38,232 nt of DNA, taken from positions 1 to 38,232 of IMG/VR virus record IMGVR_UViG_3300023049_000018; one strand, written 5' to 3'. Below the pieces are notes generated by a model, which worked only from the letters and a program-made list of their open reading frames with translations, made no database searches and had not been told where the DNA came from. Below, one piece after another: positions 1 to 38,232 of this stretch (position 1 is its first letter; every line of letters starts with the position of its first letter). The position numbers were made by a program, and so were the translations under genes. The DNA is from a virus.

Positions 1-472
1 CTACCCACGCTGGGATATCAAGGATCATACCGTAGTCCATGTACGCATCCATCCACCGCAGAACTCCGTCACGCTTCTTTTGCGCTTTAGGGCAGTTCGG
101 ATCTTTCCAGTCTCCTTCCCATACTCCCTTACCAATTTGGAAGCCACCGCTGTCGCCCAGCATCCATGAGTTCTCTCTGTCACGGTTGCGAATCATATCC
201 TCTTTGGGAACGTGCTTAGTCGTGTCCAAGTCGGCGTGGCCAGCGGAATACAGTGTCCACTTGTACTGAAACTGTCCTTGATTTTTGTTTAGATAGTTAA
301 GACTTTCAATGCCGTTGGGAAAGTTCTTAGGAATACGAGACTTTAACACGTATTCACCGTACCGTTGTTTGCCTACATAAGTAGCGTAAAATCCACTTAG
401 TGCCGGCAAAAACACGGCGTACTGAAGTTCACCGTTCTTGTCTAATTGCTCGTTTGTTAAGTTTCTTTTCAT
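1..472 (-). CDS. tRNA-guanine transglycosylase family protein, DpdA-like (N-terminal part; runs off the left edge)
   Basis: About 157 codons are visible, open at the window edge. The start is an ATG at 472 behind GGGAGAGAT. Near residue 98 the protein reads LGDSGGFQIGKG; DSGGFQ is the signature of tRNA-guanine transglycosylases and holds the catalytic/substrate Asp. The last residues, LDIPAW, fit the second substrate-binding Asp region. In phages the relatives of this enzyme (DpdA) swap guanine for a 7-deazaguanine base in DNA, which protects against restriction. That DNA-modifying role is an inference: no 7-deazaguanine synthesis genes (folE, queD, queE, queC) are in the window, and a true tRNA-modifying TGT is the alternative. 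It is the last gene of the gp45 side of the minus-strand run. Confidence 0.72.
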   Translation of the reverse strand, partial: MKRNLTNEQLDKNGELQYAVFLPALSGFYATYVGKQRYGEYVLKSRIPKNFPNGIESLNYLNKNQGQFQYKWTLYSAGHADLDTTKHVPKEDMIRNRDRENSWMLGDSGGFQIGKGVWEGDWKDPNCPKAQKKRDGVLRWMDAYMDYGMILDIPAWV

Positions 473-547
473 ATCTCTCCCATGTACATCATCTTTTTAA
501 ACATCTCAATGTCGTATGTGCTGTTGAGCTAGCTGTCGATGTTAACA
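473..547 (-). other. short gap with a possible 11-codon peptide
   Basis: Between the DpdA-like gene and the next gene upstream the minus strand holds only an 11-codon ATG frame (MFKKMMYMGEI). Its stop overlaps the DpdA-like start (ATATGA). The frame can be read further upstream across one TAG, so it could be the tail of a decayed small gene or simply a coupling leader. No other feature is seen. Confidence 0.25.
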
Positions 548-883
548 TCAGTCCCGACAGGTCCACCAGACTCCATGCCCAGTATTACTAGTCTTACCAG
601 TAGACCCATAAAGATCAGTGAAGCAGTTTTTGCCGTACGTTGTGCTAGTTCCCGTTGCTCGATCGAGCCAACCTTTTAAGTATTCCTGGTTCTTTTCTAA
701 GGCTTCTACTCGACGTAGCAAGTCACCAAACGGCGTAGCTGTAGTAACCTCTTCCGCTTCAACTATGCTAGCAACCAACATAAAGTTACGCAAGGTTCTT
801 TTCACTGTTTCGTTGTCTGACGCTAGTGCAGCGTCGAATAACTTTGCAAGATGATTCAGGTCAATGTCTTCTGGATTAGACAT
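548..883 (-). CDS. small conserved phage protein of unknown function
   Basis: 111 aa. The first ~75 residues are predicted helical and charged (DIDLNHLAKLFDAALASDN..., then PFGDLLRRVEALEKNQ), a pattern I recall from small proteins of marine T4-like phages. The C-terminal ~35 residues are Gly/Ser/Thr-rich and end in VWWTCRD, so they may form a separate segment. There is no signal peptide or membrane segment. It lies 9 bases downstream of gp45 and is probably co-transcribed with it. No function can be assigned. Confidence 0.65.
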   Translation of the reverse strand: MSNPEDIDLNHLAKLFDAALASDNETVKRTLRNFMLVASIVEAEEVTTATPFGDLLRRVEALEKNQEYLKGWLDRATGTSTTYGKNCFTDLYGSTGKTSNTGHGVWWTCRD

Positions 884-892
884 AAGCCCTCC

Positions 893-1621
893 TTATTTTG
901 ATTGCGCTGGCAAGATGTAATCGTACTTGGCCATGCCGCTGTCTACGGTAATCTTCATTGCGCCTTGGTCTGAGATGCTCATGTTAATGTCTCCAGACAG
1001 GTTCAAGATAGCCTGGACCTGCGCAACAGGCCAACTCCAGGTGTGCTTGAGAGAGCCGTCAACTCCGTGTTGAAAAACAAACTCCCCTGCATGACTGCCT
1101 GCATCACCAAAACTGAACACAAGATTGCTGTTTTCCGTCTTTACGTTGAATACAGGTTCTTCTGCGTGAGCTGCACTTTGCAATTTCATACGCGAGATAC
1201 TAGCTATACTAGGTTCGAATGTGACGTTCCAGCTTGCTCCTTTAAACTTAACACTTTTGAGTTTCTCTTCGATTATTGCTCTGTTCATAAAACGATAATC
1301 ATTTTGGAAATCACCAGCCTGGTTTTCGAAGTGTATGTGCGTAGGAATGGTTTCCCCGTTCCGTTCTGCTTCTACTACTTGCAACTTGGCATTTTCCTTG
1401 TACTCTGGGTTCTTCAAGTGCAAGTTAAGTTTGTCCAAGTTTGGCATACCAAACACCCCTTTAAATTCTCCGATTGGAGAATAGGTTGTTGCAGAAACAA
1501 TCACGGAGCGGTCCTCTGCCATTGATTCAACAATAGTGTCGTCTTCACTAGTAACTTTAACTAGTGTCAAGAAGCCTAGTGCGTGGGTGTGTGCAACAAT
1601 GTCTTGCAAGATATCCTTCAT
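893..1621 (-). CDS. 45: sliding clamp, DNA polymerase processivity factor (gp45)
   Basis: 242 aa; T4 gp45 is 228 aa. The sequence fits the two-domain T4-type clamp: a central segment reading IGEFKGVFGMPNLDKLNLHL, and a C-terminal end MAKYDYILPAQ that matches the last beta-strand region of T4-type clamps. As a trimer it would encircle DNA and tether gp43, and in T4 it also activates late transcription. A near-consensus sigma-70 promoter stands just upstream (1662-1690). gp43 lies immediately upstream and gp44 elsewhere in the window, so the replisome core is present. Identification rests on overall resemblance and context, not on one catalytic motif. Confidence 0.82.
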   Translation of the reverse strand: MKDILQDIVAHTHALGFLTLVKVTSEDDTIVESMAEDRSVIVSATTYSPIGEFKGVFGMPNLDKLNLHLKNPEYKENAKLQVVEAERNGETIPTHIHFENQAGDFQNDYRFMNRAIIEEKLKSVKFKGASWNVTFEPSIASISRMKLQSAAHAEEPVFNVKTENSNLVFSFGDAGSHAGEFVFQHGVDGSLKHTWSWPVAQVQAILNLSGDINMSISDQGAMKITVDSGMAKYDYILPAQSK

Positions 1622-1661
1622 TTACGTTTCCTCTAAGGTTAATATTTTTACTATAGTTAAT

Positions 1662-1690
1662 AGTATATGTTATAAGTTTCTGTCTGTCAA
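1662..1690 (-). promoter_or_regulatory. sigma-70-type early promoter for gp45
   Basis: On the minus strand: TTGACA (1685-1690), a 17-base spacer, then TATACT (1662-1667). Transcription would start near 1655, about 35 bases before the gp45 ATG. The -35 is perfect and the -10 differs from consensus at one base. Confidence 0.72.
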
Positions 1691-1713
1691 CTGTTTTCTT
1701 TGTGTATTTAGGT

Positions 1714-2703
1714 CTAATCACCAAAATCAAACAAAGAACTGAACGTTGTGTGCTGCTTAGTGTCTTCGAGATCAAAGTCTAACACGCCTATCAAGTTCTT
1801 CAGCTTGTTGTCAATGATGGTGTCAGCCATTGCGGGTCCGTCAAACGGCAGCTCTTTGAACCACTCTGGCAAGCGTAGCTCGTCTGTTGGGTAAGCAACA
1901 CTAGTATATCCTAACGGATTTTGCTTGAGCTTACAAACGATGCACTTCATACCGTCTACAATCTCTTGCGAATACTTATCACCGTTCATCCGCTTGAGGG
2001 TGTTCCAGTTGAGCGCCGCTCTGACGTGGCCAGGCATAGTAGCCTTGCCTTGCTTTTCTTCTAGCCTGCGATAATGTCCTACCTTATTTGCGCGTTTTGG
2101 TGTCCCTTTGTCCCAACCAGGCATGCCTTCAAACTCTTTGCGGAACTTGGTAATATGCTCTATCACATCTTCCTTAAGGGCATCCTGCAATACCATTAAT
2201 AGAATCTCTTTTAAGAAGTCTTGCATGTAAACAGGAGTATCGCTTCTGCGCAAATCTAGCCCCATTGCTTTTACCTTGCCAGCAGAACCGTCTACATCTT
2301 TCCTCTCGCCTTCGTCGTCGTATACAAGTGCAGCATATCGCTTCTTTGTGATAAACAATCCTGAACTAGCAACAATTTCTCGTCCTGCTGCAATTACTTC
2401 GGACCTCGATTTCGGACAATGAAACGCACGTCCTGCAAATGCACTAAAAGTCGTGTCTACTTGTGCAGCAATCTGATCGTACAGTTTAACAACACTGTCG
2501 TGATCCCACGCAATAGTGCCGTTTTGAATGTCATCATACAGTATCGGAAAAGCTGAGAAATAAACACTGTCTGTGTTGTGTACTAGATGCCCGTTTGCAA
2601 AGAAAAAAGGATCCTGATCCTTTATTGATATGTCGTATACGTATTCTTCTGTTGAATCGAGCTTTTCTACTTTAGAAACTTTTTGCCGTTTTAGTTCAAC
2701 CAT
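1714..2703 (-). CDS. 43: DNA polymerase gp43, C-terminal piece, preceded by the C-part of a split intein
   Basis: About 329 aa. Residues 1-43 are a split-intein C-part: block F reads YVYDISIKDQDPFFFANGHL and block G ends VHN. The next residues, TDSVYFS, complete polymerase motif C (YGD|TDS), and about 286 aa of palm and thumb follow. After trans-splicing with the N-terminal piece the polymerase would be about 889 aa (T4 gp43: 898). The chosen ATG at 2703 has AAGG upstream; a GTG three codons earlier is also possible. Neither piece alone has a complete motif C, so trans-splicing should be required for polymerase activity. Confidence 0.9.
   Translation of the reverse strand: MVELKRQKVSKVEKLDSTEEYVYDISIKDQDPFFFANGHLVHNTDSVYFSAFPILYDDIQNGTIAWDHDSVVKLYDQIAAQVDTTFSAFAGRAFHCPKSRSEVIAAGREIVASSGLFITKKRYAALVYDDEGERKDVDGSAGKVKAMGLDLRRSDTPVYMQDFLKEILLMVLQDALKEDVIEHITKFRKEFEGMPGWDKGTPKRANKVGHYRRLEEKQGKATMPGHVRAALNWNTLKRMNGDKYSQEIVDGMKCIVCKLKQNPLGYTSVAYPTDELRLPEWFKELPFDGPAMADTIIDNKLKNLIGVLDFDLEDTKQHTTFSSLFDFGD
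2575..2703 (-). mobile_element. split intein C-part (IntC) in gp43
   Basis: 43 residues from the start Met to the terminal Asn before Thr+1. The ending FFANGHLVHN|TDS closely recalls the archaeal family-B polymerase 'pol-c' inteins, which end FFANNILVHN|TDG and sit at the same place. The Nanoarchaeum equitans polymerase split intein also interrupts this site. The +1 residue is Thr. Confidence 0.88.
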
Positions 2704-2777
2704 TCTACACACCTTTTAATTGTTTCTGTTGGGTTATTTAGACATTCTTCCTCCCATATAACTAATGTAGGAATATT
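2691..2777 (-). pseudogene. remnant of a homing endonuclease C-terminus between the gp43 pieces
   Basis: A minus-strand frame of 28 codons reads NIPTLVIWEEECLNNPTETI and then KRCVEWLN before a TAA. The strand-then-helix pattern (hydrophobic-VIWE-E...T...) is typical of the C-terminal end of Vsr-like and other phage endonucleases. The frame is open for ~20 codons further upstream beyond one in-frame TAG (2778-2780). It overlaps the start of the gp43 C-terminal piece, as the intact endonuclease gene in gp44 overlaps its own downstream piece. Judged a degraded remnant, by pattern only. Confidence 0.5.
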
Positions 2778-2854
2778 CTAGAAGTCTCGGCTTGTTTTGC
2801 TTATGGCCTCAATTACCGGACGCCGTTGACTTGACCGTGTTTCTTTGCACTTAG

Positions 2855-5029
2855 TTAAGCTATACTAACAATCAGGTCTTCGTCTTGAATGTCAACTGGC
2901 TTAACTTCTGTCAAGAATCCTGCCCTGTCTACCATTATACTGTGATCTTCAGTAACAGTAACAGAAGTCCCGTCCTCCATTGTTATCTTGTACAGTTGTT
3001 TTGAGGTTTTGTGACGCATGACGTAGTTGATTCCGGCGAATACAGCTTCGTCTTCGTAAGAGTTGTAACCTAGGACCTTTAGGTTGTACTCTGCATCTTG
3101 AGGTATAGCGTATTCTTTCCCACCGTCTTGTATGACTTTGTAATTAATACCGTTAAATAGATCAGCTATATCTGTCTCAGAGCCGTCACCTAGTTGTATT
3201 GTTGATTCGCCGGTCACGCTGTCACCATAGATAACAGCTTTACCAATATGATCGTATTCGCCTGTGATTGTTTTGTTTACCTCTGCTGACATGTGCTTAA
3301 CGATCTGTCTGCCTGTAAGTGTGGTTGATTGTCCAATGCGCTTATCAAAGAATCTACAACCTGGGTTTAGGATTGCACCGTACAGCGAGTTCAGGTTAAT
3401 CTTCTTTACCAACTGCCGCTTGTCCCAGAACGCTTTTTCTGTTGCGTTGCCGGCTTCCTCGGCCTTCTTCTTCATGGCTTGCAGTTCTTTACGTTCTGAA
3501 TACCAACGCTTCAAGATGCCTGGGATAACACCTTCAAACTCTGTTGTAAATATTGTCCCGTTAGCACTAATCACCCACGGCATTTGGCTGTCGAAAAGCA
3601 ACTGATAGATTTCAGCACCACTTAACACATCAGTTCTGCCGTCCTCCCAGTCTACGTTGATAGCAATGTCTTTGCGCTTGTCCATCACTGCGTCATACTC
3701 TAACGTGCCGAATCGTCCTTCCCATGCCCCGGCGAATGACTTTTTCTTAAGAGTTGTTTCTTCGTGTATCATAGCATCTGTCATGTCTGGACGTAACTGC
3801 CCTATGATTGTTTCCGGCCCCATGTTTAGTGAGCGTATCACACTAGGATATAGTGAATTTAAGTCCATAGAGCCTATCCACTTGTGCAAGCCTTTCTTAG
3901 GAAAAGCTACGTATGCACCTGCTGCTTGTGTTGCTCCTTCGTCGTACTTGGTACGATTTGGCACCTGTAAGCCTCTGTGATGCGCTTCGTTGATGATTGC
4001 TTGCTCGGTTACGGCCACAGCCCCCATTGTAGTTTGAAGCAAAACGGTATTCGAGTGTGCTAGTTCATTGCTCAAGTCAATAAACTTCAGCTTCTTGTCC
4101 AGCTTGTCTAGCAATGCAGTATCCTGAATGTTGTATTCAATAAACAGTCTAAAGTCATTGTTATAAAGTTGATCCAACGTTCCTTCGTATTGAGTCTTGC
4201 GCTCGTTAACTTCAATCTCACCGATAGCATCCAGTCTGTAAGTGTGACGTTCTTCATAGGTGTACTTGCGGTATAGCTGCAAACTGTCCAAGTGCACTCT
4301 GCCTACTAGATCAAAGGTTTCAGCAGTTTTGCCGTAACGCTCAAACTCTCTGCGCTTGGGCAGTTGATTCCACAAGCAGAACCTGCGAGTGTCGTTCTTG
4401 CTTAGCACTCTTGATACACGGTTTACTGTGTAGGGTATGTCATACCCTTCGCTGTTCCAGCCACTTAGTACATCACTGTCTTCAATAACTGTTAAGAACG
4501 TGTCCAGCATGTCTGCTTCTTTATGGAATAGCATAACATTAGGAATATCGCTAACAAGTTCTGTAGCTTCCTCCATTGTTAGTGTCTTTGGAGGCACAGC
4601 CAAACAGACCATTGTCTCTAGCCACTGTAGGTAGATAGATATACTGGTTATGCCCATGAAGGGATCGCTCGGGTCTGCAAACCCGCGCTCTGGATCAAAG
4701 TCAGTCTCGATGTCAAAGAACGCAATATTCAGCTTTGGAGCGTCCTGGTTAAGATAGTTTTCAGAAAGACACTGGAAGATAGGATTAATGTCAGACTCAA
4801 ATAACTTCTTGTGTTTGTTAATTGCTACTTCTTTGCGGAATTCTTTGGTATTTTTACAAACTATTCTTTGGAGTGGGTCTCCAAAGATACTTTTATACCT
4901 GCCCTTAGGGTCGGTATGATAGAATGTATACTTTACTGGGAAATTTTGAAATTTACGAACTCCTTCACATCTTTCGACGACTCGAATGATGTCAGCATCG
5001 CGATCGAATAGTGCGTCGATGTAGCTCAT
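2855..5029 (-). CDS. 43: DNA polymerase gp43, N-terminal piece, ending in the N-part of a split intein
   Basis: 724 aa from the ATG at 5029 (GAGGG upstream). The first ~603 aa are polymerase. Exonuclease motifs are FFDIETDF (Exo I), SGWNSEGYDIPY (Exo II) and YNIQDTALLDKL (Exo III). Polymerase motif A is DLNSLYPSVIRSL and motif B is KKINLNSLYGA. The last polymerase residues are AVIYGD, the first half of motif C. The remaining 121 aa are an intein N-part. The start overlaps the stop of a 32-aa ORF (ATGA), which suggests translational coupling. Family-B replicative polymerase with 3'-5' proofreading; it needs the downstream piece to restore YGDTDS. Confidence 0.93.
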   Translation of the reverse strand: MSYIDALFDRDADIIRVVERCEGVRKFQNFPVKYTFYHTDPKGRYKSIFGDPLQRIVCKNTKEFRKEVAINKHKKLFESDINPIFQCLSENYLNQDAPKLNIAFFDIETDFDPERGFADPSDPFMGITSISIYLQWLETMVCLAVPPKTLTMEEATELVSDIPNVMLFHKEADMLDTFLTVIEDSDVLSGWNSEGYDIPYTVNRVSRVLSKNDTRRFCLWNQLPKRREFERYGKTAETFDLVGRVHLDSLQLYRKYTYEERHTYRLDAIGEIEVNERKTQYEGTLDQLYNNDFRLFIEYNIQDTALLDKLDKKLKFIDLSNELAHSNTVLLQTTMGAVAVTEQAIINEAHHRGLQVPNRTKYDEGATQAAGAYVAFPKKGLHKWIGSMDLNSLYPSVIRSLNMGPETIIGQLRPDMTDAMIHEETTLKKKSFAGAWEGRFGTLEYDAVMDKRKDIAINVDWEDGRTDVLSGAEIYQLLFDSQMPWVISANGTIFTTEFEGVIPGILKRWYSERKELQAMKKKAEEAGNATEKAFWDKRQLVKKINLNSLYGAILNPGCRFFDKRIGQSTTLTGRQIVKHMSAEVNKTITGEYDHIGKAVIYGDSVTGESTIQLGDGSETDIADLFNGINYKVIQDGGKEYAIPQDAEYNLKVLGYNSYEDEAVFAGINYVMRHKTSKQLYKITMEDGTSVTVTEDHSIMVDRAGFLTEVKPVDIQDEDLIVSIA
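2858..3220 (-). mobile_element. split intein N-part (IntN) in gp43
   Basis: 121 residues. Block A begins SVTGEST with Ser as residue 1, as in archaeal pol-c inteins (SVSGESE). Block B reads VTVTEDHSIM (T-x-x-H). The preceding stretch VMRHKTSKQLYKI also matches the archaeal family. No endonuclease domain is present. The reading frame simply stops after the splicing domain, and the C-part follows in a separate gene about 150 bases downstream. Confidence 0.9.
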
Positions 5030-5124
5030 TTGTATCCCTCTTGTCTTATTTTTGCTACGTCGAGAGTGCTGTTGCATTGTTCAACGTGAGCGGCATCATT
5101 GAGCCATTCGTTGTTTTTTGACAT
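5026..5124 (-). CDS. 32-aa ORF translationally coupled to gp43
   Basis: The ATG at 5124 follows a strong GGAGGAG ribosome-binding site. The peptide (MSKNNEWLNDAAHVEQCNST..., ending QEGYK) stops in the ATGA that opens gp43. It is acidic and has no membrane segment. It may be a real small protein or a leader that feeds ribosomes to the polymerase start. No relative is recognised. Confidence 0.5.
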   Translation of the reverse strand: MSKNNEWLNDAAHVEQCNSTLDVAKIRQEGYK

Positions 5125-5197
5125 GTAAGTCTCCTCCGTTGTTAGTTGGTCAACGTTACCGTGTGCTTGTTCGTGTAGTGAACGAATCTGTCTATAC

Positions 5198-5443
5198 TTA
5201 TAGTGCTCGTTGCTTGAGTATGTACATTGTAACTTTTGCGTCTTCGATAACTAGCACGTCGCCCGGGTAGAATTGTCTAGTCCCCTTACTCCAGCCCCTG
5301 GCTTTGCCCACTATTGTAACTGTTATCATCTTGGGAGTAAGCTTTCTAACAATCCCTACTTCTAAGCAACTTTTGCTAACTGGCACTACTACTGCTGCTT
5401 CTACAGTTATCTGGTTCCCAAGAATGTCTTTGTGGTCAGGCAT
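5198..5443 (-). CDS. small unknown protein, probable beta-barrel fold
   Basis: 81 aa from an ATG at 5443 that overlaps the upstream gene's stop (TAATG). It begins MPDHKDILGNQITVEAAVVV. The middle, VGIVRKLTPKMITVTIVGKA, and the end, YPGDVLVIEDAKVTMYIL, alternate hydrophobic residues as in a small SH3/KOW-like barrel, and PGDVLVI recalls small barrel proteins. No catalytic motif is seen. It sits at the end of the run dsbA - membrane protein - this gene. A longer in-frame upstream extension overlaps the membrane protein gene and is less likely. Confidence 0.6.
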   Translation of the reverse strand: MPDHKDILGNQITVEAAVVVPVSKSCLEVGIVRKLTPKMITVTIVGKARGWSKGTRQFYPGDVLVIEDAKVTMYILKQRAL

Positions 5444-5670
5444 TAAAAGATCAGTCCTAAGATGTAAATGAATGTAAGGCCGCCGTTTAGTACAATTAGA
5501 CTGCGCTCCCTCCACAAGCAAGCAACTAGCGTCCATAATCCGCTGCTAATAACGAATGCAACAACGTAGTACGGGTATATATTAAACGACGAAAGGATAG
5601 CAGCAGTGAGCAGCAGCCCGGTCGCTAACCACGCCAGTTTCTGATAAGGTTTATTATCTGTGTGAGTCAT
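5443..5670 (-). CDS. small membrane protein, three predicted membrane segments
   Basis: 75 aa from the ATG at 5670, directly after the dsbA stop. Hydrophobic segments are at about residues 11-27 (LAWLATGLLLTAAILSS), 31-48 (YYVVAFVISSGLWTLVAC) and 55-74 (IVLNGGLTFIYILGLI). A short cytoplasmic Arg-containing loop (WRERS) separates the last two, and the N-terminus is polar. The pattern recalls small transporter-like phage membrane proteins, but no function can be assigned. It is part of the sigma-70-driven dsbA operon. Confidence 0.65.
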   Translation of the reverse strand: MTHTDNKPYQKLAWLATGLLLTAAILSSFNIYPYYVVAFVISSGLWTLVACLWRERSLIVLNGGLTFIYILGLIF

Positions 5671-5671
5671 G

Positions 5672-5932
5672 TTACTTGTCCACGCCAACAGTAGTGACAA
5701 TAGTTTCCAAGTCGTCGAATTCGTCGTAGTATCGTTCCCAGTCACGGTTCTTAGCAATTTTGATCGCTTTGTTGATTAAAGAAGGTTTGATGTCAAGTTC
5801 CTCAGCAGTTGCTTTTACTGTGTCCTTGAGTCCTTCTTTAAGGTCTTCGATTTCTTGAAGTACTGTTACACCTTCTTGTACTAGTTTTTCGAGTTTTGCT
5901 TTTTCTTCAGCACCGTATGTACGATCGCTCAT
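5672..5932 (-). CDS. dsbA: DsbA, T4-type double-stranded DNA-binding late-transcription protein
   Basis: 86 aa; T4 DsbA is 89 aa. It is all-helical and charged (AEEKAKLEKLVQEGVTVLQEIEDL..., then AEELDIKPSLINKAIKIAK) and matches DsbA proteins of cyanophages as I recall them. In T4, DsbA binds late-promoter DNA; it is unrelated to the disulfide oxidase of the same name. A perfect sigma-70 promoter lies 30-58 bases upstream and a GGAG site precedes the ATG. It opens an operon with the membrane protein and barrel protein below it. Confidence 0.78.
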   Translation of the reverse strand: MSDRTYGAEEKAKLEKLVQEGVTVLQEIEDLKEGLKDTVKATAEELDIKPSLINKAIKIAKNRDWERYYDEFDDLETIVTTVGVDK

Positions 5933-5961
5933 ATACTCTCCTTTGTGTTAAGTTACTGTTT

Positions 5962-5990
5962 ATTATAGGGCTTTTCTATCAGGTTGTCAA
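5962..5990 (-). promoter_or_regulatory. consensus sigma-70 promoter for dsbA
   Basis: On the minus strand: TTGACA (5985-5990), a 17-base spacer, TATAAT (5962-5967). Both hexamers are perfect, so this should be a strong early promoter read by host RNA polymerase. It overlaps the 3' end of the next gene upstream (stop at 5987). Confidence 0.85.
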
Positions 5991-6625
5991 CCGGAAAATA
6001 CCTTTTTATTGTCAAAAGCCCGATGACATCCGAAGAACTGAGCCTTGTAATCACTTTGGTCGTCACTGGATAGATTAATCCAATCTTCTTTACAAGCCAG
6101 CAGTTCCTGGACTCCGAGATTCCAGTCTGTGGTTTCGATGATGTGTTCTAATTTTTCTTTTGCAAGTTCCGCATCTTTAAGGTTGTCGAAGTCTTGCTCA
6201 ACGTGCATTACTTCCATACAAATGTCATAGTCTACGTAATCTAGAGAAAAGTCAATGCCCCACTTGGGCTTAATACTTAATAGTTTGTTAAGGATAGGGC
6301 GTTTTTTTGCTGCTTCTTGTATTTGTTGTCTTGCTGTACCTGCAAATGCATACCTGCATAATAGCATACAGTGGTCTAGGACCAGGCCTATCTCCGAATC
6401 TTCTACGTCAACATACCAAGGTTTAACAGGGGCAATGTGATACTGTATTTCTCGATTAAGGTCTACTCCGTTTACAACGTAATGCAAGTATTCGAGTTTA
6501 GTTGGAACTTCATAACCGTCTTTGTCGAAGTCCTTAAAAGGAAGAGTTTGTAGCTTGTTGTAAGGTATAGGAACTGTTAGATACGGATTAGCTTCGAACC
6601 TATTATTAAGATTAGCTAACTGCAT
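5987..6625 (-). CDS. unknown phage protein, 212 aa
   Basis: It starts MQLANLNNRFEANPYLTVPI and contains WYVDVEDSEIGLVLDHCMLL and WGIDFSLDYVDYDICMEVMH. The final third has a helix (AKEKLEHIIETTDW) and then WINLSSDDQSDYKAQFFGCH. Cys and His residues are scattered and form no zinc-binding pattern. It is soluble, with no signal peptide. It follows the Ser/Lys-rich protein by one base and is the last gene of the long late-type run before the dsbA promoter. I do not recognise the family; a marine T4-like conserved unknown is most likely. Confidence 0.65.
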   Translation of the reverse strand: MQLANLNNRFEANPYLTVPIPYNKLQTLPFKDFDKDGYEVPTKLEYLHYVVNGVDLNREIQYHIAPVKPWYVDVEDSEIGLVLDHCMLLCRYAFAGTARQQIQEAAKKRPILNKLLSIKPKWGIDFSLDYVDYDICMEVMHVEQDFDNLKDAELAKEKLEHIIETTDWNLGVQELLACKEDWINLSSDDQSDYKAQFFGCHRAFDNKKVFSG

Positions 6626-6626
6626 A

Positions 6627-7400
6627 TTACTTAGTTTGGTTTAATCTACGGAATAGTTCTGCTTTAATGGAGTCTTTATTACTAGGTGTTGCAGTTGTTT
6701 CTAATATTGTTTTATTCTCAGAGTTAGAGTACTTTTTTTTGCTTTCAAGATATGCCTCTAATTGTAAATTAGGGTCAGCTGCCTTCATTAGTTCTTGAAA
6801 CTGTTTTTTTAGATCTGGGTTCCGAGATATATTGCTCAAAGCAGTAGAATACTTCGCAAGACTCTGAGAAAGTTTTGGAGGAAGGTCAGAGCTACCTCGG
6901 GTACTACTTTTACTACTTTTACTACTTTTACTACTGCTCTTACTACCCTTTCCCGGAGTAAATACTTTTTTAGCGGCGGCTGCAACTTGGCTGGCGCTAC
7001 CGGGGTTTTTGAATCCCTTCTTAAATTGATCCCACTTTTCTCCCTCTTCAACTTCTTCATTGTTATCTATACTACCTACTAGCTTGCCCCGAGTGACATT
7101 TTTCTGCTCTCCACTTCTAGAAGTATTTGATTTAGAAACCTTGTCTCGGCCCTTTAGCTGTCCGGCTTTTCCTTTCTTCTGACTTTCTGACACCGGTATA
7201 CCAGCAAGGGCAGCCATCTGTGCAGCTTCAGTAAGAGGCTCTTGATCTACCCGAGCAACTGATGGCGTGCTTTCTGATATCTCTTGCTTAGTGGCTCTGT
7301 CGTTGTTCCCTTGAGCAGCGCGACGTAGTAGCTCGATGTCTCTGTTACGGTCGCTTGGTTCGATTTCATTTAGCATGTGTTGTAATTTATGAAAGTCCAT
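6627..7400 (-). CDS. Ser/Lys-rich low-complexity protein, possible virion or scaffold-associated
   Basis: 257 aa, highly charged and largely disordered. The N-terminus (MDFHKLQHMLNEIEPSDRNR) is helical. The middle holds SKSSSKSSKSSKSSTRGSS, encoded by a 9-base tandem repeat (6902-6937). The C-terminal half (LPPKLSQSLAKYSTALSNIS... to LFRRLNQ) is helical. Such N-terminal helix plus disordered linker architecture is common in phage head-associated proteins, but this is inference. The start overlaps the end of the next gene upstream by 14 bases. Confidence 0.6.
   Translation of the reverse strand: MDFHKLQHMLNEIEPSDRNRDIELLRRAAQGNNDRATKQEISESTPSVARVDQEPLTEAAQMAALAGIPVSESQKKGKAGQLKGRDKVSKSNTSRSGEQKNVTRGKLVGSIDNNEEVEEGEKWDQFKKGFKNPGSASQVAAAAKKVFTPGKGSKSSSKSSKSSKSSTRGSSDLPPKLSQSLAKYSTALSNISRNPDLKKQFQELMKAADPNLQLEAYLESKKKYSNSENKTILETTATPSNKDSIKAELFRRLNQTK
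6902..6937. repeat. 9-bp tandem repeat encoding Ser-Ser-Lys
   Basis: The plus strand shows TACTACTTT repeated about four times, read on the minus strand as serial Ser-Ser-Lys codons. A change in copy number keeps the frame, so length variation would alter only the linker. Confidence 0.8.
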
Positions 7401-7653
7401 CTTTATACTCGTCGTCTACTTCTGAAAACTTTACGTTGTTCTTACGCAGGAACTGCTTAAAATCCTCACGTTCCACTTCGGTGTAAAAAGCAGCCATTGC
7501 GTTATTGCCAATCTTATTGTAAGTTGGGTCTGTAGCTCGGTATTCTTTCATTAACGTACTAAAGTCGTAAGGTGTTAGTTCTATGTTCAGCACCTTAGGC
7601 TGTGTTATGTACGTTTCTACTAAGTGAATGTATTGTCGAATATCGTCGCTCAT
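7387..7653 (-). CDS. small unknown protein, 88 aa
   Basis: It starts MSDDIRQYIHLVETYITQPK and continues with LTPYDFSTLMKEY and AAFYTEVEREDFKQFLRKNN. It is acidic and mostly helical, with no membrane segment. AAGG precedes the ATG. It overlaps the Ser/Lys-rich gene by 14 bases, which suggests coupled translation and possibly interacting products. Family not recognised. Confidence 0.6.
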   Translation of the reverse strand: MSDDIRQYIHLVETYITQPKVLNIELTPYDFSTLMKEYRATDPTYNKIGNNAMAAFYTEVEREDFKQFLRKNNVKFSEVDDEYKDGLS

Positions 7654-7663
7654 AAGTGTGCCT

Positions 7664-8410
7664 TTATTTGTCGCCCGAGTAGTCCGGATTCCATGTAATT
7701 TTTATGTCTTTTTCTGGCATTTTCTTCATTAGCTTTAACCCTGTTTTTCTCGCGTGTTCCTTGCCGTTAAACTCTACAGGTTGCCCGTTCTTCTTCCAGA
7801 CCTTGCCGTCAAATGCAATGTACCATGGTCCTGCTTCTAGGTCTTTTTTTGCAGCTATTTTTCTTTTTATTTCTGCTTCTTCGTCGCCTAGTTCAGCATC
7901 CATTTCTCGGCGTTTGAACGTTTGCTTAGCAGTGTCTCCTATATTGCCTGTTGGGAACCTGCTTGGTCTGCTTCTTCGGTAAGGAGCTTCGTTTGTGGTG
8001 TCTGATTGTGCCTGTTCCGCCACTGCTTTTTCTTTTAGCTTTAACTGGTTTCGCAATTTCCTAACGTAAGGGTCGTTAGTTTCTTTCATCTTACCGTATT
8101 TCTTAGTTTCACCAACTGCAATTTCTCCAGGAGCGGCTGCCCCTAGTTCGCCACCTTCCTGCTCAAACTTTATCTTGTATTCTAGATCGTGATATACAGC
8201 GCCCATATAGTCGGCAGCTTTAGTAATCTTCGCAGCCTGCCAGGCCTCGATGCCGTTTGGGTCTGTTACTTGTTTCATCATTTCGTGCAGCTTGATTGAA
8301 TACTGTGCAATCTTGTACAGTTGCGATCTAGCCATTTGCAGTTCGTGATCTGCCTCTGCAGACGCCGCTGCGTTTGCTAGATTCTCGTTTACCTTCTTGT
8401 TCTTAGCCAT
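7664..8410 (-). CDS. unknown, probably virion-associated protein, 248 aa
   Basis: The N-terminal half is helical (ADHELQMARSQLYKIAQYSI, KLHEMMKQVTDPNGIEAWQA, AKITKAADYMGAVYHDLEYK), a pattern I recall from conserved unknowns of marine T4-like phages. A charged linker follows. The C-terminal ~45 residues form a compact-looking unit (GPWYIAFDGKVWKKNGQPVE, then ARKTGLKLMKK). A T4 late-type element (GATAAATA, 8435-8442) and AGGAG stand upstream, so it is probably expressed late. Confidence 0.62.
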   Translation of the reverse strand: MAKNKKVNENLANAAASAEADHELQMARSQLYKIAQYSIKLHEMMKQVTDPNGIEAWQAAKITKAADYMGAVYHDLEYKIKFEQEGGELGAAAPGEIAVGETKKYGKMKETNDPYVRKLRNQLKLKEKAVAEQAQSDTTNEAPYRRSRPSRFPTGNIGDTAKQTFKRREMDAELGDEEAEIKRKIAAKKDLEAGPWYIAFDGKVWKKNGQPVEFNGKEHARKTGLKLMKKMPEKDIKITWNPDYSGDK

Positions 8411-8434
8411 ATGACATTCAGCTCCTAATATTCT

Positions 8435-8442
8435 TATTTATC
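8435..8442 (-). promoter_or_regulatory. T4 late-type promoter element
   Basis: GATAAATA on the minus strand, 24 bases before the ATG at 8410 with AGGAGC between. It overlaps the stop codon of the ParB-like gene upstream. Confidence 0.6.
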
Positions 8443-9064
8443 GTTTTACAGGCTTGCTGCCCATAATATTGTTATCGACGTCTAACGCATTTTTCATTGT
8501 ACCGTCCGGATTGTACACCCCGGACTTATTCTTTTTCTTGCCTTTTGGGTTCGCAATAGCTGCGACAGCGCCTGCACTTGTAGCTCCAGCAGTTGCTGAT
8601 TCAGTTTGCGGCTTAGGAGTCTCAACAGGTGCAATGTCGTAAATGTCTTTATAGTAAGTCTTAGGAAATGCGTGTACTAATGCTAATAGCTTGCGGACCG
8701 GAATGTCAGCACGAATTGTACTAACAGTTGCTCGGGTGTTTACGGCTCCTAACCATCTGTGGTGCCCGTCGATGATATAGTTGTCTGAACTTGCAATAAC
8801 AGGCTTTTCGTTCTTTCGTAACATTAATGCTTTTAACACACCTTTGTCACTGAATTCTTTTTGTATAGGTTTTAATTGCCTTGCTGGAACTCTGTCGCGT
8901 GTGATATTAACACCGTTGTCTTTAAGGTACTCGAGAAACTCAGGGTAGTCATGCTCTTTAATCTGTGGCATCTTCTTGCGAGGAATCCCCAGCGTGTCGC
9001 CTTCATCGGGCTTCTCAATTTTTAGCTCGTTTGTAATATTTTCATCTATGTCAACTAGTTTCAC
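8438..9064 (-). CDS. ParB-like nuclease-domain protein
   Basis: 208 aa with a GTG start at 9064 that overlaps the previous stop (GTGA). Residues ~25-130 look like a ParB/sulfiredoxin-type domain: an N-terminal strand IPRKKMPQIK, then TRDRVPARQLKPIQKEFS, and the hallmark SSDNYIIDGHHRWLGAVNTR (strand, then D-G-H-H-R). In ParB-like folds the GxxR/DGHHR box binds nucleotide. The last ~60 residues are Ala/Lys-rich and disordered. The role in this phage is unknown; no partner ParA is present, so a partition role is unlikely. Confidence 0.72.
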   Translation of the reverse strand: MKLVDIDENITNELKIEKPDEGDTLGIPRKKMPQIKEHDYPEFLEYLKDNGVNITRDRVPARQLKPIQKEFSDKGVLKALMLRKNEKPVIASSDNYIIDGHHRWLGAVNTRATVSTIRADIPVRKLLALVHAFPKTYYKDIYDIAPVETPKPQTESATAGATSAGAVAAIANPKGKKKNKSGVYNPDGTMKNALDVDNNIMGSKPVKR

Positions 9065-9234
9065 TTCTTTGCGCCCTTTCCGTTAGTGGCTAGCTTCTCT
9101 GGCCTGCCATCTTTGTCTACGTTGTTGCCAAATTTTGCTGCTTGAGTCTTTACTTCGTCTGCGTCGACGTCTTGCGTGGTATTTACGCCTTTAACAACTC
9201 TGCCAACTGATTCCGTAACTTCGTGCATTTTCAT
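9061..9234 (-). CDS. 57-aa basic unknown protein
   Basis: An ATG at 9234 opens a frame that begins MKMHEVTESVGRVVKGVNTT and ends DGRPEKLATNGKGAKK, with a TGA overlapping the GTG start of the ParB-like gene. It overlaps the upstream gene by four bases (ATGA). Overlaps at both ends and continuous coding character support a real gene. Its lysine-rich tail suggests nucleic-acid or structural-protein contact. No family is recognised. Confidence 0.6.
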   Translation of the reverse strand: MKMHEVTESVGRVVKGVNTTQDVDADEVKTQAAKFGNNVDKDGRPEKLATNGKGAKK

Positions 9235-9458
9235 TTCTTGCGCCCCCTAAAAGAAGGCACGTTGTCTAGATTGTTGCAAGATTTGAACCATAAGTCAAAC
9301 CATTCCGGAGTTCCCGGCCCGAAACTATTTTCTTCTTCGACTTGTTTTAGCTTAGCGGCAACTGCACTTTGGTCAACCAGTGATTTGGGGCTATATACAG
9401 TATAGCCGTTAAATTCGTTTACCCCAGCCAATTGTTTAATTCGTTCAATTTCGTTCAT
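9231..9458 (-). CDS. small unknown protein, 75 aa
   Basis: The start chosen is the ATG at 9458 (MNEIERIKQLAGVNEFNGY), three bases after the nucleotidyltransferase stop. An upstream in-frame extension lies inside that gene and is less likely. It has a central helix (QSAVAAKLKQVEEENSF) and a C-terminal TPEWFDLWFKSCNNL. I recall similar N-termini (IxxLAG) in small structural proteins of T4-like phages; this is weak evidence. Confidence 0.6.
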   Translation of the reverse strand: MNEIERIKQLAGVNEFNGYTVYSPKSLVDQSAVAAKLKQVEEENSFGPGTPEWFDLWFKSCNNLDNVPSFRGRKK

Positions 9459-9460
9459 AC

Positions 9461-10408
9461 TTACTTCTTGCCGCATAACATTTCGAGTTCTGTTATTCTT
9501 TTTCTAGCATCTAGTAGTAGAGCTGCTATTTCGTGAGTAATTAGCCTGCTCTTGCTAGCTATCTTTAAGTCTGCTCTAATCTTGTCTGTTTCTTGTACGA
9601 GCATATTAGTAATGCTCTCGTTAAACTCAACGCCTTTGAGCTTTGTGTTGGTGTAGTGTTGTATAATCTTCCAAACTTCTGCATCTTTCTTTTGTTTTAT
9701 TAATTGCTTGACTTTTGATACTAACTCGGGGTTGTTGTCTTTGGCTTTACTGAAGAAACTCATTAACTCCATAATACCTACGTTGCCTTCGTAGGCTGCT
9801 TCTTGTGTGTACGAATTAGCTGAATCCTGCTCTTCAGCTGCTACTGGGTCTTTTACGCCCATGCCGTTACGCACTGCTGTAAACATCTTTTCTGCAAGCC
9901 GAGGGTCAGGCACGCCTTGTGTAAATGCTTCTAGGTTGCCAGTTGCCGCTGCTTCTCGCATCTTGCTTGCGCTCATGCCTTCTGCACCGTCTTTGTCTGG
10001 GTCCCGGCTGCCTGCGTTTACAATCTTAATACTATTAAAGTTGTACTCAACACCGTTGTATTTGTTTAGTAGTTCTTCAAAACTATCAACACGATCAGAC
10101 CCTGCAACATAGATAATGTTGTCGTACCCCATGTTGTCTAACTTCTGCAATGCCTGAATTATTGTGCGAACGTTCTGGTCTCCGACGGTAACGCCAGGAA
10201 AGAACTGCTGTGCAAACTTAACCTTAGTAGCAAAGTCCAGCGGATCGGTTTTAGGTTTTTGTGTTTGGCTTAAAAATACGTATGGGTCCCCTGGTAAGCT
10301 TTTAATTTTATCTACTAATTTTTTATGACCAATTGTTGGCGGATTCATACGACCGAATGCAAACACTGCGGTTTTTTTAGCTGATTCAAATAGTTGTCTA
10401 AGTAACAT
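9461..10408 (-). CDS. nucleotidyltransferase, cytidylyltransferase-like (NMNAT/pantetheine-PAT superfamily)
   Basis: 315 aa. The N-terminal domain has the superfamily motifs: GRMNPPTIGH at 19-28 (HxGH-type nucleotide-binding loop, here TIGH) and SASKMR at 146-151 (the ISSTxxR-type motif). IIYVAGSDRVDSF at ~98-110 lies between them. Residues ~170-315 are an added helical region without known motif. Such proteins are common in marine T4-like phages. The substrate cannot be told from sequence; nicotinamide mononucleotide or a sugar/lipid phosphate are both possible. It is joined to its upstream neighbour by a one-base overlap. Confidence 0.8.
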   Translation of the reverse strand: MLLRQLFESAKKTAVFAFGRMNPPTIGHKKLVDKIKSLPGDPYVFLSQTQKPKTDPLDFATKVKFAQQFFPGVTVGDQNVRTIIQALQKLDNMGYDNIIYVAGSDRVDSFEELLNKYNGVEYNFNSIKIVNAGSRDPDKDGAEGMSASKMREAAATGNLEAFTQGVPDPRLAEKMFTAVRNGMGVKDPVAAEEQDSANSYTQEAAYEGNVGIMELMSFFSKAKDNNPELVSKVKQLIKQKKDAEVWKIIQHYTNTKLKGVEFNESITNMLVQETDKIRADLKIASKSRLITHEIAALLLDARKRITELEMLCGKK

Positions 10409-10977
10409 TAATATTCTCCATCCTGAACATTTGGAGTCTCTTCTTGTTGAATCCGACTAACTAGATCTTCTCGTTGAGATTGTGTAAACCTCTTTTGAAC
10501 TGACTGGGGTATGTCGTATTTTTTGCAATATACTTCCAATGCTTTATTAATCATTGGCTCTACTAGACTAGAGAACGATACTCTTTTCTTCTGTTTAATT
10601 GCTGTTGCGACCCTACTTAACGTAGGGTAGTATACTCTTCGATAAAACATAAGATCGTTTTTCATAAAAATATGAAGATCTTCTACAATGTCAAATGGTA
10701 GCTGTTCGTTATCTTCTGTGGAAACTTCTATGTCAAAATTAGCATAGCCCATTTCAAATAACTTATGGGCTAGGCTCTCTGCAAACTCGTCGGATTCTTT
10801 CTCAGTGAGCTGTCTTGGAAGTTCAACTCGCATGACCTGCTCTTCGTTGTCAGTTATAAACGTTTCGTAAAGCGTTTCACTTTCTAGTAATCCGACTTTT
10901 GCAGAGTCTAAGATACTCTCAACTAAGTGTTCTTCTAACTCGTAGTCTGCTAATATAATGCTTACGAAATGTTCCAT
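10408..10977 (-). CDS. unknown acidic protein, 189 aa
   Basis: It starts MEHFVSIILADYELEEHLVE. An acidic N-terminal half leads to a helical C-terminal half containing DLMFYRRVYYPTLSRVATAI and ALEVYCKKYDIPQSVQKRF. The latter recalls conserved unknowns of cyanophage-type myoviruses. No membrane segment or catalytic motif is seen. The gene overlaps the nucleotidyltransferase by one base and follows a virion-like protein by nine bases. Confidence 0.62.
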   Translation of the reverse strand: MEHFVSIILADYELEEHLVESILDSAKVGLLESETLYETFITDNEEQVMRVELPRQLTEKESDEFAESLAHKLFEMGYANFDIEVSTEDNEQLPFDIVEDLHIFMKNDLMFYRRVYYPTLSRVATAIKQKKRVSFSSLVEPMINKALEVYCKKYDIPQSVQKRFTQSQREDLVSRIQQEETPNVQDGEY

Positions 10978-10986
10978 GTTTCTGCC

Positions 10987-11343
10987 TTAGTGGTTGAGCA
11001 AAATGCTATTAACTACGCCGTCAGTGTATATAATCTTTGCTCGAACCCACACGTAATTACCTGTAAAATTTGAAATTTTACTTGTAGTAATTGGCTCAGC
11101 ACCTGTTTCGGGATAATTTGTTTCATAGACAGGAAACCAGTCATTAGTAACTGGTTCACTAGCAAGGGTTGCTTCGATTATTACGGAGCCAACAAACTCA
11201 GTTAATGAGTATTGTACAGTATGGATTCCGTCACTGCGGCCATAGAAGCCATCGCCCTTTACTTGATCTCCGACGATGGTTTCTACCGTGCTGTCTCCAG
11301 GATGTACTTGATGACTTAATATAAGTTGGCTATTTGCTGACAT
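10987..11343 (-). CDS. probable virion structural protein, beta-rich, 118 aa
   Basis: It starts MSANSQLILSHQVHPGDSTV and is dominated by alternating hydrophobic residues (GIHTVQYSLTEFVGSVIIEA, TGNYVWVRAKIIYTDGVVNS). The layout resembles small beta-sandwich decoration or neck proteins of marine myoviruses. No ribosome-binding site is seen. Instead GATAAATA (11349-11356) ends five bases before the ATG, so a late transcript could start at the ATG itself. Confidence 0.62.
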   Translation of the reverse strand: MSANSQLILSHQVHPGDSTVETIVGDQVKGDGFYGRSDGIHTVQYSLTEFVGSVIIEATLASEPVTNDWFPVYETNYPETGAEPITTSKISNFTGNYVWVRAKIIYTDGVVNSILLNH

Positions 11344-11348
11344 ACAGT

Positions 11349-11356
11349 TATTTATC
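11349..11356 (-). promoter_or_regulatory. late-type promoter element abutting a start codon
   Basis: GATAAATA on the minus strand, five bases from the ATG at 11343. If T4 spacing holds, transcription begins at or within a base or two of the ATG, giving a leaderless message. Confidence 0.5.
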
Positions 11357-12024
11357 TACTTTGCATCTTCTACGTATACTAGTTTGTCCACCCTGTTTAT
11401 CTTGTCAACCATAAGACTAATTAAATGCAAAATCCTTTCGTCACGAACGTAAAAAGATACAGCGCCGTGCCCCCATGTCGTCCTGTCAATTCTTCTTAAC
11501 GCTTTTTGCCCGGCCTTGGCTTTGTCTGGGTTATTACGAATCCAGTCAGCAAGCCCAGGCTGAGCTTGCGAGGCCTTGGCTAGCCTAACCAGGTATTGGT
11601 ACTCGTTGCGGTTCCTTGTTACTATTACGTTTGCTTCTCTTAGTATATCCTCTGCTTCTTTTCTTGGCTGCCACAGTCCTCTCGGTGATTCTACTAGTCT
11701 TGCTAGTTGTTTAAGCCATGCTAAGTTATTACTATAGATCGACAACGTTGTGTTCTCGATGCGTAACTTGTAAGCTGTTTGCTTTTCAAACGCTTCATAG
11801 AGTTTCTTGACCTCTAAGAATAGTTCAACTCTTACAGAATATCTCCTATACCTTGTTGTTATTTCTAATGGCTTATTCTCCAAGAATTGAGTTTGCAGCG
11901 TGTCTATAAAAGTTTTTGCAGAAGATAAATTCTTCTGCCGGAATATATGACCAAAAGGATTGTATACGACCAGCTTATACATATACTGGTCGTAGAATAG
12001 TTTGGTTGTTTCAAACTTCTTCAA
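11356..12024 (-). CDS. unknown basic protein, 222 aa
   Basis: It starts MKKFETTKLFYDQYMYKLVV with YNPFGHIFRQKNLSSAKTFI following. It is rich in Arg, Lys and aromatic residues and has helices such as RRYSVRVELFLEVKKLYEAF. Near residue 185 it reads TTWGHGAVSFYVRDERILHL. It overlaps the end of clpA by 14 bases. The high basic content suggests nucleic-acid contact. I do not recognise a family. Confidence 0.6.
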   Translation of the reverse strand: MKKFETTKLFYDQYMYKLVVYNPFGHIFRQKNLSSAKTFIDTLQTQFLENKPLEITTRYRRYSVRVELFLEVKKLYEAFEKQTAYKLRIENTTLSIYSNNLAWLKQLARLVESPRGLWQPRKEAEDILREANVIVTRNRNEYQYLVRLAKASQAQPGLADWIRNNPDKAKAGQKALRRIDRTTWGHGAVSFYVRDERILHLISLMVDKINRVDKLVYVEDAK

Positions 12025-15000
12025 CAGTTTCCTCCAACTCTGTTTTCAGAACAATCTGGCCATTAACAGCGTCAATTGTTACTGAACCACCGTTCTTAAG
12101 ATCTCCAAATAACAATAGCCGAGAAAGCGATCGCTTAATGTCGTTGTCAATAACTCGTTGTAAAGGACGAGCCCCCATTTTAGGATTGAACCCTTTGTCT
12201 ACTAAGTAATCTAGTGCTTCGTCAGTAACTTCAATAGTAACGCCTTTTGCCTCAACCATCCCCTTCAATTCCATAAGGAACTTGCCGACAATCTTCAACA
12301 TAACAGGCTTGCCTAGCTTGCTAAACGTAATAGTACCGTCGAGTCTATTGCGGAATTCTGGAGCAAAGAATTCATTAAACGCTGAACTGTCGTATTCGTC
12401 TCCTTCGTCGTCGTCTGTAAACCCAATTGAGTTCTTTTCAGCATCTTTTGCGCCGAGGTTAGTAGTAAGAATTAATACGCAGTTGCGAGCATCAGCCTCC
12501 TTGCCGTTGGAACCTGTAATTTTTCCATTGTCCATAATCTGCAACAGGATGTTTGCTACGTCCGGATGCGCTTTTTCAATCTCATCTAGCAGCAATACAC
12601 AGTTTGGACTCTCTTGTAACTTAGTAATCAACACACCTGCGTTGTCGTCGAAACCAACGTACCCTGGAGGAGAACCGATCAACTTACTAACACTGTGCTT
12701 CTCCTGATACTCGCTCATATCAATTCTTATGAGTTCGACACCTAGTTGAATAGACAGTTGTTTAGCTGTCTCAGTTTTTCCTGTACCTGTCGGCCCCATA
12801 AACACAAAGCTACCAATGGGCTTGTTCGCAGACTTGAGACCGGCTTGAGCGACAAGGATTTTATCAACAATATTTTCAATTGCCTGGTCCTGCCCGTAAA
12901 CTTCTGATTTCATGTTGCTCTCAAGATTCTTAAGGCCAGCAGTTTCTTTTTCAGCTACGTTCTCAACAGGCAAGTCTACCATTTTAGCAAGCTCGTACTG
13001 GATTTCGTCCGTTGCAACAACACGCTCTGTACCTTCAGGCTTCAGGTTGAAACGAGAACACGCAACATCAATTAAATCAATTGCTTTGTCAGGCAACTTT
13101 TTGTCAGGTTGATATTTTATACTCAACTGAACAGCGGAGTTAATTGCTTCGTCTGTAATCGTAGTCGAGTGATATTCCTCGTAGTACTTCTTGAGTCCAT
13201 GAAGAATTTCTTTGGTAATTTCTGCACTTGGTTCGTCAACAGTTACCCGTTGGAATCTACGCATCAGTGCCCGGTCTTTTTCGAAATACTTGCGATATTC
13301 TTCCCATGTTGTTGACGCTATTACTTTCAAGTTTCCTTTAGACAACGCTGGTTTAAGCATGTTTGCAAGATCGTTAGACTTATCAGACCCACCGGCGCCA
13401 GCGCCGTTCATCATATGCGCTTCGTCAACGAACATAATAGTTTTACCTTTCTTGGACAAGCCTGAAAGCACTAGTTTAAGACGTTCCTCAAAATCACCAC
13501 GATACTTGCTGCCTGCAAGCATGCTGCTAATATCTAAGTTATAAACTTCGTATTCTTGCAGGAACTTAGGAACATTGCCTTGCACAATATTAAACGCTAG
13601 ACCTTCTGCGATTGCGGTATTGTGTGTCACAACATAATTATCCGTAATATACAGATGGCTAGCGTGGTCTATCATAATACATTTAGCATCAGCTACTCGA
13701 CTAAATTCAATTTTATCTAACCCAAGTTTTAAATCAGCATATTGGTAGCTTTCTCCTGGCAATAACGTTTTCTTTCGAGACAATCTTGATAGTTTGTTTG
13801 GTTGCGTAAATCTAATAGCAATGTTATAGCTATCTTTACACGGAGTTTTTGTATTTTTATAAGTGTAAGTTCTATTTTGAGAACATGTAATCTTAGCAAT
13901 TCCTCCGATGCTGCGAACAACTTCTTGAATATCAGTTGCTAGTGTGTTGCTGACTGTGGAAATGGACAGAGCGCCGGTTGTCGATACATAGCCATCGGAA
14001 TCAATAAGTCCGGCTAGTAGGTCGATTTTCTGGCTAGTACCAGCACACTTAAATTTATTAGGTATAAATTTTTCGTGACTTCGCGCTCCGGTTAGTCCCA
14101 ATTTGTTAATTACATCACGGTAATAATGCTCGTATTTTCCTTTTTGATAAAGGTGTCCCGATCGGCCGCCCTGTTTTCGACCTTCTATTACAATTCTATA
14201 CCCTATTTCCGAATTAATGTCCTGTTTAACAGTGTACCCAGATTTAAGTCTTTCGGTAACTAAGTCAACTATTTCTTTGTCAGCAGTCGTAAACGTTCCT
14301 ACCTTGGTGTCTGCAAAACTTCCGTCGCCTAATAAGAATCCAAACAGCCAGGGGTCAATGGGCAATTCTTTATTTGCGGTATCGTCAATGTGCAGCGGAA
14401 ATTTAATACTTTTTAGTTTAGACTTAGGAAGATTTGTAATTTCTTCAAGACTAAGGGTAGTCCATCCTCTTCGCCTCTTGCTACTTCCGCACGCAGTCTT
14501 GTATTTTTCACCAAACTCGCCGTACACTGTCCAAAGGTGCTCTTTGCAAGATTCTGCTTCTCTTCCGTCTTTAAAAGTTAGTTTAAAAATATCCTTTGAT
14601 CCTTGAGGGAAACAGCCGGTAACAGTTGCTTCGTCGCCGCTAGGAACAGTTACTTTATTACCTACTTGAATTTCACCTATAGTAGTCCACCCCCCCGGAA
14701 CTTTAATTTTGCTGTCAAGTGGCTGCGCCTTGCCCACACCCGGATCGCCTACTAGTAACACGTTGTTCTTTGAGCGTCTGCCTAAAGAAAGAGCAATTCT
14801 ATCGAGTTCCTCAGAACGGCCAATTACAGGATCTACGTGTTTCTTCTTAACCTCTTCATTAAGATTAACAGTAAACTGAGTCATTGCCGCAGCAGTCGCC
14901 TCGTCGATTTCTTCTGCCTCACCACCGTTTAGCTCTGCACTCATAAATTCTGCGAATTTATCTTTAGTAATACCTGCTTTTTCGATCCAGTATGCGCTAA

Positions 15001-15361
15001 TAGATTTCTTTTCGCTCATAATACTTATAAAGACATCACTAAGCTCAATGTTAGTCCTGCCACTGAATAGTACCTGGGTAAATGCTCTGTTCAAAACCCT
15101 TTCTACTGCTTGAGTCTTTTTAGGTTTGAACTTAGTAGTGGCGACTTTCATGTCATCACAACCAGATTTTAGATGAACTTCGAGGTTCTTTTTAATGAAT
15201 CCCGGGTCTGCTTTGAAAGCAACAATAGTATCCTCGAAACTTTCCTCACACAACATAGCATGAAGCAAATGCTCTAGAGTGACATACTCGTGCTGTAGTT
15301 TTTTTGCGTCAGAAAGTGCTTTTTCAAATACTAGTTGGAGTTCTTTGCTTGGTTCACTCAT
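12011..15361 (-). CDS. clpA: ClpA-type AAA+ unfoldase interrupted by a class 3 intein
   Basis: 1116 aa as encoded, about 746 aa after removal of a 370-aa intein (E. coli ClpA: 758). Residues 1-~145 are the Clp N domain. The first AAA+ module has Walker A GDPGVGK|T split by the intein, then Walker B TIMFVDEAHMM. The second has Walker A GPTGTGKTETAK, Walker B VLLLDEIEKAHPD, then LTTNLGAKDAE and a C-terminal D2 small domain (NPKMGARPLQRVIDNDI). ClpA unfolds proteins, normally for ClpP; no ClpP gene is in the window. It follows dnaJ and deformylase in one overlapping run. Confidence 0.92.
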   Translation of the reverse strand: MSEPSKELQLVFEKALSDAKKLQHEYVTLEHLLHAMLCEESFEDTIVAFKADPGFIKKNLEVHLKSGCDDMKVATTKFKPKKTQAVERVLNRAFTQVLFSGRTNIELSDVFISIMSEKKSISAYWIEKAGITKDKFAEFMSAELNGGEAEEIDEATAAAMTQFTVNLNEEVKKKHVDPVIGRSEELDRIALSLGRRSKNNVLLVGDPGVGKAQPLDSKIKVPGGWTTIGEIQVGNKVTVPSGDEATVTGCFPQGSKDIFKLTFKDGREAESCKEHLWTVYGEFGEKYKTACGSSKRRRGWTTLSLEEITNLPKSKLKSIKFPLHIDDTANKELPIDPWLFGFLLGDGSFADTKVGTFTTADKEIVDLVTERLKSGYTVKQDINSEIGYRIVIEGRKQGGRSGHLYQKGKYEHYYRDVINKLGLTGARSHEKFIPNKFKCAGTSQKIDLLAGLIDSDGYVSTTGALSISTVSNTLATDIQEVVRSIGGIAKITCSQNRTYTYKNTKTPCKDSYNIAIRFTQPNKLSRLSRKKTLLPGESYQYADLKLGLDKIEFSRVADAKCIMIDHASHLYITDNYVVTHNTAIAEGLAFNIVQGNVPKFLQEYEVYNLDISSMLAGSKYRGDFEERLKLVLSGLSKKGKTIMFVDEAHMMNGAGAGGSDKSNDLANMLKPALSKGNLKVIASTTWEEYRKYFEKDRALMRRFQRVTVDEPSAEITKEILHGLKKYYEEYHSTTITDEAINSAVQLSIKYQPDKKLPDKAIDLIDVACSRFNLKPEGTERVVATDEIQYELAKMVDLPVENVAEKETAGLKNLESNMKSEVYGQDQAIENIVDKILVAQAGLKSANKPIGSFVFMGPTGTGKTETAKQLSIQLGVELIRIDMSEYQEKHSVSKLIGSPPGYVGFDDNAGVLITKLQESPNCVLLLDEIEKAHPDVANILLQIMDNGKITGSNGKEADARNCVLILTTNLGAKDAEKNSIGFTDDDEGDEYDSSAFNEFFAPEFRNRLDGTITFSKLGKPVMLKIVGKFLMELKGMVEAKGVTIEVTDEALDYLVDKGFNPKMGARPLQRVIDNDIKRSLSRLLLFGDLKNGGSVTIDAVNGQIVLKTELEETVEEV
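13619..14728 (-). mobile_element. class 3 intein with LAGLIDADG endonuclease, in the ClpA P-loop
   Basis: 370 residues inserted between Lys and Thr of GDPGVGK|T. Residue 1 is Ala (AQPLDSK), so the usual Cys/Ser1 is missing. The class 3 'WCT' set is present: Trp at intein residue 66 (CKEHLWTV, block B), Cys at 350 (KCIMID, block F) and Thr at 368 (VVTHN, block G). The +1 residue is Thr. Endonuclease motifs are FGFLLGDGS (~129-137) and LLAGLIDSDG (~237-246). It should splice in cis and may home into intein-free clpA alleles. Confidence 0.9.
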
Positions 15362-15857
15362 AGATTTTCTTCCTCAGTGTGTCGCGCTTCTTTTTAGCAC
15401 GTTGTAGTCTAAGTTTACTTACTCTGTCGGTAAATTCGATTCCGTGCAAATGATCGTACTCGTGTAAAAAACATCGTGCATCTATATCGTATAATTCTAT
15501 TATACACTCTTTTCCGGCTGTGTCAAGATAACTTGCAACAATTCCTTTCGGTCTTTTGACTTTTATAATAAGTTCAGGAAAGCTAAGGCAGCCTTCAACT
15601 TCGTCAGTAGTGTTGACGCTAACCTTTTCAATTGTAGGGTTAATAATTGCAAATGGCTTCTTGTTCGTGAGCAAGTACGGCTTCATAACAAATATCTGAG
15701 CATCTAGTGCAACTTGGTTTGCGCTAAGTCCCATTCCGCCTTCTGTGTCCATTATTTCAATCATAGCTGCTTCGATATCAACAGCATTGTGCTCGTCGAA
15801 GTTAAACGGTTTTACTTGCTTCTGCAGCCACTGGTCTGGCGCCTTAACTAATTTCAT
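15354..15857 (-). CDS. def: peptide deformylase
   Basis: 167 aa. All three family motifs are present: GMGLSANQ (41-48), EGCLS (88-92, metal-binding Cys90) and HEYDH (132-136, two metal-binding His and the catalytic Glu). It removes the formyl group from nascent N-terminal Met. Phage deformylases are common in marine myoviruses. It overlaps dnaJ upstream by 14 bases and clpA downstream by 8, forming a protein-maturation and quality-control group. Confidence 0.93.
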
Positions 15858-16623
15858 TTTTTATGTCCCTTAATTGTTGCAATAGCTTTTCGTCTTTAAT
15901 GTTTGGAATTTCGGGTATAACATGTATGTAAAGATTTCCTCGCACGCCGGTACGCTGATCAGGAATCCCAAATCCCTTCACATTAAATTTAGTGTCAGTT
16001 GCCGTACCTTGCGGAATACGAACATCTATGTTCTTTTTGTCAAGCGTTCGTACATTAATAGTAGTACCTAGTATCATGTCTAATGCATCTACTTCATATA
16101 ATAACACTAAATTGTTGCCGTGTCTACCCCAATTTTTAATTTGTTTTATGCGTATCTTAATTAGCAACTTGCCCCGAGGACCGCTGCGGCTATTATCTCC
16201 TAGGCCATTAAACTGCAAGACAGTGCCATCCGGAACTCCCACCGGAATGGTTACTTCTACCATTGCTTCTTGTCCTGAATGTAACTTATAATTTACGAAT
16301 AGTTGTTTGCCCGTAATAACATCTGCTAAATCAATTTCTGCTTGTAGTGCAATGTTCGAGTTTGGTACTACTCGCTGCCGGTAAAAACCTTGCTTAAATA
16401 TGTCTTCGAAATTGTTAGATGTATATCTCGGTTGCGGGTTATCGTACTCGGATCGCTTAGACGGATCTCCGAGTACCTCGTATGCATTATTAATTTGGCT
16501 CAGCACTTCAGACGATCCGCCTTGCCGGTCTGGATGGTGCTTCATAGCCAGTTTTCGGTATGCTTTCTTAATTTCTTCTTGGGTTGCGTTTTTAGGCACG
16601 CCTAAAGTTGAGTAGTAGTCCAT
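15844..16623 (-). CDS. dnaJ: DnaJ/CbpA-type J-domain co-chaperone
   Basis: 259 aa. Residues 1-~62 are a J domain ([20 protein letters not shown]) with the HPD motif at 30-32. No Gly/Phe or zinc-finger region is present, so it is CbpA-like (type B). Two beta-sandwich substrate domains follow ([20 protein letters not shown]; later [20 protein letters not shown]). It should stimulate host DnaK. No Shine-Dalgarno site is seen before the ATG; GATAAGTA (16629-16636) ends five bases upstream, suggesting a leaderless late message. Confidence 0.9.
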
Positions 16624-16628
16624 GCTAT

Positions 16629-16636
16629 TACTTATC
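16629..16636 (-). promoter_or_regulatory. late-type promoter element abutting dnaJ
   Basis: GATAAGTA on the minus strand, one base off GATAAATA, five bases before the dnaJ ATG. Spacing is identical to that at 11349-11356. Confidence 0.42.
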
Positions 16637-16668
16637 TATAGCTTGGCTAGACAGTGGCCATCTTGAAG

Positions 16669-16968
16669 TTACTTCTTGCTCATCCATGCTGTCATGCCCA
16701 TAAAGGCACCAGGAATGCTGGCCATAGCAATGTAAAACCAGTCGAGCATAGGAATAATTGTTTCGATGCGCTTGTCGGGGATACCAGGAAGGAACAGCAC
16801 ACTTGTAACTACGATGATTACAACAACAGCAGTCCATGCCATTTTTTGTTGCGAGTCTTGTTTTGACAGCGTTGCCTTTAACTTTTCGTTCTGTTGATAT
16901 AACTCAAACTCTTTCTCTGTTAAAACGCCGTCTTTGTTTTCGTCGAATTTAGCCATATGATCCTTCAT
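16669..16968 (-). CDS. EF-hand membrane protein, holin candidate
   Basis: 99 aa. Residues 9-20 form a textbook EF-hand calcium loop (DENKDGVLTEKE: Asp1, Asn3, Asp5, Gly6, Glu12). A charged helix follows, then two membrane segments at about 44-62 (AWTAVVVIIVVTSVLFLPG) and 74-95 (MLDWFYIAMASIPGAFMGMT). It has TATAAATA and AGGAG upstream. Size, two membrane spans and position beside spanins and endolysin suggest a holin; this is inference from context. The EF-hand is unexpected and might couple pore formation to calcium. Confidence 0.68.
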   Translation of the reverse strand: MKDHMAKFDENKDGVLTEKEFELYQQNEKLKATLSKQDSQQKMAWTAVVVIIVVTSVLFLPGIPDKRIETIIPMLDWFYIAMASIPGAFMGMTAWMSKK

Positions 16969-16987
16969 GCTGTTGCTCCTTATACAA

Positions 16988-16995
16988 TATTTATA
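16988..16995 (-). promoter_or_regulatory. perfect T4 late promoter element
   Basis: TATAAATA on the minus strand, 19 bases before the EF-hand gene's ATG, with AGGAG between. Exact T4 late consensus. Confidence 0.72.
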
Positions 16996-17001
16996 AGGAG
17001 C

Positions 17002-17030
17002 TTTACAAAAATAAACTCACACTTTTTAAA
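17002..17030 (+). promoter_or_regulatory. possible weak sigma-70 promoter for the rRNA-like segment
   Basis: Plus strand: TTTACA (17002-17007), 17-base spacer, TTTAAA (17025-17030). Matches are 5/6 and 4/6. A start near 17036 would fall on the first base of the rRNA-like segment. The area is AT-rich, so chance occurrence is possible. Confidence 0.3.
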
Positions 17031-17034
17031 ACGA

Positions 17035-17102
17035 AAGGTAGCGAATCTTGTTTCAACGGTAGTGAGCAACCGACATGCCCGGCTGTAACTATAACGGTCC
17101 TA
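17035..17102 (+). ncRNA. 23S rRNA helix 69-71-like segment, circularly permuted; possible small RNA
   Basis: Plus strand. AAGGTAGCGAA (17035-17045) and TAACTATAACGGTCCTA (17086-17102) are exact matches to adjoining parts of bacterial 23S rRNA (the I-CeuI site), but in swapped order with 40 bases between. The second part extends to GGCTGTAACTATAACGGTC (17081-17099), which folds as helix 69 with the loop intact and one C-to-U change kept as a U-G pair. The middle holds CTTGT and CGACATGC, like the 23S flanks of helix 71, and a CGGT/ACCG hairpin. It is not a complete rRNA gene. Whether it is transcribed is unknown. Confidence 0.55.
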
Positions 17103-17129
17103 GGCTATGTTCTTTTAAATACTTATCTT

Positions 17130-17552
17130 TTAGTCTTTATCTCTGTTTGCTTTTTTGATTTCTTTGTTAGCTTCTTCTAGAGCTGCTTCGGCCTCGGAGT
17201 AATACTGTTGGTACGCTTTGATAATCGACTGTTGTTGTTGTAAGAACGCTCTTACATCACTCAAGTTCATACTAATGTGTTCGTATCCTGTGCTAGTTAA
17301 TCCTATCAGTACCACAGCCTGATTGCTTTCTTGCAGTTTAGCAAAAACCTCTTTGTAGTTCTTAGCAGTTATTATGTGCCAGTCTATGTTGCGCATACGA
17401 AGTTCGTCGGCTTCCGGCAGCACTAGTGCAGGTTTTGGAACTGGCGAGTACGATGCTTTGACGTTCTTAGTTAACCACGAACATCCACTAAGACTTAGTA
17501 TTATTAAAAAGCCAAGGGCACTGATCGTTAAATTCTTTGCCAGATGTTGCAT
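17130..17552 (-). CDS. lipoprotein, outer-membrane spanin candidate
   Basis: 140 aa. The N-terminus MQHLAKNLTISALGFLIILS is a signal peptide ending in the lipobox LSGC, so Cys24 would carry the lipid. A Pro-rich stretch follows (SPVPKPALVLPEAD), then a domain containing RNIDWHIITAKNYKEVFAKL and a C-terminal helix. Its first 65 bases lie inside the preceding gene in another frame, the Rz/Rz1 arrangement. It is longer than most o-spanins, so it may have an added role. Function inferred from lipobox plus nesting. Confidence 0.7.
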   Translation of the reverse strand: MQHLAKNLTISALGFLIILSLSGCSWLTKNVKASYSPVPKPALVLPEADELRMRNIDWHIITAKNYKEVFAKLQESNQAVVLIGLTSTGYEHISMNLSDVRAFLQQQQSIIKAYQQYYSEAEAALEEANKEIKKANRDKD

Positions 17553-17958
17553 TCTTTTCTTCCTCTGTTAGTTTTGCACCACTAATTAATTCAAAACACC
17601 TACTTGCGTCATCGGTTGCTTTGTTTATAACCCGTTCAACTAGTCCAGGTTTTCGTTCTGCTAGGACTCCGAGATTATGTTTTTCTAGCTTTTTTGCTAA
17701 TTCGTTGTTTTGAGATCTTATTATAGCAAACTCTGAATTAACTTGTGCAACTTGGGTATTAGCTAACTTAATATCTTTTTCTAACTTCTTCTTTGCGGCT
17801 GTTGTTTGTTCTAGAGAGGTTTGCAGAATAGCATTATTCTCTTGTAATATAGCCAGTCTTGCCTGAGTATCACTATAGTACCAATATCCAGCACCGCCCA
17901 TTGCTAACATTAACACGACTAAGACTGCTGAAATTTTTAATCCTAAACCTAAACCCAT
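17488..17958 (-). CDS. inner-membrane spanin candidate (Rz-like)
   Basis: 156 aa with GGAGG before the ATG. One N-terminal membrane segment (~7-28, LKISAVLVVLMLAMGGAGYW) is followed by a long coiled coil (~34-95, ARLAILQENNAILQTSLEQT...). The C-terminal part has two Cys (residues ~119 and ~147) that could form disulfides. This is the i-spanin layout. It starts two bases after the endolysin stop, and the lipoprotein gene starts inside it. Together they would link inner and outer membranes at lysis, implying a Gram-negative host. Confidence 0.75.
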   Translation of the reverse strand: MGLGLGLKISAVLVVLMLAMGGAGYWYYSDTQARLAILQENNAILQTSLEQTTAAKKKLEKDIKLANTQVAQVNSEFAIIRSQNNELAKKLEKHNLGVLAERKPGLVERVINKATDDASRCFELISGAKLTEEEKNATSGKEFNDQCPWLFNNTKS

Positions 17959-17959
17959 G

Positions 17960-18817
17960 TTATTCCTCCAGCATTTTTTTAAGGGTCAATGGTCCGACAA
18001 TACCGTCAGGAGCAAGCCCGTTTTTCTTCTGCCATTTCTTGACGGCATTTACTGTACCCGGTCCGTAAATGCCGTCACTAGTAATGCCTAGTTCTTCTTG
18101 AATTAGAGATACGGTCGGGTTTCTGCTGCCTTGCTTTAGCGTTATGTCTAAGCTTACTTTAGCTGGTTCTGAGTCTCCACCAAGTACATCTATAGCGTGT
18201 AGATAACGTGCCTTCCGGTCGTCTAGTCCGTGGACCCCACCGTTAATGCGCTTACTCAATCCGATTATGTCTTGTTTATCACAATAGCTGTTTAAGTCAT
18301 TCTCCTTCCAGAACCAGCATGCGCTTTCTAAGGCGCCTTTACGGGTCCTCGCGTAGTCGGTTGCACTCCTTGGCGTCATTCCTATTGTTGCTGCAAATGC
18401 TTTGTAATTGTTAAAACCAGTAAGTTGCAATATGCCGCCGCCTCTGTAGCGCCAGCCGTCACCACTGCCGGGACCAGCGTTGCCCATGCGATTCGCATAG
18501 ATTACGTTAGCAATTCTTTCTGGTTGCCTGTGATAATCACTAGCATTATTGCCAGCACGTTCGAAGTACTGCGGAAAGATTTTGTTGAGGGCGCTTGCTG
18601 AGTAGTTTAGATTCTCTGTAAGTACATTAAAGTCCCTACTCTCGTGACCGCATTGTGCAATAAACCCTGCTACTCGTTCAATAGAGGTTATATTGTATTT
18701 TGGTAAAATTTCACACATTAGTTCGTACCAGTCTTGGGTGTCTGCGTTACCTGCTAGTAGTTCTCTTACCATCTTTGCAGTAAAAGTAAACTCAAACTTG
18801 TTAAATGTGTTGCTCAT
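17960..18817 (-). CDS. endolysin: GH19 chitinase-like muramidase with peptidoglycan-binding domain
   Basis: 285 aa from the ATG at 18817. An upstream in-frame extension of 20 codons overlaps the next gene and lacks support. Residues ~1-205 are GH19-like: AGFIAQCGHESRDFNVLTEN carries the catalytic Glu, and WRYRGGGILQLTGFNNY the conserved core. Residues ~215-285 are a PG_binding_1 domain (LKQGSRNPTVSLIQEELGIT, DGIYGPGTVNAVKKWQ, DGIVGPLTLKKML). No signal peptide, so export needs a holin. First gene of the lysis set. Confidence 0.9.
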   Translation of the reverse strand: MSNTFNKFEFTFTAKMVRELLAGNADTQDWYELMCEILPKYNITSIERVAGFIAQCGHESRDFNVLTENLNYSASALNKIFPQYFERAGNNASDYHRQPERIANVIYANRMGNAGPGSGDGWRYRGGGILQLTGFNNYKAFAATIGMTPRSATDYARTRKGALESACWFWKENDLNSYCDKQDIIGLSKRINGGVHGLDDRKARYLHAIDVLGGDSEPAKVSLDITLKQGSRNPTVSLIQEELGITSDGIYGPGTVNAVKKWQKKNGLAPDGIVGPLTLKKMLEE

Positions 18818-18830
18818 AGTTTTCTTTTTA

Positions 18831-19550
18831 TCAGAGAACAATTCTTTCCAAAACCAATGCATTTCCGCCACTCTCAAAAGTTAGTTTGTTACCGTACTTA
18901 GTAATGTTATAATCACCTATGTACTTAGTGAGAAACATTATTTCTGCGAACCCGTGTGCGTTAAAACTTTCAGTAATGCCGTTAATTGTTTCTTCTACAG
19001 GACCAAAGTCGACAAAGTTAAAATGCAACGGGTCTGCCCATTTTTTCTTAATAGTAAGTGTTTCACCTAACATACTTATGTTGTCAACAAAGCTGTGATT
19101 GAAAAATTCCAAAAAACTGTCTATGTCACGATTTGTAATCTTTGCGTTGTAGTCGTCTGCGTTTAATGGAACTGTTTCTTTCAATAGGTCTTCGGATACG
19201 GGCATTGACTTAAAGCTTTTGTGGTACCTAAATTTAATTTCGGACAACCCTGTTAATTTCTTTACTCCGTCTACTAACTCAGTAATCTGTTCCGGAGCTC
19301 CAGTTGTTCTTTCTAATTCAACAAAAACCTTATAAGTCCCGTCTGTCTGTTCTCCAGGGGTTAGGTCAGCATCTAAAACAAAGCCGTAGCCCTTTTCTAA
19401 GAAGTTCATTAAGTCGTTAGCAGGTTCTTTTTCTTTCACACTAAAACTAAGTGTAATGATATCCTTGTCGTCACCCATCTTCGATTTGAAGTTATCAATT
19501 TCAAATATATTGTATACTAGATCTTTAAGGTCATCTGGTCTAAGTCCCAT
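18831..19550 (-). CDS. conserved marine T4-like phage protein, unknown
   Basis: 239 aa. It starts MGLRPDDLKDLVYNIFEIDN and reads KSKMGDDKDIITLSFSVKEK; I recall this N-terminus from cyanophage conserved unknowns. Alternating strands and helices, no membrane segment; near the end it has FGPVEETINGITESFNAHGF. It overlaps the upstream gene by one base, and both share one late-type promoter. A virion or assembly role is plausible but not shown. Confidence 0.68.
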   Translation of the reverse strand: MGLRPDDLKDLVYNIFEIDNFKSKMGDDKDIITLSFSVKEKEPANDLMNFLEKGYGFVLDADLTPGEQTDGTYKVFVELERTTGAPEQITELVDGVKKLTGLSEIKFRYHKSFKSMPVSEDLLKETVPLNADDYNAKITNRDIDSFLEFFNHSFVDNISMLGETLTIKKKWADPLHFNFVDFGPVEETINGITESFNAHGFAEIMFLTKYIGDYNITKYGNKLTFESGGNALVLERIVL

Positions 19551-20086
19551 TATAAAATCGGCTCCTCGGTACCTGCTCCGTCTTCTGCATTGCTAACGTC
19601 GTCTTCAGACTGCGGCGGCGACCCTTGTTCTTGTTCCTGTTGATCTAGACTTAGGTGGTCCATTTCTTGATTTTGATAACCACCGAATATGTCAGCAATT
19701 AAGCTCTTTGGCATTTGTATCGAAACAACCCAGATTGCTTTCTTGTCAAGTTTTCCTTTTTTCGTTCCTGGTCGCATGTCGCCCGGCTCTTCGATTTTTC
19801 TAGGAACCACCATAAAATCTTTTTTGTACTTAACTTTACAGTCGTAATCAACTAGGCGTTTGCCGCCCATAGGGTCTGGCATCATATCGATATCCCAGAT
19901 AAACATACACTCTACCCAGTGTCGTGAAATCTTTGGACCGAATGCTAGCTCACCCTCCTGCCAATTTGCGTAGACATAAATGTCTAGCTCGTCGAGTACT
20001 CTTTCAAAGTCTTTGAGCACTTGAAAAGAGGTATTAGAGTTGTATATTGATTGTACGTTATTAATAATGTCTAGTACGTCTTGCAT
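19550..20086 (-). CDS. conserved marine T4-like phage protein, unknown, with acidic tail
   Basis: 178 aa. The folded part reads DIYVYANWQEGELAFGPKIS, RHWVECMFIWDIDMMPDPMG and VDYDCKVKYKKDFMVVPRKI, a pattern I recall from cyanophage unknowns. The last ~45 residues are acidic, Gln-rich and disordered. GATAAATA lies 29 bases before the ATG. It stands at a divergent junction with phoH. Confidence 0.68.
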   Translation of the reverse strand: MQDVLDIINNVQSIYNSNTSFQVLKDFERVLDELDIYVYANWQEGELAFGPKISRHWVECMFIWDIDMMPDPMGGKRLVDYDCKVKYKKDFMVVPRKIEEPGDMRPGTKKGKLDKKAIWVVSIQMPKSLIADIFGGYQNQEMDHLSLDQQEQEQGSPPQSEDDVSNAEDGAGTEEPIL

Positions 20087-20115
20087 CTGTAAAATTCCGT
20101 AGTCGATTGTATACT

Positions 20116-20123
20116 TATTTATC
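20116..20123 (-). promoter_or_regulatory. T4 late-type promoter element
   Basis: GATAAATA on the minus strand, reading into 19550-20086 and on to the lysis genes. Confidence 0.62.
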
Positions 20124-20168
20124 GTATGCTAGATGTTATCAGTACATTTAACGTGCTGGATAAAGTAG

Positions 20169-20209
20169 CTAAATAAATTTAGTAGGAACAGTTGTGCGTT
20201 CCAAGCACA
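20169..20209 (+). promoter_or_regulatory. phoH leader: CTAAATAAAT element and small hairpin
   Basis: CTAAATAAATTTAG (20169-20182) has dyad symmetry (CTAAAT-AA-ATTTAG) and resembles the CTAAATA-type late motif. The same CTAAATAAAT occurs upstream of the dexA operon promoter on the minus strand. TGTGC (20193-20197) and GCACA (20205-20209) can form a small hairpin in the leader. AAGGAGG precedes the ATG. Function of both elements is inferred. Confidence 0.4.
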
Positions 20210-20240
20210 GCCCTGCTCTTTACCCAAAGGAGGATACTTA

Positions 20241-20960
20241 ATGGGTGCAAAACGAAATGCTTCGAAGAAGCAGTCCAACCGAAACTTCAACAACGTTGTT
20301 GATCTCAACCAACAAAAGAAACAGCAGCAAGTCCACATAGTTCCTAGGAACTTAGCACAGGAATCATACACACTAAAGCTGCTCAGTCAAGATAAAAACA
20401 TTGTTTTTGGCGTTGGTCCAGCGGGCACAGGCAAAACAATGCTGGCCGTACAAGCGGCAGTGAAAATGTTTAAAGAAGGCGACGTCGATAGGATTGTGGT
20501 TACGAGACCAGCGGTGGATGCCGATGAAAAGTTAGGAGCTCTTCCAGGTACGCTCGAGGAAAAGATGGCGCCATGGACAAGACCTATATTCGATGTGTTG
20601 CGTGAATATTTTAGCGCAAGAGAGATTCAAGGTATGATAGAAGAAGAGATCATTGAGATCGCGCCGCTTGGATATATGAGAGGCAGAACCTTTAAGAAAT
20701 CTTATATTCTCGCAGACGAAATGCAGAATACTACGCCAAATCAGATGAAGATGTTACTTACACGTCTGGGCGAAGGGTCGTATATGGCAGTTACCGGGGA
20801 TCTAGATCAGGCTGACCGAAGTAAAGACAACGGTCTAATTGACTTCCTAAATCATCTAGAGAAGAAAAAACCAGCACGGTTGGACATAGTCCGTTTTGCA
20901 CAAGGAGATGTTGAGAGACACGAAGCAGTAAAAGAAGTTCTTGAAATATACGGGGACTAA
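20241..20960 (+). CDS. phoH: PhoH-like ATPase
   Basis: 239 aa. Walker A GPAGTGKT is at 59-66 and Walker B in SYILADEMQN (~154-163), with the PhoH-typical LGALPGTLEEKMAPWTRPIF between and VTGDLDQADRS after. The N-terminal ~35 residues are basic and Gln-rich. PhoH-like proteins are very common in marine phages; their function in infection is not established. It is the only clear plus-strand gene, with its own leader and a terminator 12 bases after the stop. Confidence 0.93.
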   Translation: MGAKRNASKKQSNRNFNNVVDLNQQKKQQQVHIVPRNLAQESYTLKLLSQDKNIVFGVGPAGTGKTMLAVQAAVKMFKEGDVDRIVVTRPAVDADEKLGALPGTLEEKMAPWTRPIFDVLREYFSAREIQGMIEEEIIEIAPLGYMRGRTFKKSYILADEMQNTTPNQMKMLLTRLGEGSYMAVTGDLDQADRSKDNGLIDFLNHLEKKKPARLDIVRFAQGDVERHEAVKEVLEIYGD

Positions 20961-20971
20961 TTAAGCAAGTA

Positions 20972-20998
20972 TAAACAGGAGCTTAGTGCTCCTGTTTA
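20972..20998. terminator. bidirectional hairpin terminator between phoH and the small-gene operon
   Basis: AAACAGGAGC (20973-20982) and GCTCCTGTTT (20988-20997) form a perfect 10-bp stem, extended by a T-A pair, with loop TTAGT. The A-run and T-run let it work both ways between convergent genes. The stop codon of the minus-strand gene (20983-20985) lies in the loop. Confidence 0.75.
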
Positions 20999-21249
20999 AC
21001 TGATGCAAACCCGGTCACACCTTTTAGTTGAAAATAAGTCACCCATTTCTCGTCCTCAAACCACAATGTTACTTCGTGGTGAGCCGAGTCCCAAACTACA
21101 ATAGAGTCACTCTTGCTGTTGTTGCATATTTTCATTGCCTTCAGGAAGATGCTCTGCATCTTCCATCCAGAGTCTGTTCTAACGTGCAACGGCACACGAG
21201 ACACTGCTACTTTATATGCAGAAGTCTCTGATCGGTGGACTAACTTCAT
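20983..21249 (-). CDS. small unknown protein, 88 aa
   Basis: It starts MKLVHRSETSAYKVAVSRVP, with a central helix (KMQSIFLKAMKICNN), then SDSIVVWDSAHHEVTLWFED. It appears distantly related to its upstream neighbour (21246-21509), which carries DHFVIWDVDNEHKNVVSLSF at the equivalent place. ATGA overlap joins the two. Last gene of the dhfr/thyA operon, ending in the shared terminator. Confidence 0.62.
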   Translation of the reverse strand: MKLVHRSETSAYKVAVSRVPLHVRTDSGWKMQSIFLKAMKICNNSKSDSIVVWDSAHHEVTLWFEDEKWVTYFQLKGVTGFASVKQEH

Positions 21250-21509
21250 TCTGTCTCCTTTTTCTCTTCTGTGTACAACAGGTTAAATAACGTTCCGATC
21301 TTCGGTTCGCTAAATGACAAACTAACAACATTCTTGTGTTCGTTGTCGACGTCCCATATAACAAAATGGTCCACTAAGTGGTATTCGCTAATCCATTTCT
21401 CGCATTGTATTAAGTACCTAAGTGACGCCTTAAAGTCTTTAAAGTGCCGCACCTCCCACTTAAGATTCTCTACGTTGCCTTTGAAATCTTGAACAAATAC
21501 AAAGTCCAT
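21246..21509 (-). CDS. small unknown protein, 87 aa, likely paralog of its neighbour
   Basis: It starts MDFVFVQDFKGNVENLKWEV, has a helix (KDFKASLRYLIQCEKWISEY) and then the strand pair DHFVIWDVDNEHKNVVSLSF, ending in an acidic KKETE tail. Order of elements matches the downstream gene. It overlaps both neighbours by one to four bases. No function assigned. Confidence 0.62.
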   Translation of the reverse strand: MDFVFVQDFKGNVENLKWEVRHFKDFKASLRYLIQCEKWISEYHLVDHFVIWDVDNEHKNVVSLSFSEPKIGTLFNLLYTEEKKETE

Positions 21510-21772
21510 TATTCTGCCATTGGTGCTGGAATTACTACAATCTTGTGCCCTGAAGACATTCCTCTCTTAGGAAAAGATCCTGCTGCACACCTTTTTATTA
21601 CTCCGTATCCGTTAGGAACAGACACGGCAACTTCTTCTGCTATTGCTCTTAATCCAGCCATCACTTTTTTATCTCCTGAAGGATACGTAATTTCGTAAAA
21701 CTGTAACAGTCTTTTCTCGACATTAGAAGAGCTTCCGTAATATCTTCGTAGCGTCTTAGTGTTAAGTGGCAA
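21509..21772 (-). CDS. small protein, possible NUMOD1-like DNA-binding module
   Basis: 87 aa. The centre, YEITYPSGDKKVMAGLRAIA, then ...GYGVIKRCAAGSFPKRGMSSG, follows the layout of NUMOD1-type modules of homing endonucleases (strand 'x-T-x-P-x-G', 'LR-x-x-A', helix, basic Gly turn). No nuclease motif is present. The match is by eye and weak. It overlaps the end of thyA by 11 bases. Confidence 0.5.
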   Translation of the reverse strand: MPLNTKTLRRYYGSSSNVEKRLLQFYEITYPSGDKKVMAGLRAIAEEVAVSVPNGYGVIKRCAAGSFPKRGMSSGHKIVVIPAPMAE

Positions 21773-22628
21773 ACGGCATCTCTATCGCCGGGTGATGGTT
21801 GTAATTTATTAACCTATATTCAGACGCCTTAGTATCTAATAACTCGTCTAACGTAGTGAACTCGGGCATTTCTAAAGCAGGACCTGGTAACGGATCTCTT
21901 TTAAGTTGCTCCTTGATTCCCTTTATTTGATTTTGGTATATGTGTATGTCGCCCGAGGTGTGTACAAACTCGCCGGGCTTGAGGCCGAGTATTTGCGCAA
22001 ACATATGAACTAACAAGCTGTAGCTGGCGATATTAAACGGCAACCCGAGCGGTGCGTCGACACTCCTTTGGTATAGCTGACAGCTTAATTCACCGTCGCA
22101 CACGTAGAACTGAAACAGTGTATGACAAGGCGGCAGTGCCATGACATCGACTCTGTCAGCATTCCACGCACTTACAATGTGCCTGCGACTGTTTGGATCG
22201 TTCTTTAACCGCTCAAGTGATTCTTTGATCTGGTCAACTGAGCCAAATTCGCAGTCCCATGTACGCCATTGATGTCCGTACACAGGCCCTAGATCTTTTA
22301 TAACATCAGTGTTAGTGTACCCTAGGTCAGCAGCTTGCCTGTTTGCGTTTGCAGTCCAGATAGTCTTTTTGTCTTTGAGATTCTCACGGTCGTCTTCGTA
22401 ACGGATTTCTGCTAGTCTGCGCTCGTCACTGCTTCCTTCTAGCATCCATAACAACTCACTGACTACTGACCGAAATGCTAATTTCTTAGTTGTAACCGCA
22501 GGGAATTCTTTGCGTAGGTCAAATCGCATCTGATATCCAAATACGCTTCTGGTGCCTGTGCCTGTGCGATCTCCTTTGTCTTTGCCGTGTTCTAAGATGT
22601 ACTCTAATGCTTTTAAATATTCTTTCAT
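21762..22628 (-). CDS. thyA: thymidylate synthase
   Basis: 288 aa, full length. The catalytic Cys is C168 in ALPPCHTLFQFYV. The phosphate-binding RRHIVSAWN is at 148-156 and the N-terminal DRTGTGTRSVFG near 20-31. It ends HHPAIEMPFAT, like the E. coli C-terminus. It makes dTMP from dUMP using methylene-folate; the DHFR gene upstream recycles the folate. No group I intron is seen, unlike T4 td. The ATG overlaps the upstream stop (ATGA). Confidence 0.95.
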   Translation of the reverse strand: MKEYLKALEYILEHGKDKGDRTGTGTRSVFGYQMRFDLRKEFPAVTTKKLAFRSVVSELLWMLEGSSDERRLAEIRYEDDRENLKDKKTIWTANANRQAADLGYTNTDVIKDLGPVYGHQWRTWDCEFGSVDQIKESLERLKNDPNSRRHIVSAWNADRVDVMALPPCHTLFQFYVCDGELSCQLYQRSVDAPLGLPFNIASYSLLVHMFAQILGLKPGEFVHTSGDIHIYQNQIKGIKEQLKRDPLPGPALEMPEFTTLDELLDTKASEYRLINYNHHPAIEMPFAT

Positions 22629-22801
22629 TTTTTAATTCCTGCCTGTCTTCTCATCCAATCAAGGGCCACTTCGTGCTGATAATCTGTAAACTCTGCTTCG
22701 TCGACAGAACCGATTGCAGCTTCGGTCTCCTTGTGGTATTTCTTAGTATCTTTTAACAATTGAATCGTTTCTTGTTTTTCTTTGCTGTCTTTGGTACTCA
22801 T
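22625..22801 (-). CDS. small unknown protein, 58 aa
   Basis: The start is the ATG at 22801 (MSTKDSKEKQETIQLLKDTK), overlapping the upstream stop. It ends FTDYQHEVALDWMRRQAGIK. The end recalls the upstream neighbour's FTELERNIVFDWVRKSAGE, suggesting a shared motif or duplication. Helical and charged, no membrane segment. Confidence 0.58.
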   Translation of the reverse strand: MSTKDSKEKQETIQLLKDTKKYHKETEAAIGSVDEAEFTDYQHEVALDWMRRQAGIKK

Positions 22802-22965
22802 TATTCTCCTGCGCTTTTGCGCACCCAATCAAATACTATATTTCGTTCCAGCTCTGTAAACCCTGCGTCATTGTTCACGAACCAAGCCTTAATAAGTTCG
22901 TGATGAAAGTCTCCGCCCCATTTTATTGTCAAGAGTGTTTCTTGTTGAGCTGTTAATGTCTGCAT
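22801..22965 (-). CDS. small unknown protein, 54 aa
   Basis: MQTLTAQQETLLTIKWGGDF is followed by HHELIKAWFVNNDAGFTELE and a DWVRKSAGE end. Its first half aligns with the upstream 62-aa protein (ITSAEETFLVLKYGEDYENR) and its end with the downstream 58-aa protein. Stop and start codons touch or overlap on both sides. Not assigned a function. Confidence 0.6.
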   Translation of the reverse strand: MQTLTAQQETLLTIKWGGDFHHELIKAWFVNNDAGFTELERNIVFDWVRKSAGE

Positions 22966-23154
22966 TTACTTCTCTCCAAGCACGTTAAATACAAATCGAT
23001 TCATGACTCTGCGTTCTAAGTCTTTGAACTTAAACTGGGGACACTCTTGTTTATTTTCTTTAAAGTATCCTTGGACTATACGATTTTCGTAATCCTCGCC
23101 GTACTTTAACACTAGAAAAGTTTCTTCTGCGCTGGTTATAGTTTTTTCTTCCAT
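22966..23154 (-). CDS. small unknown protein, 62 aa
   Basis: It starts MEEKTITSAEETFLVLKYGE and continues YENRIVQGYFKENK, then FKDLERRVMNRFVFNVLGEK. It is related by eye to the 54-aa protein below it. Its ATG lies inside the last 19 bases of dhfr, so translation is probably coupled. Confidence 0.6.
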   Translation of the reverse strand: MEEKTITSAEETFLVLKYGEDYENRIVQGYFKENKQECPQFKFKDLERRVMNRFVFNVLGEK

Positions 23155-23642
23155 ATTTCAAACGTCACGTTAGACACGCCATCGGCGTACATACAGGTAA
23201 AGTTGTGTTCAATATCGTCGATAGGTAGAAACGTATCACAATTGTAATCGCCTGTGATTCTACTAATATAAAACTCGTCTATTACGTCAATTGTTTGGCT
23301 AATAATATCAGAGCCGCCAATGACCCAAGTAATTAGGCCCGGGTAGTCGTCTGCCACAAGGCATAGTTGGTGTGCTAAGTCTCCGCAGATATATCTATGT
23401 GCTCCCGGGTACTTGTCAGGAGCACTAGTTGCAAGAACATTTACTCGTTTGGGCATAGGGCACGGCATGAAATCGTCGCTCCATGTTTTTGACCCCATTA
23501 CAACTACGTGTCCGCCAGTGTTGTTTCTAAACCATCTCATATCAGCAGCGTTATGTGGCCACGGAAGAGCGCCGTCCTTGCCGATGCCGCCTTTTTCGTC
23601 GCATGCTAAGATTGCTTTTATTTTGCTGCCTGTGTATAACAT
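23136..23642 (-). CDS. folA: dihydrofolate reductase
   Basis: 168 aa. The N-terminal strand IKAILACDEKGGIGKDGALP and the W-P-x...DMRWFRNNT segment with VVVMGSKTW are the DHFR substrate and NADPH sites. WVIGGSDII is the conserved Gly-Gly cofactor loop. It reduces dihydrofolate produced by the phage thymidylate synthase downstream. AAGGAAGG precedes the ATG; AATAAATA lies at 23661-23668. Confidence 0.93.
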   Translation of the reverse strand: MLYTGSKIKAILACDEKGGIGKDGALPWPHNAADMRWFRNNTGGHVVVMGSKTWSDDFMPCPMPKRVNVLATSAPDKYPGAHRYICGDLAHQLCLVADDYPGLITWVIGGSDIISQTIDVIDEFYISRITGDYNCDTFLPIDDIEHNFTCMYADGVSNVTFEIWKKKL

Positions 23643-23643
23643 C

Positions 23644-23946
23644 TTACCTTCCTTTTAAGGTATTTATTATTTTTTTATTCTCGTAGTCAATTTTCTTGTT
23701 AATACGTTTTATAATAGAAATGCAATACACAACAAAACAGCTAAACACAGTGTATGCTATAATAAAATATATCGCCAGTGATTTGTTGTCTGGGTACAAG
23801 AATTCTATATAAGTTCCACCTAACAAAGACCCTGCTACCCAGGCAACTATTCCTAGTACAATACAGCCCTCTTTTGAAAGCATAAAACCAAAGACAGCTT
23901 TTGTGTCACTCTTAATGATTTTAAGTAAAGTCTTAAGTTTTCGCAT
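23644..23946 (-). CDS. small membrane protein, two membrane segments
   Basis: 100 aa. A basic N-terminus (MRKLKTLLKIIKSDTK) precedes membrane segments at about 26-46 (EGCIVLGIVAWVAGSLLGG) and 57-79 (LAIYFIIAYTVFSCFVVYCI). The C-terminus is Lys-rich. Expected to sit in the inner membrane with both ends in the cytoplasm. It resembles in layout the next gene upstream. An early gene by promoter position; function unknown. Confidence 0.62.
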   Translation of the reverse strand: MRKLKTLLKIIKSDTKAVFGFMLSKEGCIVLGIVAWVAGSLLGGTYIEFLYPDNKSLAIYFIIAYTVFSCFVVYCISIIKRINKKIDYENKKIINTLKGR

Positions 23947-24005
23947 CTTATGTTTTCCTTTGGAGTGTTTCTAATGTTTCTTTGTTTTCAGACCGTATTG
24001 CAGAT

Positions 24006-24269
24006 TTAGCGCCCTGGAAGCCTGTTTATTAGCCACACTACTGACGCGCAGTATATAAACATTGCTGCAAGAATAACCATCCCCACTACGTCAGCTTCTA
24101 ACGCAGTAAACGTCTCGATTAACACGCTGGCGAGCACCAAGAAAAGCACTCCGATTGTGCTTATCGTAGTGGCTGCAATAACCACTTTGGTCATAGGACA
24201 AGTGTAACTTTCGAAGCAGCTAGTAACGTCTGACCAAAGTTCTTTTCTAAATTGTTTTAGAAGCCGCAT
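24006..24269 (-). CDS. small membrane protein, two membrane segments
   Basis: 87 aa. It starts MRLLKQFRKELWSDVTSCFE. Membrane segments are at about 28-51 (KVVIAATTISTIGVLFLVLA) and 60-82 (VVGMVILAAMFIYCASVVWL). It is the first gene after a sigma-70 promoter and heads the operon of membrane proteins, dhfr and thyA. Function unknown. Confidence 0.62.
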   Translation of the reverse strand: MRLLKQFRKELWSDVTSCFESYTCPMTKVVIAATTISTIGVLFLVLASVLIETFTALEADVVGMVILAAMFIYCASVVWLINRLPGR

Positions 24270-24303
24270 TGCTATCCCTTCTCTGTACTGTTAGTGTTTA
24301 TAC

Positions 24304-24332
24304 AGTATACACTCAGAGGGCAGTTGCGTCAA
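24304..24332 (-). promoter_or_regulatory. sigma-70-type early promoter for the dhfr/thyA operon
   Basis: Minus strand: TTGACG (24327-24332), 17-base spacer, TATACT (24304-24309). One mismatch in each hexamer. Transcription would begin near 24297, about 28 bases before the ATG at 24269. Confidence 0.7.
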
Positions 24333-24418
24333 GTCATTTTCTAGATCTTAGGCAAAGAAATCGTTGAAGGTATTATCAGTTGCTAGTTGCATCGCTGTTT
24401 GATACTTCTTTTATCACA

Positions 24419-24448
24419 ACATGGATGATGTTCAAACATCATCCATGT
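24419..24448. terminator. perfect 12-bp inverted repeat after the gp44 operon, possible terminator
   Basis: ACATGGATGATG (24419-24430), loop TTCAAA, CATCATCCATGT (24437-24448). No U-run follows on either strand, so it is not a classical Rho-independent terminator. It may block, stabilise or mark the 3' end of the gp44 transcript. The rest of 24270-24483 (~210 bases) shows only the sigma-70 promoter and no ORF. Confidence 0.45.
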
Positions 24449-24483
24449 ATTCTTCGCAGTTGGACTTCCTTGAAACGTAACTG

Positions 24484-24645
24484 TTAAGTACGAAGTGCTA
24501 AAAGTTGCGCTATAATCTGTGACCAGGCGCCAGACCTTGTTATTTTCTGAGTCACGCTCGAGCCCAAACCTCTTAATAAGATAGTCTCATACATTTCTTT
24601 TGTACTAGTTTCTGCGTTGCAGAGGTGTATAGTAAACTCTTTCAT
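24484..24645 (-). CDS. 53-aa unknown protein directly after gp44
   Basis: The ATG at 24645 lies three bases after the gp44 stop, with GGAG inside the last gp44 codons. It starts MKEFTIHLCNAETSTKEMYE and contains LLRGLGSSVTQKITRSGAWS. In T4 the clamp-loader subunit gp62 follows gp44, but this protein is far shorter and shows no resemblance to it. Basic, helical, unknown. Confidence 0.55.
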   Translation of the reverse strand: MKEFTIHLCNAETSTKEMYETILLRGLGSSVTQKITRSGAWSQIIAQLLALRT

Positions 24646-24648
24646 AAA

Positions 24649-26937
24649 TTATTTCTCCAAGTTGCGAGCTAGCTTGATTAGAACTGCTGCTAGGTTGATT
24701 TCTGGATCTGCTACAAGTGCATGGTCTACTAGTCCTTGCTTGATAATCAGAACTGCTTGGTCTTGTTGGGCATTACCTTTGCCTAATAGCTCTACGTTAG
24801 CGTACAACCAAGTGTAAATCTCCTCCATCTCTTCTGGGCGGACCGCACCGCACAACAATTGTCTTGCTGCTTGGATCTTACCTGCTTTAAACAAGTCGAC
24901 CATTTCAACCTTCCAGTCTTGCTCACCTTTGTCGGCTTCGTTAGGAGAAATTAGCTTACTGTCTTGCGAGTTCATCTGCACCATGTTGATACATTTACGC
25001 AGATCCGGATAGGTTGCTTTGACATAGGTGTCCAGTGTATCCAAATCAAATTCAACCTTTTCGTCGATTAGGATCTGTGCTACTCGAGCAGTAAACTCAG
25101 TCTGATCAATCTTAGCAATGTGAAAGCCTTGACAACGTGAGTGCAATGCTGGAATTACCCTGTTGGGGTAATTACAATTATGACTCATAAACCCGTTCGT
25201 GACGTACCAGTGTACATCTTCAAGACAACAGTCGTAAACTTCTGTTTTGTTGTGAGTGTCTTCTATGCTTACTATACTATCGTTTATAATGCCATGGCCG
25301 TAATATTTGTCCCTCCATTCAGCAAATGTCAAGAATCCGTAAGCTGATTGCTGCATCTTGTACTGTAAATATCCCATTACGTCTACAGTCTCTTGCTTGT
25401 CATAGTAGTTCCCAATTGTTTCTAAGAAACGTTTAACTTGAGAAGTCTTACCGCAGTAAAGATGCATCTCTCTTCCGGTGCTGCCGAATGTCGATGTGTA
25501 AGAGTCTCGCGTACTAGTTTGCATTTCTAAGTCAAAATGTTTAGCTGCATATAGTGCAATCTCTTCTAAAAACGATACTTGGTCGTCATTTACTATCGAT
25601 TGAGTCAAAAGTACCGGACTTACTGATATATTGTCGGCCAAAACCTTTATACTTTTGCCGTCAGCGTCGTACAGCCCTTGCAAGAATCCTTTAAAAAACA
25701 GCTTATATTGTGCAAGAGCAGGAACTTTTCTATAAGTCGTTGTCTTATTCCCTACAGTTACGCCGATGTATTCTAATAGTAACTTCAGCGGTCTATTGTT
25801 GTAGTAACTACACAACCCTTTTGAGTCTACGCCGTTTCTACTACAATTATACGTCACATCTACAAACTTTAGAAGATCTCGATGCACCTTCTCTAGAGTA
25901 CCTCGGTTGTTTGCTGCTAAGTGTAACGTAGTTGACAGATGACCGTCACCCTCCATAAATCCGGCGATCCGTCCTAACGAAAGTAACAAGTCGGCATTAA
26001 ACTGATCGAAATTTAGCTGCTCAATAATGTTCTCTACAGTGTACACAGTATTAATAAACTTGTTAATGTGTCTTACGTCTACTGCATTTACAGTAACAAA
26101 GTTATCAAACTCTGCATAGTCTTTTTTGAGGGCGTTTGTGTCAAAAGAGTATACAAACCTTGAAGCAGAAACATACTGCTTATTAGTAATATATTTTTCT
26201 AATTTACAAAACAGGTTTCTTACAGTTGCTTTGGATTTGCCTAGTGAATTTGCTAAATCAACAAGAGTCAACTCAGTTAGGTTGTTGTCAACAATATAAT
26301 TAAATATTTCGAAGTGACTTTTATCAAACACAAAGCACTTGTTATCTATTAGATATTGCTTTTGTTGTTCGGTTATAACTCCTTTGTTCGTTAGCCACAA
26401 GTAAAAATCTGTTTTACTAAAACAGTTATTGTAGTCTACGTCCTCGGCATTAAACGAATTGCCGTACAACTGCCCGGCGTAAACTGGAATACTGTCGCCT
26501 ACGTGCAAACTCTTAGCAATTTTTTCTCCCGACAACGTAAAGAATTTATGGTCGGGAGTGGCGTTTATTTCAAAACCGTGCGCTGTTTTTATCAGGCGAG
26601 TAGTGTTTGATATTGATTTTTTAATAGTTTTAGATTCTAAGAAATTATCAAACGACGCTACGTTAGTGTTGTCTAGTAAGCTGTCGATTCTTCTCATGCC
26701 TTCTGGTGTTGTTACCTTTGTGTCTCCAGTAACACAGGTCAGTATAAACCTTGCTGTTTCGTGATGCTCTTCCATTACGCCACGCAGTGCTGCCTGAGCG
26801 TTTGGGGACAAATAGTCACAATTGTGAGTTAATATTTTTTTATCTGTAATGAAGAAATTGTGATTATCTTCAACAGTTAAATCATATACTTGACGAGAAC
26901 TTGATTTTTTGATAGATTTAATTTTTAGTTTGTTCAT
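24649..26937 (-). CDS. 44: clamp loader large subunit gp44, C-terminal piece, with split-intein C-part and a complete second intein
   Basis: 762 aa. Residues 1-39 are a split-intein C-part. Residues 40-67 (CDYLSPNAQAALRGVMEE...ARFILT) continue the Walker B region. Residues 68-587 are a complete intein. Residues 588-762 resume with CNYPNRVIPALHSRCQGFHI, carrying sensor 1 and the arginine-finger SRC, to the end. Joined to the 106-aa N-terminal extein the spliced protein is about 309 aa (T4 gp44: 319). One trans- and one cis-splicing event are needed to make an active AAA+ clamp loader. Confidence 0.93.
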   Translation of the reverse strand: MNKLKIKSIKKSSSRQVYDLTVEDNHNFFITDKKILTHNCDYLSPNAQAALRGVMEEHHETARFILTCVTGDTKVTTPEGMRRIDSLLDNTNVASFDNFLESKTIKKSISNTTRLIKTAHGFEINATPDHKFFTLSGEKIAKSLHVGDSIPVYAGQLYGNSFNAEDVDYNNCFSKTDFYLWLTNKGVITEQQKQYLIDNKCFVFDKSHFEIFNYIVDNNLTELTLVDLANSLGKSKATVRNLFCKLEKYITNKQYVSASRFVYSFDTNALKKDYAEFDNFVTVNAVDVRHINKFINTVYTVENIIEQLNFDQFNADLLLSLGRIAGFMEGDGHLSTTLHLAANNRGTLEKVHRDLLKFVDVTYNCSRNGVDSKGLCSYYNNRPLKLLLEYIGVTVGNKTTTYRKVPALAQYKLFFKGFLQGLYDADGKSIKVLADNISVSPVLLTQSIVNDDQVSFLEEIALYAAKHFDLEMQTSTRDSYTSTFGSTGREMHLYCGKTSQVKRFLETIGNYYDKQETVDVMGYLQYKMQQSAYGFLTFAEWRDKYYGHGIINDSIVSIEDTHNKTEVYDCCLEDVHWYVTNGFMSHNCNYPNRVIPALHSRCQGFHIAKIDQTEFTARVAQILIDEKVEFDLDTLDTYVKATYPDLRKCINMVQMNSQDSKLISPNEADKGEQDWKVEMVDLFKAGKIQAARQLLCGAVRPEEMEEIYTWLYANVELLGKGNAQQDQAVLIIKQGLVDHALVADPEINLAAVLIKLARNLEK
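25177..26736 (-). mobile_element. complete intein with LAGLIDADG endonuclease in gp44 (sensor 1 site)
   Basis: 520 residues between ILT and CNYPNR. Block A is CVTGDTKV (Cys1), block B TPDHKFF (~60-66), block F VYDCCLEDVHWYV, block G MSHN, +1 Cys. Endonuclease motifs are RIAGFMEGDG (~256-265) and FLQGLYDADG (~351-360). An extra region at ~100-250 includes a helix-turn-helix-like stretch (LVDLANSLGKSKATVRNLF). Ordinary class 1 intein, apparently intact. Confidence 0.9.
26821..26937 (-). mobile_element. split intein C-part (IntC) in gp44
   Basis: 39 residues. Block F reads RQVYDLTVEDNHNFFITDKK and block G ILTHN, with Cys+1 in CDYLSP. Its ribosome-binding site (AAGGAAA) and start lie within the last codons of the endonuclease gene upstream. 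Confidence 0.9.
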
Positions 26938-27862
26938 AGAATTTCCTTATTTTATTTGAAGTTTTTTCATCGAATAATGAATAATCGTTTGGCTCTGGAT
27001 TTCTTAATAGATACTCTTTATCTACTAAAATAAATGTATAACCGTTGTTATCACACCATTCTTTTAATGCTTTTATTTTACACTGGGTTCTTTCGTCGTT
27101 TGTTAATTCTTTAGGTTTAACTTCTATTGCTTTTTTCGATTTATGATTAACAAAGTCTACTATGTAGATATGCCTTTTATTGTTAAATGTATAAGGAACC
27201 CTTAATGATTCATAATTAGCATCTGGGTCGTGATAATGATAAAGAGCTTCCCATGAACTGCGGTATTTTCTATTATTGTAGTACGAATCCCAATGAGTAT
27301 TCCTATTATTAGAATTAGGAGTAAATTCATTATTTAAAATTCGATTTCGCATTATTTCTGAATTTACAACAGAAGAATGTGCTCTTGCTTTTTCACCTGC
27401 ACTTGTTTTATGAAATTCTTTAAGGGCTCTAGAAATTTTTTGACTATTGTTTTTAGCTACTTCTATTCCTTTTTCTGTACGATAAAATTTTAATTTAGAT
27501 TCTGAAATTTTCTTTCCTCGTTCTTCTAGGTGTTCAGAGGACAAACACTTATTCCATGCTTTATTTCTTGTACATTCAGGACAATATTTAAAAAATCCTT
27601 GTTGCCACCCCGCGTAAAAGTATGATTCTATACCTAAAATGCATTCACAATACTTACAATAATGGGTTTCTTCTAACATAAAATGAAACCTATTACAACT
27701 ACCTTGATCTAAATGCCGAGAAATATTTTCTTGCCAGCGTCTTTTAGTGTCATAAACAACGTCTTTTTTAAATAAAGAAGTATAACCATCTACACAGTCG
27801 ACTAACAACTTTAATTCGTCGTTAGTATAATATTTTCGTCGAAAGTAGGTATTACCTCCCAT
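26918..27862 (-). CDS. free-standing homing endonuclease between the gp44 pieces
   Basis: 314 aa. A zinc-ribbon-like CKYC...CPEC is at 69-97. NUMOD3-like DNA-binding repeats follow at ~116-160 (RGKKISESKLKFYRTEKG; QKISRALKEFHKTSAGEK). The C-terminal nuclease core is SSWE (E205), YIVDF (D236) and IEVKP (E247-x-K249), as in the PD-(D/E)xK/Vsr-like superfamily. Published 'fractured genes' with split inteins in marine metagenomes carry an endonuclease gene in this same position (a Vsr-related family). It would cut intein-free gp44 and spread the whole cassette. It overlaps the IntC gene by 20 bases. Confidence 0.82.
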   Translation of the reverse strand: MGGNTYFRRKYYTNDELKLLVDCVDGYTSLFKKDVVYDTKRRWQENISRHLDQGSCNRFHFMLEETHYCKYCECILGIESYFYAGWQQGFFKYCPECTRNKAWNKCLSSEHLEERGKKISESKLKFYRTEKGIEVAKNNSQKISRALKEFHKTSAGEKARAHSSVVNSEIMRNRILNNEFTPNSNNRNTHWDSYYNNRKYRSSWEALYHYHDPDANYESLRVPYTFNNKRHIYIVDFVNHKSKKAIEVKPKELTNDERTQCKIKALKEWCDNNGYTFILVDKEYLLRNPEPNDYSLFDEKTSNKIRKFYEQTKN

Positions 27863-27899
27863 GTTTTAATCCTTATAAATTGGTTGCGAAATACTTGTT

Positions 27900-28520
27900 T
27901 TAAGTTGTTAAAATATGATCATAGTTGTGGAGTTCAGATGCTTTAACAACTTCTGTTACACCATTATTATCTACGTACCATTTGTGATCAGGTGTACAAA
28001 TAACTACTTCACCGTTGTCGAATTCAATTTCCAACGTTTCCTGGACTCCTTTGCCAAATAAAGTAAATGGCTTCCATTCAATTCTGTCTGTCTCGACATT
28101 GTATGATTTAACTAAATCATGATCGTCATTGAGATTTTTTATTTTAACTAACTGTTCTTCGTTATTTTGTAGAACAACAACAAGCGTTTCTTCATCTAAA
28201 CACTCGTCTAGTAAAACGGCCTTGAAGTCACCAAACGGAATCATCTGTACAAAGTTAACAATCTTGTCGCGAACGTCGTCAACTGAGTTTGTGCGACTTG
28301 CGTTAATTTCAAGAATGTCTAATGGATTAAGGTCAAGTTCATTAAATAGCAGTTTTGCTAGTGTGGTCTTACCAATACCTGCGTTACCAGAAAAGATAAG
28401 ATGCGGAATTGTTTTGTCTTTAATCCACTGCTCAACTTGCTTGCGCTGTGCACCGTCTCGGAACACGTAGCCTTCTACCGACTTCGGTCTATACTTCTCT
28501 ACCCAGAGAGATTTTGCCAT
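27900..28520 (-). CDS. 44: clamp loader large subunit gp44, N-terminal piece, ending in split-intein N-part
   Basis: 206 aa. The first 106 are AAA+ clamp loader: MAKSLWVEKYRPKSVEGYVF, Walker A GNAGIGKTTLAK (46-57), and AVLLDE, the first half of Walker B. The remaining 100 aa are intein N-part. The gene stops after ILTT. Its start overlaps the end of the nuclease-tailed gene by 22 bases. Alone it lacks sensor 1, the arginine finger and the rest of Walker B (DE|CD). Confidence 0.93.
   Translation of the reverse strand: MAKSLWVEKYRPKSVEGYVFRDGAQRKQVEQWIKDKTIPHLIFSGNAGIGKTTLAKLLFNELDLNPLDILEINASRTNSVDDVRDKIVNFVQMIPFGDFKAVLLDECLDEETLVVVLQNNEEQLVKIKNLNDDHDLVKSYNVETDRIEWKPFTLFGKGVQETLEIEFDNGEVVICTPDHKWYVDNNGVTEVVKASELHNYDHILTT
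27903..28202 (-). mobile_element. split intein N-part (IntN) in gp44
   Basis: 100 residues. Block A is CLDEETLVVV (Cys1); block B is VICTPDHKWYV (T-x-x-H). No endonuclease domain. Pairs with the 39-residue IntC at 26821-26937; together ~139 residues, a normal mini-intein size. Confidence 0.9.
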
Positions 28521-28987
28521 TCTTTTTCTACTCCATCTAAAATTAATTTAACATCATAGCCTTCTAAAAGGCATTGGTTTAGTTTTGCTTTGTTCTTACT
28601 TTCTAGTATCTTATCTTTGCCGTGTTTATTCCAAGTCCATGCAGATTTGATTTCATAAACAGTGTTCCCGATTAAAAAATCACTAATATATATATATAGC
28701 TTTCTATCTTCATGCAACCTCTGCCATAAGTCTTTGATTATAAACATTGACCTAGAATCTGGATGTGCCGGAGAGATGTCAACACCGCGTTCGTCTATGA
28801 TCGGCTGCCATTCAATCCCCCAGAGATTAAACTCGTTGCGAATTTGTCTGCCTAAGGTTGAATGATATATCGTTAGTTCTTCAAACGGCGTTGATAAGAA
28901 TTCTTCTTGTCCTTCTTGAGGCGCGGCTTCGAACCATCTCATTACTGCTTGAACCATTTCTTCGCGCGTTTTAGTTGCTTCTGTCAT
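28499..28987 (-). CDS. DUF6794-like protein fused to a PD-(D/E)xK nuclease-like tail
   Basis: 162 aa. Residues 1-~95 (VQAVMRWFEAAPQEGQEEFL, YHSTLGRQIRNEFNLWG, HPDSRSMFIIKDLWQRL) match, as I recall, a small conserved protein of T4-like phages (DUF6794 type) that normally ends about here. Residues ~97-162 differ in character: YISDFLIGNTVYEIKSAWTW has D103 and E112-x-K114, then KLNQCLLEGYDVKLILDGV. This is the core of a phage homing-type nuclease without its N-terminal part. It may be a fused remnant. It lies just upstream of the intein-broken gp44. Confidence 0.65.
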   Translation of the reverse strand: MTEATKTREEMVQAVMRWFEAAPQEGQEEFLSTPFEELTIYHSTLGRQIRNEFNLWGIEWQPIIDERGVDISPAHPDSRSMFIIKDLWQRLHEDRKLYIYISDFLIGNTVYEIKSAWTWNKHGKDKILESKNKAKLNQCLLEGYDVKLILDGVEKEWQNLSG

Positions 28988-29520
28988 CGCTTTTGACCTA
29001 GCTCGTTAAATGCGTATTGTACGCCTTTTGCTTGGAAGTATGCGTCAGCAAGAGCGTTGTGCAAGTTTTCTTGCCCAAAGATCTTACGCGGGTCTTTCTT
29101 GCATAGACTAAACAGTGTACGACTGTCCCGCTGTTGCCAGAAGTTCCAAGGAATAGGTTTGCCTATGTTGCGATACATATCTTCAAGGATTGTTGTGTCA
29201 AAGCCATAGCCTTGTCCCCAGATAGTATCAACGCCCACACACCACTTGGTTAGCTGTTTTAGTGCTTCTTCTACACTCAGCCTGCCCGCTGGGTCAAATG
29301 CTTCTTCCATAACTGCTGGATCCTGCTTGCCCCACCATGCAATAGTGCTGTCTGATGTTGAGCGTCCCAGCTGATCCTGTTCATCGATATCAATCTTGAA
29401 GTAAAGCTCTGAGTGTGGTTCAGCATCTGAATAAGGATCAAACTTAATTGCACCTAAGCTGAGTACTGTTGCACTTGGTGTTGTGTCAAGTGTCTCTAAG
29501 TCGATCATTCCTGCAGCCAT
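28984..29520 (-). CDS. dexA: DexA-like 3'-5' exonuclease (DEDDh)
   Basis: 178 aa from the ATG at 29520 (AGGAG upstream); a longer in-frame start overlaps another gene. DEDDh motifs are visible: GMIDLETL (Asp/Glu), GQGYGFDTTILEDMYR (Asp) and LHNALADAYFQA (His and Asp). T4 DexA (227 aa) degrades DNA from the 3' end; an RNase T-like role is the alternative. It overlaps the next gene by four bases, in the early gp44 operon. Confidence 0.82.
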   Translation of the reverse strand: MAAGMIDLETLDTTPSATVLSLGAIKFDPYSDAEPHSELYFKIDIDEQDQLGRSTSDSTIAWWGKQDPAVMEEAFDPAGRLSVEEALKQLTKWCVGVDTIWGQGYGFDTTILEDMYRNIGKPIPWNFWQQRDSRTLFSLCKKDPRKIFGQENLHNALADAYFQAKGVQYAFNELGQKR

Positions 29521-29684
29521 TCTGGTCTCCTGTTCTCTTGTCCGATACCGGATAAAATTAAAATTACGTAGAGGCTGGGCCAAGCCCACCCGGTGATGAA
29601 GCCAGTAGCATGTAATGTCATTAAGGTAATACCTGTTAGACCTGCTGTGCTAAGGCTTTTTTGATTCTGCTGTGGTAGTTTCAA
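29505..29684 (-). CDS. small membrane protein with TTG start
   Basis: 59 aa. TTG at 29684 follows AGGAG by six bases, 18 bases after the predicted transcription start. It reads MKLPQQNQKSLSTAGLTGIT and then a hydrophobic stretch through FITGWAWPSLYVILILSGIG, ending NRRPEWLQE. One or two membrane segments. It overlaps dexA by 16 bases. The start codon is unusual but the ribosome site and promoter position support it. Confidence 0.55.
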   Translation of the reverse strand: MKLPQQNQKSLSTAGLTGITLMTLHATGFITGWAWPSLYVILILSGIGQENRRPEWLQE

Positions 29685-29844
29685 GTTCTACTCCTATACT
29701 GTAAATAACAGTGTAGCGCAGAACTTGTTATGTGTCAACGATTTATTTAGGTTTTTGTGTTTGAAAACTTCGCCTGCTGGGCTCGGTCATAGGCTGTACA
29801 CTTACAAGACTGCTGGATAGCATCTTTGGTACTAGTACTTTCAT
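29685..29844 (-). other. intergenic region with promoter and a doubtful 33-codon ORF
   Basis: Besides the promoter, an ATG at 29844, eleven bases after a strong AAGGAGG, opens a 33-codon frame (29743-29844) right after the mazG stop. The peptide (MKVLVPKMLSSSLVSV...) has no recognisable features. Nothing else is seen. Confidence 0.3.
29710..29738 (-). promoter_or_regulatory. sigma-70-type early promoter of the dexA-gp44 operon
   Basis: Minus strand: TTGACA (29733-29738), 17-base spacer, TACACT (29710-29715). CTAAATAAAT lies just upstream of the -35, the same motif as ahead of phoH, so early and late promoters may be stacked. Confidence 0.75.
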
Positions 29845-30141
29845 TTAGAGGTCAGCCTCCTTTACAAAAACTCCCTCTATCATTTTGCCTTTGCGGTCTT
29901 TGATGTCGTCGTATGCTACTTGTAGACATTCTGTTAGTGTTACGTTGTTACGCTCGGCGATGTTTATAAGCACGACGATCATATCACCGATGTCGTCTTT
30001 AACGTCTTTGCCTTTGCAGATATTTGACGAAAGCTCTCCCATTTCTTCAGCTAGTTTACAAAACTGTGATTTGTCGTCTGAACCTGCAATAAGGTTCCGA
30101 TCATAATGCCATTGGGCAATCTTCTTTACTAGTTCTTCCAA
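29845..30141 (-). CDS. mazG: MazG-like nucleotide pyrophosphohydrolase
   Basis: 98 aa. The all-alpha NTP-pyrophosphatase pattern is clear: KLAEEMGELSSNI supplies the EExxEL box and DVKDDIGDMIVVLINIAERN the second acidic box (D-D-x-x-D). Single-domain size fits phage MazG-like proteins, which hydrolyse nucleoside triphosphates or alarmones. Substrate is not decidable here. First visible in a run with the co-chaperonin upstream. Confidence 0.82.
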   Translation of the reverse strand: MEELVKKIAQWHYDRNLIAGSDDKSQFCKLAEEMGELSSNICKGKDVKDDIGDMIVVLINIAERNNVTLTECLQVAYDDIKDRKGKMIEGVFVKEADL

Positions 30142-30153
30142 GTTACACCTCTT

Positions 30154-30564
30154 TTAGTATTGTGGATTTACGAATGCTGACGGGTCGATAGTTGCGTGTT
30201 CGCCGTCTGCATATTCTGACCCCATTGATATGTCGCTGGGTCTTTCTTCTGAGTACGCAAGAATGCTTTCTGTTTCGACCATGCGATAGTCTTTTTCACC
30301 AGTTCCGTCATCTAGACTAAATGCCCGGGTCCATCTACCATGTTCTATTAGAATCCATTCTCCGACGGAATACGGATCTTTATTGTCAGGTCCGATACTG
30401 TAAACTTTGGCCCAGCGAGGATAGATACCTCGCGTTTGGCCGTCGTCATCTGTTAGCACAATACCTGACTTTGTTTTCTGTTCACCAAAGTGCATATCAG
30501 TAACGATAACTCGATTACCAATAGCAGCTGGCTTACCTTTTATAGTATTAATGTTTATAGCCAT
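30154..30564 (-). CDS. GroES/gp31-like co-chaperonin
   Basis: 136 aa (T4 gp31: 111). The barrel start IGNRVIVTDMHFGEQKTKSG contains the mobile loop (FGEQKTKSGIVLTDDDGQT) that would bind GroEL, and the roof/return strands read RWAKVYSIGPDNKDPYSVGE then WILIEHGRW. The C-terminal ~35 residues are an extra acidic tail. T4 gp31 replaces GroES to fold the major capsid protein; the same role is inferred. Confidence 0.78.
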   Translation of the reverse strand: MAININTIKGKPAAIGNRVIVTDMHFGEQKTKSGIVLTDDDGQTRGIYPRWAKVYSIGPDNKDPYSVGEWILIEHGRWTRAFSLDDGTGEKDYRMVETESILAYSEERPSDISMGSEYADGEHATIDPSAFVNPQY

Positions 30565-31013
30565 TATTCACCTTTTTTAACAAAATCGCCTTCTTCGTTC
30601 TCTTCCCATTCAGCTTCTTCGCTAGCAGTTGGTTTTTGCTCCTCTTCGACCGCTGGTTTTTCGACCTTTTTACGAGTGCTTTTTGATTCAACCTTAGGTT
30701 GTTGTTTTGATTCAGCCTTAGGTTGTTGTTTTGATTCAGTATCTACAACAGTGTCGGTATTTTCTACTTCTACAGATTCTTCAGAAGCCGCAGGCTCGTT
30801 CGGAACACCTTGTGTGCTTTTGTAGTAGTCATTTACAATGTCTTCTCTTTTACGAACAATCTTCCCGCCAGCCCCAAGTTCATCGCCCCTGGCGTTTACT
30901 CTGGCGTTGCCAACTGCTGCTACTAGTTCGTTTTTCTTGCGCAGCACATCCATATCAATTTCACGGCCACGCATTGTTTTATAAGTGTGTTGCCCTGTTT
31001 TTCTCATTGCCAT
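30564..31013 (-). CDS. conserved marine phage protein with repeat tail
   Basis: 149 aa. The N-terminal ~65 residues (TYKTMRGREIDMDVLRKKNE, AVGNARVNARGDELGAGGKI, VRKREDIVNDYY) match a conserved domain I recall from marine T4-like phages. The remainder is acidic and disordered with an 8-residue repeat ESKQQPKx. One-base overlap with the co-chaperonin gene. A structural role is possible. Confidence 0.68.
   Translation of the reverse strand: MAMRKTGQHTYKTMRGREIDMDVLRKKNELVAAVGNARVNARGDELGAGGKIVRKREDIVNDYYKSTQGVPNEPAASEESVEVENTDTVVDTESKQQPKAESKQQPKVESKSTRKKVEKPAVEEEQKPTASEEAEWEENEEGDFVKKGE
30685..30739. repeat. 24-bp tandem repeat
   Basis: Two full copies (30685-30708 and 30709-30732, one base different) plus a partial third. 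It encodes ESKQQPKA/ESKQQPKV/ESK, keeping frame. Confidence 0.85.
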
Positions 31014-31044
31014 GTTATTTTTCCTCCTAACATTATGTTATTAC

Positions 31045-31560
31045 TTACCGCATAAACTCATGGAAGTCTAGGTCATATTTGATTGAATGTATTCTATGAA
31101 TACCGATTAAATATAAAACAAAACTAGCCACACTACTTCCTCGGCCTACTCCCCACAGAATTTTATTTTGCCTCATGAAGTCTACTAGGTATATCATGTA
31201 ACGTAAAATATTTAGCAAGTTGCGGCTGGAGTACTCTTCGAGTTCGGATTTAAGTCGACTAGTTTCGGCCTGTGTGTTACACATTGGGGTTAGATAATCT
31301 ATGAGGTTTATGTTTTGATATTCACTAGGCATGAGCCAAATAGCTTGTAACGCAGTATCGAACTCGTTAACTTCAGTGTTTAATGATTTATACTCCGTTA
31401 GTTTTGCCAACCCGAATCTTTTAGTAGCCGAATTGAATTCTTCGACTGCTGCCGGCGAGTCACAAAGTACTTGCGTACACTTGTCAACGTGGCCGGCATA
31501 GATCATATCTGTGAGGTCTTTTTCAGTAAACCTAGGAACGCCTAATGAATCTATTTTCAT
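31045..31560 (-). CDS. short DnaE/PolC-like protein with GRGS motif
   Basis: 171 aa. The last ~45 residues read LRYMIYLVDFMRQNKILWGV then GRGSSVASFVLYLIGIHRIH and YDLDFHEFMR. This equals the 'GxGRGS...A/S...YLLGIT.IDPL.Y.L.FERFL' segment of bacterial DNA polymerase III alpha. The catalytic aspartates that follow in DnaE are absent because the protein ends there. Similar short proteins occur, as I recall, in marine myoviruses, so this is probably a stable form rather than a fresh truncation. Function unknown; nucleotide binding is possible. Confidence 0.7.
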   Translation of the reverse strand: MKIDSLGVPRFTEKDLTDMIYAGHVDKCTQVLCDSPAAVEEFNSATKRFGLAKLTEYKSLNTEVNEFDTALQAIWLMPSEYQNINLIDYLTPMCNTQAETSRLKSELEEYSSRNLLNILRYMIYLVDFMRQNKILWGVGRGSSVASFVLYLIGIHRIHSIKYDLDFHEFMR

Positions 31561-31569
31561 TTATATAGT

Positions 31570-31803
31570 TTAATTGATATTTATTAATCCGTCAAGATCA
31601 TTATTGTTATCTTCTGCCTGTTTTTGATATGCTCGCATTCTACGAGACGCCGACTCTGTCCTATACATATCAAGTATTGTAAGAATTTGCTGTCTTACAT
31701 TCACGTTAGACGTCTGCCAGTATTTTCGCCCCAATTCCACGACTTTTTTGTCTACTTCTTGGTCTGTTAATATACTAAAGTTGTCAACTAATGGATTGAA
31801 CAT
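31570..31803 (-). CDS. conserved small marine phage protein
   Basis: 77 aa. It starts MFNPLVDNFSILTDQEVDKK and reads VVELGRKYWQTSNVNVRQQI, ending NDLDGLININ. I recall this as a widespread small protein beside virion genes in cyanophages. Helical, soluble, with CCGGAG before the ATG. No known function. Confidence 0.68.
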   Translation of the reverse strand: MFNPLVDNFSILTDQEVDKKVVELGRKYWQTSNVNVRQQILTILDMYRTESASRRMRAYQKQAEDNNNDLDGLININ

Positions 31804-31826
31804 AAATTACTCCGGTTTTAGTTTGC

Positions 31827-33566
31827 TTACGTACCCAGTACGACCCAGGCTGCTCCGTCCCATCCTTGGAATTCGAAATTGCTTGTATTAAATATAACAG
31901 TGCCGGCTGCGGCACTTACTCCGTACTTGGAATCTCGACCTGCTGTTGTATAACTCGGGAACGCTAGTGTGTCAGACGGAGTAACAATGTCTGTACTACC
32001 ACCACCAGAGATTGTCCCAATAAACGTACCGTCAATCTCTTTTGTAGCAGCGTTTACTAAGACTGTGCCGTCTCCTGCAAGTACATCGCCTGATATATCG
32101 CCTGTCGAGCCCGATATTTCCCCAACAAACGTTCCATTAATTTCTTTCGTTGTGGCATTTACAAGTACAGTTGAGTCGTTTGCTACTACATTGCCATTGA
32201 CATCACCCGTTACATCTCCTGTCACTTCACCAACAAATGTACCGTCGATTTCTTTAGTTGTATAGTTTACAAGTACAGAGTTGTCAACTGCAAATACGTC
32301 ACCAGTTAGGTCACCTGTGACATTCCCGGTCAAATCGCCGGTAACATCTGCTAATACTGTCCCAACAAATACACCCGATAACTCTTTTGTATTCGCATTA
32401 ACTAGCACAGTCGAGTCGGTTGCAATAACGTTACCTGTTATGTTACCAGTAACGTTACTTTGTACAGTACCGATAAATATTCCGTCGATTACCTTTGAGG
32501 TGTTATCAACTAGTACAGTTGCGTCGTCTGCAATTACGTTGCCAGTGAGGTCACCGATAACATTGCCGGTAACATTGCCAGTAACACTTCCAGTTACGTC
32601 ACCAATTACGTTGCCTGTCAAATCCCCAGTGACTTCACCAACCACTTCGCCAGTTAAGCTGCCAGTTACGTCGCCAGTTACGTCGCCTGTAAGTGTTTTG
32701 TTAATGTGATCAATTAGTACAGCACCATCGCTTGCCTTTACATCTCCAGTTAACGTAGCTGTAAGTGTGTCAAGCTGTGCTGCTTCCCAAGTTGAGCTAT
32801 TCGAGTCAAATATTAAGAGATCGCGGTCATTGGGATTAGCGGAGTTTACGTTACTGATATCGTCAACATCTGCTACGGCTAAACTAGAAACTGTAATGTT
32901 ACCAGTGACTTCAAGGTCGCCTTCTATTGTTGTGTTGCCTGTAATGTCATTAGTAGCCGACACGTTATCGTTGTACCTGCCAAGATACTTAGCGTAGACT
33001 GTTGTGCCATTGTCGTAAGACCAGAACTCTATTATTTTTGAATTAGTATCTGACGAGAGTTCAATATTAAGTTTACCAGGCCCACTGTCAGACGGTGAGT
33101 TGCCTGTTTTATTGAATCCCGAACCAGGCGACATGAATGTTGCGCTGCCCTCCCCTATAAATGACACTGTATAAGGCCCAGAGTTAGCACCGATAAGTTC
33201 TACAACTACCGATGCTACATTTTGATTCGGCCACCCTGCTAACGTAAAAGTCATGCTACTGTCAACTTCGTATAAGTGATAATGGCCGTTACTTATATTA
33301 ACTTCGGTAGCTCCTAGTACAGTGCCTCCATCAATATACGTTAACGTCATGGTGTCGAGGTTAACTCTGACAAGACTATTATTAGCAAAATCATTATCCT
33401 CGTCCTTGCGGGCCGAGTTATCCTGCAAATTAGTAATCTCAGATCTTGCGTCACCAAGACTGGTTTTTATTATGTTGAAATTGTCTCTAAAACCTTGTGT
33501 GTTGTTATCGACACCAGCTTTTGGAAATCCTGGGTCGATTGTTTCGAATTCTATATTACTAGCCAT
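31827..33566 (-). CDS. virion structural/fibre protein with Gly-Asp-Val-Thr repeats
   Basis: 579 aa. The N-terminal ~60 residues (IDPGFPKAGVDNNTQGFRDN, FNIIKTSLGDARSEITNL) are an attachment-type segment shared in style with neighbouring proteins. Residues ~215-540 are built from short G-D-V-T-G-N-type repeats alternating with 'VLVNxxTKEIDGTFVG' units, giving a long beta-helical or fibrous shaft. The C-terminal part (RDSKYGVSAAAGTVIFNTSN, FQGWDGAAWVVLG) looks like a tip domain. A late-type promoter (33589-33596) and AAGGA precede it. Confidence 0.78.
   Translation of the reverse strand: MASNIEFETIDPGFPKAGVDNNTQGFRDNFNIIKTSLGDARSEITNLQDNSARKDEDNDFANNSLVRVNLDTMTLTYIDGGTVLGATEVNISNGHYHLYEVDSSMTFTLAGWPNQNVASVVVELIGANSGPYTVSFIGEGSATFMSPGSGFNKTGNSPSDSGPGKLNIELSSDTNSKIIEFWSYDNGTTVYAKYLGRYNDNVSATNDITGNTTIEGDLEVTGNITVSSLAVADVDDISNVNSANPNDRDLLIFDSNSSTWEAAQLDTLTATLTGDVKASDGAVLIDHINKTLTGDVTGDVTGSLTGEVVGEVTGDLTGNVIGDVTGSVTGNVTGNVIGDLTGNVIADDATVLVDNTSKVIDGIFIGTVQSNVTGNITGNVIATDSTVLVNANTKELSGVFVGTVLADVTGDLTGNVTGDLTGDVFAVDNSVLVNYTTKEIDGTFVGEVTGDVTGDVNGNVVANDSTVLVNATTKEINGTFVGEISGSTGDISGDVLAGDGTVLVNAATKEIDGTFIGTISGGGSTDIVTPSDTLAFPSYTTAGRDSKYGVSAAAGTVIFNTSNFEFQGWDGAAWVVLGT
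31990..32710 (-). repeat. degenerate fibre repeats
   Basis: About 50-residue units containing VLVN..TKEI(D/N)GTFVG followed by runs of G-D-V-T-G-N. At DNA level they are related imperfect repeats, likely able to recombine and change shaft length. Confidence 0.72.
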
Positions 33567-33588
33567 TGTTATTCCTTGTAAGTTTAAT

Positions 33589-33596
33589 TATTTATC
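33589..33596 (-). promoter_or_regulatory. T4 late-type promoter element
   Basis: GATAAATA on the minus strand, 22 bases before the ATG at 33566. Confidence 0.65.
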
Positions 33597-33600
33597 GTGA

Positions 33601-36600
33601 CTATTCGTTAAATCGATAATTTGCGAATATTATATATCTTTCTTCGTCAACACCTAGGGCACTATCTACGATATACCTATCAATGTCTAGATCAATCATC
33701 TTGAAGTCAAATTCGTCATTTGCTAGTGCATTTTGTACATTAAGTAGAACGTCGGCACTTCTCCCTGGTTTACAGTATGCGAGTGGTATAGCTGTAACGT
33801 ACCCTATTTCTTGCACAGAGTTAGCTTGCGGAGTACGCATCCAAAGTGGTAAGTATTCTCGTTGAGTTTTTCCTAGTTCTCTGATTCTATCTCTCATGTT
33901 ACTAGTGTTAGACAAATAGCGCAAAGTATCGCCGCCTTGGTTTATAGTCACTCCGTCACTATCAGCCTTGACAGTGTTTTGGTACGGGTGATTCCTTAAT
34001 TTTTTAGTAGCGTCCACGTCAGTGTCGTCAGCATCCATGTCATCGTATGCGCTACTATCAACTGTAATCGCCTGTTTAGTATCAATTATAAATTGTTTAT
34101 TAGTGTCGCCGTTCTTTGAATCGGCTGGATCTATTACTTCAACGTACACTACTTCGTACACTATATTATTTGTCCCAGGGTCTTTTGCAATCGCTCGTTT
34201 TACTGCTCCTGTTTTATACCTGCGTCTTTTGTGGTTCTTTGCAGCAGCAGCAACAAAATGATCTAGCGTCTTGCTCTCTATGCCAGCAAACGCTAGCATT
34301 CTTACTCTAGTTCTGATACCAAAATTTGGGTCGTTTGGCCTGAATATGTCATTAGGTGGAAATATATTCGGATTGCTTACGAAACGACTAAACTCGTCTC
34401 GCAAATGTTCTTTCATAAACGGTTGCATATACAAGTTGCTATAAAGAGTCGAATCCAGATCCGAGACTGTTAGTCTGAATGTACGAGTTTTAGCATTGAA
34501 CTGAAACCGGTCTGCTGCCCTTACTGTAAATTCAAATACTCTGTCGAAGCTCGTGTCTCCGGAATCGAATGTAGTAACGCCATTATCGAGCCTTGTTAAC
34601 CCTAGTTGGTCGTCATTAGCAAACTGTCTTGGCTCCCCGATTATTTCACCTCGGTATGATAGTCTTAGCCCTGCTGGCAGCTCACCACTAACTAGCGTGT
34701 AAACTAATCTGGTGTCCGGCCCCGAAGTTTCGGCTTTAACCTTTGCTGTAGAAGTAAAGTTTGCTGTTATAGTTCCTAGATCGCTTGGCGTGATCCAAGT
34801 AATGTCGCTTTCAACATCACCAAGAACCTTAACAGTAAATGTTCTTGTCTTGTTGGGGTTAGTAATGTCTTGATTTGCTTCTGAGTTTAGCTCTTTGGTT
34901 ATAACATCGTCTTCGAACGCTCCGATGCCAATAATCTGACCGTTTGAAAATGTCCGCCCCTGTCCTAGCGGTTTGTCAAGTAAAACAAGACTCCTTGAGC
35001 TGTCTATTTTACTAAATGATAAGTCATTAACTTCTGAGCCGCTAACAAAGATAGCTTTTAATCGAGCTAAACTCACATTACTAGTTTCGGCTGTAATAAA
35101 CCTAACATTGTCTTCTGTTGCGTTGATTATAGTTACTGGCCGAGCGTCTGAAGAAGATATTCTATTAATTGCACTAGCAAGAGTTTCGTTGCCACCTTCA
35201 GGCGGATCTACTTCGGCCGCTGCATAATTTATTGTAATATTACTAGATGGACTTCCTATACTCCATTCGACATACGGGGTAATCTTCGTTACTGTGTATT
35301 TCTCAGTATTACTATAGACAATGTCTTTGTCGGTCCACCTTTGCGATGTAACATAGTCAAGCCGATCTATAAAAAACGAGCTTACCTGGCTCGTGATTTC
35401 TTCAGCTAGAGTGAATTGAAGATCTGCAACTAACACGTCTTTGAGAGTAATTATGTCGTAGTCAGGATTTGAGTTGTTGACACTATTAACAACATACTTT
35501 CTTCCTCGTATTACAATAGTTTTCTGCCTAAGAGCGTTAATATCATCTATACCGTCGTTTTCAACTCCGAGCGGAAGCTTATAAACTTTAAAACTTTTTG
35601 TACCTGATAACGTGTCTTCAAAGAGCTGAAGTGTAATTATAGCAATATTAACGTCAAACGAGTACCTAGTTGCGTTAATAGTAAACGTGTACTCTTTCAC
35701 AGCAGCAGGTTGCCGTGGTATGTTTCCTGTAATCTCTCCTATTTGCGGGTTTAGTTTGGTTCTAGGAGGCAGAATGCTTAGTGTACCGTCAGGGTTTAAC
35801 TCTTCCTTGTTATAAACCACAACTCCTTCGAGCGTTCCTGTATCAAGTGTGTCTAGGTAAAGAGTAACATTGTTGTCCGCTCTAACAAACCCCAAGTCAG
35901 AAGGAGTTATCCATCTCGGCGTTCGGATGTTTGTGGAATCAGCGGTAAATACACCATTACTCACCTTCATAATAGTGTTATCAGCCTTAACAAAGTCGTC
36001 GCCAACTACGTATATCCTAAACTTTCGACGGACTGGTCCCGAAGTTTCATCGGCAACGTTAACTGCAAACTCGTAATATCTGTTTAGTTTTCTTGGTGTA
36101 CGTGATGGAAAATTAAAGTCGTAAGTAACAGTGTCATAGAAGAAACTTCCAAAGCCGTTATCGCTTAGTATCGAATAGTCCATTGGATAGTTATCGTACA
36201 CCGTCGAGTCGAACCCTCCATTACCGGCTTGCTTGTCGAGTGCAAGAAGCGGTTCTACAACGCCCTGCAGCCTACCATCAGGAGTTAATTGTATGCCAGG
36301 CGGAAGTGTGCCGTCACCTGCGGCAATGTAAAAATGAAGATTATCTCCAGCAGGCAGGTCAGGGTCTACAGCAGTTAAGCTAAAATTAATAATCTCGTTA
36401 TCAAGAATAAACAACGCGCCGTTGGGTCCGATTGGTAACTGTCCAGGTTGAGTAAGCCACCTTGGTGCATCTGCCCCTACAACAATTAACCTAAAGGTTC
36501 TATCTTGCAAGCCGTCTTGGTTAGACGCCCTTAGTACAAAAGTATATTCTGTCTCTTGTAATACCTCTAACGGCGTGCCTACTATCTCGGTTCCTTGTAA

Positions 36601-36753
36601 TCGTAGGCCGCCTGGCAACTTCCCACTAATTAACGTCACAGTAACACCTTGAGTTGTCTCCAGGGGGAGACTAAGGTCGCTGCCAGCTAGTGACACTCGT
36701 TCAATAAGAGTTTTCAGTAAAAAATTGTTTGGTTTAGTCCAAAGATTTGCCAT
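33601..36753 (-). CDS. large virion protein with repeated Ig-like (cadherin-type) domains
   Basis: 1050 aa. Several segments follow the 'putative Ig' pattern: GKLPGGLRLQGTEIVGTPLE then TEYTFVLRASNQDGLQDRTF; PPGIQLTPDGRLQGVVEPLL; SGELPAGLRLSYRGEIIGEP then FEFTVRAADRFQFNAKTRTF. Each ends before a linker like 'WITPSDLG'. The C-terminal ~250 residues are different and more alpha/beta. Such proteins are tail or baseplate-associated in marine myoviruses. A late-type promoter precedes it. Confidence 0.78.
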   Translation of the reverse strand: MANLWTKPNNFLLKTLIERVSLAGSDLSLPLETTQGVTVTLISGKLPGGLRLQGTEIVGTPLEVLQETEYTFVLRASNQDGLQDRTFRLIVVGADAPRWLTQPGQLPIGPNGALFILDNEIINFSLTAVDPDLPAGDNLHFYIAAGDGTLPPGIQLTPDGRLQGVVEPLLALDKQAGNGGFDSTVYDNYPMDYSILSDNGFGSFFYDTVTYDFNFPSRTPRKLNRYYEFAVNVADETSGPVRRKFRIYVVGDDFVKADNTIMKVSNGVFTADSTNIRTPRWITPSDLGFVRADNNVTLYLDTLDTGTLEGVVVYNKEELNPDGTLSILPPRTKLNPQIGEITGNIPRQPAAVKEYTFTINATRYSFDVNIAIITLQLFEDTLSGTKSFKVYKLPLGVENDGIDDINALRQKTIVIRGRKYVVNSVNNSNPDYDIITLKDVLVADLQFTLAEEITSQVSSFFIDRLDYVTSQRWTDKDIVYSNTEKYTVTKITPYVEWSIGSPSSNITINYAAAEVDPPEGGNETLASAINRISSSDARPVTIINATEDNVRFITAETSNVSLARLKAIFVSGSEVNDLSFSKIDSSRSLVLLDKPLGQGRTFSNGQIIGIGAFEDDVITKELNSEANQDITNPNKTRTFTVKVLGDVESDITWITPSDLGTITANFTSTAKVKAETSGPDTRLVYTLVSGELPAGLRLSYRGEIIGEPRQFANDDQLGLTRLDNGVTTFDSGDTSFDRVFEFTVRAADRFQFNAKTRTFRLTVSDLDSTLYSNLYMQPFMKEHLRDEFSRFVSNPNIFPPNDIFRPNDPNFGIRTRVRMLAFAGIESKTLDHFVAAAAKNHKRRRYKTGAVKRAIAKDPGTNNIVYEVVYVEVIDPADSKNGDTNKQFIIDTKQAITVDSSAYDDMDADDTDVDATKKLRNHPYQNTVKADSDGVTINQGGDTLRYLSNTSNMRDRIRELGKTQREYLPLWMRTPQANSVQEIGYVTAIPLAYCKPGRSADVLLNVQNALANDEFDFKMIDLDIDRYIVDSALGVDEERYIIFANYRFNE

Positions 36754-36772
36754 ATAATGTCCTTTATACAGC

Positions 36773-36780
36773 TATTTATC
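36773..36780 (-). promoter_or_regulatory. T4 late-type promoter element
   Basis: GATAAATA on the minus strand, 19 bases before the ATG at 36753, with AAAGGA between. Confidence 0.65.
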
Positions 36781-36783
36781 GTA

Positions 36784-37500
36784 TTATACAAGACTACCGA
36801 AATCAGTATTAAATGGCGCTGGAGCCGTTATTGTCCCGTAGTCAACAGCAACTTGCAGAGTTAAGAAGTCGTAGAAACTAGAAACATTGAAATCAATACT
36901 TCCAAAATCTAAGTTGTTAAAGAACGCAACAATCTCGTCTATATCAACCCCTGCTATAGAACCAAACAGCGTTCCAAAGAAACTTCCGCCTATAAACTGC
37001 TCGCCCCGGACTTGATTGGCATTTACGATATTGTTAGACTGAGCGTCTAAACTTCCTGATAAAACAGGACTTGGGTCTTCTGATAGTCTAGATAGTTTTG
37101 TGCTTTCAATTACTATGCTGTTGTCTTGTACATCAAGTCTAGTGTTCACGTCAAGGCCGCCAAACACACGTAAGCTTGACCCTGCTGTAAGTGTAAAGCT
37201 TCCTGAATCAGTTATAACAGGAGTAGCTATAAGCGTGTTAGGCGCAGATATTTCAATACTGTCTTGGTTTTCTGTTACTGCAATATTAGTACCTGCTGTT
37301 ATGCTTCTAAACTCTAAGTCATTGCCTGACTTTCCTTTGAAAACTTTAGCGCCGCCGCCGGCGCTTATTCCGTCAACAGTGTCGCTAAAACGAATATCAA
37401 ATTCTTCAAAGTTCTGGTTTATCTTTCTAAACGCTACCCGTAGTTCGTCACCGGTCCCGTCGTTTGCAATGTTTCCAATGTTAATATGTTCAATTGACAT
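36784..37500 (-). CDS. virion structural protein
   Basis: 238 aa. The N-terminal motif IGNIANDGTGDELRVAFRKI then NQNFEEF recurs in the next gene upstream, and looks like a common attachment or trimerisation module. The rest is beta-rich (GTNIAVTENQDSIEI, GSFTLTAGSSLRVFGGLDV). A late-type promoter and AGGAAA precede it. Confidence 0.72.
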   Translation of the reverse strand: MSIEHINIGNIANDGTGDELRVAFRKINQNFEEFDIRFSDTVDGISAGGGAKVFKGKSGNDLEFRSITAGTNIAVTENQDSIEISAPNTLIATPVITDSGSFTLTAGSSLRVFGGLDVNTRLDVQDNSIVIESTKLSRLSEDPSPVLSGSLDAQSNNIVNANQVRGEQFIGGSFFGTLFGSIAGVDIDEIVAFFNNLDFGSIDFNVSSFYDFLTLQVAVDYGTITAPAPFNTDFGSLV

Positions 37501-37522
37501 GGTATTTCCTAAGTAGTTACAG

Positions 37523-37530
37523 TATTTATC
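37523..37530 (-). promoter_or_regulatory. T4 late-type promoter element
   Basis: GATAAATA on the minus strand, 22 bases before the ATG at 37500. Confidence 0.65.
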
Positions 37531-37536
37531 GATGGC

Positions 37537-37830
37537 TTACAGATTAGCTATCCTTGACTTAAAATCTGTAAAGTCTGTGCTTTCGTTTACAATAGTCTTG
37601 AGCTCTTGCTTACTAACATATCCCGGGATTGTTCCTGAGACTCCGTCTATTATAATAGTGCTGTCATCGGCAAACACCGAACCAATAAGGTCTCCTGTGA
37701 CGGTTCCAGTCGCAATATCTCCGCTATATAGCTCATCGAAGTTTTCGTTTATTTTTTCGAATGCGAGCCTTAACGGATCGCCGTCACCTTTGTTAGGACT
37801 ACTTCCTAAATTTATTATTTGCTTTGCCAC
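37537..37830 (-). CDS. small virion protein sharing an N-terminal module with its neighbour
   Basis: 97 aa with GTG start at 37830 behind GGAGGG. It reads MAKQIINLGSSPNKGDGDPL then RLAFEKINENFDELY, the same module as at the start of the next gene, followed by a short G-D-L-I-G-S repeat and VSKQELKTIVNE. Probably a short fibre or fibre-linked protein. Its start lies inside the previous gene by 32 bases. Confidence 0.65.
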   Translation of the reverse strand: MAKQIINLGSSPNKGDGDPLRLAFEKINENFDELYSGDIATGTVTGDLIGSVFADDSTIIIDGVSGTIPGYVSKQELKTIVNESTDFTDFKSRIANL

Positions 37831-37942
37831 GCGGGCGTCCCTCCACTGCTACTCTTAGTCTGTTAGATGTATTGGCAACAACAGTTATGTTGGTGCCTTC
37901 GTCTTTAGTTGTAACTCTCTTCCCTTGCTTTTTTTTAGACAT
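37799..37942 (-). CDS. 47-aa basic protein
   Basis: An ATG at 37942 behind GGGAG opens MSKKKQGKRVTTKDEGTNIT, continuing VVANTSNRLRVAVEGRPRGK. It is strongly basic at both ends. It starts three bases after the end of the partial gene upstream and overlaps the next gene. Tight packing and ribosome site support it. Function unknown. Confidence 0.55.
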   Translation of the reverse strand: MSKKKQGKRVTTKDEGTNITVVANTSNRLRVAVEGRPRGKANNKFRK

Positions 37943-37944
37943 CG

Positions 37945-38232
37945 TTATCTCCCTACTACTACTTCAATTTGACCTTTGCCGTCGGTGTCTTTAGTCTGAA
38001 TAGCTTTGCCTATCATTGTGCCAGGCACCGGGTTATTATTAACGCACCCGTACCCCGGAACTCCGCTAGTTGTAATAATGTCACCTTTTTGCACCTTGCC
38101 AATAACCTTACAAGGAACTCGACCTTGTAGTGCTAATGCCACTACGTTCTCCCCAGTTAGTCCGGAGTTCATTAGGTGCGCTGGCTTTGTTGACACAACA
38201 CCAGCAGCTCGATAGTCGCCTTTATTGGTTGT
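37945..38232 (-). CDS. virion protein, C-terminal part (enters from the right edge)
   Basis: 95 codons are visible with no start; the frame is open through the edge. It reads GDYRAAGVVSTKPAHLMNSG, ALALQGRVPCKVIGKVQKGD, IITTSGVPGYGCVNNNPVPG and ends GQIEVVVGR. This 'S-T-x-P-A-x-L-M-N' to 'G-K-A-I' layout is a C-terminal domain I recall from long tail-fibre or structural proteins of marine myoviruses. The rest of the gene lies outside. Confidence 0.7.
   Translation of the reverse strand, partial: TTNKGDYRAAGVVSTKPAHLMNSGLTGENVVALALQGRVPCKVIGKVQKGDIITTSGVPGYGCVNNNPVPGTMIGKAIQTKDTDGKGQIEVVVGR

What the first reader, a model, noticed from the sequence alone, without database searches (positions are those of the whole stretch)
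24649..28520. Clamp loader gp44 broken by a split intein, with a homing endonuclease between the halves and a second complete intein
Seen directly: the gp44 coding sequence is in two genes, DE|CD of Walker B is interrupted by IntN/IntC, an endonuclease ORF lies between, and a further 520-aa LAGLIDADG intein sits at LT|CN (sensor 1) only 28 residues later. Making one active protein needs one trans- and one cis-splicing event. Known: split-intein 'fractured genes' with a Vsr-related endonuclease were described from marine metagenomes. The pairing with a second, differently mobile intein 84 bases away in the same gene appears unusual.
Basis: partly seen in the sequence, partly recalled or inferred. 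Interest (0 to 1): 0.85.

Follow-up and report, generated by a model that had tools for sequence, protein, structure and literature searches.

The report
Phage clamp loader split by inteins
A phage gene for a DNA-replication protein is cut in two by a split intein with a homing endonuclease gene in the gap, and carries a second, complete intein; every relative of that endonuclease we could read sits at the same catalytic-motif position of an ATPase gene.

Summary
On the minus strand, gp44 is in two genes: 106 aa + IntN (100 aa), then IntC (39 aa) + 28 aa + a 520-aa LAGLIDADG intein + 175 aa. A 314-aa endonuclease gene lies between them. All intein catalytic residues are present, and the exteins are under strong purifying selection (dN/dS about 0.03 against an intact 309-aa relative).

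(1) The endonuclease is TnsA-like (PD-(D/E)XK), closer to TnsA than to Vsr. (2) Its readable relatives (55 distinct N-side junctions) all lie in split inteins at one place, Walker B Asp-Glu|Cys, in clamp loaders, SF2 helicases including UvsW, XPD/DinG-like helicases, TerL and PhoH. Intein-free clamp loaders have Ala there (159/159) and intein-free helicases have Val (80/80), whereas every intein-bearing copy has Cys. So the element appears to bring its own +1 Cys. (3) Endonuclease and intein trees conflict strongly: the clamp-loader intein acquired an endonuclease of the helicase-intein lineage.

The second intein sits at the known RFC-c site (sensor 1). A second intein in a Walker-B-fractured gene also occurs elsewhere (L119, L104, L130, L178). 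Splicing and cleavage are inferred, not shown. New variant of the 'fractured gene' kind.

The parts
28203..28520 (-). gp44 N-extein, 106 aa (Walker A GNAGIGKTT; ends at Walker B AVLLDE)
   Evidence: phrog_168 E 5e-28; RFC small subunits in PDB, best 6.8e-15
27903..28202 (-). IntN, 100 aa, C1 and block B TPDH; net charge -13
   Evidence: (Intein_splicing 1.2e-8, just under cut-off); NrdJ-1 intein match 1e-5
26918..27862 (-). homing endonuclease gene, 314 aa, TnsA-like PD-(D/E)XK domain at about 180-296 (E205, D236, E247/K249)
   Evidence: PF08722 36.6 bits against cut-off 26.5; AF2 pLDDT 92.5; TnsA 1t0f Z 8.8; G+C 0.297
26821..26937 (-). IntC, 39 aa, ends ILTHN; net charge +4; start overlaps the endonuclease end by 20 nt
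   Evidence: G+C 0.222
26737..26820 (-). gp44 middle extein, 28 aa (C+1 DYLSPNAQAALRGVMEEHHETARFILT)
   Evidence: matches L001 without intein
25177..26736 (-). second intein, 520 aa, Hint domain with two LAGLIDADG motifs (GFMEGDG, GLYDADG), at the RFC-c/sensor-1 site LT|CN
   Evidence: PF14890 1.6e-22, LAGLIDADG_3 18.3 bits (below cut-off 22.5); C588 aligns with Cys139 of A. fulgidus RFC (site c in PMC2814812)
24649..25176 (-). gp44 C-extein, 175 aa, and stop
   Evidence: phrog_168 1.5e-30

Best explanation
The gp44 clamp loader gene has been invaded at two of its catalytic motifs by two different mobile protein-splicing elements. The first is a 'fractured gene' element in Walker B: a split class-1 intein (IntN 100 aa, IntC 39 aa) with a TnsA-like PD-(D/E)XK homing endonuclease gene in the gap. 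The two gp44 precursors are made as separate proteins, associate through oppositely charged intein halves and trans-splice; the 520-aa LAGLIDADG intein at sensor 1 excises itself in cis; the product is a 309-aa clamp loader whose Walker B reads DECD instead of DEAD. The endonuclease cuts intein-free Walker B alleles of co-infecting relatives, and repair copies in the whole cassette together with the TGY codon for Cys+1. Members of this endonuclease lineage occupy the same Walker B position (DE|C) in several unrelated ATPase families, and their genes are exchanged between split inteins of different targets. Shown: anatomy, site rule, residue difference between occupied and empty alleles, tree conflict. 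Inferred: splicing, cleavage, homing and the direction of spread.
For: Anatomy and intact catalytic residues. Charge complementarity IntN -13 / IntC +4; A+T-rich insert (0.22-0.33 G+C) in exteins of 0.43-0.50. Purifying selection on exteins: dN 0.026, dS 0.89 against L001. Same split intein + endonuclease at the same gp44 site in L103 and L114 (= L082) and in more distant clamp loaders, including a 462-kb phage (L093). 80 IMG/VR loci and 13 phage-record loci with the endonuclease: all 55 distinct N-side junctions read DE|C and all readable C-side junctions read N|C followed by H, D, A or Q. Intein-free alleles: Ala 159/159 in clamp loaders, Val 80/80 in helicases, native Cys in T4 UvsW and T4 gp17. 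Codon wobble positions are free. Tree conflict: the endonuclease data reject a clamp-loader clade, p-AU 2.8e-6; the intein data reject placing the window's intein with the helicase inteins, p-AU 5.8e-6, with clamp inteins one clade at 100/100. An island of 13 differences from -17 to +41 around site 1, flanked by 49 and 47 identical bases against L001, fits co-conversion (post hoc limits).
Against: No splicing or cleavage data. The island of differences was delimited after seeing it, and parts of gp44 are more alike between window and L001 than neighbouring genes, so recombination in gp44 may have other causes. The record may be a fragment, so a second intact gp44 elsewhere is not excluded. The N-side junction search looked for an E-C junction, although the C side was scored apart. 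A helicase-only endonuclease clade that shuts out the window group is not significantly rejected (p-AU 0.098).
Confidence: 0.82

Rival explanations
1. Ordinary descent: the split intein and its endonuclease were inherited together within each ATPase family, Walker B is favoured only because it is a conserved active site, and the Cys predated insertion.
For: Clamp-loader inteins form one clade; inteins favour conserved sites (PMC2814812); T4 UvsW and gp17 have native Cys.
Against: Endonuclease and intein histories conflict strongly. 239 of 239 intein-free clamp loaders and helicases lack Cys, including L001, whose N-extein is 97% identical to the window's. All known copies share one exact position in at least five protein families.
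Confidence: 0.1
2. The broken gp44 is a decaying or non-functional gene, and an intact clamp loader elsewhere does the work.
For: Only 38 kb are held, so the rest of the genome is unseen; no splicing data.
Against: Open frames throughout, all splice-junction residues present, exteins under strong purifying selection (dN/dS about 0.03), intein parts and endonuclease also constrained (dS saturated).
Confidence: 0.05
3. The split intein is a regulatory device that delays or conditions replisome assembly, rather than a mere parasite.
For: The DNA polymerase of the same phage is also split by an apparent trans-splicing intein at YGD|TDS, so two replisome proteins need trans-splicing.
Against: Sporadic distribution (159 sampled intein-free clamp loaders) and an intact-looking endonuclease are typical of a selfish element; nothing here tests regulation.
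Confidence: 0.06

Closest known systems
'Fractured genes' with split inteins and a free endonuclease in the gap (Dassa et al. 2009, doi 10.1093/nar/gkp095; paper not held, known from citations and memory)
   Same: Gene in two pieces, split intein at the usual endonuclease position, endonuclease gene between, phage replication/repair enzyme.
   Different: TnsA-like rather than Vsr-like endonuclease; Walker B site shared across several ATPase families; second intein in the same gene. Whether clamp loaders were among their enzyme types could not be checked.
Fractured UvsW in Salmonella phage S16 and Proteus phage PM2; fractured TerL gp17 in Krischvirus, Tequatrovirus and Gelderlandvirus phages; PhoH of Campylobacter phages (PMC3322345 reports inteins there)
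   Same: Same endonuclease family between the halves, same DE|C junction.
   Different: Other target proteins; TerL copies are atypically split (short IntN, long IntC), some with the endonuclease fused in frame to the N-half.
Archaeal RFC inteins at sites a (Walker A), b and c (sensor 1) (PMC2814812)
   Same: The window's second intein is at site c (Ser138/Cys139 of A. fulgidus); L119's extra intein is at the Walker A site (a).
   Different: The Walker B site of the split intein is not among the three RFC sites listed in that paper.
TnsA of Tn7, and I-Bth0305I / Vsr
   Same: Same PD-(D/E)XK-type fold; best structural match is TnsA.
   Different: No transposition genes beside it; some relatives carry homing-type DNA-binding elements (NUMOD3, zinc-finger matches).
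TerL1-e inteins in Walker B of mycobacteriophage terminases (PMC5050341)
   Same: Intein in Walker B of an ATPase.
   Different: Described there as an insertion in the terminase gene; no shared endonuclease or cross-family rule in the passages read.

Membership tests
Fractured gene (split intein plus endonuclease in the gap) | Host gene in two open frames that end in IntN and begin with IntC | tested here: met
   same in L103, L114
Fractured gene (split intein plus endonuclease in the gap) | Free-standing endonuclease gene between the halves | tested here: met
   No Vsr Pfam match at E up to 1 while TnsA-like PF08722 passes its cut-off; TnsA Z 8.8 and 8.7 against Vsr 5.9 and I-Bth0305I 5.6. 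Same superfamily fold, different nearest family.
Naturally split class-1 intein | C1, block B TxxH, C-terminal HN, +1 Cys | tested here: met
   read directly; PF14890
Naturally split class-1 intein | Trans-splicing activity | not testable with these tools
   needs an experiment
LAGLIDADG intein (second intein) | Hint splicing domain split by a two-motif LAGLIDADG domain | tested here: met
   PF14890 1.6e-22 with two stretches; motifs GFMEGDG and GLYDADG read directly; Pfam LAGLIDADG_3 18.3 bits, below its 22.5 cut-off
RFC-c intein site | Insertion between Ser138 and Cys139 (A. fulgidus RFC numbering) | tested here: met
   query 587-588 aligns to chain residues 138-139; site definition in PMC2814812
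TnsA-like PD-(D/E)XK nuclease | Sequence profile and fold with E, D, (E/Q)xK | tested here: met
   (D236 and E247 invariant, E205 and K249 nearly invariant in 39 sequences)
Tn7 TnsA | Partner transposase genes tnsB/tnsC beside it | tested here: not met
   neighbouring genes are gp44 halves; no such family in the scans of neighbouring ORFs
Phage clamp loader gp44 | AAA+ clamp loader profile over both halves | tested here: met
   phrog_168 E 5.2e-28 and 1.5e-30

The most novel reading that the evidence does not exclude
One lineage of TnsA-like homing endonucleases recognises the Walker B (DE-x) coding sequence itself, tolerant at wobble and +1 positions, and so acts as the shared engine that carries split inteins between unrelated ATPase genes, rewriting the residue after the catalytic Glu to Cys wherever it lands.
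Probability: 0.35. Interest if true: 0.82.

Novelty: new variant of a known kind. Interest (0 to 1): 0.68.

Why it matters
It makes the question of how inteins reach new genes testable. Here the endonuclease, not the intein, is common to one active-site motif in at least five ATPase families, and the two parts have separable histories. The residue difference (Ala or Val in empty alleles, Cys at +1 in occupied ones) points to a selfish element that changes its host's catalytic motif and does not merely use a suitable site. The set also supplies dozens of natural split inteins in a shared extein context (DE|C), useful for protein engineering.

Tried and rejected
Endonuclease search with the single window protein in IMG/VR gave nothing; only the alignment reached the family. 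The second intein has no relative over its full length in phage records (only short Hint matches in RNR and portal genes) and none in bacterial/archaeal genomes at the tool's sensitivity; the scan of IMG/VR with the whole C-half found no other copy of it. The endonuclease family was not found in genome contigs either, though the pattern used was narrow. A profile search of the PDB with the endonuclease alignment found nothing; only the predicted fold did. Foldseek against PDB directly and against BFVD could not be run, machine busy. PF13177 in the own record gave no hit, probably because the gene is broken. Dassa et al. 2009 is not in the library. Free-standing copies of the endonuclease, which would weaken the Walker B rule, were looked for among the 93 fetched loci and not seen.

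Full report
Observation. The finding is real and the coordinates are right. On the minus strand of a 38,232-base virus record, gp44 is encoded in two genes, 28520-27900 and 26937-24649, with a 314-aa endonuclease gene (27862-26918) between them. The first gene ends in a 100-aa IntN that follows ...AVLLDE; the second begins with a 39-aa IntC ending ILTHN, then CDYLS...RFILT (28 aa), a 520-aa intein, and CNYPN... (175 aa). Both halves match the phage clamp loader family phrog_168 (5e-28, 1.5e-30). A relative, L001, has the intact 309-aa protein with both sites empty.

Are the inteins intact? The split intein has Cys1, TPDH in block B, HN at the end and Cys+1; the second intein has Cys1, TPDH, SHN and Cys+1 and two LAGLIDADG motifs (read directly; Pfam PF14890 at 1.6e-22). 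IntN carries net charge -13 and IntC +4, as expected of natural split inteins whose halves meet by opposite charge (PMC11923092). The insert is A+T-rich (0.22-0.33 G+C for IntN, endonuclease and IntC) against 0.43-0.50 for the exteins. The exteins differ from L001 by 124 bases but only 13 residues (dN 0.026, dS 0.89), so the protein is still selected. Splicing itself is inferred.

The endonuclease. Pfam places it in the TnsA-like family (PF08722, above cut-off) and gives no Vsr match; relatives match the same family, with NUMOD3 or zinc-finger-like matches elsewhere in some. An AlphaFold model (39 sequences, mean pLDDT 92.5) matches TnsA best (Z 8.8 and 8.7; 109-119 residues aligned, rmsd 2.8-3.9), then Vsr (5.9) and the homing endonuclease I-Bth0305I (5.6).

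A Walker B family. Searching phage records with the endonuclease gave neighbours that are halves of UvsW, TerL and PhoH. A scan of IMG/VR with the alignment gave 93 loci, 80 of them fetched. Reading the junctions of these and of 13 phage-record loci: 55 distinct N-side junctions, every one ending Asp-Glu before the intein Cys1; every readable C-side junction is Asn|Cys followed by His, Asp, Ala or Gln. These are the Walker B/motif II sites of clamp loaders (11 loci or groups), SF2 helicases, XPD/DinG-like helicases, TerL and PhoH (target names from phage annotation, motifs and sequence resemblance; the helicase subtypes were not each profiled). No copy was seen elsewhere. The third codon positions (GAY GAR | TGY) vary freely, so the constant is the protein motif.

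The element brings its own Cys. Intein-free clamp loaders have Ala after Asp-Glu in 159 of 159. Intein-free relatives of the helicase target have Val in 80 of 80. All intein-bearing copies have Cys. T4 UvsW and T4 gp17, which lack inteins, natively have Cys. L001, whose N-extein is 97% identical to the window's in protein, has Ala, so the change is recent and goes with the insertion. Around site 1 the window differs from L001 at 13 of 59 bases (-17 to +41) between two stretches of 49 and 47 identical bases; divergence rises from 34/402 before site 2 to 90/525 after it (p 1.3e-4). Both fit co-conversion during homing, but the limits were chosen after looking.

Endonuclease and intein have different histories. 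In the endonuclease tree the window, L103 and L114 (all clamp loader) lie among helicase-borne copies, while six other clamp-loader copies form a separate clade; one clamp-loader clade is rejected (p-AU 2.8e-6). In the intein tree all nine clamp-loader inteins (the deep L181 left out) are one clade at 100/100, and joining the window's group to the helicase inteins is rejected (p-AU 5.8e-6). The simplest reading is that a clamp-loader split intein exchanged its endonuclease for one of the helicase-borne lineage. The reverse test, a helicase-only endonuclease clade, is not rejected (p-AU 0.098), so the direction is less sure than the conflict.

The second intein. It lies at LT|CN, which aligns with Ser138/Cys139 of A. 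fulgidus RFC, the known intein site RFC-c (PMC2814812). All 79 intein-free gp44 relatives checked have Thr-Cys-Asn there, so this intein uses a native Cys. The Walker B site is not among the three RFC sites of that paper. No near relative of this intein was found. Double occupancy is not unique: L119 (clamp loader) and L104, L130 and L178 (helicases) carry an extra intein at Walker A.

Context. The DNA polymerase of the same phage is also fractured: 5077-2855 ends in a Ser1 IntN after ...YGD and 2712-1714 begins with IntC ...HLVHN|TDS. Its closest solved relative is 9hth, the Aes123 PolB1 split intein (PMC11923092). Two replisome proteins of this phage therefore appear to need trans-splicing.

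Judgement. The arrangement is a member of the fractured-gene kind, with features that make it a variant: a TnsA-like endonuclease, a Walker B rule across at least five ATPase families, a different +1 residue in occupied and empty alleles, and a shuffled endonuclease. I did not find this rule in the papers searched, but the key 2009 paper is not held, so priority is not settled.

Noticed in passing
window 5077-1714 (-): The B-family DNA polymerase is also split by an intein: ExN 5077-3221 and IntN 3220-2858 (Ser1, YGD|SVTGES), IntC 2712-2575 and ExC 2574-1714 (HLVHN|TDSVYF). No endonuclease lies in the 142-nt gap. Resembles the cysteine-less Aes123 PolB1 split intein (9hth).
   Followed up: partly
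L119, L104, L130, L178: Other Walker-B-fractured genes carry a second intein at Walker A (HHN|T or HN|SGKS), so double occupancy recurs.
   Followed up: partly
L091, L097, L098: In TerL the N-half, a short IntN and the endonuclease are one open frame (about 581-585 aa), followed by a long IntC: an atypically split intein with the endonuclease fused in frame.
   Followed up: partly
window 28987-28499 (-): 162-aa ORF overlapping the gp44 start; its first part resembles a 92-aa ORF of L001 (phrog_16192), the extra C-terminal 70 aa (YISDF...YEIKS.WTW) looks like a nuclease fragment, possibly a relic of another homing endonuclease next to gp44.
   Followed up: no
window 31560-31045 (-): 171-aa protein matching DNA polymerase phrog_11127, with a motif like that of bacterial Pol III alpha (WGVGRGSSVASFV), although the phage has its own B-family polymerase.
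   Followed up: no
window 33566-31827 (-): 579-aa ORF with many degenerate repeats of the type GDVTGNVTGD, probably a tail-fibre-like repeat protein.
   Followed up: no
L101 (Campylobacter phage CP21): The endonuclease in the PhoH gap is broken into two frames, as if decaying, while the CP20 copy (L094) is intact.
   Followed up: no
L092 (Klebsiella phage KP13-7): NrdA broken into several pieces by at least two split inteins with different endonuclease-like ORFs between.
   Followed up: no
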